Origin: Aquabacterium sp.
GTDB taxonomy: Bacteria > Pseudomonadota > Gammaproteobacteria > Burkholderiales > Burkholderiaceae_C
Length of the DNA stretch: 64,000 bases
Direction of reading: 5' to 3'
Assembly (NCBI RefSeq): GCF_016195855.1
Contig: NZ_JACPYU010000010.1
Location: forward strand, 186,001-250,000
The notes under the pieces were generated by a model. The model was not told the DNA's origin and ran no database searches. It saw only the letters and a program-made list of their open reading frames with translations. This document shows positions 1 to 64,000 of the stretch, one piece after another (the stretch's first letter is position 1; each line of letters begins with the position of its first letter). A program made the translations under genes and the position numbers.

Positions 1-417
1 TTGCGAGGACACCCAGGCGAACTTGCTTTGCAGTTGCTTGGCGAACAGCGCCTTGGTCTCGGCTGATGCTTGCGCGTTGAACAGCGGCGAGAAGGACTTG
101 TGCAGCTCGGAGGTGATGTAGTTCTGCCACTCCATCACGCGGTAGCGGGCCATGGTGCCGGCTGCGGGCATGAGGTCGGTGCGGCCGGCCTGGTCGCACA
201 GGTACTGGCAGATCACCACGCCCTCGCTCAGGCGCTCGCCGTTGTCGAGCTCCAGCAGGGGCACGGCGCCCTTGGGCGTGATGTCGGCGTAGCGCTGGCC
301 GGAGGCCGTCAGGCCCTTCTGGGTGTCGACGCGGTCCAGCTCAAAGGGGCGGCCGATGTCGACCAGCAGGGCGTGAGGGACGAGCGAGCAAGCACCGGGG
401 CTGTAGTAGAGCTTCAT
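1..417 (-). CDS. Glutathione S-transferase, 3' end beyond window
   Basis: The first 139 codons are present and the C-terminal part runs off the left edge. The protein starts MKLYYSPGACSLVPHALL, the typical start of the GstA-like bacterial class, where the Ser/Cys of the SPGACS stretch lies at the glutathione site. A thioredoxin-fold N-terminal domain follows, with the expected cis-proline segment (GAVPLLELDNGERLSE, about residues 50-65), and then the start of the helical C-terminal domain (YRVMEWQNYITSELHKSF). Family members conjugate glutathione to electrophiles in the cytoplasm; the substrate cannot be told. It is divergent from the LysR gene at 546 and could be its target, which is inference from the arrangement. 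Confidence 0.9.
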   Translation of the reverse strand, partial: MKLYYSPGACSLVPHALLVDIGRPFELDRVDTQKGLTASGQRYADITPKGAVPLLELDNGERLSEGVVICQYLCDQAGRTDLMPAAGTMARYRVMEWQNYITSELHKSFSPLFNAQASAETKALFAKQLQSKFAWVSSQ

Positions 418-545
418 GATGAGGAGGGGGCTGAGCCCCGTGTGTTGATCAGGGCTTTCAGCTTATTGATGCGCGCTCGTCACGTGAAGAGGCTATCGTT
501 CACATGACTGATGCCTGTCAGGCACAAATCAAGGAGCGAGAGGCC

Positions 546-1469
546 ATGAGCCGTCAGTTTGAAGATGCCCAGCTGGGTGACATGGAGCTGTTCGTGCTGG
601 CGGCGGACGCCGCGAGCTTTACCGTGGCGGCCGAGCGTGTGGGCATGACGCCGGGTGCGGTGAGCCGCAGCATTGCCCGCCTGGAAAAGCGCCTGGGCGT
701 GCGGATGTTCATGCGCACCACCCGCCAGATCAGGCTGACCGATGCGGGGCGCCTGTACTTGGCGCAATGCCGCTTGATGCTGACGCAACTCGGTGAGGTC
801 GAGCGGCAGTTGAGCCGCCAGCAGGTGCAGCCTGCCGGTGTGGTGCGCGTGAGTCTGGCCACTGGGTATGGGCGCCACCGCGTGCTGCCTTTGTTGCCCC
901 GCTTTCGCCAGCGCCACCCGGAGATATGCCTGGAGATCCAGCTCAGCAACCGCAATGTGGACTTTGCAAAAGACCGCTTTGATCTGGCCCTGAGGGCGCG
1001 GCATCAGACGGACTCCAGCCTGGTCGCGCGCAAGCTGGAAGATGCCGAGCTGGTGGTGGTGGCCTCACCGGGTTACCTCGCGCGGGCCGGGGAGCCCCGC
1101 ACGCTGGACGAGTTGCGGGCGCACGAGTGTGTGCAGTTCGTGCTGCCCCGCACCGGGCGCTGTGTGGACTGGTCCTTCCGGCAGGATGGGCAGGATGTGG
1201 AGGTCGCCACGCGCGGCAGCATCACCTGCTCGGACGAGTTGGATGGGGGCGTCTACCTGGCCCGACACGGCGGGGGGCTGTACCAGACCAGCCGCTTTCT
1301 GGTGGAGCGCGAACTGCTCACCGGGGAGCTGGTCGAGGTGTTGGCGCCTTATGGCGGGCGTTCTCGGCCGTTTTCCATCGTGTACCCGCATGCCCGCCTG
1401 TTGCCCAAGCGGGCCCGCTTGCTGGTGGACTTCCTGATCGAGCACCTGAGCCCGGGCACGCTGGTGTGA
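546..1469 (+). CDS. LysR-family transcriptional regulator
   Basis: A 307-residue LysR regulator. The N-terminal winged helix-turn-helix (about residues 8-65) includes SFTVAAERVGMTPGAVSRSI and the usual LGVRMFMRTTRQIRLTDAG segment. The remaining ~220 residues form the inducer-binding domain of the CrgA-like group (LALRARHQTDSSLVARKL). I chose the ATG at 546 because AAGGAG lies 9-14 bases upstream; an in-frame ATG at 504 would add 14 residues with no family similarity. It is divergent from the glutathione S-transferase gene across a 128-base gap, the usual LysR arrangement for control of the neighbour, so it may regulate that gene. The effector is unknown. Confidence 0.93.
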   Translation: MSRQFEDAQLGDMELFVLAADAASFTVAAERVGMTPGAVSRSIARLEKRLGVRMFMRTTRQIRLTDAGRLYLAQCRLMLTQLGEVERQLSRQQVQPAGVVRVSLATGYGRHRVLPLLPRFRQRHPEICLEIQLSNRNVDFAKDRFDLALRARHQTDSSLVARKLEDAELVVVASPGYLARAGEPRTLDELRAHECVQFVLPRTGRCVDWSFRQDGQDVEVATRGSITCSDELDGGVYLARHGGGLYQTSRFLVERELLTGELVEVLAPYGGRSRPFSIVYPHARLLPKRARLLVDFLIEHLSPGTLV

Positions 1470-1502
1470 GCGGCCTGCCCGGGCGGGGCGATCTGACGCC
1501 GG

Positions 1503-4319
1503 TCAGACCACCTCGGCAGGGGGCCGGCGTTGCAGCACCCCGATCGGTGGGGCCCAGCGCGCGCCCTTGGGCTTCTTGGACGTGACCAGGGTGACATCGG
1601 CCGGCTCGAACACCTCGACGTTGTGCGTGATGGGCGTGGTCAGCACGTACTGCGCGCGCGTGCTGCGCAGGAAGTGGCCGACCAGCTGGATGTTGCGCAC
1701 GTCCAGGTGGGCAAAGGGTTCGTCGATGAACACGAAGCCGCCAGGGGTTTCGTCGTCCTTCATCAGGCCCACCAGCAGGATCAGGGACTTGATCACCTGC
1801 TGGCCACCGGAGGCCTCGCCGTCGTTCAGGCCGATGCTGCCCTTGCCGTCGAAGTTGAAGTGCACCCTGAGCTCGGCCTGGCGCAGGCCGGTGTCGTCAC
1901 CATCCAGATGCGGCAACTCGGCGTTGACTTCCACGCCGGCCAGCTGGCCCAGCTCGATGATGTTCTTGCGGTAGCGGCGCACCGTGACCTTGAGCACATC
2001 GGTGTAGCGCTCGCGGGCGTTGTCCACGGCGATGGCCGCCGCAGCATTGCTGGCCTTGCGCTGGTTGAGCTCGTCCTCATGGCGCAGCACGTTGGCGTTC
2101 ATCAGCGTGAGCTGTTCGATCACGGTGGGGTCGGTTTCCCACTTGCCTTCGTTGAGCTCGCGCTCCACCGCTTCGGCACGCAGGCGGGCCTGGGTGGCGT
2201 TGCCGTAGTGGCCCAGCATCTCCTTGATGCGCTCGGGGCGGCGCCAGCTGCGCGGCAGTTGCAGCTTGACCTCGCGTGACATCACCGCTTGCGCGATGAC
2301 GTCGTCAAAGCGGATCTGCCATTCGCGCTCGTGCTGGGCACTGCGTTGTTCGATGTGGGCCAGGCGTTCCTGCGCCTGCTTGTAGGCGTGCTGCGCATTG
2401 GTCTGCTCGACCACGGCGCGCTTGAGCTGGGCCTCGGTTTGCTGCCAGCGCTCGCCCGCTTCGGCGCGGGCCTGCTTGAGCACGGGCAACTGGCGGCGGG
2501 CCTCGGCGAACTCGGCTTCGCGCTCGGCCAGCTCGGCCGCGGCGGTGAAGCCTTGTGCGGCCTTGCGGGCGTCCTGCAGCTGGCGGTCAAAGAAGGCCTG
2601 GTCACGCACGATGCGCGTCATCTCTTCGTCGAGCTGGGCCAGGCGCTTGTCGATCGAGTCGCGGCGGGTGGCAATGGCCGAGGCGCCGAACTGGTGCTGG
2701 CTGGGGTCCACCCAGACGCTGCGGCCACCACGTGGGTCGCGGTGGTAGGCGTCTGGCGTGATCCATTCGCCGCCGACCTTCACGCCTTCTTCGGTGTGGG
2801 CCACGCGGCGGATGTTGCCCAACTGGCGCAGCAGCCAGTGGGGCGCGGCGGCCGAGAAGTTCAGCACGGCCAGCAGGCTGTGCTTGTCGGGCTGGGCCGG
2901 TGCGTCTTCGGCATCGGCCACCACATAGTGGCGGTAGCGCTCCTTCTCGGCCAGGGCGAGGGCCTGGGCTTCCTGCCCGGCGCGCTCCAGCACCACCACC
3001 CAGCGGCTGCCGCGCAGCACGCCTTCGGCGGCGGCGCGCCACTTTTCATCGGTGATCTCGATGATGTCGGCGATCAGGTGGTGACCAATGCCGGCTTCAT
3101 CCAGCACACGGCGAAAGCGCGTGACCTCGGGTGGGGGCGGGGCCAGGCGCTGGCCCTTGAGGCCGTCCATGGCCTTCTGGGCCTCGTCGCGCTGGTCCTT
3201 CAGGCGCTGCCATTGCGTGGACAGCTTCTGCTTGTGCTCGCCCAGCTCGGCAATGCGCTGCGTGAGTTGCTGCGCGTCGCCTTCCACGCTGGCCAGGCCT
3301 TGCAGCTCGTCGGCGCGCTTGACCAGCAGCTCGACGGGGCGTTCGGCATCACGCGCTTCTTCCTGCACGCGGCGGGCGCTGCGCACTTGCGCTTCCAGCT
3401 CTTCCACGCGGGTGGCGGCATCGGTCTGGTCCTGCAGGCGTTGCAGCAGGTCGGCCTTGACCTGGCCATGCTGGCGGCGGTCGTCAGACGATTGCAGGCG
3501 CTGCTTGTGCAGCTCGCGCAGCTTGTTGGCCAGGCCCTTGCGCGTCTCGACGTTGCTCAGCACCGGCACGACTTCGGTGGCCAGGGTTTCGCGCTCCTGG
3601 CACTTGAGTTCCCACTGACGGTAGTTGTTGACGCGCGATTCGAGTTCGGCGCGCTGGGCCTTGCCGTGCGAGAGCTCGCGCTCGGCGGCTTCCACTTCCT
3701 GCGTGAGCTGCTTCTGGTGGTTGCGGGCTTCGTCGTAGCGGTCCAGCACGTCCTGGTCACCGAAGACGTCGAACACCAGCTTGAGCAGCTCCTTGGGCGA
3801 GTACTCGCACAGGCGGTCGGTCTGGCCTTGCTCCAGCGCCAGCACCTTGGCAATCGCACGGGACAGGCCCGCGCCTTCCAGGCGCTTGCGCCAGTTGTCG
3901 ATGCCCAGCCAGTCCTTGTCACCACGCTCGATCAGTTGCTCGATGGACAGGTCGCCGTCGAGCATGATGTAGCGGCGAGTCCAGTCGCCGCCATTGCGGT
4001 CGATGCGGCAGGCCAGGGTCACCACGTCGGCGTACAGCAGGCAGCGTGCAAACGGCCGGTTGGAGGACTGGCGGTTGCGGGGGCGGTTGTCCACGGTGGC
4101 GCGCAGCCAGGCGCTGTCGGCGTTGGCGTGGCGGGCGTAGGTCTTGTAGTTGCGCCCGCCCGAGCAGTCCAGGCCCAGCAGGGTGCGCATGGCGTCCAGC
4201 AAGGTGGTCTTGCCCGAGCCGTTGGGGCCGGCCACGGTGATGATGGCGCCGTCCAGCGGCAGGGTCAGGCGCTGGCAGTAGTCCCAGTGCAGCAGTTCGA
4301 GGCTTTGCAGGTGAAACAT
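1503..4319 (-). CDS. SMC-type ATPase of an MksBEF / Wadjet-JetC-like complex
   Basis: A 938-residue SMC-like ATPase. Walker A is GPNGSGKT at residues 31-38, near the N-terminus. Two long coiled-coil segments rich in Glu, Gln, Arg and Ala flank a compact globular middle (about residues 400-560, hinge position). The C-terminal head carries an ABC-type signature in EASGGQQVIKSLILLVGL and Walker B FVFIDEPFAHLD. It is the last gene of a tight three-gene operon, 6 bases after the MksE-like gene and in the order kleisin-like, MksE-like, SMC, which matches MksFEB and jetABC. No JetD/MksG nuclease gene follows: the next gene is the convergent LysR regulator. Such ATPases extrude DNA loops. A role in chromosome organisation or plasmid control is inference. 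RecN or SbcC are poorer fits because of the partners. Confidence 0.85.
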   Translation of the reverse strand: MFHLQSLELLHWDYCQRLTLPLDGAIITVAGPNGSGKTTLLDAMRTLLGLDCSGGRNYKTYARHANADSAWLRATVDNRPRNRQSSNRPFARCLLYADVVTLACRIDRNGGDWTRRYIMLDGDLSIEQLIERGDKDWLGIDNWRKRLEGAGLSRAIAKVLALEQGQTDRLCEYSPKELLKLVFDVFGDQDVLDRYDEARNHQKQLTQEVEAAERELSHGKAQRAELESRVNNYRQWELKCQERETLATEVVPVLSNVETRKGLANKLRELHKQRLQSSDDRRQHGQVKADLLQRLQDQTDAATRVEELEAQVRSARRVQEEARDAERPVELLVKRADELQGLASVEGDAQQLTQRIAELGEHKQKLSTQWQRLKDQRDEAQKAMDGLKGQRLAPPPPEVTRFRRVLDEAGIGHHLIADIIEITDEKWRAAAEGVLRGSRWVVVLERAGQEAQALALAEKERYRHYVVADAEDAPAQPDKHSLLAVLNFSAAAPHWLLRQLGNIRRVAHTEEGVKVGGEWITPDAYHRDPRGGRSVWVDPSQHQFGASAIATRRDSIDKRLAQLDEEMTRIVRDQAFFDRQLQDARKAAQGFTAAAELAEREAEFAEARRQLPVLKQARAEAGERWQQTEAQLKRAVVEQTNAQHAYKQAQERLAHIEQRSAQHEREWQIRFDDVIAQAVMSREVKLQLPRSWRRPERIKEMLGHYGNATQARLRAEAVERELNEGKWETDPTVIEQLTLMNANVLRHEDELNQRKASNAAAAIAVDNARERYTDVLKVTVRRYRKNIIELGQLAGVEVNAELPHLDGDDTGLRQAELRVHFNFDGKGSIGLNDGEASGGQQVIKSLILLVGLMKDDETPGGFVFIDEPFAHLDVRNIQLVGHFLRSTRAQYVLTTPITHNVEVFEPADVTLVTSKKPKGARWAPPIGVLQRRPPAEVV

Positions 4320-4325
4320 CGGGGA

Positions 4326-5249
4326 TCAGGCCTGGTCGGGGGCGGCAGAAGGGGCAGCGTCGGCATCGGCCGTGGTGTCCGTGTCCGCAGCGGGCGAAGC
4401 AGCGGTTGCCACAGCGCTGAAGGTGGGGGTGTCGGGCTCGGCGCTCGCGGTGGGGGGCATGGGCAAGGTGGGCTCGTGCACGGGTCCTGGCGAGCCATCT
4501 GCATCCGCATCTGCTTCATTCGTGATCTCGACGAGGTCCTCATCCGGGATCTCTTCAAGCTCTTCCTGCACCGGGTTCGTGAGCGCCAGCGGCAAGTTGC
4601 CGATCAGCTCCTTGGCCTGCATCAGCACATCTCCCAGGGCGCCTTGCAGGATGCGCGAGGCCAGTGCGTCGTAGTCCAGCAGCAGGTCCAGCAGCGGGCC
4701 TTCGACGATGTCTTCGCCCTTGCGCAAGATGAAGCCGTGGTTTTCCAGGCGGCGCAGGTTGGTGTCCAGGCGGGTTTTCTTGCCCAGTTGCACGCCAAAG
4801 TCGGCCAGCAGGGCGCGGTAGGACACCAGGGGGCTGACGCTGGCGGCCGTGGGCACGGGGCGGTCCTTGCCGAACATGTCGTTCTGCTCGTCGCCATGCT
4901 GGTTGGCGGCGCGTGCGGCCTGGCGTTCGCGCTTGGGCAGGATGATCAGCGCCCACAGGATCACCAGCAGCGAGACGGCGTCGCGCGGCAGGTCGATGTT
5001 GTTGTGGCTGTTCAGGCCCGTTTCACCGAACACGGTGGATTCGGCCGGGCGCAGCAGGGCCACGCTGACGTGGTCGGCGTACAGGTTGTCGATCAGGCGC
5101 AGGCCCACCTGGGCCAGGCGCTCTTGCGTGGCGGCCCACAGTTCGGCGTCGATCAGGGCGCGTTTGACCTTGGGGTGCTGGCGGGGCAGCCAGCGGCGCG
5201 CCAATAGTTCAGCGGCCAGCAAGGCCGCGTCATCGAGGTGTGCGCTCAT
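4326..5249 (-). CDS. MksE/JetB-like subunit (DUF4194-type)
   Basis: A 307-residue protein between the kleisin-like and SMC genes. Its first ~210 residues look like the winged-helix accessory subunit of MukBEF-like complexes (MksE/JetB): an N-terminal helical part, a hydrophobic helix (AVSLLVILWALIILPKRER, about residues 90-110) and a C-terminal winged helix with LGKKTRLDTNLRRLENHGF. The last ~95 residues are an acidic, Ala/Pro/Asp-rich low-complexity tail that is probably disordered. Its ATG overlaps the stop of the upstream gene (ATGA) and its stop lies 6 bases from the SMC start, so translational coupling is likely. The assignment rests on gene order and domain feel more than on a diagnostic motif. 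Confidence 0.7.
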   Translation of the reverse strand: MSAHLDDAALLAAELLARRWLPRQHPKVKRALIDAELWAATQERLAQVGLRLIDNLYADHVSVALLRPAESTVFGETGLNSHNNIDLPRDAVSLLVILWALIILPKRERQAARAANQHGDEQNDMFGKDRPVPTAASVSPLVSYRALLADFGVQLGKKTRLDTNLRRLENHGFILRKGEDIVEGPLLDLLLDYDALASRILQGALGDVLMQAKELIGNLPLALTNPVQEELEEIPDEDLVEITNEADADADGSPGPVHEPTLPMPPTASAEPDTPTFSAVATAASPAADTDTTADADAAPSAAPDQA

Positions 5250-6787
5250 GCTTGTGCTTGGTTGGATTTCTTCGAGGCACCCGAGGCCTTGCGGCGGGTG
5301 GGCGCATCCTGGGCGGGCGCGGCCGTCAGGACGATGGGGTCGCTCTCATCGAGCGGCAAGGGGATCACCTGGCCGTGTTCGTCGAACTGCGCAGGGTAGA
5401 TCTCGCCGTCGCTGATCAGGGCCACGGCTTCGTCCGTGGTGCCGATGTGCGTGGGCTTGAACTGCCACTGCCAGGGCGCGCGGGCCAGGTCGCCCGTCAG
5501 GCCCTTGAGGGTCTGGGCTTGCGCATCGCCCACCAGGGGCATGAGTTGCAGGCGGTAGGCGGCCTGGGCGAAACGGCCACCGAGGATGGCGTCGCCCAAG
5601 GGTTTGCTAAAGGGCCTGATGACGGGCTTGTTGACGGGGCGCGGTGAGCCCGCGTCGCTGTCGGTTTGTTCGGCTTCGGCTTCGGCTTCGGCTTCGGCTT
5701 CGGCTTCGGCGCGGGCGGCGGCCTCTTCGGTGGCCAGCTCCGACCAGCGGTCCAGCAGGCTGATCAAGTTGCCCAACTCGGGCGGCAGGCTGAGCGTGTC
5801 GAGCGTGCCCATGGCGGCTTCGGCCGGCGGGGGCAGGGCGGCTCCACGTTGGGCGTCGGGCCGGTCGCGCTCGAACTCGCCTTCGGCCACGTCGACCAGG
5901 TCGTGCTGGCTGACCATCACCGGGCGCACCGGCACGGACAGGGCCTCGCCCATCAGCTCGTACAGGGCCGGGTGGCGTTGCAGCCAGGCGCGCACGTCGG
6001 AGGTGGTCAGGCCGGTGGAGCCCAGGGTGACGCGCTGGCGGTCGGCCTGCTGCAGGGCGCGGGTGAACTGGCTGGCCATGGACAGCAGGCGGGCCTGCTC
6101 CTGGCCGATGGCGCGGGCCTCGCGCTCCAGGCGTGGGTCTTCGTGTTCGGCGCGGATCAGGGCGGTCAGGGCCTGGCCGGCGCGGTCCACCAGGTCAAGG
6201 GCGCGGTCAAAGCGTGGCTGGGCCAGGCGCAGGCGCGACTCCGAGCCGCTGGCAATCGCATCCGAGAACTCGTCGTGCAGGCGCGCCAGCTGGGCGTGCA
6301 GGTGCTTGAGCTGGTTGGTGCTGACCAGGCCGAGCTGCTGGGCGCCGGCCACCTGGGCCAGCAAGGCGGCCATGTCGTCGTACTCGGCGGCTGGCGGCGT
6401 GGTCAGCGGGGCCAGCAGGCCGTGCACCTGTTGCGCCAGGGGGGAGAGGTGGTAATCCTGCGGGGTGGCGTCCCAGACCAGCAGGTTGAGGTCGCGCAGG
6501 CGCTTGAGCACGTTGTCCAGCGCCTCGGGCAGCACGGCGTGGAACAGGCGGTTGACGTCGTCGCGCGACAAACGGGCCTGGGGCTGGCTGGCCAGCTCCA
6601 TGAAGCACCACAGGCGCAACTGCACCAGGGCCTGGGGGCCGCTGAACAGGCCACGCAGGGCTTCCAGCAACTCCTGGCGCTGGCTCAGCGCCCAGGCCAG
6701 GGGCTGCTCGGGGGCAAATTCCGGATCTCGGAAATACGCCTCGAAGCTGGTGCTCTCGTTTTGTTCTGGAAGGGGCGCCTCGATCAT
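5246..6787 (-). CDS. MksF/JetA-like kleisin subunit
   Basis: A 513-residue protein, first gene of the SMC operon. The N-terminal region (to about residue 130) reads as a MukF-like winged helix (DDVNRLFHAVLPEALDNVLK, then LRDLNLLVWDATPQDYHLSP). A long helical middle resembles the four-helix part of kleisins (LKHLHAQLARLHDEFSDAI and following), and an E-A repeat precedes the C-terminal domain. I chose the ATG at 6787: the frame stays open further upstream, but that extension has no family character and overlaps the opposite-strand gene at 6895. In this family the subunit bridges the SMC heads and binds MksE. Length suits JetA/MksF (about 450-550 residues). The exact subfamily is uncertain. Confidence 0.7.
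   Translation of the reverse strand: MIEAPLPEQNESTSFEAYFRDPEFAPEQPLAWALSQRQELLEALRGLFSGPQALVQLRLWCFMELASQPQARLSRDDVNRLFHAVLPEALDNVLKRLRDLNLLVWDATPQDYHLSPLAQQVHGLLAPLTTPPAAEYDDMAALLAQVAGAQQLGLVSTNQLKHLHAQLARLHDEFSDAIASGSESRLRLAQPRFDRALDLVDRAGQALTALIRAEHEDPRLEREARAIGQEQARLLSMASQFTRALQQADRQRVTLGSTGLTTSDVRAWLQRHPALYELMGEALSVPVRPVMVSQHDLVDVAEGEFERDRPDAQRGAALPPPAEAAMGTLDTLSLPPELGNLISLLDRWSELATEEAAARAEAEAEAEAEAEAEQTDSDAGSPRPVNKPVIRPFSKPLGDAILGGRFAQAAYRLQLMPLVGDAQAQTLKGLTGDLARAPWQWQFKPTHIGTTDEAVALISDGEIYPAQFDEHGQVIPLPLDESDPIVLTAAPAQDAPTRRKASGASKKSNQAQA
5669..5710. repeat. Hexanucleotide tandem repeat, 7 x TTCGGC
   Basis: Seven perfect copies of TTCGGC in the plus orientation lie inside the MksF-like gene. 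On the coding strand they read GCCGAA, giving an uninterrupted Ala-Glu run in the linker before the C-terminal domain. Unit gain or loss would change linker length by two residues without shifting the frame. Confidence 0.95.
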
Positions 6788-6894
6788 GGGGGGTGATTGT
6801 GCCGGAAGGCTTGGCCCCGATTTCTTGTCGCAATAAGTTAGACGATCGGGACAAGCTCGGGTATCGTGAGCAATACACAACCGAAAGATGCCTC

Positions 6895-7047
6895 GTGGCC
6901 AAACCCAATTACCAGTACGAAAAACGTCAGCGCGAGCTGGAAAAGAAGAAAAAGAAGGAAGAAAAGGCTCAGCGCAAGACGCATGGCGCCCCTGTTGCCT
7001 CAGAGCAGCCTGTGGCTGAAACCCCTGAGCAACCGCCTGCCGCATGA
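6895..7047 (+). CDS. Small Lys/Glu-rich protein, function unknown
   Basis: A 50-residue protein starting at GTG. It opens AKPNYQYEKRQRELEKKKKK after the initiator and ends in a Pro/Glu-rich tail. I recall closely similar short proteins, with the same N-terminal pattern and a run of lysines, as common in Burkholderiales; their role is not known to me. An upstream in-frame ATG at 6793 would add 34 residues, but similarity seems to begin at the GTG. The gene is divergent from the SMC operon, whose first start is at 6787, so the two share a ~107-base promoter region. Confidence 0.65.
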   Translation: MAKPNYQYEKRQRELEKKKKKEEKAQRKTHGAPVASEQPVAETPEQPPAA

Positions 7048-7102
7048 CGAAATGTGGCGCTCATGCCAGAATCGCGCCCTTTTGTGATGAAGGGGAGTGC
7101 TC

Positions 7103-7468
7103 GTGGATTTGAAGGTGCCCATCAAGATTGCCGATGAACTGTCTGACGAGGTCATCACCTCGACGGGCTTGCTGGACCTGGCCAGCGGTGAAATCCACCG
7201 TGTCACCTATGACGACTACGACGTCAGCGTCGAAGGCCTGCCCGTGGACAGCGAAGACTACGAGTTCACCAGCGGGATCCTGTCCAACAACGGCAAGGAC
7301 GTCGAATTCGGTATCCAGGTCAACAAGACCACGGGCCAGTATTCGGTGACGCCCAACGAGTTGCTGGAGATCAAGACGCGCGCGGCAGCCCTGTTTGCCG
7401 GCCTGTCGGGCAAGGACCTGCTGGCCAGCGTCGAGGCCAAGAACGGCCGTTCAGGCAAGGCCCACTGA
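7103..7468 (+). CDS. Hypothetical acidic protein (~121 aa)
   Basis: An acidic soluble protein of about 121 residues. I placed the start at the GTG at 7103, which has AGGGGA 7-12 bases upstream; a GTG at 7097 would add two residues but sits too close to that site. The sequence is non-repetitive, with a beta-rich look (EIHRVTYDDYDVSVEGLPVD, then a stretch with DVEFGIQVNKTTGQYSV), and has no signal peptide or membrane segment. I do not recognise the family. Its 3' end overlaps the convergent diguanylate cyclase gene by 18 bases. Confidence 0.7.
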   Translation: MDLKVPIKIADELSDEVITSTGLLDLASGEIHRVTYDDYDVSVEGLPVDSEDYEFTSGILSNNGKDVEFGIQVNKTTGQYSVTPNELLEIKTRAAALFAGLSGKDLLASVEAKNGRSGKAH

Positions 7469-10039
7469 GGGCGTGCCGCGCCGGGCGGCCGTGTCGGGCG
7501 CCTGATTGGGCCCCATGACACGGTTGCGGCCCGTGCGCTTGGCCTCGTACAGGGCCTTGTCGGCGGTGGCAAACAGCGAGACGCGGTCCATGCCCTCCTG
7601 GGGTGTGATGCTGGCCACCCCGATGCTCACCGTCACGTGCCTTGAGGGCGAGTAGTCATGCGGCATGTCCGCCTGGCTGACCGCATGCCGGATGCGCTCG
7701 GCCAGGTTGCGTGCCTGTTCCAGCGTGCCGCCGGGCAGCAACACACCAAATTCTTCGCCCCCCAGCCGGGCCGCCAAGCCCTTGTGGGTCTGCGCGGTCT
7801 GGCTGATGAGCTCGGCCACCTGCTTGAGGCAGTCGTCGCCGGCCAGGTGCCCCTGCCTGTCGTTGTAGAGCTTGAAGTGGTCCACATCGATGATCAGCAT
7901 GCCCAGGTGGCGCTGGTCCTGCAGGCACTCGCGCCAGATGCGGTCCAGGTCGTCCTCGAACTGGCGGCGGTTGCTGATGCCCGTGAGCGGGTCCACCACC
8001 GACAGCGCCTTCAGCCGCAGGCTGGCCGCGAGCAGGGCGTCGCGCTGCAGCCCGTCGATGCGCGCCAGCAGCCATTCCTTGCGTGATCCATGCTCCAGCG
8101 TGTAGGACAGGATCAGGGTGTAGGCCATGTTGTTGACGATCATGAACAGGCTGTCGCGGTACACCACGGCCTGCGTCGCGCCCTGCGGTTGCAGCAGCAT
8201 GGCGGCCGCCACCGAGGCGATCACCGCCGGCAGGCAGGTGAACCAGAAGGGCTGGCGCGCCCCCACGGCCGAGAACATGGGGATCAGCATCAGGCTCACC
8301 GAGTAGCACAGCGCCGAGGTCAGGTGGCTGTGCGACACGATCCAGGTCGACACCACCGCCAGCATGGCCGTCCCCAGGCTGAAGATGCCCTCGCGCCAGA
8401 GCGGGCGGGGCGTGAAGTAGTTGAGCACCGCCATCATCAGGAGCACGCCGCTCAGCCAGGCCTGCACGTCCAGCACGGACTCCTGGATGTCCGGGAACAT
8501 CGCCCGGTTGCTCAGGGCAAACACGTTGTAGGTGATCAGGCCCACCAGGGTGTTCAAGGCCAGCACCTTGCGGCGTGACTCGGCATGGTGCGCCAGGTAG
8601 GCGTCCTCCAGTGGGGCAGGAAAGCGCAGCCAGCGGGACTGGCTCTCCAGCGCCTGCTGGCAGCGCGCTTCGTCCTGCTCGGCCTCTTCCTTGTCTTCCT
8701 TGTCGATGCGGGCATCGCCCTCGGGCAGGGTGTAGCGGGTGGGGGTGGCGTGGAGGGCGAGGGGGGCAAGCGGGTCCCCGTCCTGCGTCACGTGCACGCG
8801 GTTGCGCCCCAGGGCCTTGGCCTGGTAGAGCGCGCGGTCGGCGCGTGCCTGCAGCGCCTGGGCGGTGTCGCGGCCATCGGCCACCCAGTGGGCCAGCCCG
8901 GCGCTGACGGTCACGTGGTCGGCTGCGTCGGAGGCGCTGTGGGGCATGCGCACGGCGGCGATGGCGGCGCACACGGCCTGGCCGGCCTGAAGGGCCATGT
9001 CCGGGGTGTGGTCCGGCAGGATCAGGGCAAACTCTTCGCCACCCAGGCGCGCCGCCGAGCCGCCATGGATCTGGGCCTGCATGGCCAGGATGCGGGCGAT
9101 GTCGATCAGGCAGGTGTCGCCCGCGGCATGGCCATAGGTGTCGTTGTAGCGCTTGAAGTGGTCCACGTCGACGGCCAGCAGGCTCAGCGGCTGCGGGCCC
9201 GCATTCGCCTTGTCGATGGCCTGTAGCAGGGTGGTGTCGAACTGGCGGCGGTTGTACAGGCCGGTGAGCGGGTCCTGGATGGACAACTGATGCAGCTGGG
9301 CAGATGTCTGCAGCAGGGCCTGCCTTTGCTGGTGCTCGACCTTGCGCAGCAACCAGTTGCGGCGCTCGCGGTGTTCAAAGGCATAGTTGGCCAGCAGTGC
9401 GAAGGCGTAGCTCAAGGCCATCAGGTGCGTCAGGCTGGTGACCATCTGGGCCTGGTAGGGCGTGTTGCCCTTGACGAGCAGGGCGTAGGTCGCAAACGAG
9501 ACCAGGGCCGAGCCCAGCGACCAGTGAAAGCGCAGCCGCGCCGCGATGCAGCTGTACATGACGGGGATGGACGCCATGGCCGAATGCGTGATGGCCGTGT
9601 CGGGTTTGCTGGCCGTGGCCATCCAGGTCACCAGCAGGCTCATGGCGGTGGCCAGCAGGGCCGTGGTGAACTCGGCATGCCAGTTGCGCCTCAGGCGTGC
9701 AGGGCTGAACCAGGTGCCCAGCAGGCCCGCCATGGCCAGGGCCGTCCAGATCCAGACCAGCTGCCAGACGAAGGCCGCGATCTCGGGGGTGGCCTCGTCG
9801 ACACTGCTGGAGCCGACGAGCACGCCCACGCAGCCCAGCAGGGCGCACGACACCAGCAGGCGGCGGCGGGGCTCCAGGGTGTCGGCGTCAAATTCGGCTT
9901 CCAGGGCCTTGGGGAAACGCAGGCCCAGGTGGCCGCGGGCGAGTACGGCTTCGGCCGAGTCGGGCGCGGCGGCGCGCACGGGCTCAACCGCGTCACGACG
10001 CGAGGGGTCGTCACGATGAAGTCGTACGGTCTGGTTCAC
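7451..10039 (-). CDS. Diguanylate cyclase with two membrane-GGDEF modules in tandem
   Basis: An 862-residue protein built from two similar halves of about 430 residues. Each half has roughly six hydrophobic helices followed by a GGDEF domain. The first domain has DVDHFKRYNDTYGHAAGD and GGEEF near residue 332; the second has DVDHFKLYNDRQGHLAGD and GGEEF near residue 758. Both active-site loops and metal-binding Asp residues look intact, so both could make c-di-GMP from two GTP. Neither has the RxxD inhibitory site five residues before GGEEF. The halves share the pre-membrane motif (RFPKALEAEFDADTLEPRRR; RFPAPLEDAYLAHHAESRRK), which argues for internal duplication. It is convergent with the gene ending at 7468, with an 18-base overlap. 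Confidence 0.9.
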   Translation of the reverse strand: MNQTVRLHRDDPSRRDAVEPVRAAAPDSAEAVLARGHLGLRFPKALEAEFDADTLEPRRRLLVSCALLGCVGVLVGSSSVDEATPEIAAFVWQLVWIWTALAMAGLLGTWFSPARLRRNWHAEFTTALLATAMSLLVTWMATASKPDTAITHSAMASIPVMYSCIAARLRFHWSLGSALVSFATYALLVKGNTPYQAQMVTSLTHLMALSYAFALLANYAFEHRERRNWLLRKVEHQQRQALLQTSAQLHQLSIQDPLTGLYNRRQFDTTLLQAIDKANAGPQPLSLLAVDVDHFKRYNDTYGHAAGDTCLIDIARILAMQAQIHGGSAARLGGEEFALILPDHTPDMALQAGQAVCAAIAAVRMPHSASDAADHVTVSAGLAHWVADGRDTAQALQARADRALYQAKALGRNRVHVTQDGDPLAPLALHATPTRYTLPEGDARIDKEDKEEAEQDEARCQQALESQSRWLRFPAPLEDAYLAHHAESRRKVLALNTLVGLITYNVFALSNRAMFPDIQESVLDVQAWLSGVLLMMAVLNYFTPRPLWREGIFSLGTAMLAVVSTWIVSHSHLTSALCYSVSLMLIPMFSAVGARQPFWFTCLPAVIASVAAAMLLQPQGATQAVVYRDSLFMIVNNMAYTLILSYTLEHGSRKEWLLARIDGLQRDALLAASLRLKALSVVDPLTGISNRRQFEDDLDRIWRECLQDQRHLGMLIIDVDHFKLYNDRQGHLAGDDCLKQVAELISQTAQTHKGLAARLGGEEFGVLLPGGTLEQARNLAERIRHAVSQADMPHDYSPSRHVTVSIGVASITPQEGMDRVSLFATADKALYEAKRTGRNRVMGPNQAPDTAARRGTPSVGLA

Positions 10040-10162
10040 AACCGCTTATCGGCAGGTGGCAAGCCAGAACTGAGTGTGGCTTGGGCCGTGGGGGAGGCCA
10101 TGTGCGGGCATTTCCTGTGATCTGGCCTGAATCGGCTGGCATGGGTAATGCATCAGGCTACT

Positions 10163-10211
10163 AGACCCCCTCTTTGGGGTCAACGCACCCCCGAAAAAGG
10201 GTGTGTTTTTC
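10163..10211 (+). terminator. Two adjacent hairpins, the second terminator-like
   Basis: The first hairpin pairs GACCCC (10164-10169) with GGGGTC (10176-10181). The second pairs CGCACCC (10184-10190) with GGGTGTG (10199-10205), with one G-T pair, around an eight-base A-rich loop, and is followed by TTTTT. They lie between the divergent cyclase gene and the small gene at 10342, so on the plus strand the second could act in the leader of that gene. Confidence 0.45.
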
Positions 10212-10341
10212 TGGCCAAGACCTGAATTAATGCGCTTGTGCCCGTGTACTCCCCAGGGTGTAGGGCAACACGCTGTGAGATAGTGATCTGGCGTACCGGG
10301 CGGTTGTCGGCCCGGTGCAGCTGCCGCGAAAGGGGGCCCCC

Positions 10342-10530
10342 ATGCAGTTACTCGACGAGATGCTCTCCCTGAACCTGCTGACGCCCGATCAGCACCACGA
10401 GATCGGCTCGTGGGTCAGCCATTCCAAGACCCCGGACAAGATCATGCAGATGCCCGCTCACCTGTGGCGGGCCCTGGAGATGGCCAGTCTGCTGATGGAC
10501 TTCGACGTGGACCCGTCCTTGCGGCATTAG
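10342..10530 (+). CDS. Small hypothetical protein (62 aa)
   Basis: A 62-residue soluble protein beginning MQLLDEMLSLNLLTPDQHHE. I chose the ATG at 10342 because an AAAGGGGG-type purine tract precedes it; an in-frame CTG/ATG extension to 10315 has no ribosome site. The N-terminal stretch with LLTPDQHHEIGSWV reads like a short helix-turn-helix-like helical pair, but I do not recognise a family. It has its own ~300-base upstream region containing two hairpins. Codon use matches the neighbours, so expression is plausible. Confidence 0.6.
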   Translation: MQLLDEMLSLNLLTPDQHHEIGSWVSHSKTPDKIMQMPAHLWRALEMASLLMDFDVDPSLRH

Positions 10531-10554
10531 GGCTCACGGGGCTCTCGGTCAGGC

Positions 10555-11718
10555 TCAGTACGGATTGGTGGGGTTGAGCACCCCGGAGATGGCGTCCACG
10601 TAGTAGGGGGCCGTGCCTGTCCAGTCGCTGAGGTTGAACACGGTGTCCGAGTCTGCCAGCTTGCGCACCTCAACCGTGCTCATGCTCAGCGGTTTGCCGG
10701 GTGCGCAGACCGTCGGGGCCTGCAGTGGCCGCATGAAGTACACCGCGCTTTCGCTGATGGTGGACACATTGGTCACGCGCCGCGCCGTGTACGGCTGGTA
10801 GGCACCATTGCCCTGCACCAGCAAGGCGGCCTCGACGTCCACACCGATGCCGCGCGCGGCGCTGGCGCTCAGGATGCCGCCGGTGCAGCCCTTGGTGCCC
10901 ACGGGCGCGACCAGGCGGGCCATGAAGGTGATCAGGCGCCCCATGCGGTCACGGCTGTCCAGGTGGGTGTCCAGCACGGTGTTGGCCAGCGCGGGTGAGG
11001 TGATGAATCCCCCACTCAGGCTCAGGGGTGAGGGGTCCAGCGTCACGTACTTGTTGTAGGGGTCAGCCAGCGCCTGCGCCGAGGTGATCGTGCCACGCAA
11101 GGCGCTGAAGTCAAACTGACCAAGCACGGCCATGCCGGCGCTCGTGCCGCCCAAAGGCGCGTTGCGGGCCAGCAGGGCTTTGAGGCTGCGGTCCAGCTCG
11201 GTGCCCTTCCAGTAGCGGATGTAGTTGGCCTGGTCGCCACCGGCGATGAACACCGCATCGGCGCGGGCCACCACGGCATTGACGAAGGGGTCGTTGGCCG
11301 CATCGACACTGGGCACATTGAGCGTTTCAACCGAACTCAAGCCCAGCGAGGCGCCGCCGGTCCAGCCATCCACGGGCGGGTTGGTGGTGGACGATTGCGC
11401 GTTGCTGTAGAGGATGTAGGGGCCGTAGGTGTCGCGGGCCGAGGCCTGCAGCACCACGAAGCGGCCGCCCGAGCCCGGCTGGATGCCCGCGCGGGTGATC
11501 ATCCAGCGGAACGCCGCGTCCACATCGGGGCCACCGCCCATCAGGACCAGCGAGGGCGTGCCGGGTGGCGTGGCCACGTGGACCGGCGCGTCCGGGTTGC
11601 CGGTGACGTAGTAGTCATAGGGCTTCTTGCCGGCGATGGACAGGGTGCAGACGGTGGCCAGCAGCAAGCCGAAGGCCCGGCGCGACCAGGTGCCTGTGGT
11701 GATGAGTCGGTCATTCAT
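10555..11718 (-). CDS. Secreted cyanophycinase-like peptidase (S51 family)
   Basis: A 387-residue protein of the S51/cyanophycinase group. The nucleophile Ser lies in LGGTSAGMAVLGQFDFSALR, preceded by the family FIAGGDQANYIRYW segment, and the downstream DTHLDSRDRMGRLI matches the conserved histidine region of cyanophycinases. The N-terminus carries a twin-arginine-like signal (SRRAFGLLLATVCTLSIAG, about residues 12-30), so export, possibly by Tat, is likely. Cyanophycinases cut cyanophycin, a polymer of Asp-Arg, into dipeptides; extracellular forms let bacteria feed on it. No cyanophycin synthetase gene lies in the window, so use of external polymer or another substrate is inference. It is divergent from the kinase gene at 11895. 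Confidence 0.82.
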   Translation of the reverse strand: MNDRLITTGTWSRRAFGLLLATVCTLSIAGKKPYDYYVTGNPDAPVHVATPPGTPSLVLMGGGPDVDAAFRWMITRAGIQPGSGGRFVVLQASARDTYGPYILYSNAQSSTTNPPVDGWTGGASLGLSSVETLNVPSVDAANDPFVNAVVARADAVFIAGGDQANYIRYWKGTELDRSLKALLARNAPLGGTSAGMAVLGQFDFSALRGTITSAQALADPYNKYVTLDPSPLSLSGGFITSPALANTVLDTHLDSRDRMGRLITFMARLVAPVGTKGCTGGILSASAARGIGVDVEAALLVQGNGAYQPYTARRVTNVSTISESAVYFMRPLQAPTVCAPGKPLSMSTVEVRKLADSDTVFNLSDWTGTAPYYVDAISGVLNPTNPY

Positions 11719-11894
11719 GATGCAGGGCTCCTGTGCGCGTTTTCATCAGGCGCAAGCGGTGGTTTCGGTCTGCAAGGGCGTGCACGACTTCACGTCAGCA
11801 TTGCACGGTGGCGTGCAAACCCCTGTTGGGTCTGTGCCATTGTTGCCGAAGAGGGATGAGTCGGGTGGGCCTGTTTGAGCCAGCCGGCATCCCC

Positions 11895-13748
11895 ATGTCC
11901 CTTTTGACGTCCTCATTTAACTCGGATCAAAACCCGGCCTCGCCCGAGATGGCGGCCCGGGTGAACAGCGCGCGTGAGCGGGCCATGCACGAGCTGCTGC
12001 CCAACGCCATGCTGTTCAGCCTGATCTGCACCCTGGGGACCGCGCTCGTGCTGCAAAGCCGCGTCCAGCATCCGGGGCTGGAGACATGGATGGTGGCGCG
12101 CATGCTGATGAGCTGCGCCCGTTTTGGGTATTCGGCCTGGTTTCTGATGCGGGCCCCGCGCCGCACAGGCAGCTCCCTGCTCGTCTACCGGGGCCTCACC
12201 GCGGCCGATGGCCTGACCTGGAGCGCCTTGGTCTGGGGGTTGACGCCGCTGGACCATCTGGAGATCGCGGTGGTGACCATCAGCGTGGTCATCGGCGTGG
12301 CCACCCTGGGTACCTTCATCCTGCATGTGGACCTGCCGTCGGTGACGGGCTTTGTCACCACCATCATGCTGCCCAATATCGGCTTCGTCCTGGCGCGTGG
12401 TGATGACCTGGGCACCTATTGCGCCGCCGCCTTTGTGGGCACCTGGGTGATCTTGCTGAACGAAGGGCGCCGCTCGAACTTGCGCATCAAGGAGTTGCTG
12501 ACCTTGCGCTTTCAGAGCGAGCAGGTGGCGCAGATCCGCGACGAGGCCCTGCAGCAGGCCAAGTCCCTGAGCGAGGCCAAGAGCCGCTTTGTGGCCACCA
12601 TGAGCCATGAGATGCGCACGCCGCTGCACGGCATCCTGGGCCTGACGCGCCAGTTGCGTGCCAAGGCGCAGGATACGCAGAGCCTGCGTCAGCTGGACCT
12701 GATCAAGGGCTCGGGCGAGCACCTGGTCAATGTGATCAATGACATTCTGGATTTCTCCAGCATCGAAGCGGGCAAGCTGCCCATCCATGCCCAGCCCTTC
12801 AACCTGCGCACGCTGCTGCAGGAGATGGTCGAGACCTCCAAGGTGAGCGCGCACGACAAGGGCCTGAGCCTGTTCACGTCCATCGAGATGGCGCATGACG
12901 TCGATGCCATCGGGGACCCGGTGCGCATCCGGCAGGTGCTGCACAACCTGCTGGGCAACGCGATCAAGTTCACGCCCAGGGGCCATGTGCGGCTGAGCGC
13001 CCGCCACGACGTGCTGACGGGCGTGCTCACGGTGCAGGTGAGTGACACCGGCGTGGGCATCCCCGCGGCCGATGTGGCGCGCGTCTTCGAGGCGTTTCAC
13101 CAGGCCGAGGGCACCTACCAGCGCCGCTTTGGCGGAACGGGCCTGGGGCTGACCATCTCGCGGGACCTGTGCCGGGCGATGGGCGGTGAGTTGCTGTGCG
13201 TCAGCGAGCTGGGCAAGGGCTCCGTGTTCAGCTTCACGCTGCCACTGCCAGTGCACCATGCGGCCCCGGCCGCGCAGGTCGCGCCCTCTGTCCGGGTACA
13301 TGGCGAGCACGCGGCGCCACACGCACTGGGGCTGGAAGGGCCGCCCCATGTGCTGCTGGTGGAAGACAACCCTGTCAACGCCATGATTGCCGAAGCCGAG
13401 TTGCGCGCCTTGGGGGTGAAGGTGTCCTTGCTCGACAACGGCCAGGACGCGGTCGATTGGCTGGCGCACAACCGCGTGGACCTGGTGCTGATGGACTGCG
13501 AGATGCCCGTCATGGATGGCTTCGAGGCGACGCGCCGCATCCGTGAGCACGAGCGCCAGTGCAACCAGGGGCCCGTGGGCATCATCGCCCTGACGGCCAA
13601 TGGCAAGGAGGTGGTGGCCGACCGCTACCGCTCCGCCGGCATGGACGATCACCTGGCCAAACCCTATACGCCCAGTGACCTGGCACGCCTGTTGAGGCGG
13701 CATCTGCAAGGCGCGCCCAGCGGCTGGCAGGAGGAGTTGGGGGTATGA
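11895..13748 (+). CDS. Membrane hybrid histidine kinase with C-terminal receiver
   Basis: About 617 residues from the ATG at 11895; an in-frame ATG at 11856 is possible. The first ~200 residues hold five or six hydrophobic helices with no clear ligand domain. Then come HisKA (SHEMRTPLHGILGLTRQLR, phospho-acceptor His in SHEMRTP), a HATPase domain (N box LLGNAIKFTP; G box GGTGLGLTISRDL) and a receiver (HVLLVEDNPVNAMIAEAELR, phospho-acceptor Asp in LVLMDCEMPVMDGF, conserved Lys in LAKPYTP). There is no HPt domain, so the phosphate must pass to a separate protein. The gene overlaps the DUF1566 gene by 4 bases (ATGA), so the two are co-translated; what the kinase senses is unknown. Confidence 0.92.
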   Translation: MSLLTSSFNSDQNPASPEMAARVNSARERAMHELLPNAMLFSLICTLGTALVLQSRVQHPGLETWMVARMLMSCARFGYSAWFLMRAPRRTGSSLLVYRGLTAADGLTWSALVWGLTPLDHLEIAVVTISVVIGVATLGTFILHVDLPSVTGFVTTIMLPNIGFVLARGDDLGTYCAAAFVGTWVILLNEGRRSNLRIKELLTLRFQSEQVAQIRDEALQQAKSLSEAKSRFVATMSHEMRTPLHGILGLTRQLRAKAQDTQSLRQLDLIKGSGEHLVNVINDILDFSSIEAGKLPIHAQPFNLRTLLQEMVETSKVSAHDKGLSLFTSIEMAHDVDAIGDPVRIRQVLHNLLGNAIKFTPRGHVRLSARHDVLTGVLTVQVSDTGVGIPAADVARVFEAFHQAEGTYQRRFGGTGLGLTISRDLCRAMGGELLCVSELGKGSVFSFTLPLPVHHAAPAAQVAPSVRVHGEHAAPHALGLEGPPHVLLVEDNPVNAMIAEAELRALGVKVSLLDNGQDAVDWLAHNRVDLVLMDCEMPVMDGFEATRRIREHERQCNQGPVGIIALTANGKEVVADRYRSAGMDDHLAKPYTPSDLARLLRRHLQGAPSGWQEELGV

Positions 13749-14320
13749 AGCGGCGGACGCTGTGGTGCGCCGTGGTGCTGGCCTCGGTCAACGCCTGGGC
13801 AGCAGGCAAGCCGGCCTCGACCGACTGGGTCCCCTCCAGAGACGGCGTCGAGGTGGTGGACGTGCATGCCCGCCAGATCTGGGCCCGTTGCGTCGAAGGC
13901 ATGCAGTGGGACGGCCAGACCTGCCATGGCGAGCCCGTGCTGGCCACGCACAAGGAAGCGCTGGCCCTGGCGAGCGCGCGGCGCAAGGCCGACGGACTGG
14001 ACTGGCGCCTGCCCCGGGTGACGGATCTGCGCCGCCTGGTCAATGAAACGGGCGCCAGGCGCGGCCTGTCGCAGGCGCTGTTTCCTGCCGCACCGCGCGA
14101 CTGGTACTGGGCGGGCACGGCCAATGTGGACGCGTCCTCAGGCGCGGCGGCCAACCCCTACAACTACGGCACCGTCATGCGCGGGCAGGACAATACCGGC
14201 CTCAACCGCATGGCCTTTTTGAATGGCTGGGCGGTGGACATGGCCTCGGGCGACGCGCGGGGCGACATGCCCAAGCGCACGGCCCGCCTGCCTGTGAGGC
14301 TGGTGCGTCCGCAGGACTGA
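13745..14320 (+). CDS. Exported DUF1566 (Lcl-type) protein
   Basis: A 191-residue protein with a Sec signal peptide (MKRRTLWCAVVLASVNAWA, cleavage likely after AWA). The mature part has the DUF1566 pattern: WARCVEGMQWDGQTCHGEP, then GLDWRLPRVTDLRRLVNE with the conserved WRLP, then DWYWAGT and the C-terminal NGWAVDM, ending in PVRLVRP. Two cysteines (CVEGMQWDGQTC) could form a disulfide outside the cytoplasm. Members are exported proteins, some in adhesion or sensing; this one's role is unknown. Its ATG overlaps the stop of the hybrid kinase gene, so it may be the periplasmic partner of that kinase, which is inference. Confidence 0.8.
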   Translation: MKRRTLWCAVVLASVNAWAAGKPASTDWVPSRDGVEVVDVHARQIWARCVEGMQWDGQTCHGEPVLATHKEALALASARRKADGLDWRLPRVTDLRRLVNETGARRGLSQALFPAAPRDWYWAGTANVDASSGAAANPYNYGTVMRGQDNTGLNRMAFLNGWAVDMASGDARGDMPKRTARLPVRLVRPQD

Positions 14321-14322
14321 GT

Positions 14323-14577
14323 TCAGCGTCGCTCGTGCTGGTGATGGGGCTTGCGCATGTGCAGCGCGGCCTGTTTGCCTGCGTCGGTCGGGCAGGGGAC
14401 ACCGTTGCGCATCTCGATCCAGCCAAAAGCCTGGTAATCGGCCAGAAAACCGGGCGGCAGCAGGCGCGCCTTGTTCTGGCTGATCATGTTCAGGTAGGCC
14501 AGGAAATCCCGTTCTAGCTCCTCACCGCGTGAGGCGGGAAACGGGTGACTCGGCATGGGATTGGTGTGTTGTCTCAT
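14323..14577 (-). CDS. Small hypothetical protein (84 aa)
   Basis: An 84-residue protein starting MRQHTNPMPSHPFPASRGEE and ending in a His/Arg-rich tail. A central helical stretch (LERDFLAYLNMISQNKARLL) leads into a Pro-Gly turn and a GWIEMRNGVPCPTDAGKQAA segment that resembles the end of small winged-helix domains. I chose the ATG at 14577 (GGACG upstream); the ATG at 14586 is equally possible. It lies 2 bases from the convergent DUF1566 gene. I do not recognise the family. Confidence 0.5.
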   Translation of the reverse strand: MRQHTNPMPSHPFPASRGEELERDFLAYLNMISQNKARLLPPGFLADYQAFGWIEMRNGVPCPTDAGKQAALHMRKPHHQHERR

Positions 14578-15038
14578 CACGTCCATCCGGTTGTTGCGTT
14601 GCTCCCTGACAAGCCATTTTTGTCTGGCCTCCACAGGCGCCGCGCCAACCGATCACGCTGTGCGTGTCGGTCTTGTCAACCTTGGGTGGGCGCGCTGGGG
14701 GAATTGAGTATGCACGTGCGGCAAAAAAATGCCAGTGTTTTGTGCTGCAAAAAAAGCAAGCACAAATACCGCAAGCCTGATACAGTCCGTGCATTGCTGC
14801 AATTTGCTTACCTACGCAGCCTCAATCGTCTGATCCACGATTCGACCATCACGTCGCCCCCACCGCTCGATCAGACTAGACGACCCGACAAACCGCGGTC
14901 GATCACTCCATCGGCGAGCTCACCCCCTTACGCATTGCATCGTTGACCCTGCGTTGACCTCTGGTCGCACGCACTGTCCGATTGCTCCCGCCTCGACATG
15001 CACGGTCGTTTTGCGACTTCGTGCCTTACACGTCCATA
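14578..15038. other. Intergenic stretch, no supported gene; two A-loop hairpins
   Basis: Base composition is visibly more A-rich than the surroundings. Two small hairpins with poly-A loops occur: GGCA/TGCC around six A (14720-14733), and TTGTGCT/AGCACAA around an A7-containing loop (14740-14765). Plus-strand frames here have no ribosome site or protein character. The stretch probably holds promoters for the gene ending at 14323 and for the 15039-15915 genes. Confidence 0.5.
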
Positions 15039-15266
15039 GTGAACATCACACCAGCCAACGCGCTATCGGTAGGCAAGTACCTCTTGTCTCCCCTCATCAA
15101 ACTCACTGAATCTGGTCAGTACGCCGCCTCGGTTTCCGTGCGCAGCGGACGCGGATCCGGCACCCACGACCGGATCTTCCGGTTCGTGCCCTTCTTTGCC
15201 ACCAGCGAAGAAGCCACGCTGTATGCACTGGCCCAGGGCCGTCGCTTCGTACGGCAAGCAATCTAA
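15039..15266 (+). CDS. Conserved-looking small protein (75 aa), unknown function
   Basis: A 75-residue protein from the GTG at 15039; the frame is open further up to an ATG at 14982, but the upstream residues look random. The body reads GKYLLSPLIKLTESGQYAAS, then a basic stretch RSGRGSGTHDRIFRFVPFFA, and ends YALAQGRRFVRQAI. This beta-strand/basic-loop/helix layout is what I would expect of a small nucleic-acid-associated protein, but I cannot name a family. Its stop lies 8 bases before the IF-1 start, so the two are probably co-transcribed. Confidence 0.65.
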   Translation: MNITPANALSVGKYLLSPLIKLTESGQYAASVSVRSGRGSGTHDRIFRFVPFFATSEEATLYALAQGRRFVRQAI

Positions 15267-15274
15267 GGAAATAA

Positions 15275-15541
15275 GTGGCCAAAGAAGATCTGATTGAAAT
15301 GCGCGGCCAGGTGGACGAAGTTCTGCCTGATGCACGCTTTCGCGTGACACTTGAAAACGGTCATGCGCTCATCGCCTACTCGGGCGGCAAGATGCGCAAG
15401 AACCGTATCCGAATTCTGGCTGGCGACAAGGTGTCCCTGGAGCTGTCTCCTTACGACCTGAGCAAGGGTCGTATCACCTTCCGCCATCTCGAAACCCGTA
15501 TGAATGGCGGGCCTCCTCCCGCACGACGCAAGTTCCGTTGA
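15275..15541 (+). CDS. infA: Translation initiation factor IF-1 (long variant)
   Basis: An 88-residue IF-1 starting at GTG with AAGGAA 6-11 bases upstream. It has the OB-fold pattern of IF-1: [20 protein letters not shown], then [20 protein letters not shown] and [20 protein letters not shown]. It ends with about 15 extra residues ([13 protein letters not shown] region) absent from the 72-residue E. coli protein. IF-1 binds the ribosomal A site during initiation. Betaproteobacteria often have a second IF-1 outside the ribosomal-protein operons, and this longer form is likely that copy. It is followed by the RRM protein, 53 bases downstream. Confidence 0.93.
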
Positions 15542-15594
15542 ACGCGCGTCTGCAGATTTCACACATTCAAATTTCTCTCTCGAAAGACTCCATC

Positions 15595-15915
15595 ATGGAA
15601 AACAAGCTCTACGTCGGCAACCTGGCCTACTCTGTCCGCGACGACAACCTGCAACAAGAAATGTCTGCCTTCGGCAGCGTCATGTCCGCCAAGGTCATGA
15701 TGGACCGTGACACCGGTCGCTCCAAGGGTTTCGGCTTTGTCGAAATGTCCTCGCCCGAAGAAGCGCAAGCCGCCATCCGTGGCCTGCACGGCAAGACCGT
15801 TGACGGTCGCGCCCTGGTCGTGAACCTGGCCCGTCCTAAGGAAGATCGTCCTTCGGGCGGCTTCGGCGGCGGCAATGGTGGCGGCGGCTACCGCGGTGGC
15901 CGCGGTTCTTACTAA
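15595..15915 (+). CDS. RRM-type RNA-binding protein
   Basis: A 106-residue single-RRM protein. RNP-2 is LYVGNL (residues 5-10) and RNP-1 is KGFGFVEM (about 44-51); a Gly-rich tail (GGFGGGNGGGGYRGGRG) follows residue 84. Start is the ATG at 15595. Bacterial RRM proteins of this type bind single-stranded RNA and are often cold-induced. A 7-bp hairpin (GGTTCTT 15904-15910 / AAGAACC 15915-15921) spans the stop codon but has no T tract, so transcription may read on into the histidine leader that begins 23 bases later. Confidence 0.95.
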   Translation: MENKLYVGNLAYSVRDDNLQQEMSAFGSVMSAKVMMDRDTGRSKGFGFVEMSSPEEAQAAIRGLHGKTVDGRALVVNLARPKEDRPSGGFGGGNGGGGYRGGRGSY

Positions 15916-15938
15916 AGAACCCGTGCCATACTGAGCCC

Positions 15939-16040
15939 ATGAGCATGCAGGCCTTGATCGCTTTGTCGCATCACCACCATCACCATGGTTCGCCATGGCG
16001 CCGTGGTCGTGCCTGCACGCTCGACTTGCAAAGACCTTGA
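15939..16040 (+). CDS. Histidine leader peptide (attenuator control peptide)
   Basis: A 33-codon frame beginning [10 protein letters not shown], followed by six consecutive His codons (CAT CAC CAC CAT CAC CAT, 15969-15986), then [17 protein letters not shown] and TGA at 16038-16040. The next gene is hisC, with an intrinsic terminator between them. Runs of His codons before a terminator and a his gene are the hallmark of ribosome-mediated attenuation, as in enteric hisL. The peptide itself need have no function; its translation senses charged tRNA-His. No good Shine-Dalgarno is visible (only GAG). An alternative start is the second Met at 15945. Confidence 0.88.
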
Positions 16041-16100
16041 GACCTCAAGCAGCAAGTAGCTCAGACAACACCGAAGGCGCCGCAAGGCGCCTTTTTCTTT
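15983..16100 (+). promoter_or_regulatory. Histidine transcription attenuator of hisC
   Basis: Four mutually exclusive RNA segments can be seen. Segment 1, CCATGG at 15983-15988 (inside the last His codons), pairs with segment 2, CCATGG at 15993-15998, around a TTCG tetraloop. Segment 2 continues as GGCGCC (15997-16002), which can instead pair with GGCGCC of segment 3 (16076-16081). Segment 3 otherwise forms the terminator with segment 4 (16086-16093). A ribosome stalled on the His codons would cover segment 1, free segment 2 to pair with 3, and prevent termination. A further small hairpin (CTTG/CAAG near 16036-16049) overlaps the leader stop. Confidence 0.85.
16074..16100 (+). terminator. Intrinsic terminator of the his attenuator
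   Basis: A perfect 8-bp stem, AAGGCGCC (16074-16081) with GGCGCCTT (16086-16093), closes a GCAA tetraloop (GNRA type). It is followed by TTTTTCTTT. It lies 33 bases before the hisC start codon and after the leader-peptide stop. Confidence 0.92.
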
Positions 16101-16132
16101 GGCTGGAACTTTTTTGGCAAGGACCCCCTTTC

Positions 16133-17206
16133 ATGAGCCGATTCTGGAGCCCGCTGGTCAAGCAGTTGACACCGTATGTCGCAGGGGAGCAGGCCCGCCT
16201 GCCTGATCTCGTCAAGCTCAACACCAACGAGAACCCCTACGGGCCGGCGCCCGAGGTGCTGGCGGCCATCGCGCACGCCAATGCCGATGACTTGCGCCTG
16301 TATCCCGATCCGGCTGCCAGCGCCTTGCGGCGTGTGATCGCGGCGCACCATGGCGTGCAGGCCGACCAGGTCTTCGTGGGCAATGGCTCTGACGAGGTGC
16401 TGGCTCATGCCTTTCACGCGCTGTTCCAGCACGGCCTGCCGGTGCTGATGCCGGATGTGAGCTACAGCTTCTACCCGGTCTACTGCCGCTTGTATGGCAT
16501 CCCGCATGAGCTGGTGCCCCTCAAGGCTGACTTCTGTCTTGATGTGCAGGACTACGCGCGGCCGGCTGGACAGGTGGGCGGCGTGGTGCTGGCCAATCCC
16601 AATGCGCCAACCGGGATTGCGCTGCCCCTGGCGGACATCGAGGCCTTGCTGCGCCTGCATCCGGACCGCGTGGTGCTGGTGGACGAAGCCTATGTGGACT
16701 TTGGCGGCGAGAGCGCGGCAAGCCTGATCGCGCGGCATCCCCATCTGCTGGTGGTGCAGACCTTGTCCAAGTCCCGTGGGCTGGCGGGCTTGCGTGTGGG
16801 TTATGCCCTGGGGTCGGTCGAGCTGATCGAGGGCCTGGCCCGTGTGAAGGACTCGTTCAACTCGTATCCGCTGGACCGCCTGGCGCAGGCCGGGGCGGTG
16901 GCGTCTTTCGGGGCCGATGCCTACTTTCGTCAGACCTGCGCGCGGGTCATGCAAAGCCGCGAGCGTTTGAGCGCCGGTCTGCGCGAGCTGGGTTTTCAGG
17001 TGCTGCCCAGTGCAGCCAACTTTGTGTTTGCCACGCACCCTGGGCAGGATGCAGGCGAGCTGGCCCAACGCTTGCGCGCGCAGGCGATCCTGGTGCGGCA
17101 CTTCAAGTTGCCGCGCATCGACCAGTTCCTGCGGATCTCGGTGGGGACCGATGCCGAGTGCGGGCGTTTGCTCGGCGCACTCAACACGATCACCCGATCC
17201 AGCTAG
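16133..17206 (+). CDS. hisC: Histidinol-phosphate aminotransferase
   Basis: A 357-residue class-I PLP aminotransferase. It begins [20 protein letters not shown] and has the HisC pattern: [15 protein letters not shown] near the N-terminus, the [11 protein letters not shown] substrate/PLP loop, [12 protein letters not shown] with the PLP-ring Asp, and the Schiff-base Lys in [18 protein letters not shown]; the C-terminal Arg segment is [12 protein letters not shown]. It converts imidazole-acetol phosphate and glutamate to histidinol phosphate in histidine synthesis. It is directly under the histidine attenuator, which supports a biosynthetic HisC rather than another aromatic transaminase. No other his genes are adjacent, and its 3' end overlaps the convergent next gene by 4 bases. 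Confidence 0.95.
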
Positions 17207-17655
17207 CCCCGACCGCCCCCTGCGCCCACGATGAGGTTGAACACCTCGCGCAGCAGGAGCAACTCAGCCATGTTGCTGCCGCGCAGTTCGCTGATGGCCT
17301 TGAACACGCCGCCGTGCTCGGCGATGGCGGCTTTGGGCGCCTCGAAGGTGTCAAAGCGCAGCAGGTGGATGCGCACGGGGCCGGCGTCCGTTTGTGCCCA
17401 ATGGTTGAAGTCGCCCAGGTGCAGCAACTCGGCAGGGTTCAAGCCGTAGCGATCGACCACCGCCTGTTTGACCACTTGCGCATCTTGCTCTGGCGCCATG
17501 GCCTCAGGCGGGGCCATGGGCTTGGCCGATTCGGGCAAAGCCTCGGGCCACAACAGGGTGCTGCCGCCCCAGCGGGCAAACAACAGGGCGGTGCTGTAGC
17601 TGTCGAAGTGGCAAAGGATCACGCGGTTGCGCGCCAGGATGTCTTGCGGGTTCAT
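17203..17655 (-). CDS. Hypothetical protein (150 aa)
   Basis: A 150-residue soluble protein, [20 protein letters not shown] at the N-terminus. The first half has alternating hydrophobic segments ([20 protein letters not shown]) and a Pro/Ala-rich linker; the second half reads [20 protein letters not shown] and ends Gly/Arg-rich. No signal peptide, membrane helix or catalytic motif is evident, and I do not recognise the family. It is convergent with hisC and overlaps its stop by 4 bases. Confidence 0.65.
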
Positions 17656-17849
17656 GTGATGGTCTCAAGGCGAAGGCCATGCCAGCTTAGCGAGCCACGG
17701 CGCGCTCGCCCCTGATACCCATGTAAATCGCTCGCTCCGCGATGAGGCCTGAGCCCCCCATTTTGAGCCAACAGCTAGGGATGGCGCCCCGGGCGTGATG
17801 GGCAGACAGTCGGGCGACACCCACTCATCAACCCCACAGGAGCGACACC

Positions 17850-19697
17850 ATGTTTCAGGCTTATCACGGGGTCACCAGCACCCAACACCAGACCAACTTC
17901 AACAACCTGAGCGCCCAGGGCTTCCGGATGATCTCCCTGAGCGTGTATGGCGACCCGGGTGACGCGCGTTACGCGGCCGTCTGGGTGCAGCGCACGGGCT
18001 CGGCCTGGGTGGCCGTGCACGGCGTCAACAGCGAGGGGTACCAGTCCTTCTTCAACAACTGGACGGCCAAGGGCTTTGTGCCGACGCTCGTGTCGGCCAC
18101 GGGCACCGCCGGCAACGCGGTGTTTGCCGCCGTGTTCGAGCAGGGCATCAGTGGCAGCTGGATGGCGCGCCACGGGGTGCCATCGGGCCCGGAGGCCAAC
18201 GCCGGCACCTTTCAGCACCTCAACAAGACCGCGCACAACCAGCGCATGGCCTTGCGCTCGGTGGCCATCTACGGCACCCCGGGCGACCGCCGCTACATGG
18301 CCGTGTGGCACGCCAACCCCGGTTTCGTGAAGTGGCATGCCCACCCATCGGACACCGGCGAGAGCTACCAGGACGTCTTCAATGCCGAGGTTCAACTGCC
18401 TGGCTACCAGCTGTCGGGCTACCGGCCCTCGTATGTGGCCGTGTCGAGTGACCACATGTACTGCTCGGTCTTCAAGGACGACGTGGTAGGCCCCTGGGTG
18501 GCCCGGCACGGCATGAGCGCCGCGGACTACCAGGCCGAGTTCGACAAGCAGAAGGCCTCGGGCCTGTACCCCATCTGCGTGCAAGGCGGGGGTGTGGGCG
18601 CAGACACGCGTTACGCCGCCATCTTCGCCAAGCAGGACACGCCCATGGCGCGCCAGTGGTCGGCCACCGGCACGCCTGTACCCCATCTGGCGGCACTCGA
18701 CCACGCCATGCAGACCTTCATGCAGGCGCATGGCGTGCGCGCGGCCCAACTGGCCATTGGCAAGAACGGCGTGAGCAAGTTCTCGCGCGCCTACACCTGG
18801 GCCGAGCCTGGCTACCGCATAACGCAGCCCTCTGACCGCTTCTTGCTGGCCAGTTGCAGCAAGATGTTCCTGGAAGCCGCCGTGCAGGCCTTGTACGACA
18901 GCAAGCAGTTGTCACCGGCCACCAAGGTCTACCCCTTGCTGGGGCTGACGCACCCGGCAGACCCGCGCAGCGACAACATCACCATGCAGCAACTGCTGGA
19001 CCACATGGGCGGCTACGACGACACCGGCACGGGTTCGGGCTTCGACCCCACCTACAACATGCGCAAGATCGCGCTGGACATGAACCTGGGGCGTCCCGTG
19101 ACCAAGCTGGACGTGGCGCGCTACATGTATGGCCGCGTGCTGGACTTTGCACCGGGCACCAACACCAAGTACTCGAACTTCGGCTACCTGCTGGCCGGGG
19201 CGGTGGTGGAGAAGGTCACGGGCAAGACCTACTTCGACTTCGTCAAGACCAGCTTGCTGCAGCCCGCCGGCATCACTGAAGTTGAAGTCTTCCCGACGCT
19301 GGCCAACAAGCGCAGCAGCCACCAGGCCATTGCCGAAGACGAAGGGCTGGGCCTGAGCCCGCTGGATTTGTCGTCCACGCGCCTGATCCCGTCTGTGTAC
19401 GGTGGTGATGGCGAGATCAACGAGGTGGGGGACCCCAACGATGGCACCGGGGCGTCCGCACACGCCATGGTGCAGTTCATCCACCTGCATGCGGCCTGGG
19501 GCAATGGGCCTCGCTCGCCTGGCTCTGCGCGCTCCGGCAGCACGCCGGGTGCCTCGACCCTGGCCGCGTCCCGAAGCGACGGGGTGGACTGGGCCTACAC
19601 GGTCAACACGCGGGACTGGGCGCCGGGTGTCTCACCCACGCTGGACGACCTGGGCAACAGCCTGACCCACATCCTCGATACGACAACGATCTCGTGA
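17850..19697 (+). CDS. Serine hydrolase (class C beta-lactamase fold) with N-terminal tandem repeats
   Basis: A 615-residue two-part protein. Residues 1-280 hold about five repeats of ~50-60 residues, each with a pattern like YHGVTSTQHQTNFNNLSAQG followed by MISLSVYGDPGDARYAAVWV; these resemble the bacterial tandem repeat domain 1 (BTRD1) of fungal polyglycine hydrolases. Residues ~285-615 are a beta-lactamase-type hydrolase with SxxK in LLASCSKMFLEA and the YxN motif in NTKYSNFGYLLAGAVVEK. There is no signal peptide. AGGAG lies before the ATG at 17850. The substrate is unknown: peptide, ester or amide are all possible. A strong bidirectional hairpin follows at 19710. Confidence 0.82.
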   Translation: MFQAYHGVTSTQHQTNFNNLSAQGFRMISLSVYGDPGDARYAAVWVQRTGSAWVAVHGVNSEGYQSFFNNWTAKGFVPTLVSATGTAGNAVFAAVFEQGISGSWMARHGVPSGPEANAGTFQHLNKTAHNQRMALRSVAIYGTPGDRRYMAVWHANPGFVKWHAHPSDTGESYQDVFNAEVQLPGYQLSGYRPSYVAVSSDHMYCSVFKDDVVGPWVARHGMSAADYQAEFDKQKASGLYPICVQGGGVGADTRYAAIFAKQDTPMARQWSATGTPVPHLAALDHAMQTFMQAHGVRAAQLAIGKNGVSKFSRAYTWAEPGYRITQPSDRFLLASCSKMFLEAAVQALYDSKQLSPATKVYPLLGLTHPADPRSDNITMQQLLDHMGGYDDTGTGSGFDPTYNMRKIALDMNLGRPVTKLDVARYMYGRVLDFAPGTNTKYSNFGYLLAGAVVEKVTGKTYFDFVKTSLLQPAGITEVEVFPTLANKRSSHQAIAEDEGLGLSPLDLSSTRLIPSVYGGDGEINEVGDPNDGTGASAHAMVQFIHLHAAWGNGPRSPGSARSGSTPGASTLAASRSDGVDWAYTVNTRDWAPGVSPTLDDLGNSLTHILDTTTIS

Positions 19698-19709
19698 TGA
19701 CCGGAAGCG

Positions 19710-19746
19710 AACAGGGGCCGCCACGTTCCCGTGTCGGCCCCTGTTT
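19710..19746. terminator. Bidirectional terminator-like hairpin
   Basis: An 11-bp stem, AACAGGGGCCG (19710-19720) with CGGCCCCTGTT (19735-19745), continues after one mismatch with CACG/CGTG. It sits between convergent genes, the serine hydrolase and the monooxygenase. T-tracts are short (TTT on the plus side), so efficiency is uncertain. Confidence 0.7.
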
Positions 19747-19767
19747 CGGGTTGACTGGCTGATTGGA

Positions 19768-21267
19768 TCAGCTGCCGTAGCGGCGCACAGGCTCGGCCGC
19801 CGTGCTGGGGCGCGCCACCTTGTGGGGCTTGGAGAAGGTCATCACGCCGTCTTCCAGCTTGCCGTTGTGCAGCTGTTCCTTGTCCATGGCGTAGTTCTGG
19901 TAGAGCTTCCAGGGGGCGCGGTCGGCGCCCTTGGGCAGGGTGGCTTCAGCGCGGGCCACATAGCCCGATGTCATGTCCAGCAGCGGGGCCGGTTGCACAT
20001 TGGGGTCGCGGCGCGCCGTGGCGATGCGCGTGCCGGTCTTGTCCATGTGCTTGATCAAGCGGCACACGTACTCGGCAATCAGGTCGGCCTTGAGCGTCCA
20101 CGAGGCATTGGTGTAGCCCAGCGTGTTCGAGAAGTTGGGCAGGTCGCTGAACATCAGGCCCTTGTAGGAGATGTGCTTGTTCATCTCCACGGGCTTGCCG
20201 TCCACCGACATCTGCATGCCGCCGAACAGGCGCAGGTTCAGGCCGGTGGCGGTGATGATGATGTCGGCTTCCAGCGTCTGGCCGGACTTGAGCAGGATGC
20301 CCTTGTCGACGAAGCGATCGATCTGGTCGGTCACGACCGATGCCTTGCCCTTCTTGAGCACCTTGAACAGGTCGCCATTGGGCACGGCGCACAGGCGTTG
20401 ATCCCAGGGGTTGTAGGGCGGCGTGAAGTGCTTCATGTCGAAGTTCGGGCCCACCTGCATCTTCACCTGCTTGAGCAGGAACTTGCGCACGGCGTTGGGG
20501 TACTTGCGCGACAACTTGAAGATCATCTGGGTGATGAAGTTGTTGCGGGCGCGGCTGATGTTGTAGACCGTCATGTCCGGCAGGAACTTCAGCAGGAAGC
20601 GCACCATCGGGTCGAACTGAGGCACCGAGATCACATAGCTGGGCGTGCGCTGCAGCATGGTCACGTGCTGGGCCTTGTCGGTCATCGACGGGATCAGGGT
20701 GATGGCGGTAGCACCCGAGCCGATCACGACCACGCGCTTGCCGCTGTAGTCGAGGTTCTCTGGCCAGAACTGGGGGTGGATGACCTGACCCTTGAAGTCG
20801 TCACGGCCCTTGAACTCCGGCGTAAAGCCTTCTTCGTAGTTGTAGTAGCCCGAGCACATCATCAGCCAGTTGCAGGTGAGCTGCACGGTCTCGCCGCTCT
20901 TCTTCTGCACGGTCAGCGTCCACTTGGCGGTCTCGCTGTCCCAGTCTGCGGCTGCGACCTTGTGGCCGAAGCGGACCTTCTGCTGCATGCCGCCATCACG
21001 GGCGACTTCCTGGATGTAGTTGCGGATGCGGTCGCCGTCGGCGATGACCTTGGGCTCGGTCCAGGGCTTGAAGTTGTAGCCCAGGGTGTACATGTCCGAG
21101 TCGGAGCGGATGCCGGGGTAGCGGAACAGGTCCCAGGTGCCGCCGATCGTGTCGCGGCCTTCCAGGATGGCAAAACTCTTGTCCGGACACTGTTTGCTCA
21201 GGTGCCAGGCGGCGCCGATACCGGACAGGCCTGCGCCCACGATCAAGACGTCAAAGTGTTCGGACAT
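19768..21267 (-). CDS. Flavin-containing (Baeyer-Villiger-type) monooxygenase
   Basis: A 499-residue FAD/NADPH monooxygenase. The N-terminal Rossmann fingerprint is VGAGLSGIGAAWHLSKQCPD, the second glycine motif is VIGSGATAITLIPSM, and between them is FKGQVIHPQFWP, matching the Baeyer-Villiger signature FxGxxxHxxxW. Such enzymes insert oxygen next to a carbonyl or oxygenate N or S centres; the substrate is not predictable. It lacks the ~100-residue extension of some cyclohexanone-type enzymes. A consensus-like promoter for it lies at 21392-21420, and the divergent gene is a diguanylate cyclase. A second, different enzyme of this class is at 26236. Confidence 0.92.
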   Translation of the reverse strand: MSEHFDVLIVGAGLSGIGAAWHLSKQCPDKSFAILEGRDTIGGTWDLFRYPGIRSDSDMYTLGYNFKPWTEPKVIADGDRIRNYIQEVARDGGMQQKVRFGHKVAAADWDSETAKWTLTVQKKSGETVQLTCNWLMMCSGYYNYEEGFTPEFKGRDDFKGQVIHPQFWPENLDYSGKRVVVIGSGATAITLIPSMTDKAQHVTMLQRTPSYVISVPQFDPMVRFLLKFLPDMTVYNISRARNNFITQMIFKLSRKYPNAVRKFLLKQVKMQVGPNFDMKHFTPPYNPWDQRLCAVPNGDLFKVLKKGKASVVTDQIDRFVDKGILLKSGQTLEADIIITATGLNLRLFGGMQMSVDGKPVEMNKHISYKGLMFSDLPNFSNTLGYTNASWTLKADLIAEYVCRLIKHMDKTGTRIATARRDPNVQPAPLLDMTSGYVARAEATLPKGADRAPWKLYQNYAMDKEQLHNGKLEDGVMTFSKPHKVARPSTAAEPVRRYGS

Positions 21268-21391
21268 GTCTGTTGTCTCCTGCTGGTCCAGTTGGCTACG
21301 TCTGGTTTTGTAGCCCGGTGGCTATTCAACCCGGAAGGTACTTTGTCACTGGATCACGATTGACGTGCATCAAGCGACGAAACGGTTCGGC

Positions 21392-21420
21392 AATGTATAT
21401 CTGAAAACTGTCATTGTCAA
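21392..21420 (-). promoter_or_regulatory. Sigma-70-type promoter for the monooxygenase gene
   Basis: On the minus strand the -35 box is TTGACA (21415-21420), followed by 17 bases and the -10 box TACATT (21392-21397). It would start transcription near 21385, about 118 bases before the start codon at 21267. This AT-richer patch stands out from the surroundings. Confidence 0.6.
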
Positions 21421-21573
21421 ATGGGAAGGCTGCGCGAATCGGGGGGTGTCGCGTGAAATGCCCTGTTGTCGCCATGGCTCACCATGTGACAAGTCATGCT
21501 GCGCCGCAACAATGGCGCATCTTGTTGATACAGTCGCCGGGCGGCCCGTGCCGGGCCCGCGAAACGACTGACC

Positions 21574-23352
21574 ATGGACAAACTCAAACGCACCTTGACC
21601 TTGCGAGGATGGTTCCGGCTGATGGCCGTGAGCCTGGTGCTGGTGTTCCTGCTGGTCGAGGCGCGCCTGGTGCAACTGGAGTGGCGCCAGCTGCAGCGGG
21701 CCGAGGAGGGGCAGCAGGCCGTGGCCCGTTTGCGCCTGGCGCTGGCGGCCATGGAGATGGTGTCGCGCGAGCGGGGGCCGGCCAACAGCGCGCTGGGTGA
21801 CGAGACGCCTTCGGGCAGCCCGGGGTTGCATGAGGCCTTGCTGACGGCGCGTGCACGCACTGACCAGGCCTTTGCTGACTTGCATCAGGTGCTGCAGCAC
21901 GAGGCGGGCCATGCGCGCTACCAGAAGGCGCTGCTCAAGGCCGATGCCTTCCTGGGGGCGCTCAAGCAAGCGCGTCTGGCCGTGGACCGGCAGGCGGCCT
22001 TGCCCTTGTCGCAGCGCCAGCCCGAGGCCTTGCGCCAGAGCGTGCGCGGCATGGTGGAGCTGGTGCCGCTGTTGGCCCCGGCCATCACCGTGCTCACCGA
22101 TGACGCCCAACTGGCCGACCCGGCGCTGGGGTCTGCCGTCTGGGCCGCGCGCCTGTCTGCCGAGCTGCGTGAATACGCGGGGCAACTGGGCTCCCTGTTC
22201 ACGCCCGCCTTGAGCAGGCAACAGCGTTTCACGCCAGAAGAGCTGTCCGCCATCGAGCGTGTCAAGGGGCGCATCGAGCAGTTGCGTCACCTGCTGGATC
22301 TGCGCATGGGGCAGATGGACGAGGCCGATGCCGTGCTGGCCGCGCATGTGCTGATGGAGCGCGATTATTTCGACAAGGCCGCACGCCTGATCGACATGGT
22401 GCTGACGACCGGGCGAGACACGGGGCAGTTCGGCATGACCCCGGCAGACTTCGCTGCGGCCTATGTGCCTGACATGAACTCGATCCTGGCCCTGCGCGAC
22501 GCGCTGCTGGATGGCGCCGATCAGCGCTGCGCCCGCGTTCAGGCCCGTTCACAGCAATGGCTGGCGGGGGTGCTGGTGACGACGTCCTTGCTGATGGGGC
22601 TGGTGCTGCTCTTGCTGCGTGTGGCCCATGAGCGCTTTGTTCGGCCCCTGTCGCAAGCGGCCGATGTCTTGCATGCCATGAGCGCAGGTGACCTGAGCCG
22701 GGCCTTGCCCAAGGCCGTGGTGGGTGATGAGTTTGCCGAAGTCTTTGGTGGCATCAATGCCTTGAAGCAGCAAAGCCAAGCGCGTGCGGCACTGGAGCTG
22801 GAGCGGGACAAGCTGATCGTCAGCCTGCGCGAGCAATCCACCACCGACTTCCTCACCGGCCTGCCCAATCGCCGCGCTTTCTTCGAGGCGGCTCAGGCGG
22901 AGCTGGCGCGTGCCAGGCGGCACGGCTTCCAGCTGGTGCTGATGCTGCTGGACGTGGACTTCTTCAAGAAGATCAATGACACCGCAGGCCATGCGGCGGG
23001 CGACCAGGCCTTGAAGGCCGTGGCCCACACGCTGCGGCACTCCAGGCGCCAGGGGGACCTGGTGGCGCGCCTGGGTGGTGAAGAGTTCGTGGTCTTGTTG
23101 ACCCACTGCGAGCCGGACGACGGCTACCGCTTTGCCGAACGCCTGCGTGAGGCGCTGGCCGCTCAGGACATCGTGCTGGCTGAGGGCCAGCCCACGCTGC
23201 GCCTGACGGTGAGCGTGGGGCTGGCGGCCTCAGGGGTCCATGGCCTGGATCTGGACACGCTGCTGGCCCGCTCCGACGATGCCATGTACAAGGCCAAGCA
23301 CGCCGGGCGCAACCGCACCGAGGTCGCGGGGTCAGACGCCGCCAGAACCTGA
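21574..23352 (+). CDS. Membrane diguanylate cyclase with periplasmic sensor and HAMP
   Basis: A 592-residue protein. It has a first membrane helix (about residues 12-30, LMAVSLVLVFLLVEA), a ~300-residue helical extracytoplasmic region, a second helix (WLAGVLVTTSLLMGLVLLLL, about 329-348), a HAMP domain, and a C-terminal GGDEF domain with LMLLDVDFFKKINDTAGHAA and GGEEF. The RxxD inhibitory site is present as RQGD, exactly five residues before GGEEF, so product feedback is expected, unlike the tandem cyclase at 7451. It makes c-di-GMP at the membrane in response to an unknown signal. Its 3' end overlaps the convergent glycine-zipper gene by 21 bases. Confidence 0.93.
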   Translation: MDKLKRTLTLRGWFRLMAVSLVLVFLLVEARLVQLEWRQLQRAEEGQQAVARLRLALAAMEMVSRERGPANSALGDETPSGSPGLHEALLTARARTDQAFADLHQVLQHEAGHARYQKALLKADAFLGALKQARLAVDRQAALPLSQRQPEALRQSVRGMVELVPLLAPAITVLTDDAQLADPALGSAVWAARLSAELREYAGQLGSLFTPALSRQQRFTPEELSAIERVKGRIEQLRHLLDLRMGQMDEADAVLAAHVLMERDYFDKAARLIDMVLTTGRDTGQFGMTPADFAAAYVPDMNSILALRDALLDGADQRCARVQARSQQWLAGVLVTTSLLMGLVLLLLRVAHERFVRPLSQAADVLHAMSAGDLSRALPKAVVGDEFAEVFGGINALKQQSQARAALELERDKLIVSLREQSTTDFLTGLPNRRAFFEAAQAELARARRHGFQLVLMLLDVDFFKKINDTAGHAAGDQALKAVAHTLRHSRRQGDLVARLGGEEFVVLLTHCEPDDGYRFAERLREALAAQDIVLAEGQPTLRLTVSVGLAASGVHGLDLDTLLARSDDAMYKAKHAGRNRTEVAGSDAART

Positions 23353-24075
23353 GGTCTGGATGGTGGCGGGGCGGCCGCTGTCTGCGCCGGCTTCAATGGC
23401 GCGAAAGCTGTGGCCATTGACTTCCACCCGTGTACCGGGTGCGGGCTCGGTGTTTTGCGTGAAGGTGCGCACGCTGCCGTCGTCCATGCGCACGCGCACT
23501 TCATAGACGGTGACGGTGCGCGTCTGCTTCTCGACTTCATTGCCGGCAAAACCGCCGCCAATGGCGCCCAGCACGGTCATCGCGGTCTTGCCGCTGCCCT
23601 TGCCCATCTGGTTGCCCACGACCCCACCGAGCACGCCACCGGCCACGGCACCCACGCCGCTGCCCTGACCCTTTTGCTGCACGGCACGCACGGCTTCAAT
23701 CACGCCACAGTTCGCGCAGGCCACAGCCGGGCGGCCGCTGAGTTCGGGCGACATGGGTTGGGCGGTTTGTTCAGTGCCTGCGTTGTCGGCCTGATGGCGG
23801 GCTTCGCGCTTGTGGCTGCTGGTGCTGGCGTGCGTGGCCGCTTCTTTGTCGACGGGGGCTTTGCCTTGTGCCTCGGTGGCCGCTTCAGGGCCGGAGGCTT
23901 GCACCATGGCCTGTTGGGTTGCTTGCTGGGCATCGGGGGCGGGCGCCGAGGGCGAGCGCAGCATCATGCCGGCGGCCAACCCCAGGCCGACCAGGGCAAT
24001 GCCGCCCCCGGCAAACAGGGCTGTGCGGGGGACTTGGACGGTGACGGCGTTGGATGGCTTGGCTTCTTCAGACAT
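23332..24075 (-). CDS. Glycine-zipper 2TM-domain protein
   Basis: A 247-residue protein with an N-terminal membrane helix (TALFAGGGIALVGLGLAAGM, about residues 18-37), a ~100-residue Ala/Gln/Glu-rich linker, and a glycine zipper (GVGAVAGGVLGGVVGNQMG followed by AIGGGFAGNEVEK). It ends with a beta domain (YEVRVRMDDGSVRTFTQNTE). This matches the SlyB/PcP family of envelope proteins that insert into or line the outer membrane, but with an inner-membrane anchor instead of a lipobox. One Cys pair (CANCG) precedes the zipper. Its role is probably in envelope integrity. Confidence 0.85.
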   Translation of the reverse strand: MSEEAKPSNAVTVQVPRTALFAGGGIALVGLGLAAGMMLRSPSAPAPDAQQATQQAMVQASGPEAATEAQGKAPVDKEAATHASTSSHKREARHQADNAGTEQTAQPMSPELSGRPAVACANCGVIEAVRAVQQKGQGSGVGAVAGGVLGGVVGNQMGKGSGKTAMTVLGAIGGGFAGNEVEKQTRTVTVYEVRVRMDDGSVRTFTQNTEPAPGTRVEVNGHSFRAIEAGADSGRPATIQTSGSGGV

Positions 24076-24209
24076 GGTCTTCTCCTGGCGCTAGAACAGC
24101 AGCGCATGTGCTTACAACGCGCGAGCATGCGCCCTGGATGTCTTGCCCAGGTGAGAAGTTGTAACCAGACTTTGTGAACGCCCGGCGTTGCCTGGTTGGC
24201 GTTGCGGGC

Positions 24210-24698
24210 TCAGCGGCCCAGCAGCCCCTTGGGCAGCTCGACCTCACCGCTGGACGAAAACCGCACGCCGCCAAAGCCGCTGCCCGCCAGGCGACCACGC
24301 AGCGCGTATTCGATGCGGTTGTTGCTGTTGCCACTGGCCATGCCGGCCACCTGACGCAAGACGGCCAATGCCGACACCGATACCGGCACCGAGATCAGCA
24401 CCTCGCCAAAGCGCGGGATGCTGCCCTTTTCGGGGCTGACACCGCTGGCAAAGCTGTTGCCACGCACGTCCAGCTCCACCGAAATGCCGTCGTAGTCCAC
24501 GGCCGCTTCGTTGGGGTTCTGCACACGCAGCTTGAGCGCCATGCGCGCCTCCATCAACTCCCCGGGCAGGGGCTCCAGCCCCACCACGTTGACGCGCACG
24601 GTCTCGGCGCCCGTCAGGCTGGCGCAGCCCGTCAAGGCCACGCTGGCGGCGGCCAGGGCAAGGGTGCGTGTGCAGCGGCGTCTGTGCAGGTTCACCAT
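24210..24698 (-). CDS. LEA type 2 lipoprotein
   Basis: A 162-residue lipoprotein: basic N-region, hydrophobic core, and lipobox ALTGC with lipidated Cys at residue 25. The mature part is a single LEA-2 (WHy) beta domain, visible in LPGELMEARMALKLRVQNPN (the conserved xLKxxNPN strand) and IPRFGEVLISVPVSVSALAV. Bacterial LEA-2 lipoproteins sit in the periplasm and are linked to stress or desiccation tolerance; the molecular role is unclear. It is followed on the same strand by the glycine-zipper envelope gene (134-base gap) and preceded by the RNB gene (29-base gap). Confidence 0.85.
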   Translation of the reverse strand: MVNLHRRRCTRTLALAAASVALTGCASLTGAETVRVNVVGLEPLPGELMEARMALKLRVQNPNEAAVDYDGISVELDVRGNSFASGVSPEKGSIPRFGEVLISVPVSVSALAVLRQVAGMASGNSNNRIEYALRGRLAGSGFGGVRFSSSGEVELPKGLLGR

Positions 24699-24727
24699 GG
24701 TTTGAATTCCGTGGGCAGGGGTGGTGT

Positions 24728-26206
24728 TCAGCCAATGGCGGCAAAGTCAATGAAGCCGCGCTCGACATTGGTGTCCGTCAGTTTGACATGCAAGGTCTGG
24801 CCCACCTCCAGCTCGGGCACGTGGCCCACCAGCATGCCTTCGGCGGGCGGCGTGATCAGGCGCACCCAGGTGCCACTGTCGGTGCGGCCCGTCACGATGG
24901 CATCGAAGACCTCGCCAATGCGGGACTCCAGAAACAGCGCCGCTTCGGACTTGCGCACCCGGCGCTCCACCTTGCGTGCGGCATCTTCCTGGTTGGTGCA
25001 ATGCAAGGCCAGGGCCTGCAGCTCGTCGGTGGTGTACGGGGCCTTGTCGCCTTTGAGCAAGCTTTTGAGCATGCGCAGGGTGATCAAGTCGGGGTAGCGG
25101 CGGTTGGGGGCCGTGGAGTGCGTGTAGTCGCGCAGGGCCAGGCCGAAGTGGCCGATGGGCTCGGTGCTGGCGCGCTCCACCACATACTCGCCCGCGCCCA
25201 TCAGCTTGACCACGATCAGCGACAGGTCGGGAAAGCGCAAGGGGTCAGCCCGATGGCGCCGCGCCAGAAAGGCTTCCAGCGCACGCGAGTCGGGTGCCTT
25301 GGGCAAGGTCTCGCCGTATTTGCCGGCCAGCTCGACCAGGCGCAGCCAGCGCTCGGGCGAGCGCACGACGCGGCGCAACGACGCGCCACCATGGCTGGCC
25401 AGGAACTTGGCGGTGCAGGTGTTGGCGGCAATCATGAACTCCTCGATCAACTGCCGCCCGCGGTTCTGGACCTGCTGGCGGATGTCCACCACGCGCTCGC
25501 CTTCAAACACCGCGCGCGGCTGAAAGGTCTCCAGCTCCAGCGAGCCTTGTGCGTGGCGCTGCTTGCGCAGGCGCTGCGCGACCTCGTCCTGCTGGCGCAG
25601 CTGGCCTTCGATCTCGGGCACGATGCGGGCAGCATCCGGCAAGGGCGTCTGGCCATCAATCCAGGCGGAGATCGCGTCATACGCGAGCTTGGCCTTGTTG
25701 CGCACCAGGCCCCGGTAGACGCTGGCCTGCGTGATGCTTGCATCGGCCGCGATGTGCATCTCGGTGACGATGGCCAGGCGGTCCGCGTCCGGGTTCAGCG
25801 AGGTCAGGTCGGTGGACAGCCGCTCGGGCAGCATCGGAAAGATCCGGGCCGAGGTGTAGACCGAGGTGGTGTTGATGCGCGCGTGCTCGTCAATGGGCGA
25901 GCCCTTGTCGACCAGGCTGTCGACGTCGGCCACGGCCACCAGGATCTTGACCGCGCCATCGGCCATCGGCTCGCACACGGTGAGCTGGTCCAGGTCCAGC
26001 GAATCGTCGTTGTCGATGGAGCACCAGGGCAGGGCGCGCAGATCGCGGATGAGCGGGTCCGTGTCTTGCGCGGGCCCGGTGAGGGCATCCAGCTGGCGCT
26101 GCACACTGACCGAAAAGCTGGGCTCCAGCCCCCGCTCGGTCATGGCCTCTTCGGCAATGCGGGCCAGGTCGGTGCGATGGTGGTGGCGACGTTGTGATGA
26201 GGTCAT
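24728..26206 (-). CDS. Short RNB-domain ribonuclease
   Basis: A 492-residue RNase II/R-type exonuclease. The catalytic Asp cluster is visible in LPWCSIDNDDSLDLDQL (about residues 60-76). The RNB body continues with YTSARIFPMLPERLSTDLTS and HSTAPNRRYPDLITLRMLKS, the latter containing the conserved R..D region. An S1-like end follows (MLVGHVPELEVGQTLHVKL). The N-terminal cold-shock domains of RNase II and R (about 200 residues) are absent, and the His-rich N-terminus (SSQRRHHHRTD) replaces them. I chose the ATG at 26206 because the open frame upstream of it has no similarity. Members degrade RNA 3' to 5'. It starts 29 bases after the monooxygenase stop, so possibly co-transcribed. Confidence 0.9.
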   Translation of the reverse strand: MTSSQRRHHHRTDLARIAEEAMTERGLEPSFSVSVQRQLDALTGPAQDTDPLIRDLRALPWCSIDNDDSLDLDQLTVCEPMADGAVKILVAVADVDSLVDKGSPIDEHARINTTSVYTSARIFPMLPERLSTDLTSLNPDADRLAIVTEMHIAADASITQASVYRGLVRNKAKLAYDAISAWIDGQTPLPDAARIVPEIEGQLRQQDEVAQRLRKQRHAQGSLELETFQPRAVFEGERVVDIRQQVQNRGRQLIEEFMIAANTCTAKFLASHGGASLRRVVRSPERWLRLVELAGKYGETLPKAPDSRALEAFLARRHRADPLRFPDLSLIVVKLMGAGEYVVERASTEPIGHFGLALRDYTHSTAPNRRYPDLITLRMLKSLLKGDKAPYTTDELQALALHCTNQEDAARKVERRVRKSEAALFLESRIGEVFDAIVTGRTDSGTWVRLITPPAEGMLVGHVPELEVGQTLHVKLTDTNVERGFIDFAAIG

Positions 26207-26235
26207 GGGCGTCAAGCAAGGGAGACGCCCCCACT

Positions 26236-27741
26236 CTAACGCGCTTGTGGTGAAAAGCGCTGCACCAGGTCGTAAGCTTGCAGTGAAGCATGCCGGGTCA
26301 GCCAGCGGTAGCTCCAGGTGAAGCCGGGCCAGTTGGTGCTGTTGTGGCCCGAGGCGTCCACATACCAGCTCTTGCAGCCGTTCCACACCGTGCCCAGCAG
26401 GCGCTGCTGCACATGGGCGTTGTAGTGCGCGTAGCGCTGCGCATCGACCTCGATGGTGTCGACGCCGGTCTTGCGCATGGCCTGGATGCAGCGCAGCACA
26501 TGGGCGATCTGGCTCTCCAGCATGTAGACGATGGAGTTGTGGCCCAGGTTGGTGTTGGGGCCGTACAGCATGAACAGGTTGGGAAAGCCCGGCACCGTCA
26601 GGCCCAGATAGGCTTGCGCGCCGCCTTGCCAGGCCTCGTTGAGGTCGATGCCACCGCGCCCGGTGATGCGCATGGGCGCAAGGAACTCGGTGGCGGCAAA
26701 GCCGGTGCCGAAGATGAGCGCGTCCACCGCATGGTGCTGGCCATCGGTGGTCTCGACGCCATCGGGCGTGATGCGGCGGATGCCCTCTGTCACCAGCTCA
26801 ACCTGGGGCTTGCTCATCGTGGCCAGGTATTCACTCGACAAAAGGATGCGCTTGCAGCCGATCGGATAGTCCGGTGTGAGCTTGCGGCGCAGCGCGGCGT
26901 CGCGCACCTGCTGTTTGAGCAGGCGGCGAAAGGGCAGGCCGGCCGCCAGGGTCATCAGGCCCTTCAAGCGCGTGAAGCCCAGCGCCCGTGATTCGTACTG
27001 CACATAGATGCGCGCGCGCAGCAGCTTCATCAGCCAGGGCAGGCGACGCAACAGGGCCTTCTCGTTTTCGCTGTAGGCGCGATCGGGTCGCGGCAGGATG
27101 TAGGCCGGCGAGCGCTGAAAGACCTTGAGCGATGCCACCTCGTCGGCAATGGCCGGCACGAACTGGATGGCCGAGGCCCCCGTGCCGATCACGGCAACAC
27201 GCTGGCCGCGCAAGGGGTAGTCGTGGTCCCACTGTGCCGAGTGAAAGCTGCGGCCCTTGAAGCTGTCCAGCCCTTCGAGCTTGGGCCACAAGGGGCGGCT
27301 GAGCTGGCCGGTGGCCGTGATCAGCAGGCGGGCCTCCAGTTGCTGGCCATCGCGCAAGGTCACCGTCCAAAGCGCACGGTACTCGTCATAGCTGGCCTGG
27401 GCCACCTCGGCGCCAAAGCGGATGTGCGGGCGCAACTGGTACTTGTCGGTGCAGTGGCGCAGGTAGTTGTGAATCTCGGCCTGGGTGGCGAACACGCGTG
27501 ACCAGTTCGGGTTGGGCTCGAACGAAAACGAGTACAGGTGCGAGGGCACGTCGCAGGCCGCGCCGGGGTAGCTGTTGTCACGCCAGACGCCGCCCACATC
27601 GTGCTGCTTTTCCAGGATCACGAAGTCGCCCAGGCCCGCACGGCGCAAGGCGATGGCCATGCCGATGCCACCAAAGCCGGTGCCAACGATCAGTGCGCCC
27701 AATGGCTTGTTGCCGGAGTGAACGGGTGACGGGACCTGCAT
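26236..27741 (-). CDS. Flavin-containing (Baeyer-Villiger-type) monooxygenase, second copy
   Basis: A 501-residue FAD/NADPH monooxygenase. The FAD fingerprint is IVGTGFGGIGMAIALRRAGL, the NADPH motif is VIGTGASAIQFVPAI, and the intervening FKGRSFHSAQWDHDY matches FxGxxxHxxxW with the common following D. The conserved GVWRDNSYPGAACDVPSHLY stretch is intact. I chose the ATG at 27741: the frame is open to 27957, but those 72 residues lack family similarity. It is not a close duplicate of the 19768 enzyme (different motif residues throughout). The substrate is unknown; ketones, steroids or alkyl chains are typical for the family. A ~330-base divergent region separates it from the EAL gene. Confidence 0.92.
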   Translation of the reverse strand: MQVPSPVHSGNKPLGALIVGTGFGGIGMAIALRRAGLGDFVILEKQHDVGGVWRDNSYPGAACDVPSHLYSFSFEPNPNWSRVFATQAEIHNYLRHCTDKYQLRPHIRFGAEVAQASYDEYRALWTVTLRDGQQLEARLLITATGQLSRPLWPKLEGLDSFKGRSFHSAQWDHDYPLRGQRVAVIGTGASAIQFVPAIADEVASLKVFQRSPAYILPRPDRAYSENEKALLRRLPWLMKLLRARIYVQYESRALGFTRLKGLMTLAAGLPFRRLLKQQVRDAALRRKLTPDYPIGCKRILLSSEYLATMSKPQVELVTEGIRRITPDGVETTDGQHHAVDALIFGTGFAATEFLAPMRITGRGGIDLNEAWQGGAQAYLGLTVPGFPNLFMLYGPNTNLGHNSIVYMLESQIAHVLRCIQAMRKTGVDTIEVDAQRYAHYNAHVQQRLLGTVWNGCKSWYVDASGHNSTNWPGFTWSYRWLTRHASLQAYDLVQRFSPQAR

Positions 27742-28070
27742 CGAACTTCCTTGCCGGGTTGAACGGGGCCGGGACGTTCCGGCGGTGCTTGATGTTGCCG
27801 CGCCGAGGGCAGGATGCAAATGACGAAATGGGCCAGGTGCTTGATGATTTGGGCCAATTGGATGGGGTTCGGGGTATGTACGGATGAGCTTTTGGGACGT
27901 CGTGCGTGGCGCCCCGCGCCCATCGATGAGCTGTGGCGGATGTGTGTACCGGTGCACGCTGGCGCGCGGGCATTGTTCACGCTATGGCGCTGCTTGGCAC
28001 TTACCCTCAAGGGTAGTCGGCCCGCATCCGATATAAGGTGTAACTTTCATCCTTCAACGCGCACGCCTAC
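27742..28070. other. Divergent intergenic region with a perfect dyad
   Basis: 329 bases between the monooxygenase and EAL genes. A perfect inverted repeat TACCCTCAAGGGTA (28002-28015) lies 55 bases before the EAL start and could be an operator. A TATAAG at 28032-28037 is a possible -10 box, but I see no matching -35. Plus-strand frames in this stretch have no protein character. Confidence 0.45.
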
Positions 28071-29498
28071 ATGCCTTTCCCCGGCCAGCAAGCGGGCAAA
28101 CCTGCCAAACAGAACAGCCGCGGCATCTGGCGCAGCCCAGGTGACAAGCATCAGCGGCGCATCGAGCTGATGGTGCTCATCGGCTGCGCCTTCCTGATCG
28201 TGGCAGGGGGCGGGTGGGCCATTCTGTTCGCCTTGCGTGCGCAATGGCTGGCCGTGCCCATGGAGCTGTGGCTGATGGGCACGGGCATCGTGGGGGTGGT
28301 GATGACCCGCCGGCAGAACGCCCATGCGGCGGGCATGCTGGTGCTGGGCACGCTGTTCATCACGCTGATCGGCATCTGCCTGGTGATCGACGTGCCTTCG
28401 GACAAGGTGCCTCGCTCCACACACCATCTCTTGCCGTCCTTGGGGGCGGGTGCCTACCTCTTGCTGCGCGGCCGGCACAGCGTGTTGCGCCATGGCGTGC
28501 CGCTGCTCTTTTTTGCCGCCTTCGTTTTCCTGGACCTGACCCGTTTCGGCCTGGCGCCCGGTTATGTGCAGCCCGACGATGTGCGCGCCCTCAATGCCTG
28601 GGGCAACGACATCTTTGCCGTGGCCACGCTCTACATGGTCCTGCAGGTGATGCAGGCCGACGTGAATGCCCGCAATGCACTGGAGGCCGACTTCCGCACC
28701 GCCCTGATCGAAGGGCAGTTCCTGCTGCACTACCAGCCGCAGGTGCATGCCGATGGCCGGGTGATCGGTGCCGAAGCCCTGGTGCGCTGGAAGCACCCGC
28801 GCCACGGCATGGTGTCGCCAGGCGAGTTCATCCCCATGGCCGAGCAGACCGGCCTGATCCTGCCGCTGGGCGAGTGGGTGCTCAAGCAGGCGTGCACGCA
28901 ATTGGCCAGCTGGGCCTTGAACCCCGCGACCGCCGCTTTGCAGCTGGCTGTGAACGTCAGTGCGCGACAGTTCCGTCAGCCGGACTTCGTCGCACAGGTA
29001 CTCAGCATCGTGGACCGTTGCGGCATCGAGCCCAGCCGGCTCAAGCTGGAGCTCACCGAGAGCATGCTGGTCAACGATGTGGACGACATCATCGCCAAGA
29101 TGTCGGCGCTCAAGGAGCGGGGCGTGAGCTTCTCGCTCGATGACTTCGGCACCGGCTTCTCATCGCTGTCCTACCTCAAGCGCCTGCCGCTGGACCAGCT
29201 CAAGATCGACCAGGCCTTTGTGCGCGACCTGCAGACCAACCCCAACGATGCGGCCATTGCCAGCACCGTGGTCAGCCTGGGCCAGAACCTGGGCCTGGAG
29301 GTGATCGCCGAAGGGGTGGAAACCGAAGGCCAGCGCAGCTTCCTGACCACCATCGGTTGCCATCGCTTTCAGGGCTATCTGTTCAGCAAGCCCGTGGCCA
29401 TTGCCGATTTCGAGGGCTTCCTGACGCGCCAGCTTGGCGCGGAGGAGGTGTCGCTGACGCCGCAGGCTGGCAAGCCGGCCGACCCCGTCAAGGTGTGA
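28071..29498 (+). CDS. Membrane EAL-domain c-di-GMP phosphodiesterase
   Basis: A 475-residue protein. The first ~200 residues contain about five or six membrane helices (for example LMVLIGCAFLIVAGGGWAIL). The C-terminal ~250 residues are an EAL domain with the motif in IGAEALVRWKHPRHGMVSPG, LELTESMLVND, DDFGTGFSSLSYLKRLPLDQ and the EGVETEGQ loop, all metal and catalytic residues looking intact. It should cleave c-di-GMP to pGpG. There is no GGDEF domain, so it is a dedicated phosphodiesterase that can oppose the cyclases at 7451 and 21574. The sensory input is the membrane part; its ligand is unknown. Confidence 0.93.
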   Translation: MPFPGQQAGKPAKQNSRGIWRSPGDKHQRRIELMVLIGCAFLIVAGGGWAILFALRAQWLAVPMELWLMGTGIVGVVMTRRQNAHAAGMLVLGTLFITLIGICLVIDVPSDKVPRSTHHLLPSLGAGAYLLLRGRHSVLRHGVPLLFFAAFVFLDLTRFGLAPGYVQPDDVRALNAWGNDIFAVATLYMVLQVMQADVNARNALEADFRTALIEGQFLLHYQPQVHADGRVIGAEALVRWKHPRHGMVSPGEFIPMAEQTGLILPLGEWVLKQACTQLASWALNPATAALQLAVNVSARQFRQPDFVAQVLSIVDRCGIEPSRLKLELTESMLVNDVDDIIAKMSALKERGVSFSLDDFGTGFSSLSYLKRLPLDQLKIDQAFVRDLQTNPNDAAIASTVVSLGQNLGLEVIAEGVETEGQRSFLTTIGCHRFQGYLFSKPVAIADFEGFLTRQLGAEEVSLTPQAGKPADPVKV

Positions 29499-29521
29499 GG
29501 CGCGGCACGCGCACCTGAGCC

Positions 29522-29770
29522 TTACTTGTAGAAGGCTTCGACCTTGCCCTTGAGGGTGAGCATCAGGGGCTTGCCCTTGCGGTCGACCTTCTTGCCGGCG
29601 GCGACCTTGATCCAGCCTTCGCTCACGCAGTACTCTTCAACATCGACACGCTCCTTGTCATTGAAGCGGATGCCGATGTCGTGCTTGAACACGTCAGCGT
29701 TGAAATAAGGGCTGGAGGGATCGATGGCCAGGCGGTCAGGCAGGGCGGGCGTAGGTGCGGCTTCGCTCAT
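29522..29770 (-). CDS. DUF3297 family protein
   Basis: An 82-residue protein matching DUF3297: ALPDRLAIDPSSPYFNADVF, then IGIRFNDKERVDVEEYCVSE, GWIKVAAGKKVDRKGKPLML and ending LKGKVEAFYK. I chose the ATG at 29770 because family members start there (MSEAAPTPALPDRLA); the open frame extends to 30067 without similarity. The function of the family is unknown; it is a small, conserved, soluble proteobacterial protein. It is convergent with the EAL gene (23-base gap). Confidence 0.92.
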   Translation of the reverse strand: MSEAAPTPALPDRLAIDPSSPYFNADVFKHDIGIRFNDKERVDVEEYCVSEGWIKVAAGKKVDRKGKPLMLTLKGKVEAFYK

Positions 29771-29843
29771 GGGTCTCTTCTTGTTCAGGATCGGGTTCAG
29801 CAAAAACTTGCTCAGAGCGCCATTGTCCAGGATTTGGCGGGGC

Positions 29844-30122
29844 TCAAGCCAGGGTCCTGGGTGGGTTGCCAGACTCCGGTGGGCCACCTCGGTGGGATTT
29901 GGTCCAGCTGTAGTCGGCGGGCAGTTCGTCGCTGACACCGGGCTTGCCCACGTGGTCGCCCAGTTCCGAATTGGTGACGATGTGGCTGTGCAGCGGCTTG
30001 CCGTCGGCGTCCTTCTCCTTGCGTTTAGCTTCAGAGAAGGCCAGCGCTTCGAGCAATTGCTGGTCATTGAAGGTGGCCACGAAAGGCTGGCCTTGGGTCA
30101 GCCAATACACAACGATGCTCAT
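29844..30122 (-). CDS. Small hypothetical protein (92 aa)
   Basis: A 92-residue protein from the ATG at 30122, MSIVVYWLTQGQPFVATFND at the N-terminus, then a charged central helix (LALAFSEAKRKEKDADGKP region) and HSHIVTNSELGDHVGKPGVS. It reads as a complete small alpha/beta protein with no signal peptide. I do not recognise a family, although similar short proteins near DUF3297 genes would not surprise me. It lies 73 bases upstream of the DUF3297 gene on the same strand. Confidence 0.65.
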   Translation of the reverse strand: MSIVVYWLTQGQPFVATFNDQQLLEALAFSEAKRKEKDADGKPLHSHIVTNSELGDHVGKPGVSDELPADYSWTKSHRGGPPESGNPPRTLA

Positions 30123-30272
30123 GCGGTGATCCATTTCGGGCCAGGCGAATGCCCGGCGCTGGCCGAGTTTGACACACAGGCAAGTCCGCGGCGAGATCCG
30201 CCGCCGCTTTCAGGCACGCTGTTTGCCCCTCATTGCAGAACGTGATTCACGTGGCTTTCGAGGGACCTCACC

Positions 30273-32639
<2,367 letters not shown>

Positions 32640-32672
32640 ACCCCGATGGCATCTTGTCAACTGGAGTCCTGC

Positions 32673-33584
32673 ATGAAGCACCTGCTGGCCCGCCCTCAGC
32701 GCCCCATCTTGTCGCGCTGGCTGGGTGGTGACACGCTCTTTGCCTTTGACTTCGACGGGACCTTGTCGCCGCTCACCGATCGGCCCAGCCAGGCAGGCCT
32801 GCTGCCTGCTGCCCGCGAGGCCCTGACCCAGTTGTCCAGCCTGGCCTGCGTGGCGGTGGTCTCTGGTCGTGCCCGTGCCGATCTGGTGGCGCGCCTGCCT
32901 GAAGGGGTGAGGTATGTGGTGGGCAACCATGGCAACGAAGGCTTGCCCGGCGTGGACGTGCACACGCGTGCAAGCCTGGTGGGCTGTTGCAAGGCCTGGC
33001 TGGCTCAACTGGCCAGGATGGGGGCCACTGGCGCACAGCATCCCCAACTGGCGGGCGTTTTCATCGAAGACAAGGGGGTGACCTTGTCTTTGCACTACCG
33101 CCATTGCGCGGATCATGAACAGGCTGCAAGCCTGTTGAACGCGCGTGTGGCTAGTCTGAATCCACCTGCGCTGGCCATACCGGGGCACATGGTGATCAAC
33201 CTCTTGCCGCCCGGGGCTCGCACCAAACGGCACGCCCTGCTGGCCTTGATGCGAGACAGTGGCTGCGGCCAGGCCCTTTATGTGGGAGACGATGACACCG
33301 ATGAGCTGGCCTTCACGGGGGCCCCCCGCCATTGGTTGACCGTGCGTGTGGGCTGGTGCGAGGCCAGCCACGCGCGTTACCTGCTGCGCGACCCATCGGA
33401 CGTGACCCGCCTGATGTTGCTGGCCATCAGGCGGCGGGCCGCTCAGGGGCGAGAGGCCCCGCCTTGTCCCAGTCCGCCCTCAACCTTGGCAGGTATTGCG
33501 GATACCCCAGCTGGATGTAGGCCAGAAGCCGCTCGCGCACCTCGCAACGCAAATCCCAGTTCTTCAGGGAATCGGCAGAGCTGA
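32673..33584 (+). CDS. otsB: Trehalose-6-phosphate phosphatase, C-terminus apparently extended
   Basis: A 303-residue HAD phosphatase. Motif I is FAFDFDGTLSPLTDRP, motif II region is VAVVSGRARADL, then VGNHGNEG, and motif IV is YVGDDDTDELAF. It removes phosphate from trehalose-6-phosphate, completing the pathway with the upstream otsA. I chose the ATG at 32673 (GGAG upstream); an ATG at 32646 adds nine residues. After LMLLAIRRRAAQ the last ~50 residues are Pro/Ser/Ala-rich and read across the antisense strand of a broken MscS remnant, so the native stop was probably lost in a rearrangement. This is inference; the catalytic part is complete. Confidence 0.92.
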   Translation: MKHLLARPQRPILSRWLGGDTLFAFDFDGTLSPLTDRPSQAGLLPAAREALTQLSSLACVAVVSGRARADLVARLPEGVRYVVGNHGNEGLPGVDVHTRASLVGCCKAWLAQLARMGATGAQHPQLAGVFIEDKGVTLSLHYRHCADHEQAASLLNARVASLNPPALAIPGHMVINLLPPGARTKRHALLALMRDSGCGQALYVGDDDTDELAFTGAPRHWLTVRVGWCEASHARYLLRDPSDVTRLMLLAIRRRAAQGREAPPCPSPPSTLAGIADTPAGCRPEAARAPRNANPSSSGNRQS

Positions 33585-33896
33585 CCAGGCAGCGCAACTG
33601 CATGACCTGTTCGCCGGCCTCGGGACATCGGGGACGGTCATCAGCACCTTGGCGACGCCGATCAGGCTGAGGATGGCGGTGGCGCTGCGCGTGATGACGC
33701 GGGTCTGCGTCATGAGCCCGCGGTGAGCATTCAGGGGTGTACGCCTTGTTTGCCGCACTTTTTTCAAAAGATCGGAACCCATTGCCGCCCGCATCAGCAA
33801 GGCGCCGACGCCACGGAAGACCAGGCTGGCGGCCGACAAGGCACGTCGCTTGCCCCAAGAGTCATGCGGCAACCCAGGTTCGGGGTGCTGAAACAC
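33427..33896 (-). pseudogene. Remnant of an MscS-type mechanosensitive channel gene
   Basis: Two fragments in different frames. In one frame (about 33640-33800) a piece resembling an MscS-family membrane segment reads LMTQTRVITRSATAILSLIG, then VAKVLMTVPDV. In another frame (33427-33600) the end of such a protein reads QLRCLVSSADSLKNWDLRCE, then VRERLLAYIQLGYPQYLPRL and a normal stop. The pore helix and the beta domain, roughly 150-200 residues, are missing between them, with a frame change. This looks like an internal deletion followed by decay. The identification is from remembered family patterns and is moderately sure. It overlaps the otsB 3' end in antisense. Confidence 0.6.
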
Positions 33897-33915
33897 TTCT
33901 GTAAGGAGCCATTCA

Positions 33916-34302
33916 ATGAACGTGTGTCAACAACTCATTCCCGCTGCATTGGCCTGCGCCATGCTGTCGATGGTCGGGCCGGTGTGGTCCGAGCCGACGA
34001 CAACGGGTGAGCCTCCCAAGGCCCAGGCCGACACCCCCGGCTCGTCCAAGGGGGCAGCCACCGGGGCCGCTACCGGGGCCGCTACCGGGGCAGGCGCAAA
34101 CCGACCGGCCATGCCACCGTGGAACATGGACGACGCGCCACCTGCGGCAGGCTTGCGCGGGGATGCCGCCAGTCAGCCTGATGAAGACAAGGCCTCGGGT
34201 GCCAGCAAAGGCAAGAAGCACAAGGCCGGCAACAAGAACAAGGCCAAAGACAATCAAGGGAGCGCAAGCAATGCGGACAGCGAACCCAGCTCGCCACGAT
34301 GA
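33916..34302 (+). CDS. Exported low-complexity protein
   Basis: A 128-residue protein with a clear Sec signal peptide (MNVCQQLIPAALACAMLSMV, cleavage likely after VWS or a few residues later). The mature part is low in complexity: Pro/Thr/Gly/Ala-rich with three ATGA repeats, then a Lys-rich stretch (GKKHKAGNKNKAKDNQ) and a Ser-rich end. It is probably disordered in the periplasm or outside. I recognise no family and no function can be assigned. It lies in the decayed region beside the MscS remnant. Confidence 0.6.
   Translation: MNVCQQLIPAALACAMLSMVGPVWSEPTTTGEPPKAQADTPGSSKGAATGAATGAATGAGANRPAMPPWNMDDAPPAAGLRGDAASQPDEDKASGASKGKKHKAGNKNKAKDNQGSASNADSEPSSPR
34057..34092 (+). repeat. 3 x 12-bp tandem repeat
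   Basis: Three copies of GCYACCGGGGCM (34057-34068, 34069-34080, 34081-34092) encode an Ala-Thr-Gly-Ala repeat in the exported low-complexity protein. Copies 2 and 3 differ only in the last base. Confidence 0.9.
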
Positions 34303-34369
34303 GTGAGGCTCATGGGCCGTCTGCCCTTGAGCAAGGCGACCCATGACTGCGGCGCGAAATGGAGCCACT

Positions 34370-34606
34370 TCATTTCGCGTTGGTGCGGACTTCGATGTTG
34401 TTGCGCACACTCTGGACACCCGATACCGTCAGGGCGAGGCCGCCAGCCAGGGCGCGTTCTTCGGGGGTCAGCGCAAAGCCTGACAACAGGACTTCACCCC
34501 CCAGTGTTTCCACACTCAGCCGCATGACGCTGACCTGTTTGTTTTCTGCAAGCCGTGCTTTCACCCTGGCCGTGATGGTGCTGTCATCGACGTACTGGAC
34601 CGGCAA
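34370..34606 (-). pseudogene. BON-domain protein lacking its export signal, probably truncated
   Basis: A 78-residue BON domain: VQYVDDSTITARVKARLAEN, then VSVMRLSVETLGGEVLLSGF and the end VSGVQSVRNNIEVRTNAK. Full-length relatives are exported and carry a signal peptide of 20-30 residues directly before YVDD. Here the only possible start is TTG at 34606, and the codon before it is an in-frame TGA; upstream, an ATG-led stretch (MALCVLRQ) in the same frame ends at that stop. So the N-terminus seems lost by mutation. BON domains bind phospholipid in the envelope. If translated from TTG it would be a cytoplasmic stub. Confidence 0.6.
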
Positions 34607-34734
34607 TCATTGCCGCAAGACACACAAAGCCATGTAGCCTTGGCCGGCTTGGGGAGGGTTGCTGCCTGGGTCATGCCTGGGCATGGATGTTGCGGCGCAG
34701 CAGGCATCCATCCACCACAGAGAGAGCCCCCGTC

Positions 34735-36201
34735 ATGCCCCAGACCTCACTCAAGCTGGCTTCGCAACAAGGCCTGGCCATGAGCCCCCGCTTGCAACAG
34801 GCCGTGCGCCTTTTGCAACTGTCCTCGCTTGACTTCGCGCAGGAGGTCAGCGAGGTGGTGGCGCAGAACCCGTTTCTGGAGCAGGGTGACCCGCTTGCCG
34901 AACTGGCCCACGATGGCACCCCCATCGCGGCCGACGTCGCGGCCAATGACGAGGCCCCATCCTTCATGGCCGAGCGCGCCGGCTTGCAAGCGGAGGTGCT
35001 CATTCAGGATGCCGATGAGGCGTGGGTCAGTGGCGGGGCGCCATGGGCGACTTCAGGCAGCAGGCAAGCCGATCAAGGTGATGACGACATGGGCCTCGTC
35101 AACAGCGTCCCGGCCGTCACCAGGTTGCGCCCCTACCTTCATGTCCAGGCCAATGCGCTCAAGCTCTCCGATCGCGAGCGGGCCTTGGTGGGGCTGTTGA
35201 TCGAATCGCTGGATGACGATGGCTACCTGCGTCAGGACCTGGCCGAGCTGGCGGCCCTCGCCGGACTTGAGCCAGTGGTAGATGAACAGGAACTTGTTCA
35301 GGCGCTGACCCGGGTGCAATCCATGGAGCCCACAGGTGTGGGCGCACGCCACGTGCAGGAGTGTCTGGCTTTGCAGATCTCCGAAATCGAAGGCTTGAGG
35401 CAGCAGAGGATGGCCCGGGCCATCATCCGCGACCATCTGGACCTGCTGGCGACGCGGGACACAGATGCCCTGGCCCGGATATTGGGGCAAAGCCAGGCCG
35501 ATGTGCACGCGGTCTGCGAGCGCATCAGGCACATGGACCCGCACCCGGGCTGGCGCTACAGTGCCGACCCCATGGCTTTCATCGTGCCGGATGTGGTTGC
35601 CAGGTTCGACAAAGGGCAATGGGTCGTGTCCCTGAACCCGGCTGTCGTCCCCAAGGTCAGCATCAACCAGGCATGCTCGGAGCTGTTTCAGCGTCATCGC
35701 GATGCCCGCCATGCCGAACTGGCTGCACATCTGCGGGACGCCAGATGGATGGTGCGCAATGTCGAGCAGCGCTTTCACACCATCTTGTGCGTGGCCCGGC
35801 TCATCGTGCAGCGCCAGCATCTGTTTCTGGAGTACGGCGAAATGGGCATGAGGCCCCTGAGCCTGCGTGATGTGGCACAGGAGCTGGGCCTGCATGAATC
35901 CACGGTCTCTCGGGTCATCAACAACAAGTACATGGCCACCCGTTCCGGTGTCTTCGAGCTCAAGCGCTTCTTCTCGCGTGCGGTGCACACCAGCAACGGC
36001 GGCATCTGCTCGACCGTGGCCATACGCGGGCTCATCAAGGACATCATCGACAGCGAAGACCCCACGCGGCCTTACTCCGACGTGGCGATCACCCGCTTGC
36101 TGGCCAGGCAAGGGCTGGCTGTGGCACGCCGTACGGTGACGAAGTACCGCCAGATGATGAACATCGAGATGGCCGGGCAGCGCCGGCAACGTCGCGCCTG
36201 A
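34735..36201 (+). CDS. rpoN: RNA polymerase sigma-54 factor (paralogue)
   Basis: A 488-residue sigma-54. Region I is MPQTSLKLASQQGLAMSPRL with the Gln/Leu-rich AVRLLQLSSLDFAQEVSEVV. A core-binding region follows, then the HTH (LRDVAQELGLHESTVSRVIN, about residues 385-404), and near the C-terminus the RpoN box ARRTVTKYRQMMNI in place of canonical ARRTVAKYRE. It binds core polymerase and recognises GG(-24)/GC(-12) promoters, needing an ATPase activator. Its neighbours are not the lpt/hpf/ptsN genes that usually surround the housekeeping rpoN in Burkholderiales. Instead, an NtrC-type activator gene is convergent with it, 1 base away. It is therefore likely a second copy; that cannot be proved from one window. 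Confidence 0.92.
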   Translation: MPQTSLKLASQQGLAMSPRLQQAVRLLQLSSLDFAQEVSEVVAQNPFLEQGDPLAELAHDGTPIAADVAANDEAPSFMAERAGLQAEVLIQDADEAWVSGGAPWATSGSRQADQGDDDMGLVNSVPAVTRLRPYLHVQANALKLSDRERALVGLLIESLDDDGYLRQDLAELAALAGLEPVVDEQELVQALTRVQSMEPTGVGARHVQECLALQISEIEGLRQQRMARAIIRDHLDLLATRDTDALARILGQSQADVHAVCERIRHMDPHPGWRYSADPMAFIVPDVVARFDKGQWVVSLNPAVVPKVSINQACSELFQRHRDARHAELAAHLRDARWMVRNVEQRFHTILCVARLIVQRQHLFLEYGEMGMRPLSLRDVAQELGLHESTVSRVINNKYMATRSGVFELKRFFSRAVHTSNGGICSTVAIRGLIKDIIDSEDPTRPYSDVAITRLLARQGLAVARRTVTKYRQMMNIEMAGQRRQRRA

Positions 36202-36202
36202 C

Positions 36203-37597
36203 TCAGGTCTTGGGCGGCTCGCAGGCCTCTTCCTGCTCGCCCAGCTCAGACGGCATCGTGGCGTACTCCTTGAGCCGGTTGTACAGCGTCTTGAGGCTGA
36301 TACCCAGCGTGGCGGCCGTGCGCTCCTTGTGCCGGCCAAGGTGGTCCAGCGTGCCCAGGATGACCTGGCGCTCGACCTCGGCCAATGGCGTGCCGATGTC
36401 GATGTGCAGCACGGGCGCCCCCGACACCACCGAGGGCGGTTCGTCCGGGCGGGGCAGGCATTCGTCGGTGATCACCGAGCCGGAGGCCATCACGTAAGCC
36501 CGGTGCACGATGTTGCGCAACTCGCGCACATTGCCGGGCCAGGCATAACTGCTCAACCTGCTCAGTGCTTGCGGGTCATATTGTTTGACCACGCCCTCGC
36601 GACGCGAGATGTCGTCCAGAAAGTGCGCAGCGATCAGGGGGACGTCCTCCATGCGCTCGCGCAAGGGCGGCAACTCGATGGGGAAGACATTGAGCCGGTA
36701 GAGCAGGTCTTCGCGCAGCTTGCCCGACTTCACCGCCTGATCGAGCGGCCGGTTGGTGGCGGCCATGATGCGCACGTCCGCCTGCTGGGTCTGGGTGGAG
36801 CCCACCCGCGAGAAGCTGTTGGTCTCCAGCACACGCAAGAGCTTGACCTGCAGATCAAGGGGCATCTCCGTGATCTCGTCGAGGAAAAGTGTGCCGCCAT
36901 TGGCCCGCTCGAAGATGCCTTGATGCTGGCGTTCAGCGCCCGTGAAGCTGCCCTTTTCGTGCCCGAACAGTTCGCTCTCGATCAGGTTGGGGGAAATGGC
37001 GCCGCAGTTCACTGCAATGAAGGGACGATGTCGACGCCGGCTCAGTTCATGCACGGTGCTGGCCACCACCTCCTTGCCGCACCCGCTCTCGCCGGTGATC
37101 AGCACGGTGACCGCCGTGGCCGAGACCCTCACGATCTGGTCGTACACCTTGCGCATGACCGGGGAGCGTCCCCACAGGAGGCCAAAGTGCCCTTCTTTCT
37201 CCAGCCCGTCCATCAAGGCGCTGGCCTCGGCCTTCAAGGCGGCCGGCTTGGTGGCCCTGGACAGCACGTTCGACAGCTGTTTGAGCTGGATCGGTTTGAG
37301 CAGGTAATCGGCCGCACCCAGGCGCAGGGCCTGGATCGAGGTCTCCAGGCTCGCGTGGCCCGTCATCAACACCACCTCGGCGTTGACCAGGGCCTTCTCG
37401 TCATCAAACAGCTGCATGCCGCTGCCATCGGGCAGCATCAGGTCCAGCAGCACGACATCGGGCTCTTGCAAGGCCAGTTGGCGACGGGCCTCGCGCAAGG
37501 ACCCGGCCGTGGCCACACTGAAGCCCTCACTGGCAATCAGCGACGCCAGCATGTCGGCGGCGTCGGCTTCATCATCCACAACCAATGCATGAGGCAT
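36203..37597 (-). CDS. NtrC-family sigma-54-dependent response regulator
   Basis: A 464-residue activator with receiver, AAA+ and Fis-type domains. The receiver has HALVVDDEADAADMLASLIA and phospho-acceptor Asp in VVLLDLMLPDGSG. The AAA+ domain has Walker A GESGCGKE, the sigma-54-contacting loop as GSFTGA (family GAFTGA, Ala to Ser) and Walker B GGTLFLDEI. The C-terminal HTH is HKERTAATLGISLKTLYNRL. I chose the ATG at 37597 because AAGGAG lies about 8 bases before it. The likely cognate kinase gene at 37751 is upstream on the same strand. Its targets are unknown; rpoN is adjacent. Confidence 0.93.
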   Translation of the reverse strand: MPHALVVDDEADAADMLASLIASEGFSVATAGSLREARRQLALQEPDVVLLDLMLPDGSGMQLFDDEKALVNAEVVLMTGHASLETSIQALRLGAADYLLKPIQLKQLSNVLSRATKPAALKAEASALMDGLEKEGHFGLLWGRSPVMRKVYDQIVRVSATAVTVLITGESGCGKEVVASTVHELSRRRHRPFIAVNCGAISPNLIESELFGHEKGSFTGAERQHQGIFERANGGTLFLDEITEMPLDLQVKLLRVLETNSFSRVGSTQTQQADVRIMAATNRPLDQAVKSGKLREDLLYRLNVFPIELPPLRERMEDVPLIAAHFLDDISRREGVVKQYDPQALSRLSSYAWPGNVRELRNIVHRAYVMASGSVITDECLPRPDEPPSVVSGAPVLHIDIGTPLAEVERQVILGTLDHLGRHKERTAATLGISLKTLYNRLKEYATMPSELGEQEEACEPPKT

Positions 37598-37750
37598 GGT
37601 CGGCGCTCCTTGAACATCCATCAACTCCCAATCGATGGATTGTGCAGTCGCACGGCGCCCAGTCAAGCCGGCAGATGAAGTGTTTACAGTTTGATTCCCT
37701 TGACGCAGTCGGCCCTGCCCGCAGCAGGGGATTGCGATGGCCTGTCCATG

Positions 37751-40309
37751 TCAGGTGGCCAGGGGCGCCAGCAACTGTTCCAGCATGCTGGGGTTCACCG
37801 GCTTGACCACATGCTGGTTGAAGCCGGCCTGGTGGGCGCGCTGCACATCGGCCGGTTGGCCATAGCCCGATACGGCGATCAGCCGCCCCCCATAACCCGT
37901 GGCGCGCAGATGGCGGGCCACGTCGTACCCCGTCAGGCCAGGCAGCCCGATGTCGATCAAGGCCACATCAGGTTGTACCTGCATGATCAGCTCCAGGCCA
38001 CTTCGCCCTTCCGTGGCCGAGTAGGTGTCATGGTGATGGAGCGTCAACAAGGCACACAGGGCTTCACGTGTGTCCTCGTTGTCTTCGACCACCACGACAC
38101 GGCGCGAGGGGCTTGCCCCATGCTCGGTACGGGCTTCTTGCTGTGGCGCCATGGCCAGGGCCAGTGGCAGGCGCACGGTGAAGGTGCAGCCCTGGCCCGG
38201 GCCCGGGCTGTCCACGCTGACCTGGCCACCATGCAACTCGGTCAGTCGGCGCACCAGGGCCAGCCCGATGCCCAGCCCGCCTTGCGGCCGGTCCATGGCG
38301 CGCTCGCCCTGAACGAACATGTCAAAGACATGGTCCATGAGCTCGGGTGTCATGCCCACACCACTGTCACGCACTTGCAAGACGGCCTGGTTGCCCACTT
38401 CCTGAACGCGGACCTCGATGCGGCCCTGGGCCGGCGTGTATTTCACGGCGTTGCTCAGCAAGTTGGTGATCACCTGCTCCATGCGCGTGACATCCGCGTG
38501 GACCCAGACCTCATCGAGCTGCAAGCTCAGTTCATGCGCGCCGAGCTGACCTGCCAGTTCCAGCGTGTGAACCACACGCTGCACAACCTGTCCCAGCAGC
38601 ATGGGCGCCCGTACCAGCAGGACCTTGCCGGAGATCACGCGGAACACGTCCAGCAGATCGTCCATGAGCCTGGACAGGTGCGTGGTCTGCCGTGCAATGA
38701 TCTGGCGGGCGCGCTGGGCCACATCCTGCTGAGGGTCTGCCCGGTTGAGGACCTCGCAGGCCGCAGAGATGGCACCCAGGGGGTTGCGCAACTCGTGGCC
38801 CAGCATGGCCAGGAACTCGTCCTTGGCCCGGTTGGCGCTTTCGGCTTCCTGTCGGGCTACCTGCTCACGCGCCATCAAGGCTGCCCGCTCGCGATCCAGC
38901 GTCTTCTGCGCCGTGATGTCCATCACCATGCCGGTGACACTGCGTGCCCGACGGTGTGCGTCGTAGGCAATGGAGGCCCGGCACGACAGCCAGCGTGGCT
39001 GCGGCTCGCTCGACAGGCACCGCCCCTCCAGCGTGACTTGCTCGACCCCTTGGCGCACGGCTCGCTTCACCTGTTGCAGCAGGGGCTTTCTGTCCTGCGG
39101 GTGAAGGCGGCGAAGCAGCGGACGCCAGCTGCCTTCGTGTGAGGCTGAGGCCAGCCCCAGCAAGTGCGACAGCCCTTGCGTCCATCGCACTTGTGGGTTG
39201 CCTTGCGCCTGGTTGAAAAAGCCGATGTGACCGATGCTTTGTGCCCACTCGATCAACACGTGCTCGTCGAGTTCATGAGGGAGCACGTTCACACGCGACT
39301 GCTCAAGCGGTAAGGCCGGGGTTGTGGCTTTGGGTGGTTTGCGCAGCACGGCCGGCGTGGGCACGCCTTCACGCCGCACCAGCTTCAGCGCAAAGGTCAC
39401 GGCCACAATCAGCGTCAACAGGCCGGCGATGGACAGCTCTGCCGCACCACCCAGCTGCGCGATCAAGGTGGGCCATACGGGCTCGATGACCAGCACCTGC
39501 CAGGAGAATGGCCCGACAGCCTGCCATGCTGCGTGGTTGTCGTCCGCACGGAAAGCCTCGCCGCGAATCCACCCCGTGGCCTGCCGGCGCAGCAGGGTCT
39601 GCAGGGGATCGGGTAGCGGATGGTTGAGCATGGCCTCGCTACCGCGGTCACAAGCCAGCTGGCGCAGCTGCCCTTCAACCAGGCAGGTGCGGCCAGCATG
39701 TTGCCCGCCGGGCAACGCGCGCTCATCCAGCAGCTTTTGCCAGACAGACGGCGCCAGCCACGCCCCCAGGATGTAGCGGACACGCCCACCCACGAGCACA
39801 GGCGCCAGCACGCTGGTGCGCCATTGCCCGTCTGGGGCCACCATCAGGTTGCTCAGCCGCGCTTGCGGCGCCTGACGAACCAGGTCGAGCAAGTCGGCAT
39901 CGGCAAACGCGCCCAGCGGCTTGCCTTGCGGTTGACCGGTGTTGAGGAGGACCTCGTTGTTCGGCCCGATCAGAAAGACGCCCTGCCATGCGCCGGGCGT
40001 GTTGGGCAGGGCCGCCACCGCGCTGAAAAAGCCTGCCAGGTCGTCACGTTGCAAGGTGTCCGAGACCGCCAGGATATTGAGCGCACCGATCGAGGCGCGT
40101 ATTTCACGGTCCACGGCTTGCGCCAGCCCCGCTGCACGGTGTTGCATGGCGGACTCGAAGCGCACTTGCTCGTCACGCAGGTGCTGCGCGATCAGCACGG
40201 CCATGAGCAGCGTCATGGGCAAGGCCACGATCACGATGAGCAGCAGGAGGCGTGCCCGCAGCGAGCCTGCAGGCCACCTGTTGGGCGAGCGCAATCCGAT
40301 CAGGGCCAC
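37751..40309 (-). CDS. Hybrid sensor histidine kinase with C-terminal receiver
   Basis: An 852-residue membrane kinase. It has a first helix ([20 protein letters not shown], residues ~19-38), a ~250-residue extracytoplasmic Cache-like domain, a second helix ([20 protein letters not shown]), a PAS/PAC segment ([20 protein letters not shown]), HisKA ([20 protein letters not shown]), HATPase ([23 protein letters not shown]) and a receiver with Asp in [15 protein letters not shown] and Lys in HVVKPVNP. It is separated from the NtrC-type regulator by ~150 bases on the same strand, so it may phosphorylate it. A separate HPt would be expected, or direct transfer. The ligand is unknown. Confidence 0.92.
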
Positions 40310-40455
40310 CGTCGATTCCCATGTTCAGGCACAGGTTGGGGATGCCAGCCGGGCTGGCGCCTGATTGCCGCATATTCTGCGCAGACCCGGTAAGGATGAC
40401 CTGTCTGCCCATCTTCGCAGGCTGGCGCAACCCCGATCGCGCCTGGCTTGAGGGT

Positions 40456-41118
40456 TCAGTCCCCGGCCTTGCTCTGTGTGTTGGCCAGCCGCAAGGACCT
40501 GGCCAGCTCTACCGCATGCTGCAGCGCGGGCAAGGCTTCCTTGGCCAAGGCTCTGACATCATTGTCGCCTGCTTCGGCCGCTGCCTTTTGAAACAGATCG
40601 ACCGCTTCTTCATTGGCAGAGATGCCCCACGTGCTGATGTAGTCCTTGTCGAAGCTGCCCCCATCTCGCATGGACAGCATCATCAGCTTGGCCTTTTGTG
40701 TCAAGGATGGTGCCGTGGGGACTTCGACGCCCTTGGCCATGGCCAGGGTCACCAACTGGTCGCGTGTCTTGGCGTGTTGGGTCAGTATTTGCTGGGCCAG
40801 GTTCTTGACCTGGGTATCGCGGCTTGTCTCCAGCGCAAGCTGGCTGCTTTGTGCATTCGTCAGGCAGCGCTGGATGGCGTCATGCAGAAAATCGGCGTCG
40901 GCCTGGGGCAGCTTGTGCACCAGTGATACCGACGGTGGCGAGGCGCTGGAGGCCGCGGCTGGTGGGGTCTGGGGTGTCTGGCTTGACTGGCCTTGTGCCG
41001 ATGCCATGGGGGTGTGGCCCAGGCTCAGCAGCACGGCGCATGACAAGCCGGGCAAGGTGCGCAAGGCACGCCAGGCCGGCCCTTGGTGGGCGAGGTGAGG
41101 GGTGGTTTGCAGCTTCAT
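40456..41118 (-). CDS. Exported DUF4142 protein
   Basis: A 220-residue protein with an N-terminal signal (TLPGLSCAVLLSLGHTPMAS region) and a DUF4142 domain from about residue 75: LPQADADFLHDAIQRCLTNA, then LALETSRDTQVKNLAQQILT and the ferritin-like HAKTRDQLVTLA pattern. I chose the ATG at 41118 because AGGAG precedes it; an ORF extension to 41355 has no similarity. DUF4142 proteins are predicted periplasmic four-helix proteins with no firm function. It is divergent from the FrnE-like gene; G/C-rich inverted repeats lie in the 178-base gap. Confidence 0.88.
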   Translation of the reverse strand: MKLQTTPHLAHQGPAWRALRTLPGLSCAVLLSLGHTPMASAQGQSSQTPQTPPAAASSASPPSVSLVHKLPQADADFLHDAIQRCLTNAQSSQLALETSRDTQVKNLAQQILTQHAKTRDQLVTLAMAKGVEVPTAPSLTQKAKLMMLSMRDGGSFDKDYISTWGISANEEAVDLFQKAAAEAGDNDVRALAKEALPALQHAVELARSLRLANTQSKAGD

Positions 41119-41296
41119 CGAGACGCTCCTGGTCGTAGGGGTGAGGGGTGTTCCAGGTGCTGGAACAGTGGTGTCCACTACGGGGCAATTGGCATGCCCA
41201 TCCCCGTGCGAGCCCGGTTGACGGGGGGACAACCCCCTTGGGGGGCTGGTTATGCGGTCTTGGTTACGATCAAGCTCTGCCTGGAGAGCTTGCCGT

Positions 41297-41965
41297 ATGA
41301 CCACCGCGTTGAAGATTGACTTTGTTTCCGATGTTTCATGCCCCTGGTGCGCCATCGGCCTGGCCGCGTTGGAGCTGGCCTTGACGCGGCTTCAGGGCGA
41401 GGTCGAGGCGGCGGTCCATTTCCAGCCCTTCGAGCTGAACCCGGACATGCCCTCGGGCGGACAGGACATCACCGAGCACCTCACGCAGAAGTACGGCTCG
41501 ACGCCCGCGCAGCAGGCCCAGATCCGCGACACCATTCGCCAGCGCGGTGCCGATGTCGGCTTCACCTTCAGCCCCGAGGGCCGCGGCCGCATCTACAACA
41601 CCTTCAACGCCCATCGCCTGCTGCACTGGGCGGGTCTGGCGCACCCTGCGCAGCAGCTGGCCTTGAAAAAGGCGCTGCTGCAAGCCTGTCACCGAGACCG
41701 GCAGGACATGGGGGCCGACATGGTGTTGCTGGCGGCCGTGCAACAGGCCGGGCTGGATGTGGCGCGTGCGCAGGCCATCCTGGCCAGCGACGAGTTTGCC
41801 CGCGAGGTGCGTGAACGCGAGGCCTTCTACACCTCGCACGGCATCCACTCGGTGCCGGCGGTCATTGTCAACAACCGGCATCTGATTTCCGGTGGGCAGC
41901 CCGCCGGGGTGTTCGAGCAGGCGCTGCGTCAGATTGCGGCGGAGCCGGCGCAAGTGGCCAACTGA
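41297..41965 (+). CDS. DsbA-family oxidoreductase (FrnE-like)
   Basis: A 222-residue cytoplasmic thioredoxin-fold protein with an inserted helical domain. The redox motif CPWC is at residues 15-18 (IDFVSDVSCPWCAIGLAALE). The helical insert spans about residues 55-165 and the cis-Pro loop is HSVPAVIVNNRHLISGGQPA. This is the FrnE/HCCA-isomerase-like branch of DsbA proteins. With an intact CxxC it is more likely a disulfide oxidoreductase or isomerase than a hydroxychromene isomerase, which has Ser at that site. I chose the ATG at 41297, since the residues before it have no similarity. Its physiological partner is unknown. Confidence 0.92.
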   Translation: MTTALKIDFVSDVSCPWCAIGLAALELALTRLQGEVEAAVHFQPFELNPDMPSGGQDITEHLTQKYGSTPAQQAQIRDTIRQRGADVGFTFSPEGRGRIYNTFNAHRLLHWAGLAHPAQQLALKKALLQACHRDRQDMGADMVLLAAVQQAGLDVARAQAILASDEFAREVREREAFYTSHGIHSVPAVIVNNRHLISGGQPAGVFEQALRQIAAEPAQVAN

Positions 41966-41977
41966 GCGATCAGGCCG

Positions 41978-43504
41978 TCAAAGCGTGTCGGCATTGCGCA
42001 GCAGGCGCTCGTAGAACTGGATCATCTGCACGTAGTTGTCGATGCCGATGCGTTCGTTGGTGCCGTGAAAGCGGGCCAGATCGGGCTGGCTGGCGCGCAC
42101 GGGCGAGAAGCGGAAGATGGACTCGCTGACGTCTGCAAAGTGGCGCGAGTCCGTGCCGCCCACCAGCAGGCCGGGGGCCACCACCACATCGGGCTGCAGT
42201 TCGCGCAGCGTTTGCGCCAGCAGCCGGTAGGCCGGGGTGCCGGACCTGGACACGGGCGAAGCCTCGGTCACCTGCGGCTCGTGCGTCACCTGCACGTCCA
42301 GTCCCGCCAGGACCTGTTGCACGTGCTGTTGAACCTGCGCGCTGCTGTCGCCAGGCAGGAGGCGGAAGTTGACCAGCGCCGAGGCCACGCCCGGCAGCAC
42401 GTTTTCGCGCTCACCCGCCTGGAACACAGTGGCCACCGTGGTCGTGCGCAGCATGGCATTGGTGGCCGGGCTCTTTTGCAACTGGCTGAGCACCAGGGGC
42501 TCGGTCAACCACAGGTTGCTCAGCAGCCAGCGGTTGAGGCCTTGCACCTCAGGCGCCACGGCTTCGAACATCTCGCGTGGCAGGCCGCTCAAGTGAGCCG
42601 GCATCTGCTGGGCTTCGACCCGCGTCACGGCCTCGCTGACCATGCCGATGGCGCTGCGCATGGGCGGCATGCTGGTGTGGCCGGGCTGGCCCTTGGCCGT
42701 CAGCCTGAGCGTGAGGTAGCCCTTCTCGGCCATGCCGATCAAGGCCACGGGCTTGCGCACCCCGGGCACCATGCCCTGCGTGATCAAGAGGCCCTCGTCC
42801 ATCGCAAAGCGCAGGCGCACGTTCTGTTGCTTGAGCCATTGGGCGATGAGGTGGGCGCCGTCTTCACCGCCCACTTCCTCATCGGCCCCGAAGGCCAGGT
42901 AGACAGTCTGCCGGGGCTGAAAGCCCGCTTTGATCAGCATCTCGACGGCCTCCATGATGGCCATGACATTGCCCTTGTCGTCCCAGGCGCCGCGCCCCCA
43001 GACGAAGCCGTCCTGGACGGTGCCGGAGAACGGCGGCTGCTGCCAGTCCTTCTCGGTGCCCGGTGCCACGGGCACCACGTCCTGATGGGCCAGCAGCGCC
43101 ATGGGCTGTGCCTGCGGCTCACGCCCGACCCAGGTGTAGAGCAGGGCGTGCCGCCCGAAGGCCTGACGCTTCAAGGTGGCGTGAGCAAGCGGGAAGCTGC
43201 TTTGCAGGTGCTGGTGCAGGGCCTCGAAGGCGGCGGCATGTTCGTCCTTGGGCGACCAGATGGTGGGCTGCTGCACGGCCAGGCTCAGACGGCGAGCCAC
43301 GGCCTGGGCGTCCACGGCGGCCCCGGGCCGAGCCGGCACGGTGCGCTGTTGCGAAGCCAGTTGCCAGGTGTGCCAGCCCATGATGGCCACCAGGCCGGCT
43401 GCGGCAGCCAGCAGGATGAGGGCAAGCTTGGGCAGCAGGCGGCCTTGCATGGTGCGCGCGGCGGGTGTCGGCATGGGGGGCGTCCTGTTTGATTCGTTGG
43501 TCAT
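41978..43504 (-). CDS. M20-family metallopeptidase (carboxypeptidase), membrane-anchored
   Basis: A 508-residue zinc peptidase with an N-terminal membrane helix (LALILLAAAAGLVAIMGWHT, about residues 26-45). The metal ligands are visible: His in LLAHQDVVPV, bridging Asp in GRGAWDDKGN, catalytic Glu-Glu in GADEEVGGED, and His in GTDSRHFADVSE. A lid/dimer domain lies between. The closest pattern I recall is the PM20D1/Gly-X carboxypeptidase type. It would act on N-acyl amino acids or short peptides in the periplasm. It is divergent from the TAXI gene, and convergent with the FrnE-like gene with a 12-base gap. Confidence 0.92.
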   Translation of the reverse strand: MTNESNRTPPMPTPAARTMQGRLLPKLALILLAAAAGLVAIMGWHTWQLASQQRTVPARPGAAVDAQAVARRLSLAVQQPTIWSPKDEHAAAFEALHQHLQSSFPLAHATLKRQAFGRHALLYTWVGREPQAQPMALLAHQDVVPVAPGTEKDWQQPPFSGTVQDGFVWGRGAWDDKGNVMAIMEAVEMLIKAGFQPRQTVYLAFGADEEVGGEDGAHLIAQWLKQQNVRLRFAMDEGLLITQGMVPGVRKPVALIGMAEKGYLTLRLTAKGQPGHTSMPPMRSAIGMVSEAVTRVEAQQMPAHLSGLPREMFEAVAPEVQGLNRWLLSNLWLTEPLVLSQLQKSPATNAMLRTTTVATVFQAGERENVLPGVASALVNFRLLPGDSSAQVQQHVQQVLAGLDVQVTHEPQVTEASPVSRSGTPAYRLLAQTLRELQPDVVVAPGLLVGGTDSRHFADVSESIFRFSPVRASQPDLARFHGTNERIGIDNYVQMIQFYERLLRNADTL

Positions 43505-43603
43505 GGGTGGGGGGCGGGGTCGCGCGATGATAGGTCAGGGCCCCTGCCGTGCACCCTTGGCGTCTACCCTGGCTAAGATGCCGGTTTTGAAGAACGGCAC
43601 AAC

Positions 43604-44908
43604 ATGGCTCGATGGAACTGGTCCCGCTGGACCTCGCTGGATTTCTGGGTGACCTTCATTGGCGCCCTGGCCATGGTGGCCGGCGCCTTCTGGGTGGCCA
43701 GCCACTTCATCGCGCCCGCGCCACCCAGCCGCATCGTGATGACGGTGGGGCAGGAGGGCGGGGCGTATGAAAGCCTGGCCAAGGACATGCAGACGGCGCT
43801 GGCTCAAAACGGCATCAAGCTGGAGTTGCGCACGACCCACGGCGCGCAGGAGGACCTGCGCCTGCTCAATGACCCCCAGTCCGGCGTGACGCTGGCGGTG
43901 GTGCAGGGCGGGGTGGCCACCGAGGCCGACGGCGTTGACCTCATGAGCCTGGCCTCGCTGTACCGCGAGCCCGTGTGGGTGTTCTATCGCCAGGGCTTGA
44001 AGTTGGATCGGCTCAGCGCACTCAAGGGGCGCTCGCTGTCCATCGGCCCAAAGGGCAGCGGTGTGCACACCTTGGCCGAGCAATTGCTCCAGGCCAACGG
44101 CGTGGATGCGCACAACACGCGCCTGGCCGAGTGGCCCTCCGAAGAGGCCGCGCAAAAGCTGATCAACAAGCAGCTGGACGCCATCATGGTGGTGGGCGCG
44201 CCCGAGTCCAACCTGGTGGGCAAGCTCATGCGTGAGCCAGGACTGCGTTTGATGGACTTCGCGCAGGCCCAGGCGTATTCACGCCAGTTCCCCTTCCTGG
44301 CCGACATCGTGTTGCCCATGGGCAGCTTCGATCTGGCGCGCAACATCCCGGACCACGACGTCAAGCTCATTGCGCCCACGGCCAACCTGGTGGTGCGTGA
44401 CGACATTCACCCTGCGCTGATCGACCTGCTGATGGCCGTGGCCACGGACCTGACCGGGGACGCCAGCATGTTGCACCACGAGGGCGAGTTCCCCTCGCCA
44501 AAAGGGGTCGACATTCCCTTGAGTGACGACGCGGCCCGCTACATGAAGAACGGGCCGTCGTTCCTGCATCGTTACCTGCCCTTCTGGATCGCCGTGTGGG
44601 CAGACCGCTTGATCGTGTTGCTGATCCCGCTGGTGGCGGTGCTCCTGCCAGTGATGCGTCTGGCACCCTCGGTGTACTCATGGCGGATCAAGTCGCGTAT
44701 CTACCGCTGGTATGGTCGCCTCAAGCAACTGGAGTACGAGCTGGACCTGGAGGGCAGCCAGTTGAACAAGGCCGAGGCCATGGGCCGGCTCGATGACATC
44801 GAGCGCGGCGTCAGCCACATCCGCACGCCGCTGGCGTTTTCAGAGAACCTGTACAACCTGCGCTCGCACATCGAGCTGGTGCGTCACCGCTTGAGCAAGA
44901 TGGCCTGA
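43604..44908 (+). CDS. TAXI-family TRAP solute-binding protein with C-terminal membrane helix
   Basis: A 434-residue protein with an N-terminal uncleaved-looking helix (FWVTFIGALAMVAGAFWVAS). The TAXI binding domain (about residues 48-310) shows IVMTVGQEGGAYESLAKDMQ, the conserved LAVVQGGVATEADGVDLMSL and LKGRSLSIGPKGSGVHTLAE. A second membrane helix (RLIVLLIPLVAVLLPVMRLA, about 338-357) and a ~70-residue cytoplasmic helical tail follow. TAXI proteins bind solutes for TRAP transporters, but no TRAP permease gene is adjacent and the membrane-tethered form with a tail is atypical for free binding proteins. It may therefore act as a sensor or with a distant permease. Confidence 0.88.
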   Translation: MARWNWSRWTSLDFWVTFIGALAMVAGAFWVASHFIAPAPPSRIVMTVGQEGGAYESLAKDMQTALAQNGIKLELRTTHGAQEDLRLLNDPQSGVTLAVVQGGVATEADGVDLMSLASLYREPVWVFYRQGLKLDRLSALKGRSLSIGPKGSGVHTLAEQLLQANGVDAHNTRLAEWPSEEAAQKLINKQLDAIMVVGAPESNLVGKLMREPGLRLMDFAQAQAYSRQFPFLADIVLPMGSFDLARNIPDHDVKLIAPTANLVVRDDIHPALIDLLMAVATDLTGDASMLHHEGEFPSPKGVDIPLSDDAARYMKNGPSFLHRYLPFWIAVWADRLIVLLIPLVAVLLPVMRLAPSVYSWRIKSRIYRWYGRLKQLEYELDLEGSQLNKAEAMGRLDDIERGVSHIRTPLAFSENLYNLRSHIELVRHRLSKMA

Positions 44909-44934
44909 GCGCAGGTGCGGCGTGGGCTTGCCGC

Positions 44935-45222
44935 TCAGTGCGCCGCCACTTGAACAGCGGCTTCGGGCTTGGCGCGCTTGAAGGCGCTGGTTTCAGCGAT
45001 CTGGAACTCATGGCCGTATTCCAGCTCGCCGGCCTGGCGGGCACGCAGGAACTCGGCGCGGGTCTTCTCGCGAGTGGCGTCGGCCGGTGCAGCCTGGCTG
45101 GTGGTGGCATTACCGGTGGCACTGGTGCGCTGCTCGGCCTTGTCGGCAGCCAGAGCCGAGGTCGACAGGGTAGCGGCCAGAATGCTGGCGGCGGCAAGGA
45201 TGGTGGTGTTCAGGGTGGTCAT
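44935..45222 (-). CDS. Exported DUF4148-type small protein
   Basis: A 95-residue protein with a signal peptide ending ALA-A (about residue 25: ILAATLSTSALAADKAEQRT). The core TREKTRAEFLRARQAGELEY is the DUF4148 pattern (TRAQVxAELxxARxxGEL). Such small periplasmic proteins are abundant in Burkholderiales; no function is established. It is divergent from the LysR gene at 45366 and may be a target, which is inference. Confidence 0.85.
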   Translation of the reverse strand: MTTLNTTILAAASILAATLSTSALAADKAEQRTSATGNATTSQAAPADATREKTRAEFLRARQAGELEYGHEFQIAETSAFKRAKPEAAVQVAAH

Positions 45223-45365
45223 GATCGGGTCCTTTCGGTTGCGGATCTGTTGCGGATGGGTTCACTGTAAGAACCGCGAACAGAAAGAAAAACCCCCTTC
45301 ACGCGAATGCATTGTTCTTGAAACGAGAATAATGACCAGGGCCTCAGCCCGATTCAGGAGCACCG

Positions 45366-46298
45366 ATGGATCGCATCCAGGCCATGAACGTTTTTTGCCG
45401 CGTGGTGGATTGCCAGGGCTTTGCCGCCGCCGCCCGCGAGCTGGACCTGTCCCCCTCGGTGGTCACCCGGCTGATCAACGAGCTGGAAGCGCACCTGGGT
45501 GTGCGCCTGCTCAACCGCACCACCCGCACGCTGGTGCTGACCGCGGCCGGCGAGCGTTATCTGGAGAAAGCCCGCAAGCTGCTGCGCGACCTGGACGACA
45601 TCGAAGGCGAGGCCACCTCGGCCACGACCGACCCCTCCGGGCGCCTGAAGGTGCAGGTGCCGCCGGCCTTTGCTGCCCACCAGCTGGCCCGCGTGCTGCC
45701 TGCCTTTCTGGCGCGCTTTCCGCGCATCAGCATCGAGCTGGTGGCGCCCAATGTGGCCGAGAGCATCGACGACAGCTTTGACCTGTGCATCGTGGTGTCG
45801 ACCTCGGGGCAACTCGATGGCCAGTTCGTGGCCCGCCGCCTGACCTGCTCGCACATCATCGCCTGCGCCGCTCCGGGGTTTCTGGACCTGCACGGTCGCC
45901 CCGACCATCCGGGCGACTACACGGCCTTGAGCCTGGTGCACCCCGGTTATGTCCACGAGATGACCTTCAAGCCCGAGCGCGAGGCCCTGCGCGCCACACC
46001 GCATGGCGCGGTGACCGTGGTGCCGGCGCCGGCCGTGATGCTGAGCTCGCACATCGACACCCTGTATGCCGCCGCGCTGGCCGGCCTGGGGGCCTCGGGC
46101 TTCCCGTCTTACGTGGTGGACGAGGCCTTGAAGCAAGGCCGTCTGGAGCGGGTGCTGCCGGGCTGGTCCCTGTCGGTGCTGCACCTGTTTGCCACCTACC
46201 CCAGCCGCCGCTACATGCCCATGCGCACGCGGGTGTTCCTGGACTTTCTGATCGAGACCTTTGGCGGCGAAGAGAAGGACCCCTGGCTGGGGCTGTGA
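45366..46298 (+). CDS. LysR-family transcriptional regulator
   Basis: A 310-residue LysR regulator of the CrgA-like group. The helix-turn-helix (FAAAARELDLSPSVVTRLIN) and wing (LGVRLLNRTTRTLVLTAAGE) lie in the first ~65 residues. The inducer domain includes IELVAPNVAESIDDSFDLCI and ALAGLGASGFPSYVVDEALK. Its start at 45366 is preceded by an AGGAG-like tract (CAGGAGCACCG). The divergent DUF4148 gene is a candidate target; the DUF1304 gene is convergent, 11 bases after its stop. The effector is unknown. Confidence 0.93.
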   Translation: MDRIQAMNVFCRVVDCQGFAAAARELDLSPSVVTRLINELEAHLGVRLLNRTTRTLVLTAAGERYLEKARKLLRDLDDIEGEATSATTDPSGRLKVQVPPAFAAHQLARVLPAFLARFPRISIELVAPNVAESIDDSFDLCIVVSTSGQLDGQFVARRLTCSHIIACAAPGFLDLHGRPDHPGDYTALSLVHPGYVHEMTFKPEREALRATPHGAVTVVPAPAVMLSSHIDTLYAAALAGLGASGFPSYVVDEALKQGRLERVLPGWSLSVLHLFATYPSRRYMPMRTRVFLDFLIETFGGEEKDPWLGL

Positions 46299-46309
46299 CG
46301 CGGGTGGCT

Positions 46310-46666
46310 TCAGCTCAGCCAGACCAGCGCCAGACCAATTGCCGCGGGCAGGGCCTGCACGAACAGGATCTTGCGGCTGGCCGTGGCGGCGCCATACACG
46401 CCGGCCACCAGCACACAGCCCAGGAAGAACACCTTGATGTGGTTGCCCGGGGCACCCAGCCACAAGCCCCACACCAGGCCGGCAGCCAGAAAGCCGTTGT
46501 ACAGCCCTTGATTGGCGGCCAGCACCTTGGAGGCCTGGGCCTGCTCCAGCTTCTGCCCGAAGGCCTTGAGGCCGGCAGGTTTGGTCCACAGGAACATCTC
46601 CAGCACCAGGAAGTAGACGTGCAGCAGCGCAACCAGGGCGACCACGATGTTGACGGCGATGTTCAT
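46310..46666 (-). CDS. DUF1304 membrane protein
   Basis: A 118-residue protein with four predicted membrane helices, matching DUF1304: VALLHVYFLVLEMFLWTKPA, then NQGLYNGFLAAGLVWGLWLG and FLGCVLVAGVYGAATASRKI. The conserved HVYFLVLEMFLW and NQGLYNGFLA stretches are the family hallmarks. The family resembles small inner-membrane transport- or stress-related proteins, but its function is unestablished. It is convergent with the LysR gene. Confidence 0.92.
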   Translation of the reverse strand: MNIAVNIVVALVALLHVYFLVLEMFLWTKPAGLKAFGQKLEQAQASKVLAANQGLYNGFLAAGLVWGLWLGAPGNHIKVFFLGCVLVAGVYGAATASRKILFVQALPAAIGLALVWLS

Positions 46667-46826
46667 GAAGCGGGGCTCCCGGCGGCGTGAAAGGTCTTGA
46701 GTTTACGTGGCGGCGCCACATTGACATGCGCGCCACAGCAGGGAAAAGCCCATCTGCTTGCTATGGACATCCTCCGCTGCGTGCGGTTCAATCTTTGCCT
46801 GACCACGGCGCTTTGATGCGCACACC

Positions 46827-49800
46827 ATGAAATTTCGCCAACTGTCCATTGCGCTGTTCCTGATTGCCGGTCTGGTGACGGTGGTGACCGTCTTCCTGTC
46901 CACGTTTGCCGCCGTGGTCTTTCACAACGAGCGGGATCAGCGCTGGGTGCAGTTGCACAACACACTGACCGCCAATGTGGACCAGCAAGCCGCCGGCCTG
47001 GCCCTGCCTGTGTGGAACATGGACGAGACCAATATCCTGGCCATCCTGCAGTCCGGGATGATCGACCGCGAGGTGTACGCCATCGTCGTGAGCACCTCGG
47101 AAAAGCCATATGGCACGGTCCGCGATGCCAACTGGCACGCCAGCAGCCTCAAGGGGCCGGTGACCGACCAGGGTCTGCTGGTCGAAGAGCGCGTCATCTA
47201 CCATGGCAAGGAGCCTCTGGGTGCGGTCAAGGTCTATGTGTCCGGGCGCTTTCTTCAAGAGGATCTGGAGCAGCGCCGCTCGACCATCATCGCGTTCATC
47301 GTGGCACTGGACATCACGCTGGTGGTCGCGCTGACCGTGATGCTGTGGTTTGCCATGATCCAGCCCATCAAGCGCTTGCAGGCTTATGCCGGCTCGATTG
47401 GCATGGGCCGGCAGGTGGCACGTGAGCCGGGCAATTTCTGGTTCTTTGGCGAGCTCTATGCCCTCAAGCGGTCCATCCACGACATGACCGTGATGCTGGA
47501 GCACCGCTTTGAGGCCCTGCAGTCCAGCGAGAACCGGCTGAAGTTGGCCACGCGTGCCGCCAGCATCGGCGTGTGGGACTGGGACATCGACCAGGACAAG
47601 CTGGTCTGGGACGACGAGATGCACAGCCTCTTCGATGTCGCCAAAGAGCATTTCTCTGGCAAGCTGGAAGACTGGCGCAAGACCCTCACGCCTGAAGATG
47701 CCGAGCGCATGACGCTGGAGCTGCAAGCGGTCATCCGGGGTGAGCACGATCTGGCCACCGAGTTCAGGATCGTCAGGGCCGATGGTGAAACCCGTGTCAT
47801 CAAGGCCGAGTCCATCTCGGTGCGCGACCATGTCGGGCGTGTGGTTCGGCTGGTGGGCATCAACCTGGACATCACCGAAAGCAGGATGGCCAAGGAGCGG
47901 GTGCAGCGCCTCAATGCCGAGCTGGAGGACCGCGTCAAGGAGCGCACCGCCCAGCTGGAGCAGGCCAACACCGATCTGGCCAAGGCGCGTGACCAGGCCG
48001 AGCAGGCGACGCGGGCCAAGAGCGAGTTCCTGGCCAATATGAGCCATGAGATCCGCACCCCCATGAACGCCATCCTGGGCCTGACGCGGCTGACCTTGCG
48101 CACGGACCTGAGCAAGAAGCAAAAGGACTACCTGCAAAACGTGATGGTGTCTGCCGGCTCCTTGCTGGGCATCATCGATGACATCCTGGACTTCTCGAAG
48201 ATCGAGGCCGGCAAGCTGGAGATGGAGTCCAGGCCCTTTGCCCTGCAAGAGGTGCTCGACAAGGTGAGCACCGTCACCGCCTTGAAGGCCCACGAAAAAG
48301 GCCTGGACTTCCTCATCGATCTGGAGCCCAGCCTGCCCACCACCCTGATCGGCGACCCACTGCGCCTGGGCCAGGTCTTGATCAACCTGTGCAACAACGC
48401 CGTCAAGTTCACCAGCCATGGCGAGGTGGCCGTGCTGATCCGCCAGGCAGGCCCGGTGGACCAGGGGCGCTTGACCTTGCGTTTTTCGGTGCTGGACACC
48501 GGCATCGGCATGACCGAGGAGCAGCAGGCCAAGCTGTTCACCCCCTTCACGCAAGTGGACGCCTCCACCACCCGCCTGTACGGTGGCACCGGGCTGGGCC
48601 TGGCCATCTCCAAACAGATCGTTGCCTTGATGCAGGGCGAGATCGCGGTGAGCAGTTTGCACAGGGCCGGTACCCGCTTTGACTTCACCGCCGCCTTCGG
48701 TGTGGCGGAGGCCAAGGCCGACCCGCTGGTCAGCGAGGATGCCCTGCGCCAACTGCGCGTGCTGGTCATCGACGACAGCCAGCGATCGCGCGACATCTGC
48801 AAGGCGCTGCTGAGCAGCCTGGGCTGCATCCCCACCGTGGCCGAATCCGGCGTGGCCGGCTTGACCAGGCTGAAACAGGCGGCGCCGGGCGAGGCGTATG
48901 ACGTGGTGCTGCTGGATGCCAATCTGCCCGAGATCGACAGCTATGAGCTGGTGTCCCTGATCCGCAATCGGCCGGCCCCCGTGCCGGAGGTGATCCTGAT
49001 CGCGTCCTTCCTGGATGAGGACGTCACCCGCCGGATGGCGACGTTGGGCGTGCGTTGTGGCCTGGTCCGCCCGATCGGGCTGCGTGCGCTGCACGATGTC
49101 CTGCTGGAGGCGCGTCACATGCCCGCGCTGGCCCCGGACAGGCAAGACGAGTACCGGTCGGCGGCGAGCTCGGCCCCGGCATTGCTTCGCGGGCGCAGCG
49201 TGCTGCTGGTGGAAGACAACACCATCAACCAGATCGTGGCCACTGACTTGCTGCGCGATGAAGCGGGCATGCAGGTGACGATTGCCGAAGATGGCGTGCA
49301 AGCGCTGCACCTGCTGTTCTCGCAGTCGTTCGACCTCGTGCTGATGGACATCCAGATGCCGGGCATGGACGGCCTGGAGGCCACACGCCGCATCCGCCAG
49401 GACCCCAGGCACACCAAGCTGCCTGTCATCGCCATGACGGCCCACGCCCTGACCAGTGACCGGGCGGCTTGCCTGGCGGCCGGCATGAACGACTGCGTGG
49501 TCAAACCCTTCGAGCCACAGGTGCTGTTCAATGTGCTGGCCAGGTGGCTGCATGAGGACCAGGGCATGGCCGAGTCGGGCCTCCCCGGCATGGGCTCGGG
49601 CGAGCCTGCGCCACCTGAGAGGGGCATCAACTTTGACGTGGGCATGCGCCGCTGCATGGGCAAGGCCGAGCTGTACCAGCGCATTGCCACCCGCTTTCTG
49701 GGCTCCCGGCGCGAGGACGTGCGCCACATCCGCGAGGCGCTGGCGGGCGGCAACCCCCATGTGGCCGTGGACATCGCGCACCAGCTGATCTCGTCGGCGG

Positions 49801-49979
49801 GCACGATCGGCGCGGAATCCCTCTCCCACACGGCCCGCACGCTGCAAACGGCCATCACGCAGGACGACTTGTCAGCCCTGCTGGATCTCGTAGCATCGCT
49901 GGACGAACAATTGCAGGAAGTCCTGTCCGAACTGCAGGCCTATCTGGCCGATGTCAGTGACGCGGGGCAATCCGCATGA
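46827..49979 (+). CDS. Multi-domain hybrid histidine kinase (PAS, HK, two receivers, HPt)
   Basis: A 1050-residue membrane kinase. In order: helix 1 (IALFLIAGLVTVVTVFLSTF), a ~110-residue extracytoplasmic domain, helix 2 (IIAFIVALDITLVVALTVML), a PAS/PAC domain (about 235-350), a coiled coil, HisKA (NMSHEIRTPMNAILGLTRLT), HATPase (LINLCNNAVKFTS; GGTGLGLAISKQI), receiver 1, receiver 2 (Asp in LVLMDIQMPGMDGL, Lys in CVVKPFEP) and HPt (DIAHQLISSAGTIGA). Receiver 1 keeps its Asp (VVLLDANLPEIDSY) but has Arg for the conserved Lys (LVRPIG). The HTH-receiver gene starts 16 bases downstream and is the obvious phosphorelay target. Confidence 0.93.
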   Translation: MKFRQLSIALFLIAGLVTVVTVFLSTFAAVVFHNERDQRWVQLHNTLTANVDQQAAGLALPVWNMDETNILAILQSGMIDREVYAIVVSTSEKPYGTVRDANWHASSLKGPVTDQGLLVEERVIYHGKEPLGAVKVYVSGRFLQEDLEQRRSTIIAFIVALDITLVVALTVMLWFAMIQPIKRLQAYAGSIGMGRQVAREPGNFWFFGELYALKRSIHDMTVMLEHRFEALQSSENRLKLATRAASIGVWDWDIDQDKLVWDDEMHSLFDVAKEHFSGKLEDWRKTLTPEDAERMTLELQAVIRGEHDLATEFRIVRADGETRVIKAESISVRDHVGRVVRLVGINLDITESRMAKERVQRLNAELEDRVKERTAQLEQANTDLAKARDQAEQATRAKSEFLANMSHEIRTPMNAILGLTRLTLRTDLSKKQKDYLQNVMVSAGSLLGIIDDILDFSKIEAGKLEMESRPFALQEVLDKVSTVTALKAHEKGLDFLIDLEPSLPTTLIGDPLRLGQVLINLCNNAVKFTSHGEVAVLIRQAGPVDQGRLTLRFSVLDTGIGMTEEQQAKLFTPFTQVDASTTRLYGGTGLGLAISKQIVALMQGEIAVSSLHRAGTRFDFTAAFGVAEAKADPLVSEDALRQLRVLVIDDSQRSRDICKALLSSLGCIPTVAESGVAGLTRLKQAAPGEAYDVVLLDANLPEIDSYELVSLIRNRPAPVPEVILIASFLDEDVTRRMATLGVRCGLVRPIGLRALHDVLLEARHMPALAPDRQDEYRSAASSAPALLRGRSVLLVEDNTINQIVATDLLRDEAGMQVTIAEDGVQALHLLFSQSFDLVLMDIQMPGMDGLEATRRIRQDPRHTKLPVIAMTAHALTSDRAACLAAGMNDCVVKPFEPQVLFNVLARWLHEDQGMAESGLPGMGSGEPAPPERGINFDVGMRRCMGKAELYQRIATRFLGSRREDVRHIREALAGGNPHVAVDIAHQLISSAGTIGAESLSHTARTLQTAITQDDLSALLDLVASLDEQLQEVLSELQAYLADVSDAGQSA

Positions 49980-49995
49980 CCCCACAAGCCACGCC

Positions 49996-50619
49996 ATGAC
50001 GGACAAGACCCGCTCCTACTCCACCACCGCCGTGGCCCAGCGCCTGGGCATCTCGACGCAGACCGTGCAGCGCTGGGTCGACACCGGCCAGTTGAAGGCC
50101 TGGAAGACCCTGGGGGGCCACCGGCGCATCGAGGCCGAAGGGGCCGAGCTGCTGTTTCGGCTGCATGGCCTGGCCGTGCCCGATGCGGACGCGCCAGGCG
50201 AGACGCCGCGCCAGGACCAGAGCGAGGCCTTGTCCATCCTGATCGTGGACGACAACCCCGATGACCGGGACATCCTGGCGCACCTGGTGATCGAGGCCTT
50301 TCCGGCGGCCTCGGTGGCCGCGGCCACCAATGGGTTTCACGGCCTGATCGCGGTGGGGCGCATGGCGCCCGACGTGCTGATCACCGATTTGCTGATGCCC
50401 CATATGAACGGTTTTGAAATGCTGCGGCAATTACAGACCGGGTGCGCGGTGAAACCCCGCTATACCCTGGCCGTGTCCAGCAATACCTTGCAGGATTTGG
50501 CCACCAAAGGCACCTTGCCCTCCGGGGTGGCCTTCATGGGCAAACCCTTTGAGCCCGCCGCGTTCATTGACGCATTTCGCCAGGGCGTGCGCGCCGCTTT
50601 GAGCGCCCAGCCCGCCTGA
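49996..50619 (+). CDS. HTH (MerR/excisionase-like)-receiver response regulator
   Basis: A 207-residue protein. Residues 8-55 form a MerR/excisionase-type DNA-binding domain (STTAVAQRLGISTQTVQRWV, then QLKAWKTLGGHRRIEAEGAE). Residues 79-200 are a receiver (SILIVDDNPDDRDILAHLVI; phospho-acceptor Asp131 in VLITDLLMPHMNGF; Lys in FMGKPFEP). The usual order in response regulators is receiver first, output last, and MerR-like output is rare, so this architecture is uncommon. I chose the ATG at 49996, since the frame upstream overlaps the kinase gene. It follows the HPt-containing kinase by 16 bases and is probably its partner. Confidence 0.88.
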   Translation: MTDKTRSYSTTAVAQRLGISTQTVQRWVDTGQLKAWKTLGGHRRIEAEGAELLFRLHGLAVPDADAPGETPRQDQSEALSILIVDDNPDDRDILAHLVIEAFPAASVAAATNGFHGLIAVGRMAPDVLITDLLMPHMNGFEMLRQLQTGCAVKPRYTLAVSSNTLQDLATKGTLPSGVAFMGKPFEPAAFIDAFRQGVRAALSAQPA

Positions 50620-50651
50620 GCCACCCGCCCGGGCCACCCGCCCGGGCCACC
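50620..50651 (+). repeat. 13-bp direct repeat, 2.5 copies
   Basis: GCCACCCGCCCGG occurs at 50620-50632 and 50633-50645, and its first six bases again at 50646-50651, just after the stop of the HTH-receiver gene. The next ~30 bases continue C/G-rich (CCACCCGGCGCCCCACC). No gene lies in 50620-50868. Confidence 0.9.
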
Positions 50652-50868
50652 AGGCTGCGCCACCCGGCGCCCCACCTCCACCTGCCTCACTTGCTCTGAT
50701 TACTGCCCTGGCCAGGGCGGCAAGTGTGCGGTTTTGCCCGAAACCGGCAACAGCCCGGCGTTTCCAAGGCAATTTTCGGTTAACAAATTGTGTGTTTTGA
50801 CGATGATGCAGGCATGAGCAACCCCCAGGCGCCCGGGGAGTTCATTGACTGTTCAGACAGGATCGTCC

Positions 50869-52008
50869 ATGACACAGATGCAATGGCCTACACCGTCTCT
50901 CCTCCATATTGGATGGGGGGCGCTCTGTATTGGCCTGACCAGTTTCTGGCCCAGTTTGACCTGGGTATGGGTCCTGATATTTGTCATCACGGCGTTGGTT
51001 TTATTTCGGTGGTGGCCGCACCGCCCGGCCAATATGGCCTCATCCCATTCCACAGTCGCCGCACAGGCCGATTCACTTGAGCCTTTGTGCCGCGCGGTGG
51101 TGCCGGTCTGGCACCGCCAGGTTTCTTTTGCCAGCACGCTGCTGACCCAGGCCATGGACGCGCTCACGCAGCGCTTTGCCGGTATGTCCGGCCGCTTGTG
51201 CCAGACGGTAGACAAGGCCGGGCACGGCACCGAAGCCGGCTTGCTGGGTGCCCTGGGCGAAGCCCAGACCCAATTGCTCACCCTGGTCGAGGACCTGCGC
51301 CGCGCGCTGGATTCACGCGGGCACCTGCTGGGTGAGGTGGTGGCCGTCACCCAGTTCGTCGGCCAGTTGCAGGAGATGGCCTCCGAGGTGGGCGCCATCG
51401 CCCGCCAGACCAATCTCTTGTCGCTCAACGCCGCCATCGAAGCCGCCCGTGCGGGTGAAAGCGGGCGCGGTTTTGCCGTGGTGGCCAAGGAGGTGCGCTA
51501 TCTGTCCACCCAGTCGGCCCAGACGGGCGAGCGCATCGAGAAGGTGATCGGGCAAGTCAGCGCGGCCATCCGCAAGGCCAAGACGAGCCTGGACACCTTC
51601 ACCGAAGAAGACACCGCCCTGATGGCCCGCGCCAGCCAGTCGATCGAGGATGTGGTCTCCCGCATCCACACGACCGCCACCAATGTGGTGGCCGACTCCC
51701 AGGCCTTGCTGAGCGAAGGCATGGCCATGCGCGACGAGATCAACGAGGTGCTGGTGGCCGTGCAGTCGCAGGACCGCATCAGCCAGATGCTGATGCACAC
51801 CGCCGTGAACATGGACCACCTGGCCTGCGGCCTGGATGCGCCGGGTGATGGCCAGGCACCCGCCTGGGATGCCGATGCCTGGCTGGCCTCGCTGCGTCAG
51901 ACCTACACCACACCGGAAGAAGAGGCCGCTCACGAAGGCCGGCCCCTTGCATCCGTCGTGATCGCCGCGCGGCACAGCGCGGTGGAAGACAACACCACCT
52001 TCTTCTGA
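50869..52008 (+). CDS. Methyl-accepting chemotaxis-type protein without periplasmic domain
   Basis: A 379-residue receptor-like protein. Two close membrane helices lie at the N-terminus ([20 protein letters not shown] and [18 protein letters not shown]) with almost no loop between them, so there is no external sensor domain. The signalling hairpin tip is [20 protein letters not shown], then [21 protein letters not shown] chose the ATG at 50869 ([10 protein letters not shown]); a TTG at 50845 is also open. Typical receptor tips read [18 protein letters not shown], so this one should still bind CheA/CheW. It is the first gene of the compact receptor-STAS-CheA unit and may sense membrane or cytoplasmic state. 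Confidence 0.87.
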
Positions 52009-52030
52009 CGGCCGGAAAGGGCATCGCACC

Positions 52031-52330
52031 ATGAGCATCACCCTCACGCTGGACGGCGAGCTGACCGTGTTCACCGCCGAAGCCCTTAAACAGCGCCTGT
52101 TGTCGGCCTTGAGCGGGGATGCCGAACTGCTGGTGGACGCCAGCGCGGTTGCCGAGGTCGATGGGGCGGGCGTGCAGCTGCTGCTGGCGGCGCAGAAGGC
52201 AGCCGCCGAGCTGGGTGGTGGCTTGACCTTGCAATCGGCCACGCCGCCCTTGATCGAGGCCCTGACCCTGACGGATCTGCTCGGTGAGTTCCGCCTCACC
52301 GCGCCCACTCACACACAGGAGCATGCATGA
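52031..52330 (+). CDS. STAS-domain protein lacking the phospho-acceptor Ser
   Basis: A 99-residue STAS protein: MSITLTLDGELTVFTAEALK, then ELLVDASAVAEVDGAGVQLL and LQSATPPLIEALTLTDLLGE. In SpoIIAA-type antagonists the loop reads D-S-S/A-G with a phosphorylatable Ser; here it is VDGAGVQLL, with no Ser or Thr, so phospho-switching by a kinase is unlikely. STAS proteins of this form are often next to CheA in Proteobacteria and may act as a scaffold. Its stop overlaps the cheA ATG (ATGA), implying translational coupling. Confidence 0.88.
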   Translation: MSITLTLDGELTVFTAEALKQRLLSALSGDAELLVDASAVAEVDGAGVQLLLAAQKAAAELGGGLTLQSATPPLIEALTLTDLLGEFRLTAPTHTQEHA

Positions 52331-54579
52331 GCCATTCGATGGACGAAGCCTTGCAGGCCTTCATCACGGAGAGCCTGGACCTGCTGGAGAAGATGGAAGC
52401 GGCCTTGCTCGAGATCGAGCAAAGGCCTGACGACGCCGAAACGCTGAACGCGGTCTTTCGGGCTGCGCACACCATCAAGGGCTCGGCCGGCATCTTTGGT
52501 TTGAACGACATCGTCGCGTTCACCCATGTGGCCGAGAACGTGCTGGACGAAGCCCGCAAAGGGCATGTGCGTTTTGACGCCCAGCTCTCCAGCCTCTTCC
52601 TGGCCGTGGGCGACCACATCCGCGAGCTCGTGCACCTGGTCGTGCACGGCCGCGCGCAGGATGCCGATGGCCAGGCCCGGGGCGATGCACTCGTTCAGCG
52701 CATGCAAGCCATCCTGGGCCGGGGCGGCAAGCCCGAACCCTCTGCTGAAGCCGTTTCCGAACCTGCCACGGCGTCAAGCGATGGGGCTGCGGTGCCCGCT
52801 GGCGGTGTGCACAGCGACAACTGGCACCTCTCCTTGCGCTTTGGCATCGACACCATCCGCGATGGTTTTGACCCCTTGAGCTTTGTGCGCTACCTGTGCA
52901 CCCTGGGGCAGATCGACCAGATCATCACGGTCACCGACAGTGTGCCGGCGCTGTCCGATCTGGAGCCCGATGCCTGCCACCTGGGCTTCGAGATCAACCT
53001 GCGCACCGACGTGGACAAGGCCACCATCGAGGGCGCGTTCGATTTCATCCGCAATGACAGCCTGGTGCGCATCCTGCCGCCACACAGCAAGGTCAGCGAG
53101 TACACCGCGCTCATTGCGGCACTGCCCGAGCCCGACCTGCGCCTGGGCGAGATGCTGGTGCGTTGCGGCACCCTGACACAAGCCGAACTGGACGCCGCAC
53201 TGGATGCGCAGACCGTGAGCGCCTGCGAGGGCAAACCCATGGTGGCGCTGGGCCAGTTGCTGGTCGACAACCAGCAGGTGCGCCCCGAGGTGGTGGACGC
53301 GGCCCTGGCCAGGCAGACGCAGCTGCGTGAAGGCCGCAGCCAGGGCGAGACCCATATGCTGCGCGTCGATGCCGCCAAGCTCGATCACCTGATCGACCTG
53401 GTGGGCGAGCTGATCATTGCCGGCGCCGGGGCCAACCTGATCGCCCGCAAGCACAAGATCAAGGACCTGATCCAGTCCACCTATGAAGTGGCCCGTCTGA
53501 TGGAAGAGGTGCGTGACTCGGCCTTGAACCTGCGCATGGTCCAGATCGGTGGCACCTTCAACCGCTTCCAGCGTGTGGTGCGTGACGTCAGCCAGGAGCT
53601 GGGCAAGGACATCGCCTTGCAGATCACCGGCGCCGAGACCGAGCTGGACAAGACCGTGGTCGAGCAACTGGCCGACCCGCTCACCCACCTGGTGCGCAAT
53701 GCCATGGACCATGGCATCGAATCCGCCGAGCGCCGCGCCACCGCGAACAAACCTGCGCAAGGCACCGTGGGCCTGCATGCCCGGCATGAAGCGGGGCAGG
53801 TGGTCATCGAGGTTACCGACGACGGTGGGGGCCTGGGCAAGGCGCGCATCCTGAGCAAGGCCATCGAGCGTGGCCTGGTGGCCCCTGATGCATCGCTCAG
53901 CGACAAGGACATCTTCAACCTGGTCTTCCAGCCTGGCTTCTCCACGGCAGAACAGATCAGCAAACTCTCGGGCCGAGGTGTGGGCATGGACGTGGTCAAG
54001 CGCTCGATCACGGCCCTGCGCGGCAGCATCGATCTGAGCAGCACCGAAGGCGTGGGCACCACCGTGTGCATCCGCCTGCCGCTGACGCTGGCCATCATCG
54101 ATGGCTTCCTGATGGGCGTGGGCAAGTCGGCCTATGTGGTCCCGCTGAGCATGGTGGTCGAGTGCATCGAGATGTCGCGCCAGCAAGCCAGTGGCAAGGA
54201 TTGGCTGGACTTGCGCGGCGAGGTGCTGCCCCTGGTGCGCCTGCGCGAGCTGTACGAGATCGACGGTGAACCAGGACGCCGCCAGAACGTGGTGGTGGTG
54301 CAAGGTGGTGGCAAGCGCGTGGGCCTGGTCGTCGACCAGCTCATGGGTGAGTTGCAGACCGTCATCAAACCGCTGGGCAAGGTCTTCCAGAACGTGCGCG
54401 GCGTGGGCGGTTTCACCATCCTGGGCACGGGTGCTGTCGCGCTGCTGCTGGATGTGCCCAATCTGGTGGCCCAGGTCACCGATGACTGCGAGGCGGGGTT
54501 CCTGCACAAACGCCTCTCGACCCTCCCCGGTCCCCCTAGCCTCACGTCACCCAGGCCCGCCTTGCTTGACGCGCTCTGA
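52327..54579 (+). CDS. cheA: Chemotaxis histidine kinase CheA
   Basis: A 750-residue CheA. The P1 HPt domain has phospho-acceptor His48 in AAHTIKGSAGIFGLNDIV. P2 is not recognisable; instead a ~230-residue region (about 160-335) carries a fold I do not recognise (ITVTDSVPALSDLEPDACHL). P3 dimerisation follows, then the P4 ATPase domain with LVRNAMDHGIESAERRATAN, DDGGGLGKARIL and GRGVGMDVVKRSI, and the P5 CheW-like domain (VGKSAYVVPLSMVVECIEMS). It should phosphorylate receivers in response to receptor input. The first receptor and STAS genes are upstream, CheW and CheR downstream. No CheY or CheB gene is nearby. Confidence 0.95.
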   Translation: MSHSMDEALQAFITESLDLLEKMEAALLEIEQRPDDAETLNAVFRAAHTIKGSAGIFGLNDIVAFTHVAENVLDEARKGHVRFDAQLSSLFLAVGDHIRELVHLVVHGRAQDADGQARGDALVQRMQAILGRGGKPEPSAEAVSEPATASSDGAAVPAGGVHSDNWHLSLRFGIDTIRDGFDPLSFVRYLCTLGQIDQIITVTDSVPALSDLEPDACHLGFEINLRTDVDKATIEGAFDFIRNDSLVRILPPHSKVSEYTALIAALPEPDLRLGEMLVRCGTLTQAELDAALDAQTVSACEGKPMVALGQLLVDNQQVRPEVVDAALARQTQLREGRSQGETHMLRVDAAKLDHLIDLVGELIIAGAGANLIARKHKIKDLIQSTYEVARLMEEVRDSALNLRMVQIGGTFNRFQRVVRDVSQELGKDIALQITGAETELDKTVVEQLADPLTHLVRNAMDHGIESAERRATANKPAQGTVGLHARHEAGQVVIEVTDDGGGLGKARILSKAIERGLVAPDASLSDKDIFNLVFQPGFSTAEQISKLSGRGVGMDVVKRSITALRGSIDLSSTEGVGTTVCIRLPLTLAIIDGFLMGVGKSAYVVPLSMVVECIEMSRQQASGKDWLDLRGEVLPLVRLRELYEIDGEPGRRQNVVVVQGGGKRVGLVVDQLMGELQTVIKPLGKVFQNVRGVGGFTILGTGAVALLLDVPNLVAQVTDDCEAGFLHKRLSTLPGPPSLTSPRPALLDAL

Positions 54580-54633
54580 TCCGCATTGCTGCTTTTTGCT
54601 TTCTCGCATGAACCTCAGGAAAGGTCTCTCACC

Positions 54634-56328
54634 ATGAACCAGCTTTCTCTCAAAGCCAAACTGATCGGCTTGCTCTCGGTTGCCCTGTTGGCCCTGGCCA
54701 TTGTGGGCGCGGTCGGTTGGAGCGGTCTGATCGCCACCTCCGGCTCCTTGTCTGAGGTTGGCAAGAATCGCTTGCCCTCTGTGTTGGGGCTGGAGATGAT
54801 GAACGAGGCGCAGACCGCGATTGCCGCCGCCAACCGCCTGGTGGCCTTTTCTGAAAACGACTACCAGGCTCAAACCAAGTTCGCCGGCAGCGTGAAAGAA
54901 AAAGACGTCGTCTGGAAGCGTGCGGAAGATGGCTGGAAGATGTACGAGCCCCTGCCTCAAACGCCGGAAGAAGCCGTGCTGTGGACCCAGTTTGTCAAAG
55001 AGTGGAACGACTGGAAGGCGGCTGAGGGCAAGATCACCGAGACCATCGCGGCCTTGAGCACCAACACCGATGCACCGCGCCAGAAGGCCCTGTTTGTGGA
55101 CTTCTACAAGCGATGCGCAGACAACGATCCCTTGTTTGCCAAAGCAGAGGCCACGCTGGACAAGATCGTGGACCTGAACGTGAAGGTCGGCAACGAAGCG
55201 GTGCAGGATGGTGACAAGCAGGTGGCCTCGTCCAAGACCTTGATGCTCGGCAGCGCGGCCGTGTTGCTGGTCGTCCTGGGCCTGATCGGTGCATGGATCA
55301 CCCGCAGCATCCTGCGCCAGCTCGGTGGTGAGCCCGCTTATGTGAGCGAGATCGTGCGCAAGGTGGCCGCCGGTGACCTGACGGTTCAGGTCGATCTGGC
55401 ATCGGGTGACACCACCAGCATGCTGGCCTCCGTCAAGGGCATGGCCGACAAGCTCTCCCACATCATTGGTGACGTGCGTACGGCCTCGGATGCCTTGTCT
55501 GCCGCTGCCGAGCAGGTGTCGGCCACGGCCCAGAGCATCAGCCAGGGCGCCAGCGAACAGGCCTCCAGCGTGGAGGAGACCTCGGCCTCGATCGAGCAGA
55601 TGTCCAGCTCGGTGCAACAGAACGCCGACAACGCCAAGGTGACCGAGGGCATGTCGTCCAAGGCCGCCAAGGAGGCCGTCGAGGGTGGCCAGGCTGTCAA
55701 GGAAACCGTGCAGGCGATGAAGACCATTGCCGACAAGATCAGCATCGTCGATGACATCGCCTACCAGACCAACCTGCTGGCCTTGAACGCGGCGATCGAA
55801 GCGGCCCGTGCCGGTGAGCATGGCAAGGGCTTTGCCGTGGTGGCCGACGAGGTGCGCAAGCTGGCCGAGCGCAGCCAGGAAGCTGCACAGGAAATCGGTG
55901 AAGTGGCCAAGAACAGCGTGTCCCTGGCCGAGCATGCAGGCGGCCTGCTGGACGCCATCGTGCCCTCCATCTCCAAGACCTCCGATCTGGTCCAGGAGAT
56001 CGCCTCGGCGTCCGACGAGCAGTCCAGCGGCATCTGGCAGATCAACACCGCGGTGACCCAGCTTTCGCAGCTGACGCAGGAGAACTCCAGCGCATCGGAA
56101 GAGCTGGCCGCCACCGCCGAGGAAATGAGCGGCCAGGCCGAGCAGCTGCAGGAGCTGATGAGCTTCTTCACCACCGCAGGCAGCAACCAGCAGGCCGTGG
56201 CCGCCTCCAGCGTCATCGCCCGCGCCGCCCGAAGCAGCGCGTCACGCCAGGCCGTGGGCCGCGCCACACCACGCAAGCGTGAGGCCTCGCCCAGCCACGC
56301 ATCAGAGTTCGTCAAGTTCGAGGAGTGA
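54634..56328 (+). CDS. Methyl-accepting chemotaxis protein
   Basis: A 564-residue receptor. Helix 1 is [20 protein letters not shown], followed by a ~180-residue four-helix-bundle periplasmic domain, helix 2 ([20 protein letters not shown]), HAMP ([20 protein letters not shown]) and a long signalling domain with [20 protein letters not shown] at the tip. Gln/Glu methylation candidates occur in [20 protein letters not shown]. It has no C-terminal NWETF-type CheR tether (ends SEFVKFEE). It starts 54 bases after the cheA stop, with AGGAAAGG upstream. The ligand is unknown. Confidence 0.93.
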
Positions 56329-56331
56329 GCC

Positions 56332-56868
56332 ATGAACACTGCTGTTGCGACAGTTGGCACGTCCGCCTCGGGCAAGGCCAATATGGTCAGCCAGTACCTG
56401 ATCTTCAGCCTGGCCAATGAGCTGTTCGCCGTGGGCACGCTGCGGGTGCGCGAGATCATCGAGTACGGCAACGTCACCTCGGTGCCCATGATGCCGGGCT
56501 ACATCCGCGGGGTCATCAACCTGCGTGGGGCGGTGGTGCCCGTCATCGACCTGAACGCCCGCTTTGGCCGCGCGCACACCGAGATCTCGCGGCGGACCTG
56601 CGTGGTGATCCTGGAGGTGCAGGCCGACAACGACACGCATGTGCTGGGCATCGTGGTGGACGCGGTCAGTGCCGTGCGTCAGATCGACAGCGCCGATGTC
56701 GAGCCCGCACCCAGCTTTGGCACGCGCATCCGCGCCGACTTCATCGATGGCATGGCCAAGGTCAAGGGCAACTTCGTGATCCTGCTGGATCTGGGCAAGG
56801 TGCTGTCCGTCGAAGAGATCGCCATGCTGGGTGAGGTCAGCCATGGCCCGGCACACCTGGAAAGCTGA
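56332..56868 (+). CDS. cheW: Chemotaxis adaptor CheW
   Basis: A 178-residue CheW-domain protein: QYLIFSLANELFAVGTLRVR, then PMMPGYIRGVINLRGAVVPV and the conserved LNARFGRAHTEIS. The C-terminal part (NFVILLDLGKVLSVEEIAML) completes the fold. It couples receptors to CheA. The start follows the receptor stop by 3 bases with GAGGAG overlapping the end of that gene, so translation is probably coupled. It is about 20 residues longer than classical CheW, mostly at the N-terminus. Confidence 0.95.
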   Translation: MNTAVATVGTSASGKANMVSQYLIFSLANELFAVGTLRVREIIEYGNVTSVPMMPGYIRGVINLRGAVVPVIDLNARFGRAHTEISRRTCVVILEVQADNDTHVLGIVVDAVSAVRQIDSADVEPAPSFGTRIRADFIDGMAKVKGNFVILLDLGKVLSVEEIAMLGEVSHGPAHLES

Positions 56869-56876
56869 GGCCCCCC

Positions 56877-57677
56877 ATGCTGCCGGTTCTGTCAGACAAG
56901 GAGTTCCACGGGTTTCGGCAACTCATCTTCGATGAGGCCGGCATCCACATGAGCGATGTCAAGAAGCCGCTGGTCAGCGGGCGGCTGGCCAAGCGCCTGG
57001 CGCACCATGGTCTGAACTCGTATGGCGAGTACTTCAGGATCGTCTCGCAAGACGCCAAAGAGCGCCAGATGTCAGTCGACTTGCTGACGACCAATGAAAC
57101 CTTCTTCTTTCGCGAGCCCAAGCACTTCGAGTTCCTGGCCGACACCATCGTGCCGGAGCTGGGCAGGCAGCAGCAGGTGCGGGTCTGGAGCGGGGCTTGC
57201 TCCAGCGGGGAAGAGCCCTACACCCTGGCCATGACGCTGGCCGATGCGCTGGGCCACTGGCGCTTCGAGATCCTGGCGTCCGACATCAGCACGCGTGTGC
57301 TGGAGACGGCCAGAAAAGGCATGTACCCGCTGGAAGACGCCGCCGACATCCCCAAGCCCTATCGCAACGCCTATTGCCTCAAGGGGATCGGGCGCCAGGA
57401 GGGCTGGATGCTGCTGGACAAGGCCATCCGCGACAGCATCCGCTTCGAGCAGATCAACCTGAACGCCACCTTGCCCGATGTCGGTGTGTTTGACGTGATC
57501 TTCCTGCGCAACGTGATGATCTACTTCTCGGTGGAGACCAAGCGCCAGGTGGTGTCCCGCTTGATGAGCAAGCTGCGGCCTGGTGGTTACTTCATCATCA
57601 GCCATTCGGAGAGCCTGCATGGCGTGACCGAGTCGCTGAAGATGGTCAAGCCCTCGATCTACCGCAAGCCGGCCTGA
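56877..57677 (+). CDS. cheR: Chemotaxis protein methyltransferase CheR
   Basis: A 266-residue SAM-dependent methyltransferase. The N-terminal helical domain is LSDKEFHGFRQLIFDEAGIH; the SAM-binding part has VWSGACSSGEEPYTLAMTLA and IFLRNVMIYFSVETKRQVVS, ending HSESLHGVTESLKMVKPSIY. It methylates receptor glutamates using S-adenosylmethionine. The start is 8 bases after the cheW stop. No methylesterase (CheB) or CheD follows, since the next gene is on the other strand. Confidence 0.95.
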   Translation: MLPVLSDKEFHGFRQLIFDEAGIHMSDVKKPLVSGRLAKRLAHHGLNSYGEYFRIVSQDAKERQMSVDLLTTNETFFFREPKHFEFLADTIVPELGRQQQVRVWSGACSSGEEPYTLAMTLADALGHWRFEILASDISTRVLETARKGMYPLEDAADIPKPYRNAYCLKGIGRQEGWMLLDKAIRDSIRFEQINLNATLPDVGVFDVIFLRNVMIYFSVETKRQVVSRLMSKLRPGGYFIISHSESLHGVTESLKMVKPSIYRKPA

Positions 57678-57710
57678 TCACCGGGCCCTTGGGCCGGCTT
57701 CAGGTCAGGC

Positions 57711-59387
57711 TCAACCCATGCGTGGCTGCAGCGTCTTGCTGTAGACCGAGTCGCCGTGGATGTCGCGCAGGTCCACGGTGAGCTCGCTGCTTTGTGCATC
57801 GATGTTGATCTCACCGAAGAACTGCAGGCCTGACAGCGGCGACAGGTTGGCCTGGCCGGCAGGTGGGGCCTTGTAGAACGTGACCTGCGGGCCGAAGGTG
57901 CCATCCAGCGTGTTGGGGCCGAAGCTGCCGGCGTTGAGCGGGCCGGAGACGAACTCCCAGAAGGGATCGAAGTCCTGGAAGGTGGCCTTGTTCGGGTCGT
58001 AGTAGTGGGCTGCGCAGTAGTGCACGTCGGCGGTCAGCCACACGGTGTTGCGCACGCGCTGCTTCTTGAGGAAGCCCAACAGCTCGGCGAACTCCAGCTC
58101 GCGCCCGGCGGGGGCCCCGTTGTGGCCGTTGGCCACGGCCTCCCAGCGGTCCAGGCCTTGGGCCGTCTTGCCATCACCCACGTTCAGGCCGATGGGCATG
58201 TCGGCGGCGATCACTTTCCACACGGCGCGTGAGCTGGCCAGGCCCTGCTTGAGCCAGTCCAGCTGTTCGCGGCCCAGGAAGGCCGTGTCGGGGCCGGCTT
58301 GGGTCTGCAGGTTGGCGCTGTTGGGGCCGCGGTAGGCGCGCATGTCCAGCACGAACACCTCCAGCAGCGGGCCATAGCAGAACTTGCGGTACACGCGTTG
58401 CGACTCGCTGGCGTCGTGCGGGCGCATCGGCGCGTATTCCATGAAGGCGCGGGCACCACGCGCGGTCAGCAGGGGCACGTTCTTCTCGGTGTAGCGGGCA
58501 TCGCCACTGAGGTCTTTCGAGTCCGACCAGTTGTTGCACACCTCGTGGTCATCCCACTGCCAGATCTGCGGCACCTCGGCATTGAAGCGGCGCAGGTTCT
58601 CGTCCAGCAGGTTGTAGCGGTAGCGGCCACGGAACTCGTCCAGGGTCTCGGCCACCTTGCTGACTTCGGGGGTGACGATGTTGGTCCACAACTGGCCACC
58701 TTCGGCCGTGACGCTTTCCTTGATGGGGCCGTCGGCATAGATGTTGTCGCCGCTGTGGATGAAGAAGTGCGGTGCGCGCTGGCGCATGGCTTCGTAGATC
58801 TTCATGCCGCCAAAGCTGGTGTTGATGCCCCAGCCCTGGCCGGCCGTGTCGCCACCCCATTGAAAGCGGATGTCCTGGCCGGCATGGCCACGGCCGCGGC
58901 CACCGGTGAGCCAGCTCAGATCAGAGGCAAAGCAGGGCAGGGTGGTGAAGCGCGTGGTGAGCGGCTCACTCAGGGCGCGGTCGTTGTGCAGGCTCTGGAA
59001 GCTGACGCGCACGAAGACCTCGCGGCCACCAGGCAGCCGGGTGAGGTCCTGGCGGGCGGTGAAGTCGGTGGTCTCCAGGGCGTAGGGCCCAACCACTTTG
59101 GTGGACTTCTTGAAGGACGCATCCAGGCTGTATTCGACCAGCATGCGCGCGGGGCGGTCCGCACGGCTCCACACCATCATGGCGTCACCCCGTGGGTCAC
59201 CCAGTTGCAGGCCTTGTGCGGCCACTGGGCGCTCGGCGTCGGCGGTGATGATGGCTGGTGCGCTCTGGGTCTGCGCCCAGCCGGGCTTGAACAAGGCGGG
59301 CACGGCCACGCCAGCGGCGGCGGATGCCGTGGTGTTGAAAAGGAAGGCGCGGCGGGCGGCCTGTTGTTTGTCGTCTGGCTTGCTCAT
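57711..59387 (-). CDS. phoD: PhoD-like alkaline phosphatase, Tat-exported
   Basis: A 558-residue metallophosphoesterase. The twin-arginine signal is in AARRAFLFNTTASAAAGVAV (residues ~10-30), followed by a PhoD N-terminal beta domain. Catalytic segments are FFIHSGDNIYADGPI, IWQWDDHEVCNNWSDSKDLS and TVWLTADVHYCAAHYYDPNK. It hydrolyses phosphate mono- and diesters in the periplasm or outside the cell, using Ca and Fe in the known enzymes, for phosphate supply. No Pho box is evident in the 154-base upstream gap. It is convergent with cheR and likely unrelated to the chemosensory block. Confidence 0.93.
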   Translation of the reverse strand: MSKPDDKQQAARRAFLFNTTASAAAGVAVPALFKPGWAQTQSAPAIITADAERPVAAQGLQLGDPRGDAMMVWSRADRPARMLVEYSLDASFKKSTKVVGPYALETTDFTARQDLTRLPGGREVFVRVSFQSLHNDRALSEPLTTRFTTLPCFASDLSWLTGGRGRGHAGQDIRFQWGGDTAGQGWGINTSFGGMKIYEAMRQRAPHFFIHSGDNIYADGPIKESVTAEGGQLWTNIVTPEVSKVAETLDEFRGRYRYNLLDENLRRFNAEVPQIWQWDDHEVCNNWSDSKDLSGDARYTEKNVPLLTARGARAFMEYAPMRPHDASESQRVYRKFCYGPLLEVFVLDMRAYRGPNSANLQTQAGPDTAFLGREQLDWLKQGLASSRAVWKVIAADMPIGLNVGDGKTAQGLDRWEAVANGHNGAPAGRELEFAELLGFLKKQRVRNTVWLTADVHYCAAHYYDPNKATFQDFDPFWEFVSGPLNAGSFGPNTLDGTFGPQVTFYKAPPAGQANLSPLSGLQFFGEINIDAQSSELTVDLRDIHGDSVYSKTLQPRMG

Positions 59388-59541
59388 CTTGCTGCTGCTC
59401 CTGATGGCTGATGGCGGCGACCGGGCTTGGTCGATCAGGGCTTGAGCGTAGAGCGCTTGTGTGAACAGGGCTTGACGGTGCTGGGGCGGAACATAGGCCG
59501 CTTGGCGGGCACCTCAGGTGGCCCCGCCTTTGGCGGCCGCG

Positions 59542-60132
59542 TCAGCAATGCCTCAGGAAGAAACCGTAGTTTTCGGCGTTGCGCATGGCCTTGGCCGGCG
59601 TGGCCGCAAAGGCCAGGCAGTCGGCCTCGTCGTAGGAATAGTCCTCGGTGGCCAGCACCTTGTGGGTGACCTCGTGGTAGATGGTGGATGCGCGTTCCGC
59701 GTCGTTGCTGCCGAAGTACTCGTTGCCGATGTAGATGCGCATGCCCGAGCCGACGTGGCTGAGCAGGCCGCCCGTGCTGCCGCTGCCGAACTCGTCGCGG
59801 CGGTCGGTCGGGAACACATAGGCCAGTACCCCGTTCAGGTCTTCGGGGGCCTTGCCGGGCTTGATCAACTTGGGCTCGTAGAGCGATTTGTACTTCACCC
59901 GCAGCACGCCGCCCACGCGGTTGACAAAGGTGATCGTGCGGTTGGGGGCGTTGACCACGGTGTGCATGGCGCGCAGCCGCCGCGCAAGCACGTCGCGGTC
60001 TGCGGCGCCGAACCAGTCGGCCAGCGGTGCACCTTGGCTCAAGCTGCGTTCGGCCATGGTCAACATCTGTGCGTAGTCACCAGCCAGCGTGCCTTGCTGG
60101 AGGGCGGAAAAGCCTTCATAGAGCAGGTTCAT
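59542..60132 (-). CDS. M35-like zinc metallopeptidase (aspzincin, lysine-specific type)
   Basis: A 196-residue protein. The zinc motif HExxH is present in TIYHEVTHKVLATEDYSYDE; the T-E-D-Y following matches the aspzincin pattern in which the Asp is the third zinc ligand. The downstream ADCLAFAATPAKAMRNAENY, ending with GFF, is the tail pattern of the lysine-specific metallo-endopeptidase group of M35. The first half (FSALQQGTLAGDYAQMLTMA) is unrecognised. There is no signal peptide, so it acts in the cytoplasm or is exported some other way. I chose the ATG at 60132. Identification is from pattern memory. Confidence 0.72.
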   Translation of the reverse strand: MNLLYEGFSALQQGTLAGDYAQMLTMAERSLSQGAPLADWFGAADRDVLARRLRAMHTVVNAPNRTITFVNRVGGVLRVKYKSLYEPKLIKPGKAPEDLNGVLAYVFPTDRRDEFGSGSTGGLLSHVGSGMRIYIGNEYFGSNDAERASTIYHEVTHKVLATEDYSYDEADCLAFAATPAKAMRNAENYGFFLRHC

Positions 60133-60245
60133 GGGGCCTCCTTGCGGCATGCGGGGCATGCAGTTCAAGCCGGCCATTGTGGCGAGGGCGATCGCGCGCT
60201 CAAAGTGACTTTCGTCGGCTGTGCCGCCGGCGCGTCGACAAGGCC

Positions 60246-61821
60246 TCAGCGTCCCAGAACGCGCAGGCCCAGCAAGAGCAGCACGGCCAGCGCCAGCACG
60301 GCCGACAAGGCCTTCCAGAAGATCACGGGGTTGCGCTCGATCAGCGCGGGCGTGCGGTCCTGCTGGTACTGGGGCCCCGGTGTGTGCAGGTCATGCACGA
60401 ACTCCGACAGGGCCTCCTGCCGTTTGGCCATCTGGGGATGCAGGGCCCGGCGCAGCACGGCATCGAGCCAGGGCGGCAGGTCGGGGCGGTGCGCCCTGAG
60501 CGAGGCATAACGCAGGCGATGCAGGTCACTGGGCGAGCGCAGCTGGGTCACCTGCAAGCCATAGGGCAGCTGGCCGGTGAGCAACTGGTAGGTGATCACG
60601 GCCAGCGAGAACAGCTCCGATTGCGGTGTGCCCACGCCACCCACGAAGTACTCCGGTGCGGTGTACTGCAGCGAGCCGAGGATGGCCTGGGGGCGGGCCT
60701 CGGCCGTGCCTTCGGTCAGGCCGGCCACGTGCGTGGAGGCCAGGTCGATGACCTTGATGGTGCCGTGCTGGTCCAGCATCAGGTTCTCGGGGCGCAGGTC
60801 CTGATGCAGCATCTCCTTGCGGTGAAAAGCCTGCAGGCCTTTGGCCACCTGCGCGACGATGCGCCGCACGCTGTCGATGTCGGGCCTGGGGTGGTCGGTC
60901 ATCCGTCTTGAGCACCACCTGCTGCCCGCTGGCCTGGTCCACCGCCAGGTGCACATGGCTGCGCGAACTCGCATGCAGCTCGCGCACGATGGTGTAGCCC
61001 TCAAAGCTCATGCGTGGCTGCAAGGGTGGCGGCAGGCGCAGGCCTTCTCGCTGGGCCAGCCGCATCGAGGCCTGCTCGTCTGGCAGGGCATCAATGCGCA
61101 CGATCTGCAGCGTGAGGTTGTCCTGGCTGCCCCGCTCCAGCGCGAGGGCGGTGAGCGAGGCCGCGGCCGCGTCAAAGTCCGTGGGGTGCCGCTGCAAGGC
61201 CGCGTGCACGGCAGCGGCATCGAGGTGCTCGTAGGCGCCGTCGGTGGCCAGCACATAGATGTCTCCCACTTCGGTGGGCCAGCAGTGGTAGTCGATGTCC
61301 ACCGAGGGGCCGGCACCCAGGGCGCGGCCCAGGTAGGTCTCGGCCGACGACAGGCGCACGCGGTGGTCTTCGGTGAGTTGCTCCAGCGCCAGCGGGTGCA
61401 GCTTGTAGATGCGCGCATCCCCCACATGCAGCAGATGGGCCTCGCGCCCCTTGAGGATCAGGGCGCTGAAGGTGCAGACGTGGCCGCGCTCCTTGTCGAA
61501 ACGGGCATCGCTCTTTTGGGTCTGGGCATGGAGCCAGGAGTTGGTGGCATCCAGCACACGCTGCGCGGCACGCCGCACCGGCCAGGCCTCCGAGGTGCAG
61601 TAGTAGTCGTCCAGGAAGCCGCGCACCGCAGCGGCGCTGGCCACCTGGCTGACCGCGCTGCTGCTGATGCCGTCTGCCAGGGCCAGGGCGATGCCTTTGG
61701 TGAGCAGGTGCGCGCCTTGTGGCACGGCCGCGCCATGGAAGTCCTGGTTGACGGCCTTGCGCCCGGCCTGCGAATGCTGGCCGAGCGTGACGCGCAGCGT
61801 CACCGGCTGTGGGGCGCTCAT
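60246..61821 (-). pseudogene. Bifunctional PP2C phosphatase-Ser/Thr kinase, broken by internal deletion and frameshift
   Basis: The first frame (from the ATG at 61821) encodes a full PP2C domain (LALADGISSSAVSQVASAAA; HVGDARIYKL; DIYVLATDGAYEHL; GSQDNLTLQIVRI) and the start of a kinase up to the beta-3 Lys in VVLKT. Near 60902 the reading then jumps frame: the +1 frame continues MTDHPRPDIDSVRRIVAQVA, LHQDLRPENLMLDQHGTIKV, APEYFVGGVGTPQSELFSLA and a C-terminal membrane helix. About 45-50 residues expected between these (helix C Glu, hinge) are missing and 1576 bases are not divisible by three. It is downstream of the nitrite channel gene by 37 bases and would be its operon partner. A sequencing error would not explain the missing block. 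Confidence 0.85.
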
Positions 61822-61858
61822 GAGCCCGTGTGCCTCGGTTGCCCGTGGTACCTGGTGA

Positions 61859-62671
61859 TCAGGCGGCGACGCGCTTGGGTGCGGTCTTGTAATGCGTGGA
61901 GTACAGCGTGGCGCCCACAAAGGTCAGGCCGCCCACCACGTTGCCGATCACCGTGGGGATTTCGTTCCAGAGGAAGTAGTCCATCAGCGTGAAATGGCCA
62001 CCCAGCATCAGGCCCGATGGGAAGAGGTACATGTTGACGATGGAGTGCTCGAAGCCCATGTAGAAGAACAACATGATGGGCATCCACATGCCGATGACCT
62101 TGCCCGAGACGGAGGTCGACATCATGGCGGCGACCACACCGGTCGACACCATCCAGTTGCACATCACGCCGCGGATGAACAGCGTCAACATGCCGGCGGC
62201 GCCGTGTGCGGCGTAGCCCACCGTGCGGCCTTCACCGATGGAGCCGATCTTCACGCCGATGGCATTGGGCGCCTCGGTGAAGCCGAAGGTGAAGATGATG
62301 GCCATGAACACGGCCACCGTGAGCGCACCGGCAAAGTTGCCCAGGAACACCAGCGACCAGTTGCGCATGACGCCGCCCCAGGTGGCGCCAGGGCGCTTGT
62401 CGAGCACGGCCAGCGGCACCACGGTGAAGACACCGGTCAGCAGGTCAAAGCCCAGCAGGTACAGCATGCAAAAGCCCACGGGGAACAAGACAGCCCCAAG
62501 CAGCGGGTTGCCCGTGTTCACGTTGACGCTGATGGCGAAGGCGGCCGACAGCGCCAGGATGGCGCCTGCCATGTAGGCACGGATGAGGGTGTCCCGTGTG
62601 GACATCAGCAGCTTGGATTCACCGGCATCGACCATCTTGGTCACGAACTCGGCAGGTGCGAGGTAAGCCAT
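61859..62671 (-). CDS. Formate/nitrite-transporter (FNT) family channel
   Basis: A 270-residue membrane protein, MAYLAPAEFVTKMVDAGESK at the N-terminus, with six membrane helices and the FNT pattern: YMAGAILALSAAFAISVNVN, the Asp/Leu pore region LLGFDLLTGVFTVVPLAVLD, WSLVFLGNFAGALTVAVFMA, and IRGVMCNWMVSTGVVAAMMS with MGFEHSIVNMYLFPSGLMLG. The context (NIT-ANTAR regulator upstream, phosphatase/kinase downstream, leader with ANTAR RNA) indicates nitrite transport in nitrate assimilation (NirC-like) rather than formate. AAGGAAG precedes the ATG at 62671. A sigma-54 promoter and an antitermination leader lie at 62701-62828. Confidence 0.92.
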   Translation of the reverse strand: MAYLAPAEFVTKMVDAGESKLLMSTRDTLIRAYMAGAILALSAAFAISVNVNTGNPLLGAVLFPVGFCMLYLLGFDLLTGVFTVVPLAVLDKRPGATWGGVMRNWSLVFLGNFAGALTVAVFMAIIFTFGFTEAPNAIGVKIGSIGEGRTVGYAAHGAAGMLTLFIRGVMCNWMVSTGVVAAMMSTSVSGKVIGMWMPIMLFFYMGFEHSIVNMYLFPSGLMLGGHFTLMDYFLWNEIPTVIGNVVGGLTFVGATLYSTHYKTAPKRVAA

Positions 62672-62700
62672 GCGGACTTCCTTTGAAAAGTGAGGATGGA

Positions 62701-62761
62701 AAAGCAAAACGGCGCCCCTTCCAGGCATCAGCTCAAAGCCGATGCTGGACGGGACGCCGTT
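62701..62761 (-). terminator. Regulated intrinsic terminator in the nitrite-channel leader
   Basis: On the minus strand the 5' arm AACGGCG (62761-62755) pairs with CGCCGTT (62714-62708). Inside lies a second stem, CCAGCATC with GATG.CTGG (one bulged C). It is followed by TTTTGCTTT. The 5' arm overlaps the P2 hexaloop, so the terminator and P2 exclude each other. Confidence 0.85.
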
Positions 62762-62800
62762 ATCCACGTATTCAAGATGTCAGGCCGTCATTAGCCTGAC
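62749..62800 (-). ncRNA. ANTAR-type two-hairpin leader motif (P1 and P2)
   Basis: On the minus strand, hairpin P1 (62800-62779) pairs GTCAGGCT with GGCCTGAC around the hexaloop AATGAC. Hairpin P2 (62769-62749) pairs ACG.GGAT with GTCC.CGT, with one bulged base, around AACGGC. Both six-base loops have A at position 1 and G at position 4, the published ANTAR target rule, and both are closed by a U-G pair. P2 uses part of the terminator's 5' arm, so binding that favours P2 should block termination. Confidence 0.85.
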
Positions 62801-62810
62801 CAGCCCGTGG

Positions 62811-62828
62811 CATGCAGGTTTCGTGCCT
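62811..62828 (-). promoter_or_regulatory. Sigma-54 (-24/-12) promoter of the nitrite-channel leader
   Basis: On the minus strand the sequence AGGCACGAAACCTGCATG runs from 62828 to 62811. It has GG at -24 (62827-62826) and GC at -12 (62815-62814), separated by ten bases as sigma-54 requires, and matches the TGGCACG-N4-TTGCA consensus at all but two positions. The predicted start is near 62802, immediately before the first ANTAR hairpin at 62800. Confidence 0.75.
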
Positions 62829-62838
62829 GGGTGCGTGC

Positions 62839-64000
62839 TTACTTCTGGTGCGTGCTGGCCGGTGGCGCAAACGCGAAGTCGGGCAAGGCCAGGGTGGCCT
62901 CGGCCACGTCCAGCAACCTGCGGTTGTGGTCCATGGAGGCCTTTTGCAGCGCGCGGAAGGCGGCTTCTTCGGTGAGGCCCATGCGGGCCATCAGCGCGCC
63001 CTTGGCCCGCTCGATCACCTTGCGCTCATGCAAGGCGCGCCGCGCGGCCTCCAGTTCGGACTCCATGCTGGCCAGGCGTGTGGACTGGGCCTGCAGCAGG
63101 TCCACCAGGGAGGACACCGAGGGCTGATCGGGGGTGGCCAGGGCCGGTGCCGCGTCCGGTGCTTCATTGGTGTTGAAGAAGCGCGCGACCGCATGGCTGT
63201 GGGGGGGCGGGTTGTCCCGCAGCTGCCGCAACAGGCCTTCGGAGTCCTGCAGGTTGCGCTCGGCGGCCTCGATCTGCGTCTGGCAGGCCCGGCGCAGGCT
63301 TTGTACCAGCTCGACCTGCACCCGCCCCATCTCCGAGATGCGTTCGCTGGAGACGGCGAACCAGGTGTCGCTCAAAGCCGTGTCCAGCGGGGCGCCGGGC
63401 TTGGTGGTGCACAGGGTGCGGCGCAGGCGCTCCAGCTGGGCCACCGTGGGGCTGAGCTGGTGCTGTTGCCAGCGGGCGCGCAGCGCGGGTTCGGCGAACT
63501 CTTCGAACACGCGCAGGCTGCGCTCTTGTGCATCGATCAGGTGCACGACGCGTTGTTGTTCGGCTTCGTCATTGGCGCCCGATGCAAAGAGCTGGGCACC
63601 CACGGCGCGCTCCTGGCCCGCGGCCTCCTTGCCTTGCACCAGGTGCACAAAGGCCACCAGCAGGCGGGAGATGCCGGGGTGCAGGGCCGCATCGGCCACA
63701 TGGAAGACCAACTCCACCAGGCCGGCAATCAGGCGGCTGAAGGCGGCCACGGCCTCGTGGGCGGTCGGGGTGCGCTGGTCGATCTGCGTGCGCAAATCGG
63801 CCAGGGCATCCAGGCCCAGCAGGGCCCAGGCCATCAGGGAGAGGGTGCGGGCCGAGGCGCCTTGCGCTGGCGCCAGTTGTTGCTCGAACAGCGTGCGCAG
63901 CGTCACCTCGATGGGGCGGGCCTTGTCCATGGCGGCCTGCCGCTCGGCCTGGAAGCGCTGCCCACCAGAGGCCAGGAAGATGCTGGTGGCGCCCCGCTCA
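62839..64000 (-). CDS. nasR: NIT-ANTAR nitrate/nitrite-responsive antiterminator, 5' end beyond window
   Basis: 387 codons are present and the N-terminus lies off the right edge; the frame is open to the last base (reading ERGATSIFLASGGQRFQ there). The bulk is a NIT nitrate/nitrite-sensing domain of long helices (VTLRTLFEQQLAPAQGASAR; WFAVSSERISEMGRVQVELV). A coiled linker (ESELEAARRALHERKVIERA) leads to the C-terminal ANTAR domain (KGALMARMGLTEEAAFRALQ, KASMDHNRRLLDVAEATL). Klebsiella NasR has the same layout and binds leader RNA when nitrate or nitrite is bound, preventing termination. The matching leader lies immediately downstream (62701-62800). Confidence 0.92.
   Translation of the reverse strand, partial: ERGATSIFLASGGQRFQAERQAAMDKARPIEVTLRTLFEQQLAPAQGASARTLSLMAWALLGLDALADLRTQIDQRTPTAHEAVAAFSRLIAGLVELVFHVADAALHPGISRLLVAFVHLVQGKEAAGQERAVGAQLFASGANDEAEQQRVVHLIDAQERSLRVFEEFAEPALRARWQQHQLSPTVAQLERLRRTLCTTKPGAPLDTALSDTWFAVSSERISEMGRVQVELVQSLRRACQTQIEAAERNLQDSEGLLRQLRDNPPPHSHAVARFFNTNEAPDAAPALATPDQPSVSSLVDLLQAQSTRLASMESELEAARRALHERKVIERAKGALMARMGLTEEAAFRALQKASMDHNRRLLDVAEATLALPDFAFAPPASTHQK

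What the first reader, a model, noticed from the sequence alone, without database searches (positions are those of the whole stretch)
15939..16132. Histidine attenuator with six His codons in front of a lone hisC
Seen: a 33-codon frame with CAT CAC CAC CAT CAC CAT at 15969-15986; a CCATGG-TTCG-CCATGG hairpin starting inside the His codons; a GGCGCC that can pair with either the terminator's 5' arm or be tied up in that first hairpin; and a terminator with a GCAA tetraloop, T-tract and then hisC. Known: ribosome stalling at His codons controls his operons in enteric bacteria. Inference: the same logic controls this single hisC, in a betaproteobacterium and downstream of infA and an RRM gene. 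The two stable tetraloops and the palindromic GGCGCC shared by three segments are a compact design that I have not seen described for this group.
Basis: partly seen in the sequence, partly recalled or inferred. Interest (0 to 1): 0.85.

Follow-up and report, generated by a model that had tools for sequence, protein, structure and literature searches.

The report
Leaderless histidine attenuator before second hisC
A short RNA switch that reads six histidine codons sits in front of a spare copy of a histidine-making gene and most likely turns that gene on only when the cell runs short of histidine; the principle is known from gut bacteria, but this form, probably made without any untranslated start, lies in a group of bacteria for which I found no description of one.

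Summary
Seven of 42 same-genus genomes carry the leader (six built the search model). Their HisCs group together (94/96) in two neighbourhoods, so leader and hisC go together. In a second family, 3 of 43 genomes hold a histidyl-tRNA-synthetase-like gene, and 3 of 3 have a His leader of the same layout before it. In folding models of all ten leaders, a ribosome on the second His codon pairs the terminator's 5' arm with the leader. The best -10 hexamer ends 6 nt before the leader ATG in 10 of 10 (one tie), without Shine-Dalgarno, so the message is probably leaderless. The controlled hisC is a second copy. Rfam His_leader does not match. Against: no expression data; at equilibrium the completed terminator wins at every His codon in five of seven hisC leaders, so antitermination must be kinetic. 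Verdict: real His attenuator, new variant of a known kind.

The parts
15924..15932 (+). extended -10-like promoter element TGC-CATACT; predicted transcription start at A15939, the A of the leader ATG
   Evidence: Best -10 hexamer within 20 nt lies at a gap of 6 nt before the leader ATG in 10 of 10 leaders, one tie; TGCCAYACTG....CATGA shared by both hisC subclades, whose DNA further upstream is unrelated. -35 matches only 1 of 6 here. Start site inferred, not measured.
15939..16040 (+). leader ORF, 33 codons, [33 protein letters not shown]
   Evidence: homologues in 6 same-genus genomes
15969..15986 (+). six consecutive His codons, the regulatory codons
   Evidence: nucleotide-identical in G218, G004, G002 and in the G027 sequence; G025 and G021 have CAC CGA CAC CAC instead
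15941..16022 (+). outer stem: 15941-15944 with 16019-16022 and 15946-15952 with 16011-16017 (leader start region with the segment after hairpin 1)
   Evidence: MFE. One neighbouring pair is A-U in G002, G-C in G004 and a mismatch in the window (read); weak evidence
15973..16007 (+). hairpin 1 (pause / anti-antiterminator): 15973-15977 with 16003-16007, core 15983-15988 (CCATGG) with 15993-15998, loop TTCG
15997..16002 (+). region 2, GGCGCC: enclosed in hairpin 1, or pairs with region 3 as antiterminator
   Evidence: kept although read in a different codon phase in G021/G025 (WRRG against TGAG)
16073..16096 (+). intrinsic terminator: regions 3 (16076-16081) and 4 (16086-16091), stem 16073-16081/16086-16094, GCAA loop, T tract
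   Evidence: -16.9 kcal/mol
16119..16123 (+). AAGGA, probable Shine-Dalgarno of hisC
   Evidence: read from sequence
16133..17206 (+). hisC, second histidinol-phosphate aminotransferase of this genome
   Evidence: TIGR01141 above cut-off; his-cluster copy at G000:C20:161435-162553

Best explanation
This is a ribosome-mediated, histidine-responsive transcription attenuator. Transcription probably starts at the A of the leader ATG, so the leader message is leaderless and the ribosome loads on its 5' end (inferred). With enough charged tRNA-His the ribosome runs to the stop codon at 16038-16040, hairpin 1 re-forms behind it and encloses region 2, and region 3 pairs with region 4: RNA polymerase stops after about 158 nt. 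When charged tRNA-His is short, the ribosome waits on one of the earlier His codons and covers the 5' arm of hairpin 1; region 2 (GGCGCC) can then catch region 3 as it emerges, before region 4 is made, and hisC is transcribed. Untranslated leader RNA should also terminate. The controlled gene is a second hisC outside the his cluster, so the device would raise the aminotransferase step separately. Shown: codons, terminator, alternative pairings in folding models, conservation. Inferred: promoter start, kinetics, response to histidine.
For: Anatomy exact. Leader + terminator + hisC in G000, G218, G004, G002, G025, G021; leader + terminator in G027, whose contig ends there: 7 of 42 genus genomes, 160-260 bits against 35.5 for the next (the model was built from six of them, so only G027 is an independent find). 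The six HisCs form one group, support 94/96, just under the tool's own mark, in two neighbourhoods. GGCGCC is kept in a different codon phase between subclades, which points to selection on RNA. Switch: P(2:3) naked 0.00-0.38, second His codon in the A site 0.92-1.00, ribosome past region 2 0.00, in 7 of 7 hisC leaders; naked full-length P(3:4) 0.97-1.00. Other family's three leaders: naked 0.00-0.11, His codons 1 and 2 0.83-1.00, at stop 0.03-0.11. His leaders before a histidyl-tRNA-synthetase-like gene in 3 of 3 genomes holding it, 43 searched. -10 hexamer at the same gap in 10 of 10 (one tie), SD-like match at most 3 of 6.
Against: No expression or start-site data. With the terminator fully transcribed (seven hisC leaders), only G025 and G021 hold the antiterminator with the first His codon in the A site (G025 also about 0.6 at the third); G002 and partly G004 hold it only for stalls before the His run; the window, G218 and G027 at no codon. 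So the model needs kinetics. In shorter transcripts the switch is open also for stalls at codons before the run, closes at the sixth His codon (from the fourth in G004), depends on the footprint assumed (first His codon of the window about 0.1 with 10 nt), and re-opens at isolated late codons in G004, G002, G025, G021; with the ribosome at the stop codon it is 0.0-0.1, but about 0.3 in G025. In the other family the third His codon gives 0.83, 0.37, 0.66, with no shuffle control there. Naked region 3 is itself 0.43-0.83 paired before region 4 is made. Shuffles that keep both GGCGCC show the same off/on behaviour in 6-26 of 100. Region 2, 3 and 4 core pairs never vary among the hisC leaders; the alignment's covariation term is unfavourable (+3.56), 4 of 51 pairs with a change on both sides. 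-35 poor in the window's subclade, 1-3 of 6. G025/G021 have three His codons mixed with Arg.
Confidence: 0.86

Rival explanations
1. The terminator simply ends the infA/RRM transcript, and the His run in front of hisC is chance; hisC has its own promoter further down.
For: The leader ATG begins 24 nt after the RRM stop codon; the -35 of the proposed leader promoter is poor in this subclade.
Against: G025 and G021 keep leader, terminator and hisC behind different upstream DNA; His codons cluster in all seven hisC leaders and in front of a different His-related gene in another family.
Confidence: 0.03
2. The leader encodes a working His-rich micropeptide (metal-binding, or acting in trans as reported for peTrpL of Sinorhizobium meliloti), and the terminator ends its own small mRNA.
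For: Precedent of a trans-acting leader peptide from an attenuator RNA that begins at its ATG (PMC7298713, start of the abstract, passages); the peptide is long for a leader (33 aa), and WRRG is kept in all five of the subclade.
Against: Outside the His residues the peptide is not alike between subclades or families, while the RNA pairings are kept; where the next gene is visible (9 of 10 leaders) it is hisC or histidyl-tRNA-synthetase-like. A second role in trans is not excluded.
Confidence: 0.06
3. Attenuation through leader translation, but by another output: Rho, or occlusion of the hisC ribosome site, instead of the intrinsic terminator.
For: Translational attenuators are described (PMC9413887, passage). 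At equilibrium the terminator pairing wins at every His codon in five of seven hisC leaders.
Against: A GC-rich hairpin followed by T's stands in all ten leaders, and the hisC AAGGA (16119-16123) lies outside it.
Confidence: 0.05

Closest known systems
his operon attenuator of Escherichia coli and related gammaproteobacteria (Rfam RF00514, His_leader)
   Same: Very short peptide rich in His, alternative terminator and antiterminator, control of histidine biosynthesis (principle as stated in PMC9413887, section 8).
   Different: No match to RF00514; stands before one second-copy hisC, not the his operon; probable leaderless start; leader ORF that runs through hairpin 1 and region 2 (the enteric one is shorter: recalled); one palindrome GGCGCC serves as regions 2, 3 and 4.
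Histidine leader peptides before hisZ and hisS* in bacilli
   Same: His leader used for single His-related genes, including a histidyl-tRNA synthetase paralogue (PMC2965389, section 10 read), like the leaders found here in the second family.
   Different: Firmicutes; relatedness of the sequences was not tested here.
trpL of Sinorhizobium meliloti (rnTrpL/peTrpL)
   Same: Attenuator RNA whose 5' end is the ATG of the leader ORF (PMC7298713, passages).
   Different: Tryptophan; Alphaproteobacteria; trpE(G).
Actinobacterial trp attenuators with complementary triples gGCC-rGCy-GGCC
   Same: One short complementary triple serves terminator and antiterminator (PMC1262725, passage).
   Different: Different amino acid and phylum.

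Membership tests
Ribosome-mediated transcription attenuator (amino-acid leader type) | Short ORF with a cluster of codons for the amino acid of the pathway | tested here: met
   Six His codons of 33 in a row; three to six in the run or cluster of the other nine leaders
Ribosome-mediated transcription attenuator (amino-acid leader type) | Intrinsic terminator between leader ORF and regulated gene | tested here: met
   -14.3 to -16.9 kcal/mol in the six hisC leaders
Ribosome-mediated transcription attenuator (amino-acid leader type) | Mutually exclusive antiterminator that forms when the ribosome stalls on the regulatory codons, and not otherwise | tested here: met
   In folding models of unfinished transcripts only: second His codon, 7 of 7 hisC leaders and 3 of 3 HisRS-like leaders. 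Not strict: stalls on codons before the run also open it, the last His codon of the six does not, and with the full terminator equilibrium favours termination at every His codon in five of seven hisC leaders
Ribosome-mediated transcription attenuator (amino-acid leader type) | Downstream gene belongs to the pathway of that amino acid | tested here: met
   hisC, TIGR01141, for the window, G025 and G021; by similarity for G218, G004, G002
Ribosome-mediated transcription attenuator (amino-acid leader type) | Read-through rises on starvation for the amino acid | not testable with these tools
   no expression data
Rfam RF00514 His_leader | Covariance-model match at or above the gathering score | tested here: not met
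   No match in the window at gathering score; not among the 7 matches to E 10 in 15800-16250. Works like it, is not a member of this sequence family
Leaderless attenuator RNA (trpL of S. meliloti type) | Transcription starts at the leader start codon | tested here: inconclusive
   Promoter position fits in 10 of 10 (one tie) and no SD above 3 of 6; no mapped 5' end
Histidinol-phosphate aminotransferase (hisC) | TIGR01141 at or above cut-off | tested here: met
   297.1 bits, cut-off 276.55

The most novel reading that the evidence does not exclude
A family of leaderless His attenuators exists in this order of bacteria, unlike RF00514 in sequence, that is used as a portable cassette with single histidine genes outside the his operon: a second hisC in one genus and a histidyl-tRNA-synthetase-like gene in a genus of another family. 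The main his cluster is left without such a leader (seen in the window's genome only), so the cell would sense histidine shortage at one aminotransferase step and at a HisRS-like protein. In the latter genus the HisRS-like gene itself changes frame at a conserved CTT CAT TGA, which could be a second His-codon sensor.
Probability: 0.45. Interest if true: 0.75.

Novelty: new variant of a known kind. Interest (0 to 1): 0.55.

Why it matters
It would extend His-leader attenuation to a proteobacterial group for which my searches of the held library showed no report: no paper; one paper, PMC2965389, which in the passages seen names Betaproteobacteria only for transposons; one long review, PMC12857756, not opened; 20 of 123 listed, none opened on this point. 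It suggests that a His leader can start at its own AUG, and it gives a functional assignment: a second hisC, whose role would otherwise be a guess, is wired to histidine. The seven hisC and three HisRS-like leaders make a small natural set for testing how attenuators move between genes.

Tried and rejected
Rfam at gathering score over the window and to E 10 over 451 nt: nothing meaningful. Promoter scan with a strict two-hexamer rule: none, because the -35 is poor; replaced by the comparison. HisCs without leader in the genus: 7 of the 13 genomes with a match at E 1e-100 (G028, G011, G012, G458, G455, G006, G036). RNA-model hits: 169 of 399 family genomes match at E 0.01, but only G000 and G218 exceed 46 bits; I opened four weaker ones there (G117, G097, G147, G170) and two of the genus search (G012, G026), and judged all six ordinary terminators after other genes; the rest were not opened. 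Pattern hits G053, G667, G048, G777, G591 and G818 show no His leader. The R1 model is not sensitive: G531 was in the sample, drawn in the same way as that, and was missed there and not reported, though it has a leader, so absence elsewhere is not shown. N-terminally extended HisC (open frame from 15995 through the terminator): rejected because the hisC frame upstream is interrupted, at different places, in all five relatives shown. The comparison with the neighbourhood of infA-RRM in genomes lacking this hisC was not taken to a conclusion.

Full report
Observation. The frame 15939-16040 encodes [33 protein letters not shown]. GGCGCC occurs at 15997-16002 (region 2), 16076-16081 (region 3) and 16086-16091 (region 4), and a nine-pair terminator with GCAA loop and T tract spans 16073-16094. 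The next gene is hisC, 16133-17206 (TIGR01141 above its cut-off). The transcript folds better than shuffles (z -2.41, 5 of 200 as good). In the own genome 16 pattern hits at 11 distinct places have five or more consecutive CAY codons. All 11, this one included, lie in or over a longer open frame, and I did not check what follows the other ten, so the case against chance rests on the relatives.

Which hisC. The genome has a second HisC in an ordinary his gene cluster (33% identical; 373 aa, TIGR01141). There hisG overlaps murA by four bases (coordinates, families), so no leader peptide fits directly before hisG. The window's HisC is therefore a second copy. Of 14 genus genomes asked for the other type of HisC, 12 have it, including all seven leader genomes; its neighbourhood was looked at only in the window's genome.

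Conservation before hisC. Among 42 genomes of the genus, 13 have a HisC match at E 1e-100 or better. Six of these have leader, terminator and hisC (window genome, G218, G004, G002, G025, G021). The upstream regions of the other seven, all viewed in those calls, show none. A covariance model of the six leaders gives seven strong hits in the same 42 genomes, 160 to 260 bits, the next being 35.5 bits. The seventh, G027, is the only one not used in the model; its contig ends before hisC would begin. The peptides are of the HHHHHH type in five genomes and MSQYVTSLHRHHR[SP]PTGAG... in G021 and G025.

The subclades lie in different neighbourhoods: behind an RRM gene and, where the contig reaches, infA; or near a T2SSB-domain gene and an ATPase resembling TIGR03015, below its cut-off. 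Between them the 19 bases before the leader ATG are 74-79% identical in 8 of 8 pairs compared, while the 100 bases before that are 22-40% identical. Leader and hisC have therefore moved, or stayed, together, and the terminator belongs to them. Region 2 is GGCGCC in both subclades although it is read in a different codon phase (CCA TGG CGC CGT GGT against ACC GGC GCC GGG), which speaks for selection on RNA rather than peptide.

A second family. An order-level search of 399 genomes with the model, at E 1e-9, found G802, in another family of the order (41.7 bits). Its leader reads MTTAFLNLHHHHGSPCCAVVLLAQRTGS and is followed by a GGCGCC-loop-GGCGCC terminator and a gene whose downstream part matches hisS (TIGR00442, E 7e-31, 107.6 bits, below the cut-off of 286.75) and PF13393. 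In the 43 genomes searched of that family, three hold this gene at E 1e-25, and 3 of 3 have a His leader and terminator in front of it: G802, G531 (MTTASLQQLHHLHGS...) and G823 (MTAYFSTPIRHHHGPFRRRG...). A promoter-start pattern hit 8 of 399 genomes of the order: the window genome, G802, and six that were opened and show no His leader; the reversed control pattern hit six times in the rows listed. G531 was in the sample and was missed, and it was not reported by the like-drawn, so the element may be commoner than these searches show.

Switch. I folded transcripts ending just after region 3 with a ribosome footprint masked. P(region 2 with region 3) in the seven hisC leaders is 0.00-0.38 naked, 0.92-1.00 with the second His codon in the A site, and 0.00 with the ribosome past region 2. 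Scanning all codons with 12 nt masked downstream of the A-site codon, the open state begins within the first few codons and ends at the third to fifth of six His codons, or just after the third of three in G025 and G021. After that it is mostly closed, with isolated late codons open again in G004, G002, G025 and G021, and about 0.3 at the stop codon in G025. The three HisRS-like leaders behave alike at His codons 1 and 2, with different sequences in region 2; their third His codon gives 0.83, 0.37 and 0.66.

Results against. In controls that keep both GGCGCC and shuffle the rest, 6-26 of 100 show the same off/on behaviour (hisC leaders only), so the strength lies in the repetition across subclades and families. 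With a 10-nt footprint the first His codon of the window gives only about 0.1. With region 4 present, equilibrium favours the terminator: only G025 and G021 keep the antiterminator with the first His codon in the A site, G002 and partly G004 only for stalls before the His run, the window, G218 and G027 at no codon. The antiterminator must therefore form first, during transcription. Naked region 3 is 0.43-0.83 paired before region 4 is made (six leaders), yet naked full-length leaders terminate with P 0.97-1.00 (seven). No region 2/3/4 core pair varies among the hisC leaders aligned, so they offer no covariation evidence, and the consensus structure had an unfavourable covariation term with 4 of 51 pairs changed on both sides.

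Leaderless start. For each of the ten leaders I scored every hexamer 0-20 nt before the ATG against TATAAT, with one point for TG. The best lies at a gap of 6 nt in 10 of 10 (CATACT x5, CACACT x3, AATACT, CATGAT; for G823 it ties with another position), with TGn in front in nine. Seven of these match 4 of 6 and the three CACACT only 3 of 6; hexamers with at least 4 of 6 make up 9 of 600 positions within 60 nt. -35 matches are 5 of 6 at 18 bp in G025, G021 and G802, 4 of 6 in G531 and G823, and only 1-3 of 6 in the window's subclade. The best SD-like match is 2-3 of 6. The ten are not independent (five are close relatives), and G802 was found by a model that includes this stretch; G531 and G823 were found through the downstream gene. 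A start 7 nt after the hexamer would be the A of ATG. This is inference from sequence; S. meliloti trpL is a described precedent (PMC7298713, passages).

Comparison. Gammaproteobacterial his leaders and Firmicute His leaders are described as working the same way (PMC9413887, passages and section 8; PMC2965389, passages and section 10). RF00514 does not match. Searches of the held library for a betaproteobacterial His attenuator showed none (listings only, some of them capped, except for the papers named). A 2004 survey of proteobacterial attenuators (Vitreschak and co-workers, FEMS Microbiol Lett) was not read; I saw it only as a reference and recall that it treats gamma- and alphaproteobacteria, so prior mention there cannot be excluded.

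Taxon.

Verdict. A real histidine attenuator, confidence 0.86 (0.88 before the recount); leaderless form probable; new variant of a known kind; interest 0.55.

Noticed in passing
L190 (minus strand), L206, L207: HisRS-like gene behind the His leaders of G802, G531, G823: In 3 of 3 genomes the gene begins MIRGT[QK]IY...FRS[CS]LH*, stops at CTT CAT TGA after 28 codons, and goes on in the +1 frame, where substitutions pile up at third codon positions (21/20/108, 27/23/75 and 29/27/108 for the three pairs); before the stop the bias is weak (6/5/7, 6/5/13, 12/5/14). GGAGC precedes the site. It resembles the prfB frameshift (recalled) with a His codon in the A site: a possible His-starvation-sensitive +1 frameshift. 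Start codons in the +1 frame were not excluded.
   Followed up: partly
G012, G458, G455, G006, G036 (L097, L123, L124, L101, L103): Another group of second HisCs in the same genus, 60-63% identical to the window's, one clade with 100/100 support, without a His leader in the upstream stretches viewed.
   Followed up: partly
window 15995-16132: The hisC frame stays open upstream through the terminator to an ATG inside the leader (403-aa ORF); it is interrupted at different places in all five relatives shown.
   Followed up: yes
L183:9952-11933 (G000:C20): murA and hisG overlap by four bases, so the main his cluster has no room for its own leader directly before hisG.
   Followed up: partly
window 14982-15266: Small ORF before infA with weak matches to the CV_2116 domain and DUF6566, below the curated cut-offs.
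   Followed up: no
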